Shown here: piece after piece, positions 1 through 9,223 of the stretch
How positions within the stretch are numbered: position 1 is the stretch's first letter
How the letters are laid out: each line of letters starts with the position of its first letter
Assembly: GCA_937925895.1 (NCBI GenBank)
Contig: CALANC010000244.1
Span: forward strand, 1-9,223
Direction: 5' to 3'
DNA length: 9,223 bases
DNA from: an uncultured Desulfobacterales bacterium
GTDB lineage: Bacteria > Desulfobacterota > Desulfobacteria > Desulfobacterales > UBA11574
The notes under the pieces: generated by a model
The model's input: the letters and a program-made list of their open reading frames with translations, nothing else
Told to the model about the DNA's origin: nothing
Database searches by the model: none
Translations under genes and position numbers: made by a program

Positions 1-1
1 A

Positions 2-151
2 CTCCAACCTTTGTTAGAGGGAGTTTTGGCAGACGGTGTTCTCCCCTGGTTGTTGCCAGATGGCGAACATGTCCTGCTGACATACCGACCCCATGCAATC
101 GGGACTATCACACAAGTTGATATCGTTTCAATTCTATTAACGGCCGTATAA
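2..151 (+). other. Open frame entering from the left edge, unrecognised
   Basis: A plus-strand frame is open from the window edge and ends with TAA at 149-151, giving 49 codons without a start codon in view. The translation includes LLPDGEHVLLTYRPHAIGT and ends SILLTAV. I do not recognise a family. It could be the C-terminal end of a gene on the plus strand, perhaps from an inserted element, or chance openness. Its last 14 codons lie antisense to the conserved IRPLIELKR segment of tilS, so if it is real, its present C-terminus was created when this DNA joined the tilS fragment. The function is unknown and coding status is uncertain. Confidence 0.25.
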
Positions 152-662
152 TTTTTTGGTTTCTCACCTTAGGTATTCCTGAAAGACCCAGTGGGCCGCT
201 TCCCCGAAAAAGGTTCATCAAAACAAGTTCTGCATTATCATCAGCATGATGCCCAAGTGCAATTTTGTTGAATTTATCGGCTTCTGCCACCTGGTTAAAA
301 AAAGCATATCGTGCCCGCCTCCCCGCATCCTCTAGAGAGAGCTTTTTTTCAAGCTGATATTTACGGATATCTACTTTTTCTAAATAACATGGCAAGTTAA
401 TTTTTTTTGCCAGGGCTGAAACAAAATCAGCTTCTTGGTCGGAATCATCTTGTCGAAGAGAGTGATTTAAGTGGGCAACACCAAGTCTTAGGGAATATTT
501 GGAAGAGAGTTGGAGCAGTATATGAAGTAGTGCTACTGAATCAGGTCCACCGGACACACCAACAACAACCGCGTCTTTTTGCTCGAGCATTCCATAGGTT
601 GTAACGGTTTGTTCAACAGTTCGTATTACGTTATCCTTGTAACCTTTGTGCGATGCTGGCAT
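108..662 (-). CDS. tilS: tRNA(Ile) lysidine synthetase TilS, C-terminally truncated
   Basis: TilS uses ATP to attach lysine to C34 of the CAU-anticodon tRNA-Ile, so that it reads AUA; it acts in the cytoplasm and is normally essential. The N-terminal PP-loop N-type ATP pyrophosphatase domain is clear: SGGPDS at residues 37-42, AHLNHSLR at 63-70, the GRRARY segment near 114-119, and GHHADDNAELVLMNLFRGSG at 137-156. The frame ends with TGA at 108-110, directly followed by TAG, after 184 residues, just behind IIRPLIELKR. Full TilS proteins are usually more than 300 residues and carry further tRNA-binding domains, so these are missing. None of the three downstream frames to position 1 looks like TilS. 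The start overlaps the end of the upstream lipoprotein gene by 32 bases; M25 (MLEQKDAVVV) is an alternative start. The identity is firm. The truncated product is probably inactive unless the break is an assembly join. Confidence 0.85.
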   Translation of the reverse strand: MPASHKGYKDNVIRTVEQTVTTYGMLEQKDAVVVGVSGGPDSVALLHILLQLSSKYSLRLGVAHLNHSLRQDDSDQEADFVSALAKKINLPCYLEKVDIRKYQLEKKLSLEDAGRRARYAFFNQVAEADKFNKIALGHHADDNAELVLMNLFRGSGPLGLSGIPKVRNQKIIRPLIELKRYQLV

Positions 663-1026
663 GAATCAGCTCAGAACTTTTTTTGTCCCACATTCCTATA
701 ACTCCGGAGCGGACAGAAACTTCAGTAATACCTGGAGCTATCATCACGGTTTTTACCGTAACAGGCGTTCCATCGGTTCTCTTGGCTCGAATTGTTGCCT
801 TCACTTCGTCTGAAGATTTCTCGGTGATCGATATCTTCAGATTTTCCAGGGTTGTAAAGCACGCATGGTTCGTCGTTTCAAACGGCGCCTGATACGTTCT
901 TTTGAGCTGGCCATTCACGTAAGTATATACGCCCGCGCCTGCGCCTGCGCCGACCATCAAAACCGCACAACCTCCGGTGATCAAAAAACAGAATGAAATG
1001 AAAAGAATCAAAAGGTTTCGTTTCAT
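631..1026 (-). CDS. DUF3568-type small lipoprotein
   Basis: This 131-residue protein of unknown function begins with a basic n-region and hydrophobic stretch (MKRNLLILFISFCFLITGGC). A cysteine at residue 20 follows GG, consistent with signal peptidase II processing and lipid anchoring, although the -3 residue is Thr rather than Leu. A glycine/alanine run (VGAGAGAGVYTYVNGQLKR) comes next, then an alpha/beta domain with ITEKSSDEVKATIRAKRTDG and a late TEVSVRSGVIG segment. This layout (lipobox, GAGAGAG-Y-Y, G-LKRTY, then K-x-R-x-DGT) is what I know from the DUF3568 family, common in Desulfobacterota; its molecular role is not established. A weak ribosome site (AAAGG) lies 8 bases before the ATG. 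Its 3' end overlaps tilS by 32 bases, suggesting co-transcription and coupled translation. Confidence 0.8.
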   Translation of the reverse strand: MKRNLLILFISFCFLITGGCAVLMVGAGAGAGVYTYVNGQLKRTYQAPFETTNHACFTTLENLKISITEKSSDEVKATIRAKRTDGTPVTVKTVMIAPGITEVSVRSGVIGMWDKKSSELIHASIAQRLQG

Positions 1027-1146
1027 TATATTTACCTTTTGTTGTCGGAGGGTTTGATACCGCTTTGTTGCCTAATATCGACGATAGCGTGACAAGTCGG
1101 AAAAACAACTTTCTTGCGGAAGTGTTTTGCCATTCAGTATGTCCCT

Positions 1147-1173
1147 CTTATGTCATAGATGGTTGAATGTCAA
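1147..1173 (-). promoter_or_regulatory. Possible promoter for the lipoprotein-tilS unit
   Basis: On the minus strand TTGACA (complement of 1168-1173) is followed after 15 bases by CATAAG (complement of 1147-1152). The -35 box is perfect, but the -10 box matches only 4 of 6 positions and the spacing is short. It lies about 120 bases upstream of the lipoprotein start codon, and I saw nothing better in the intergenic stretch 1027-1248. Confidence 0.3.
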
Positions 1174-1248
1174 TAAGAAACACAGAATATAGAACCTGCC
1201 GTTTGAAATTACAGTCCATATTGTGGTTATTCCGTCGAGTTTTTTTCC

Positions 1249-1275
1249 TTGAAAATTCTTTTAATCGATTATATT
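1249..1275 (+). promoter_or_regulatory. Probable sigma-70 promoter of the SRP RNA gene
   Basis: TTGAAA at 1249-1254 and TATATT at 1270-1275 are separated by 15 bases. Transcription would start near 1282-1285, which coincides with the 5' strand of the closing helix of the SRP RNA. The position supports the call; the spacer is shorter than ideal. Confidence 0.5.
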
Positions 1276-1284
1276 CATATTCTC

Positions 1285-1540
1285 GGTTGTGCTAGGCGGG
1301 GAGCTAGCGGTGCCCTTTTCCCGAAATCCGCTCTATGCGGGGCTGAATTCCCTCTAAAGGGTTTTGACTCTGAAGCCAATAAGTCATTTTGATCGGACGC
1401 CACGCAACAAACGGTTACGAACCTCGTCAGGTCCGGAAGGAAGCAGCGATAAGTAATGCAGTTTGTGTCGAGGATCGACCCTGATCATATAGGTGGCTTA
1501 TTACACCTCAGAAAAAGATTCGACGGAGGGTGCACAACCA
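1285..1540 (+). ncRNA. ffs: Signal recognition particle RNA, large bacterial type
   Basis: This RNA is the scaffold of the signal recognition particle, binding Ffh to target nascent membrane and secreted proteins to FtsY and the translocon. The near-invariant helix 8 core lies at 1426-1447: GTCAGG, the GGAA tetraloop, then GGAAGCAGC, forming the Ffh M-domain site. The 5' part at 1289-1320 (GTGCTAGGCGGGGAGCTAGC, GGTGCCC) and the following AAATCCGCTCTATGCGGGG resemble the Alu domain of the Bacillus subtilis-type scRNA. The 3' part ATTCGACGGAGGGTGCAC also matches that class. GGTTGTGC at 1285-1292 pairs perfectly with GCACAACC at 1532-1539, closing the long helix 5. The length of about 255 nt fits the large form rather than the roughly 114-nt 4.5S form of E. 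coli. Exact ends are inferred from this helix; I saw no clear intrinsic terminator just after it. Confidence 0.93.
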
Positions 1541-1609
1541 ATCCAAATATCTTGATTGAAACCCATAAAAAACGCCTCCTATTTGAATTCTAAAAACCCC
1601 TTTTATTGC

Positions 1610-1637
1610 TTGACAATACCTTATACAGTCTTATTTT
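1610..1637 (+). promoter_or_regulatory. Probable promoter of the grpE-dnaK operon
   Basis: A perfect TTGACA at 1610-1615 is followed after 16 bases by TATTTT (1632-1637), 4 of 6 matches to the housekeeping -10. No CIRCE inverted repeat (TTAGCACTC/GAGTGCTAA) and no sigma-32-like CCCCAT box are present between the SRP RNA and grpE, so the heat-shock control is not evident from the sequence. Confidence 0.45.
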
Positions 1638-1691
1638 TTGCAATATTAATCTAACTTTAAATCATTTAATTAGAGGAGAAAGCTTCGGTCC

Positions 1692-2342
1692 ATGCCTGCT
1701 AAAAAGAAAATCAAAATTCACCAAGAAAATGAATCGGAAAATAAAAAACCTAAAGACGCTGAAAAATCCATCCCGGATAGTAAAATTATCCAAAAAAATG
1801 ATTTAAAAATAGAAAATAAAGATAGACCCGATGATCCTTTAAAGGAGATGGAAGAAAAACTTGAATCTTTAGAAAAGGAAGCCAAGGAATCTCACGATCG
1901 CTTCCTAAGAGCTTCCGCTGAGTTAGAAAACTATAAAAAACGCACACAACGCGAAATGAATGATTTTAGGAAATTTGCCAACGAATCATTCATTAAAGCG
2001 ATGCTTCCTATCGTCGACGATTTGGACAGAGCCATAGAATCTACCTGTGATAGCGAGCACGCCAACAGTTCTGTCGTAGAAGGGGTCAGCATGACCCTCA
2101 AGGAGATATTGAAAGTATTTGAGAAATTCGGTGCGAAATCCTTTGATTCATTGGGAAAATCCTTTGATCCCAACTTTCATCAAGCTGTTCAACAGCAAGA
2201 GACTGATGAGCATCCAGACAACACCGTTTTAATGGAACTACAAAAAGGATACATGATTCATGACAGGTTGCTCAGGGCTGCCATGGTGGTTGTATCCAAA
2301 ACAAAACCGATATCAGAAGAAAAAGATTTAAAAGCTGAATAA
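1692..2342 (+). CDS. grpE: Nucleotide exchange factor GrpE
   Basis: GrpE is the dimeric cytoplasmic cochaperone that releases ADP from DnaK and resets the Hsp70 cycle; its long helices also act as a thermosensor. The first 55 or so residues are highly charged and Lys/Glu-rich, likely disordered. A coiled coil follows (PLKEMEEKLESLEKEAKESH), then the family signature LRASAELENYKKRTQREMND and FANESFIKAMLPIVDDLDRA. The C-terminal beta-wing domain shows FEKFGAKSFDSLGKSFDPNF HQAV and GYMIHDRLLRAAMVVVSK. The length of 216 residues is a little above the roughly 197 of E. coli because of the N-terminal tail. The start follows AGAGGAG at 1672-1678 with a long spacing of 13 bases, and no other in-frame start lies between. 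It is 52 bases upstream of dnaK and almost certainly co-transcribed. hrcA, which often precedes grpE, is absent here; the SRP RNA gene takes that place. Confidence 0.97.
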   Translation: MPAKKKIKIHQENESENKKPKDAEKSIPDSKIIQKNDLKIENKDRPDDPLKEMEEKLESLEKEAKESHDRFLRASAELENYKKRTQREMNDFRKFANESFIKAMLPIVDDLDRAIESTCDSEHANSSVVEGVSMTLKEILKVFEKFGAKSFDSLGKSFDPNFHQAVQQQETDEHPDNTVLMELQKGYMIHDRLLRAAMVVVSKTKPISEEKDLKAE

Positions 2343-2380
2343 CACAAACAAAGAAAGAACAATACATCAGATATAAGACC

Positions 2381-2387
2381 AAGGAGG
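2381..2387 (+). promoter_or_regulatory. Strong ribosome binding site of dnaK
   Basis: AAGGAGG sits 7 bases before the dnaK ATG. It is a near-perfect anti-SD match, much better than the grpE site, which fits the higher demand for DnaK than GrpE from one transcript. Confidence 0.85.
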
Positions 2388-2394
2388 AAATCAA

Positions 2395-4344
2395 ATGGGT
2401 AAAGTTGTTGGAATCGATCTCGGAACCACAAATTCATGCGTTGCGGTAATGGAAGGCGGCGAAGGTAAAGTTATCACCAATCCCGAAGGTGGGCGCACTA
2501 CTCCCTCGATAGTAGCCGTTTCAGAGAGTGGAGAGAGATTGGTCGGTCAAATAGCAAAACGCCAGGCAATCACAAATCCTGAACACACAATTTTTGGCGT
2601 AAAAAGACTCATCGGTCGTAAATATGCATCAAAAGAAGTCCAGGACGATATTAAAATACTCCCTTACAAAATAGAACAGGCAGAAAACGGTGATGTCCAT
2701 ATAAGGTTGCGGGACAAGTCGAACAGCCCGGCTGAAATATCATCCTATATTTTGTCAAACATAAAAAATTCTGCCGAGGAATACCTGGGAGAAAAAGTTA
2801 CTGATGCGGTTATTACTGTACCTGCCTATTTTGATGACAATCAACGTCAAGCAACGAAAGACGCCGGCAAGATTGCCGGTCTCAATGTGTTGAGAATTAT
2901 TAACGAGCCGACTGCCGCATCTCTGGCTTACGGTCTCGACAAGAAAAAAGAAGAAAAAATTGCTGTTTTTGATCTAGGTGGAGGTACGTTTGATGTCTCC
3001 ATACTTGAAATCGGTGAAGGCGTGTTCGAAGTCAAGGCTACAAATGGTGACACCCATCTTGGCGGCGAAGATTTCGACCTTCGACTGATTGAATATCTGG
3101 CGAACGAATTTAAAAAGGATCAGGGGATCGATTTAAGGAATGACAAAATGGCTTTGCAGCGACTAAAAGAAGCTGCCGAAAAGGCCAAAATGGAGCTCTC
3201 TACCTCCATGGAAACAGATGTAAATCTTCCCTTTATAACCGCCGATGCCAGCGGCCCTAAACACCTTAACATAAAAATAACCAGAGCCAAACTTGAAGGT
3301 CTTATCAGTGATCTGCTGGACAAGTTGGAACAGCCCTGCAGGATTGCACTTAAGGATGCCGGACTGACGCCCGATGTCATTGATGAAGTTATTCTTGTAG
3401 GAGGTATGACACGTATGCCGGCGGTTCAGCAACGGGTAAAAAACATTTTCCTCAAAGACCCTCACAAAGGTGTGAACCCGGATGAGGTTGTAGCCATAGG
3501 AGCTGCCATACAGGGTGGGGTACTTAAAGGAGACGTCAAGGATGTTCTTCTGCTCGACGTGACGCCGCTTTCACTCGGCATTGAAACCCTGGGTGGGGTG
3601 ATGACCAGGCTCATCGATAAGAATACAACGATTCCGACAAAAAAGAGCCAGATTTTTTCCACTGCAGCAGACAATCAACCGGCTGTTTCCATCCATGTTC
3701 TTCAGGGAGAAAGGGAAATGGCTGGGGGGAACAAGACTCTGGGGCGTTTTGAACTTGTAGGAATTCCACCCGCACCGAGGGGCGTTCCACAAATTGAAGT
3801 AACTTTTGATATAGATGCAAACGGAATAGTAAATGTTTCTGCAAAGGACATGGCAACTGGGAAGGAACAGTCGATTCAGATTACGGCCTCGAGCGGCCTG
3901 TCTAAAGAAGAGATTGACAAGCTGATTAAAGATGCCGAGCTCCATGCCGATGAAGACAAAAAGAAAAAAGAACTGGTAGAAGCGCGCAATTCAGCCGACG
4001 CTTTAATCTATTCAACGGAGAAATCTATTAAAGACCTTGGTGACAAAATTGATGCTGCAACCAAGACCAATGTGGAAACTGCCGTTGAAGCACTTAAAAA
4101 AGAAATGCAAAGCGAAAATACCGAAGAAATTAGGCGATTAAGCGAAGAGTTGACCCAGGCCTCTCATAAATTGGCAGAAGCCATGTACCAACAAGCGTCC
4201 CAGGCAGGCGCGGAGCAAGCAGGAGCACATCCGGACGCAGAAGACACGGCTCAGGCCGGGCCGTCCGCTTCTGAGGATGACGTGGTCGATGCAGATTTTG
4301 AAGAAGTAAAAGAAGAAGTAAAAGAAGAAGAAGATAAAAAATAA
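2395..4344 (+). CDS. dnaK: Molecular chaperone DnaK (Hsp70)
   Basis: DnaK is the ATP-driven cytoplasmic Hsp70 that binds exposed hydrophobic peptides, working with DnaJ and GrpE. The actin-like ATPase domain covers residues 1-382: phosphate-1 loop [13 protein letters not shown] (6-18), the [13 protein letters not shown] segment (168-180), phosphate-2 loop [12 protein letters not shown] (191-202) and the adenosine motif [14 protein letters not shown] (332-345). The conserved interdomain linker [13 protein letters not shown] is at 383-395, followed by the beta-sandwich substrate-binding domain to about residue 500, then the helical lid. The tail ends in the usual acidic [13 protein letters not shown] motif, here extended by a short KEEVKEEE repeat. 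The length of 649 residues is normal. It is the second gene of the grpE operon and is followed by a terminator; dnaJ is not next to it. Confidence 0.99.
4300..4330 (+). repeat. 12-base tandem repeat in the dnaK 3' end
   Basis: GAAGAAGTAAAA occurs at 4300-4311 and 4312-4323, followed by a partial third copy (GAAGAAG). It encodes EEVK units of the acidic DnaK tail and is in phase with codons, so slippage would lengthen or shorten the tail without a frameshift. Confidence 0.6.
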
Positions 4345-4364
4345 AAGTAAAAATTCATTGATGT

Positions 4365-4403
4365 AAAATCCCGTGAGCGATGATATGCCACGGGATTTTT
4401 TTT
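4365..4403 (+). terminator. Intrinsic terminator of grpE-dnaK
   Basis: AAAATCCCGTG at 4365-4375 pairs perfectly with CACGGGATTTT at 4389-4399 over 11 base pairs, with a 13-base loop and a T tract continuing to 4403. It begins 21 bases after the dnaK stop and separates the heat-shock operon from the protease genes. Confidence 0.93.
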
Positions 4404-4436
4404 GAAGAATTTTTCGATAAGCAGGTTTTGTCTATG

Positions 4437-4465
4437 TTGACAAGTTTCGGCACGGGTGCTAAATT
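4437..4465 (+). promoter_or_regulatory. Probable promoter of the HtrA-like gene pair
   Basis: A perfect TTGACA at 4437-4442 is followed after the optimal 17 bases by TAAATT at 4460-4465 (4 of 6 matches). The site lies between the dnaK terminator and the first protease gene, with a leader of about 33 bases. No obvious sigma-E-like motif is seen. Confidence 0.5.
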
Positions 4466-4504
4466 TTCAAATCCTATAAGAATAACAGAAACAATCTGAT
4501 CGGG

Positions 4505-6058
4505 ATGTTTTCAATGTCTGTACCATTAAAAAGTAATGGGGTTGTGTTGTACCTGAAGCTTGGCTTGATTTTTCTTTTCCTGTTCACCTTGAATGCAAAA
4601 ACCCTCCAAGCAGCAAAACCCATACCTACACGAATTAGAAACAGCGTTGTTAAGATACGCGTCATCTCTCAAGCTCCAGACTATGCGGAGCCTTGGAATC
4701 CAGGTCCAATAACACAGGGATCCGGCACGGGTTTTGTTATTTCAGGTAAACAGATATTAACCAATGCACACATATCAAGTAATGCGCGGTTCATCGCAGT
4801 GGAAAAGGAGGGCGATTCTAGGCAGTATGAAGCAAGGATAAAGTTTATTGGCCATGACTGTGATCTTGCTATCCTTGAAGTACTCGACGATTCGTTTCTA
4901 AATGACTTGACACCTCTGTCATTCGGCAATGTGCCGTCTTTAAACTCGACCGTAACCGTTATCGGTTACCCCATTGGAGGCAAGCGTTTATCGGTAACAC
5001 GCGGTGTGGTTTCTAGAATTGATTACCAGGTATATTCCCACTCTTCAGCGGATAGCCACTTGGCAATTCAAATTGATGCGGCCATCAACCCGGGAAATAG
5101 CGGTGGCCCGGTATTACAGGACAATGTCGTTGTAGGAGTAGCGTTTCAGGCCTATCGCAGGAATGTCGCTCAGAATGTAGGATACATGATTCCTGTTACT
5201 GTAATCGAACGGTTCTTAAAAGATTTGGAAGACGGACAATATGACCGTTATGTTGATCTTGGCCTATATTCGTTCCCACTCATCAACGGTGCCCATCGCC
5301 GAGCGATTGGGCTTAAACCGGACGATTATGGAGTAATGGTCAGCGGCGTTCTCTCTGTTGGAGCAGCGGCGGGTACGCTAAAGGCGGGTGATGTGTTGCT
5401 TTCCATTCAAGGTTTCCCCATAGATAGTAACGGATATGTTGAAATGGACGGCAGGCGCATCCTTATGGCCGAGGTTGTTGAACGCAAATTCAAAGGCGAT
5501 AAAGTTAAGTTGAAAATCCTTCGTAATCGAAAAGAAATGGAAGTTACCGTTGCACTAAAAATTCCCTGGCCTTACTTAATGCAGGCACGTCGACATGATG
5601 TCGAACCACGATTTGTTCTTGTCGGCGGCTTGCTTTTCCAACCGCTTTCCTTTGGCTTTATGAATTCAAGAAATACCAAGGACATCAATCTTCTCTACCA
5701 TTATTCTCTTTTCCTTGAAAATGAACTTTATCTTGACAAACCGGAGATAGTTGTTCTCAGTAAAATACTGCCGGATCCCATCAACGCTTACTTGAACAGC
5801 TTCGTCAACTCGATTGTTCTTAAAATTAACAATAAAAAGATAAAAACTTTGGCTGATGTATCGACAGCATTCAAAGCGCCCGTCGATTATTATGTCATCC
5901 AACTTATGAGCAAAGAGCGTCCCGTTGTTCTGGAACGCCGCGAGATCATAAAGGCCAGGAAACGCATCTTACGCAGATACAATGTTTTAAAAGAAGAACA
6001 TCTGGGCGATTCCATTGTTCCTGACGATTTCCTGCAATCATCCGCCCATTTAAATTGA
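4505..6058 (+). CDS. HtrA/Deg-like periplasmic serine protease with PDZ and PDZ-like C-terminal domains
   Basis: This is a secreted trypsin-fold (S1C) protease expected to degrade misfolded periplasmic proteins. An N-terminal hydrophobic segment (about 13-30) ends in LQA (34-36), a plausible signal peptidase I site. The catalytic triad is complete: H89 in LTNAHIS, D120 in CDLAILEV and S199 in NPGNSGGPV. GSGTGFVIS (72-80) and the GYPIGG loop (154-159) are typical of Deg proteases. A PDZ domain spans about 250-350 (GTLKAGDVLLSIQG at 290-303). The C-terminal 366-480 region (FVLVGGLLFQPLS, IVVLSKILPD, VLKINNKKIKTLADV) resembles the second PDZ-like domain of plant Deg2/Deg9-type proteases rather than the PDZ2 of E. 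coli DegP. Length is 517 residues. The ribosome site before the ATG is weak; the ATG at 4514 (M4) is an alternative start. It is followed after 13 bases by a paralogue lacking the triad. The specific substrate is unknown. Confidence 0.92.
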   Translation: MFSMSVPLKSNGVVLYLKLGLIFLFLFTLNAKTLQAAKPIPTRIRNSVVKIRVISQAPDYAEPWNPGPITQGSGTGFVISGKQILTNAHISSNARFIAVEKEGDSRQYEARIKFIGHDCDLAILEVLDDSFLNDLTPLSFGNVPSLNSTVTVIGYPIGGKRLSVTRGVVSRIDYQVYSHSSADSHLAIQIDAAINPGNSGGPVLQDNVVVGVAFQAYRRNVAQNVGYMIPVTVIERFLKDLEDGQYDRYVDLGLYSFPLINGAHRRAIGLKPDDYGVMVSGVLSVGAAAGTLKAGDVLLSIQGFPIDSNGYVEMDGRRILMAEVVERKFKGDKVKLKILRNRKEMEVTVALKIPWPYLMQARRHDVEPRFVLVGGLLFQPLSFGFMNSRNTKDINLLYHYSLFLENELYLDKPEIVVLSKILPDPINAYLNSFVNSIVLKINNKKIKTLADVSTAFKAPVDYYVIQLMSKERPVVLERREIIKARKRILRRYNVLKEEHLGDSIVPDDFLQSSAHLN

Positions 6059-6071
6059 CGGATTTCATCTG

Positions 6072-7619
6072 ATGACTTTAGCACTACCTCAAAAACAACA
6101 TCTGAAATTCTCTCATATCTCTGCCCGTTTTATCACCGTAATAATTCTATGGTGTTTACTGTTTCCAAGCTGTCATGTGGCTCAAATAGGGCCATCCGAA
6201 AAAAAAATTAACGTACAACCGAATCAACCGGTGATCCGTATCAAGATCACAAGGCAAGGCTACAATTTCCACCGTCCCTGGCAACGGAGAGCGTCTTCTA
6301 CGCATACCGCCATCGGTGTGGTAATTGAAGGGCCGCGAGTGTTGGTGACGTCCAGGTTTCTGGCAGACAATAGATACATTGAGCTGGAAAGAGTGGACAA
6401 TAGAAAAAAAAGCGGGGCAAAAATTGAGGTAATCGATTACGAGACGAACCTTGCCGTTCTGCAACCGATTCATCCTCGATTTCTGGAAAATATTCAACCC
6501 CTGAAACTGACAACCGATGCCTTTCAGGGAGATCAATTGGCTGTCTGGCAGGTGAATCCTAACGGTGGTGTTACACCTGCTTTGGGTACGATAACCTCCA
6601 TCGAACTCACTCGTTATCCTTTTAGTGACTACTTTCTAACCTATCGTTTAAACAGCTCGCTACAGTATCGATTCAATAACTTTACCCTCCCTGTGGTCAA
6701 AAACGATAAACTTGCAGGGCTTCTTATGCGATATGATTCCAAGGCCCAAACAATTGATGTGATTGCTGCACCGGTTATTGAAAATTTTATAAAAGATGCA
6801 GTCGACGGTAATTATTTAGGATTTCCCATGTCCGGTATAAAAATCGCCCCCACCGAAGACCCTCAGCTCAGACGATATGTGGGTATTGCTGGAAAACCCG
6901 GTGGAGTTTACGTGGAGAAGGTCATAAAAAACAGCGCCGCTGAGAGAGCAGGCATACGAAAAGGGGATATTATTATGGAAATCGCCGGATTTGGTCTCGA
7001 TAGCCGCGGCAATTATGATCATCCCATTTATGGAAAAGTATCTCTGTCACATTTGATCCGTTGTGAATATTACGTGGGAAACAGCATCACTTTCAGGATC
7101 TTCCGCACAGGAAAGGAATTCACTGTCGATGTGATTTTAGACCACATACAGCCGGAAGATTATCTGGTTCCTCCTTACATCGTTGACAAAGCGCCACGTT
7201 ATTATATTCTGGGCGGCTTGGTCTTCCAGGAGCTTTCCGGTACTTACCTTAGAGAATACGGCAAGGAATGGTCGGCAAAAGCCCCTGTGCACTTGGCATA
7301 CTACCTGGCCAATCAGGACAACTTTGCGTATGACGGCAGGGAAAAAATCGTTTTTCTCTCCAGAGTCTTACCCACATCATACACCATCGGATACAATGAG
7401 CTTTCCCACCTGGTAATTAAACGCATAAACAACAAAGATATCTTCAAGCTTGACGATATACCCCCGGCATTGGAAAATCCAAAAAATGGTTTTCATAAAC
7501 TTGAATTTGAACAACGACCTAAAGTAATTTATATTGATACACTTGAAATTCCGAAAATCAACAAACAAATCCGGGAAAGATATAATCTGCCCGCTTTGAA
7601 GAATATGGGTCCCCGTTAA
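6072..7619 (+). CDS. Catalytically dead HtrA/Deg-like paralogue (pseudoprotease) with PDZ domains
   Basis: This 515-residue protein aligns along its length with the preceding protease but has lost the active site. H89 corresponds to R95 (VTSRFLAD), D120 to N126 (ETNLAVL) and S199 to F204 (FNNFTLPVV, where the NPGNSGGP motif is gone). The rest of the domain order is kept: protease-like fold to about residue 245, PDZ at about 268-357 (AGIRKGDIIMEIAGFGLDS at 293-311), and the C-terminal PDZ-like domain at 375-493 (YYILGGLVFQELS, IVFLSRVLPTSYTIGY, VIKRINNKDIFKLDD). Both proteins end with a related R-Y-N-hydrophobic tail. The N-terminus has a hydrophobic segment ending LLFPSC, so C33 might be lipidated, although Phe at -3 is not canonical. 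The frame is intact over 515 codons with conservative changes, arguing for a selected non-proteolytic role such as regulator, scaffold or chaperone, not decay. It starts 13 bases after the upstream stop with no good SD, suggesting translational coupling. Confidence 0.88.
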   Translation: MTLALPQKQHLKFSHISARFITVIILWCLLFPSCHVAQIGPSEKKINVQPNQPVIRIKITRQGYNFHRPWQRRASSTHTAIGVVIEGPRVLVTSRFLADNRYIELERVDNRKKSGAKIEVIDYETNLAVLQPIHPRFLENIQPLKLTTDAFQGDQLAVWQVNPNGGVTPALGTITSIELTRYPFSDYFLTYRLNSSLQYRFNNFTLPVVKNDKLAGLLMRYDSKAQTIDVIAAPVIENFIKDAVDGNYLGFPMSGIKIAPTEDPQLRRYVGIAGKPGGVYVEKVIKNSAAERAGIRKGDIIMEIAGFGLDSRGNYDHPIYGKVSLSHLIRCEYYVGNSITFRIFRTGKEFTVDVILDHIQPEDYLVPPYIVDKAPRYYILGGLVFQELSGTYLREYGKEWSAKAPVHLAYYLANQDNFAYDGREKIVFLSRVLPTSYTIGYNELSHLVIKRINNKDIFKLDDIPPALENPKNGFHKLEFEQRPKVIYIDTLEIPKINKQIRERYNLPALKNMGPR

Positions 7620-7694
7620 CGAAGACGTTTCCCTGTTTCTATTTTAATACCTAAATCTGGCATGAAAATTGATGAGAACCTTTAAGATAGTTAA

Positions 7695-7724
7695 TTGACA
7701 CGGGTTTAAAAAGAATCATATAAT
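7695..7724 (+). promoter_or_regulatory. Near-consensus sigma-70 promoter of the LysM gene
   Basis: TTGACA at 7695-7700 and TATAAT at 7719-7724 are both perfect and are separated by 18 bases. Transcription should start near 7731, leaving a leader of about 140 bases before the LysM start codon. This is the strongest promoter visible in the window. Confidence 0.8.
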
Positions 7725-7859
7725 TATATGTGTTACCCAAATGGTAGATCGGACGATGATCCTTTTTTCTAATCAATTTAAACGCAAGAATCGGGTAATA
7801 AACGAATAAATCTAATATAAATCATCTCAATGCATTTAGAAAAAGGACGAATTTGTTCA

Positions 7860-7865
7860 GGGAGG
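7860..7865 (+). promoter_or_regulatory. Ribosome binding site of the LysM gene
   Basis: GGGAGG ends 7 bases before the ATG at 7873, an optimal spacing that fixes the start codon. Confidence 0.8.
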
Positions 7866-7872
7866 ACAATCG

Positions 7873-8517
7873 ATGGAAGAAAAAAACTCCGACTTTAGAG
7901 TAAATATAAATTCAGAACAACAAGAAGCCTTATTTGAGGAAGAAGAATATTCACCCTGGAAGAAAAAAGATAAATCCAAGTCTAAGATATTTAAAATGCC
8001 CGAGGAAGTTCCCTTTTTATGGTTTGGGATTGGTTTTTTAGTGCTGATTATTCTATTAATCCTATTCTTTCCCAAGGGTAGAAACAGCATAAATGAAAGC
8101 CAGATCGCCGATCTGGAGGCCAGAATAAAAAAGCTGGAAGAAAGGGTTGTCAAGCTTGAAACCATTGATGACAAGGTCGCACAAATCTGGGAGCAGGCGA
8201 AAGCCTTTGAACAATTCAAAGAACGATTCGACCGATCAGAGGCATCCCTTTCTTTGAGAATGGATCAAATTGCCCAAAGTATAGATGACTTGAAGAAAAA
8301 GTTAGCAAAAGCAACACCCAAGCAGGTTAAGACTTCAAGCCAAAAGAAAGTTACTAAAAAAACAGGGAAAAAACGTTATCATACCGTCAGTGCCGGCGAC
8401 ACCCTGTACGGCATTAGTCGTAAGTACGGCTTGACAGTGGAAAAGATACGGCAATTGAATAAACTGGCCAAAAGCGCTGATATTCATCCGGGGCAGGAAC
8501 TATTAGTAACTCCCTAA
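7873..8517 (+). CDS. Membrane-anchored coiled-coil LysM protein
   Basis: This 214-residue protein is built from four parts. A charged acidic/lysine-rich N-terminus (1-46) carries no signal peptide. A single transmembrane helix follows (about 47-67, PFLWFGIGFLVLIILLILFF). A predicted coiled coil comes next (about 75-146, SQIADLEARIKKLEERVVKL and onward), then a lysine-rich linker (147-168). The C-terminal LysM domain (169-213) shows YHTVSAGDTLYGISRKYGLT, IRQLNKLAK and IHPGQELLV. LysM binds N-acetylglucosamine-containing glycans such as peptidoglycan. By the positive-inside rule and the LysM, the N-terminus is probably cytoplasmic and the coiled coil and LysM periplasmic, so it would tie the inner membrane to the cell wall. 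No catalytic domain is present. It has its own strong promoter and ribosome site and appears monocistronic. I do not know a named orthologue. Confidence 0.88.
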   Translation: MEEKNSDFRVNINSEQQEALFEEEEYSPWKKKDKSKSKIFKMPEEVPFLWFGIGFLVLIILLILFFPKGRNSINESQIADLEARIKKLEERVVKLETIDDKVAQIWEQAKAFEQFKERFDRSEASLSLRMDQIAQSIDDLKKKLAKATPKQVKTSSQKKVTKKTGKKRYHTVSAGDTLYGISRKYGLTVEKIRQLNKLAKSADIHPGQELLVTP

Positions 8518-8540
8518 CCGGGTGCATGGTGGATACGGTA

Positions 8541-8568
8541 TTGACAATTTTAAAATATCATATACAAT
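8541..8568 (+). promoter_or_regulatory. Promoter of the tRNA-Leu gene
   Basis: A perfect TTGACA at 8541-8546 is followed after 16 bases by TACAAT at 8563-8568 (5 of 6). The expected start, about 8575, lies only a few bases before the mature tRNA 5' end at 8582. Confidence 0.75.
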
Positions 8569-8581
8569 TTTATCTCGTCAG

Positions 8582-8668
8582 GCCGGAGTGGTGAAATTGG
8601 TAGACGCACGGGACTCAAAATCCCGCGGGGGCGACCCCATCTCGGTTCGATTCCGAGCTCCGGCACCA
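8582..8668 (+). tRNA. tRNA-Leu (anticodon CAA)
   Basis: This is a class II tRNA of 87 nt with encoded CCA. The acceptor stem GCCGGAG (8582-8588) pairs with CTCCGGC (8658-8664), followed by discriminator A and CCA at 8666-8668. The anticodon stem CGGGA/TCCCG (8609-8613 and 8621-8625) encloses the loop CTCAAAA, giving anticodon CAA at 8616-8618, which reads UUG leucine codons. The extended variable arm (GGGG-CGA-CCCC) is diagnostic of the Leu/Ser/Tyr class, and the T arm CTCGG-TTCGATT-CCGAG is regular. The integrase fragment just downstream, pointing towards the tRNA 3' end, suggests that this end served as an attachment site. Confidence 0.97.
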
Positions 8669-8676
8669 GCATTATT

Positions 8677-8715
8677 AAGGGTTTGACAGCATACCATGCT
8701 GTTAAGCCCTTTTTT
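8677..8715 (+). terminator. Intrinsic terminator after tRNA-Leu
   Basis: GGGTTTGACAGCA (8679-8691) pairs with TGCTGTTAAGCCC (8697-8709) over 13 base pairs, two of them G-U, around a 5-base loop. A run of six T follows at 8710-8715, and flanking AA/TT can extend the stem. It lies 8 bases after the CCA end, so the tRNA transcript is short and monocistronic. Confidence 0.93.
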
Positions 8716-8716
8716 A

Positions 8717-8774
8717 TTAGGCATTGAGCCGGATAGGAGCGTTGAAATGCAGTAATGGTAAGTGTTAGGCATTG
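8717..8774. repeat. 10-base direct repeat TTAGGCATTG flanking the integrase 3' end
   Basis: TTAGGCATTG occurs at 8717-8726, right after the tRNA terminator, and at 8765-8774, where it overlaps the stop codon of the integrase fragment. It is short enough to be chance, but its position at the supposed island edge makes it a possible scar of recombination. Confidence 0.3.
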
Positions 8775-9121
8775 GTTATAGATTCTCTCTTTTCGTTCAA
8801 GTCGGTGACTGTCACCAAGTTTGTAACTATTTGGGATTTGAGATAAGTCTCTTGTTTCTGTGAAGCAAGTTTCAAATCTGTATCGTTTACAATGTTGTAT
8901 CGGTCAAAAACAGACCGTGTTTTATGCCCTGAAATCATCATTGCCACTCTCTCGGGTATTCCAGACCGTACCATGTTTCTAACGGCGGCTCTGCGAAAGT
9001 CATGGAACAACCTTTTGCCGATTTTAGCATCTTTGCAAGCTGTATCCCATGAGCACCTGAAGTCTCTAATCTTGCCTTCCCCGCCTATACTCGGGAAAAC
9101 ATATGGTATCAATCTCCGTTC
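8765..9121 (-). pseudogene. Tyrosine recombinase (phage-type integrase), C-terminal fragment
   Basis: The minus-strand frame encodes the C-terminal catalytic part of a tyrosine site-specific recombinase. Counting from the TTG at 9112, it shows [14 protein letters not shown] with H37 and R40 (the HxxR motif), [10 protein letters not shown] with H63, and Y72 in FDRYNIV, the expected nucleophile. Full integrases of this type are roughly 350-400 residues; here only about 115 remain. The N-terminal DNA-binding domains, the first catalytic Arg and the beta-sheet Lys are missing, and an in-frame TAA at 9122-9124 closes the frame upstream. It therefore cannot recombine by itself and is best read as a remnant, unless it is an assembly artefact. 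Its 3' end is about 97 bases from the tRNA-Leu, the usual arrangement for an island integrated into a tRNA gene. Confidence 0.85.
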
Positions 9122-9204
9122 TTAACTCTTTTTATACCTCCTTTTCTTGAAACCCTTGGGCGTGTCTTCCTTCCAGGGGTTTCAGCCTTTTTACCTAATC
9201 CTAT
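9109..9204 (-). other. Short basic frame upstream of the integrase fragment, unrecognised
   Basis: A different minus-strand frame is open between TAA (9205-9207) and TGA (9109-9111). It encodes a very basic stretch, including [20 protein letters not shown], whose stop overlaps the first codons of the integrase fragment. It could be the tail of an excisionase-like or other DNA-binding gene formerly upstream of the integrase, or chance. An AAGGAGG-like site lies inside it near 9139-9145. There is no start codon in view; I do not assign a function. Confidence 0.25.
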
Positions 9205-9223
9205 TTATTGTGTTTTAAAATCC

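Follow-up and report, generated by a model that had tools for sequence, protein, structure and literature searches.

Why should a bacterium keep, directly behind the gene of an HtrA/Deg protease, a second full-length gene of the same family whose product has lost its catalytic residues? The question is posed by two neighbouring genes in a 9,223-nucleotide stretch of DNA (the window) from an uncultured Desulfobacterales bacterium (assembly GCA_937925895.1, contig CALANC010000244.1). A dismantled copy that is kept beside a live one over two phyla must do something that is selected for, and there is strong evidence that the dead copy has a function and that this function is bound up with the live copy. 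The two proteins are called A (ORF1) and B (ORF2), and the same letters are used for their relatives. As initially annotated, the frames are adjacent and full-length. Both are intact, with 517 and 515 amino acids, respectively. The features of the pair are listed below (the limits of the degenerate domain of B were set by alignment to A).

4437..4465, + strand: promoter-like site TTGACA-17-TAAATT, 5' of ORF1 (consensus match only)
4505..6058, + strand: ORF1 (A), predicted active HtrA/Deg protease, 517 amino acids, signal-peptide-like start (frame intact)
4724..5140, + strand: Trypsin_2 domain of A with H89 (4769-4771), D120 (4862-4864) and S199 (5099-5101) (Pfam and alignment)
5306..5557, + strand: PDZ_2 domain of A (Pfam)
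5588..5992, + strand: C-terminal PDZ_3 domain of A, PF17815 (Pfam)
6059..6071, + strand: intergenic gap of 13 nt between ORF1 and ORF2 (ORF positions)
6072..7619, + strand: ORF2 (B), triad-less paralogue (pseudoprotease), 515 amino acids (frame intact)
6171..6173, + strand: Cys34 of B in a lipobox-like motif, likely lipid-anchor site (near-invariant column, 33 relatives)
6309..6806, + strand: degenerate protease domain of B with R95 (6354-6356), N126 (6447-6449) and F204 (6681-6683) (alignment)
6858..7133, + strand: PDZ_2 domain of B (Pfam)
7167..7595, + strand: C-terminal PDZ_3 domain of B, PF17815 (Pfam)

The 13-nt gap, together with the short or overlapping gaps that are the rule in relatives, suggests that ORF1 and ORF2 form one operon. 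A hairpin followed by a T run was seen by eye 3' of dnaK at about 4366-4404 (it is absent from the motif scan), and transcription of the pair is therefore likely separate from that of grpE-dnaK. The promoter-like site at 4437-4465 is weak evidence, as the region contains 12 such matches against 7.9 ± 2.9 in shuffled sequences. A perfect sigma-70 consensus, TTGACA-18-TATAAT, is located 3' of ORF2 at 7695-7724 (+ strand), 5' of a LysM/coiled-coil gene. The window also carries a tRNA-Leu(CAA) gene (8582-8668, + strand) adjoined by a short tyrosine-recombinase-like frame (8765-9112, - strand; PF00589), possibly the edge or a remnant of an integrated element, and a frame for a small DUF3568-domain protein (631-1026, - strand), whose end overlaps a TilS-like frame.

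A and B are about 25% identical. A has a complete His-Asp-Ser triad and a GNSGGP motif in a trypsin-like domain, with a PDZ domain C-terminal to it (Pfam), as is characteristic of S1C proteases, and is predicted to be an active HtrA/Deg protease. In B the S1C triad is replaced by R95/N126/F204, and no Pfam trypsin model matched at E ≤ 0.001. Both proteins scored above the Pfam cut-off for PF17815 and have the protease-PDZ-PDZ_3 layout of the Deg2/Deg9 type. Arabidopsis Deg2 and Deg9 (4fln, 5il9) were the closest solved structures by sequence for both (best E 1.4e-77 for ORF1 and 9e-38 for ORF2) and the nearest by fold as well; B is predicted by computation to keep the family fold. The domain layout said to be shared by the two paralogues was found for PDZ_2 and PDZ_3. 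It did not extend to the signal region, where B has a lipobox-like Cys and A an ordinary start, signal-peptide-like as judged by eye. The Cys34 column is near-invariant in 33 relatives. If this Cys carries a lipid, as is likely, B would hold an assembly of the two proteins at a membrane in Desulfobacterota. The lipobox pattern was present in 13 of 18 Desulfobacterota B proteins versus 2 of 62 from Verrucomicrobiota, and for this reason a lipid anchor was rejected as a general trait of B.

In the alignment the triad positions are occupied by H89/D120/S199 (ORF1) and R95/N126/F204 (ORF2), in full agreement with the first proposal. A complete triad was found in 136 of 136 A proteins, in 26 of 26 single relatives and in none of 143 B proteins (counted without proteins shorter than about 400-450 amino acids, the low-scoring singles L019-L021 and second copies). 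Among the 143, His is kept in two, Asp in five and the aligned Ser in one, all three in none. A further set of loci gave HDS in all 70 A- or C-type proteins and a full triad in 0/65 B. The NPGNSGGP motif, noted as missing from the second protein, was not found in its relatives either: G[NDS]SGG occurred in no B examined (0/94, 0/65 and 0/120), as opposed to 87/87 A (94 and 87 count some loci twice). In the triad alignment relative to the window some loci are likewise counted twice (e.g. L009/L044 and L038/L119), and three A proteins are too short for H and D. Neither was a triad present at shifted positions, an outcome that had been considered at the outset: no homologue examined had a full triad, and between residues 50 and 245 of 71 B proteins no Ser or Cys was more than 80% conserved. 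The sole widely conserved His of B (column 238, 99%) is located just past the barrel, and it is Asn in ORF2 of the window. One B protein (L179:3033-4571, + strand) reads H-D-E, with His and Asp kept and Glu at the Ser column; this may be a relic of the first steps in the loss of the triad, or it may have arisen later.

Though triad-less, B was shown to be under purifying selection, as had been presumed from its intact frame. The median dN/dS (Nei-Gojobori) was 0.072 for B, far below 1, and 0.085 for A in 87 locus pairs with dS < 1.2 in both genes, taken from the 2,485 pairs of 71 loci with A longer than 400 amino acids; the 87 pairs overlap, and their disjoint subset comprises 23. Over all 2,485 locus pairs B diverges faster than A (slope 1.44). 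At E ≤ 1e-10 ORF2 had 662 homologues, and PF13365 was absent from the precomputed domains of the best 120 of the 662.

Conserved adjacency in relatives had been set beforehand as a test of the idea, and adjacency was what we found. Named genome contigs were scanned for B relatives and the best 80 of 402 loci were kept, 18 from Desulfobacterota and 62 from Verrucomicrobiota as labelled in the records. In 76 of the 77 assessable loci among these best 80, A lies 5' of B on the same strand (recognised in 74, fragmentary in L081 and L116); in the other three (L043, L070 and L115) B is at a contig end. At L042 there is no A within 4.1 kb upstream of B, and A is found elsewhere in the genome. The gap, measured from longest-ORF starts, was within -145 to +108 nt in 73 of 74 loci and within -3 to +5 nt in 44; at L106 the genes are about 2.5 kb apart. 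Whole-genome search of 14 genomes from the best-80 loci detected A in 13. In the exception, G489, whose B (L070) is at a contig end, no A was found at E ≤ 1e-60, perhaps due to draft incompleteness. The module seems to consist of two genes, as the 18 widest clusters of neighbours within 6 kb revealed no third conserved gene. The five widest clusters are confined to Verrucomicrobiota; the two phyla have in common an antisense frame that overlaps the pair (15 loci) and a single cluster of 5 loci. A convergent Pup-ligase-like gene lies about 1.6 kb from the start of B in 32 of the best 80 loci, in Verrucomicrobiota; L094, where the domain was tested, has a PF03136 match in this gene (8332-9837, - strand).

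Both Desulfobacterota and Verrucomicrobiota have the pair, with the two genes almost always adjacent. Among 192 genomes of the window's class, A-type (at least 787 bits) and B-type proteins (at least 700 bits) were present in the same 13, the window genome included. They are linked in 11 and on different contigs in G451 and G416 (one family), where the available flanks lack the partner gene. When 297 genomes from the phylum of the window were searched with ORF2, there was one further clear B outside the class sample, in G033 (the L044 record), with A adjoining; the next-best matches were single proteases, HDS wherever readable. Of 288 Verrucomicrobiota genomes, 64 had A matches that scored 470 bits or more. 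B was detected at E ≤ 1e-90 in 34 genomes, all of them within these 64; in the other 30, B adjoins A in 28 (two cut by the contig end) and the contig stops at A in two. B was thus seen in 62 of the 64 strong-A genomes, the remaining two being cut by the contig end. Linkage was observed in 58 of the 62, and G705, G733, G744 and G747 have the genes apart, so that six genomes with G416 and G451 carry both genes unlinked. Weaker A matches (364-438 bits) occurred in 41 Verrucomicrobiota genomes; among eight examined, B adjoined in three (L225, L229 and L231) and not in five. We also considered whether the pair and single C-type proteases exclude each other, but make no such claim: at the thresholds used 0 of the 192 genomes had both, but about one was expected by chance, and G629 (Verrucomicrobiota) has A plus a weaker second match.

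In quick trees on chosen rows, A and B formed one clade each, with support of 100 and 100 (72 rows) and 96 and 100 (94 rows). The single C proteases were one clade in the 94-row tree (98) and not in the 72-row tree (2 changes), owing to L020, a row with a long branch. In the 94-row tree the Desulfobacterota branch was nested among the Verrucomicrobiota rows for A and for B alike. It joined the same six rows in both parts (L056, L058, L106, L117, L161 and L162; support 98 each), and the simplest account is that the two genes were transferred together. A and B distances correlated at 0.966 over 71 loci. In a control with 29 Verrucomicrobiota loci, the A-B correlation was 0.884 versus 0.720 and 0.800 with the neighbouring Pup-ligase-like gene; as this is only somewhat above the control, the mirror-tree evidence adds little.

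From co-occurrence, gene coupling, retention of both genes when apart and joint transfer we infer that the joint presence of A and B reflects functional dependence, which may well be physical. HtrA proteins work as oligomers, and the proteases of the family are usually described as homo-oligomers. The simplest form of dependence would therefore be a mixed A-B oligomer, the favoured mode among those proposed. In such an assembly A would supply the cutting sites, while B would provide barrel contacts and PDZ/PDZ_3 surfaces, either gating A or delivering substrates. On the sequence evidence we consider it probable, if only just, that B serves A in the cell envelope as an obligate subunit or regulator without catalytic activity, likely in a mixed oligomer. 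Several observations count against this: the genome of L070 (G489) without A; the lack of a fused A-B protein among the best 120 of 391 matches to a joined query (longest 839 amino acids, best coverage 53%; the 7,990 candidates with the most words in common were scored); the A-B distance correlation, which exceeds its neighbouring-gene control only somewhat; and the MamE/MamO precedent, in which the two proteins were not found to interact and activation required a TauE domain, which Pfam does not find in B.

B could instead be a separate PDZ chaperone or substrate receptor of the envelope that passes clients to A without a stable mixed oligomer. Its intact PDZ_2 and PDZ_3 and the likely lipid anchor in Desulfobacterota would suit such a role, and the retention of both genes when unlinked is explained by a loose partnership, too. 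However, the dead barrel of B shows no less conservation between the phyla than the PDZ domains do (mean identity 0.45 versus 0.37 and 0.41), beyond the needs of a mere PDZ carrier, which favours a structural role of the barrel. The tight coupling of the genes also speaks against a loose partnership, and we regard this alternative as doubtful. A dedicated inhibitor or decoy, restraining A until stress frees it, would fit co-expression from one operon and the fixed pairing. An enzyme with an inhibitor should at times be found alone, but there was no clear case of A without B in the 64 strong-A Verrucomicrobiota genomes, and neither the sequence nor the model gave any sign that A is occluded; such a role for B appears improbable. 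Still less credible is an unrelated job of B, such as metal binding, with mere co-inheritance with A. MamO offers a precedent (PMC4794232), but no conserved His pair was noted in the protease domain of B (conservation across 71 B), and mere linkage fails to explain the co-occurrence where both genes are retained unlinked. Decay of B as a pseudogene copy of A accounts for the loss of catalytic residues and for nothing else, and it can practically be dismissed because it is contradicted by a B dN/dS of 0.18 or less in 20 of the 23 disjoint close pairs (0.25, 0.42 and 0.54 in the other three, where A has 0.15, 0.34 and 0.53), by the 662 homologues and by the maintenance of B over two phyla.

On a broader view, the pair may be one example of a heteromeric HtrA protease that is widespread. 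Every catalytic subunit in the clade would be bound to a dead one dedicated to it, so that bacteria would have a two-gene equivalent of plant Deg7. Such a protease would have become fixed early in Verrucomicrobiota, Akkermansia among them, would have reached Desulfobacterota as a unit and would be standard equipment for envelope quality control in these bacteria. This broader proposal is tentative. Carriers of the pair likely include the human gut bacterium Akkermansia muciniphila, with whose type strain ATCC BAA-835 we identify G603 with good confidence. On contig 1 of G603 the A match spans 786.8-788.2 kb and the B match 788.4-789.8 kb; the triad columns of this locus (L185, G603 C1:785400-792900) read HDS in A and N-N-A in B. 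This B has a weak Trypsin_2 match (44 bits), and annotation may therefore label the dead protein a serine protease. Close relatives of the G603 B type (query from L183) represent clusters of 803 and 1,272 sequences. L113, from a record labelled Akkermansia muciniphila (perhaps loosely), has a B type different from that of G603. If G603 is the type strain, the question of the pair can be tested in a cultured human gut bacterium.

The initial annotation knew of no described two-gene system of this kind, a claim that does not hold in view of MamE/MamO and, in fused form, Deg7. PMC4794232 states that the inactive HtrA protein MamO is required for MamE-dependent proteolysis and its TauE domain for activation, and that a physical interaction between MamE and MamO was not detected. 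Like the window pair, MamE/MamO consists of an active and an inactive protein of the HtrA type, and there the inactive one is needed for proteolysis that depends on the active one. MamO differs in having a TauE-like transporter domain, in binding metal and in its setting, magnetosome formation. ORF1 and ORF2 carry PDZ_3 instead, and no TauE-like domain was found in ORF2 by Pfam at E ≤ 0.001. The MamE/MamO family models gave 76 and 29.4 bits with ORF1 and 18.1 bits (MamE) with ORF2, far below the cut-offs of 800. In plant Deg7 an active and a degenerate unit are fused, and the inactive domain is reported to join in trimerisation (PMC3473262). The window pair has the same two units in series, but they are encoded by two bacterial ORFs, unlike the single fused eukaryotic polypeptide of about 1,000 amino acids. 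Yeast Nma111/Ynm3, which likewise has an active HtrA unit in tandem with a degenerate one, differs in the same way. Deg2 and Deg9 (4fln, 5il9) share the protease-PDZ-PDZ_3 layout but are active single genes; to our knowledge they have no dedicated dead partner. In Clostridioides difficile, too, an active protease, CspB, is partnered by pseudoproteases related to it, CspA/CspC, but these belong to the subtilisin family, have an unrelated fold and act in spore germination. The words inactive, degenerate and pseudoprotease are absent from a survey of microbial PDZ proteins (PMC6411480). No paper dedicated to the A-B pair was recognised among the open-licence papers listed, which is no proof of its absence from print. 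Because neither the scores of MamE/MamO nor the fused architecture of Deg7 was found, the pair is filed as a two-gene active/dead HtrA module, distinct from both and of a kind already known; it offers a natural setting in which to study the control of an active enzyme by its pseudoenzyme twin.
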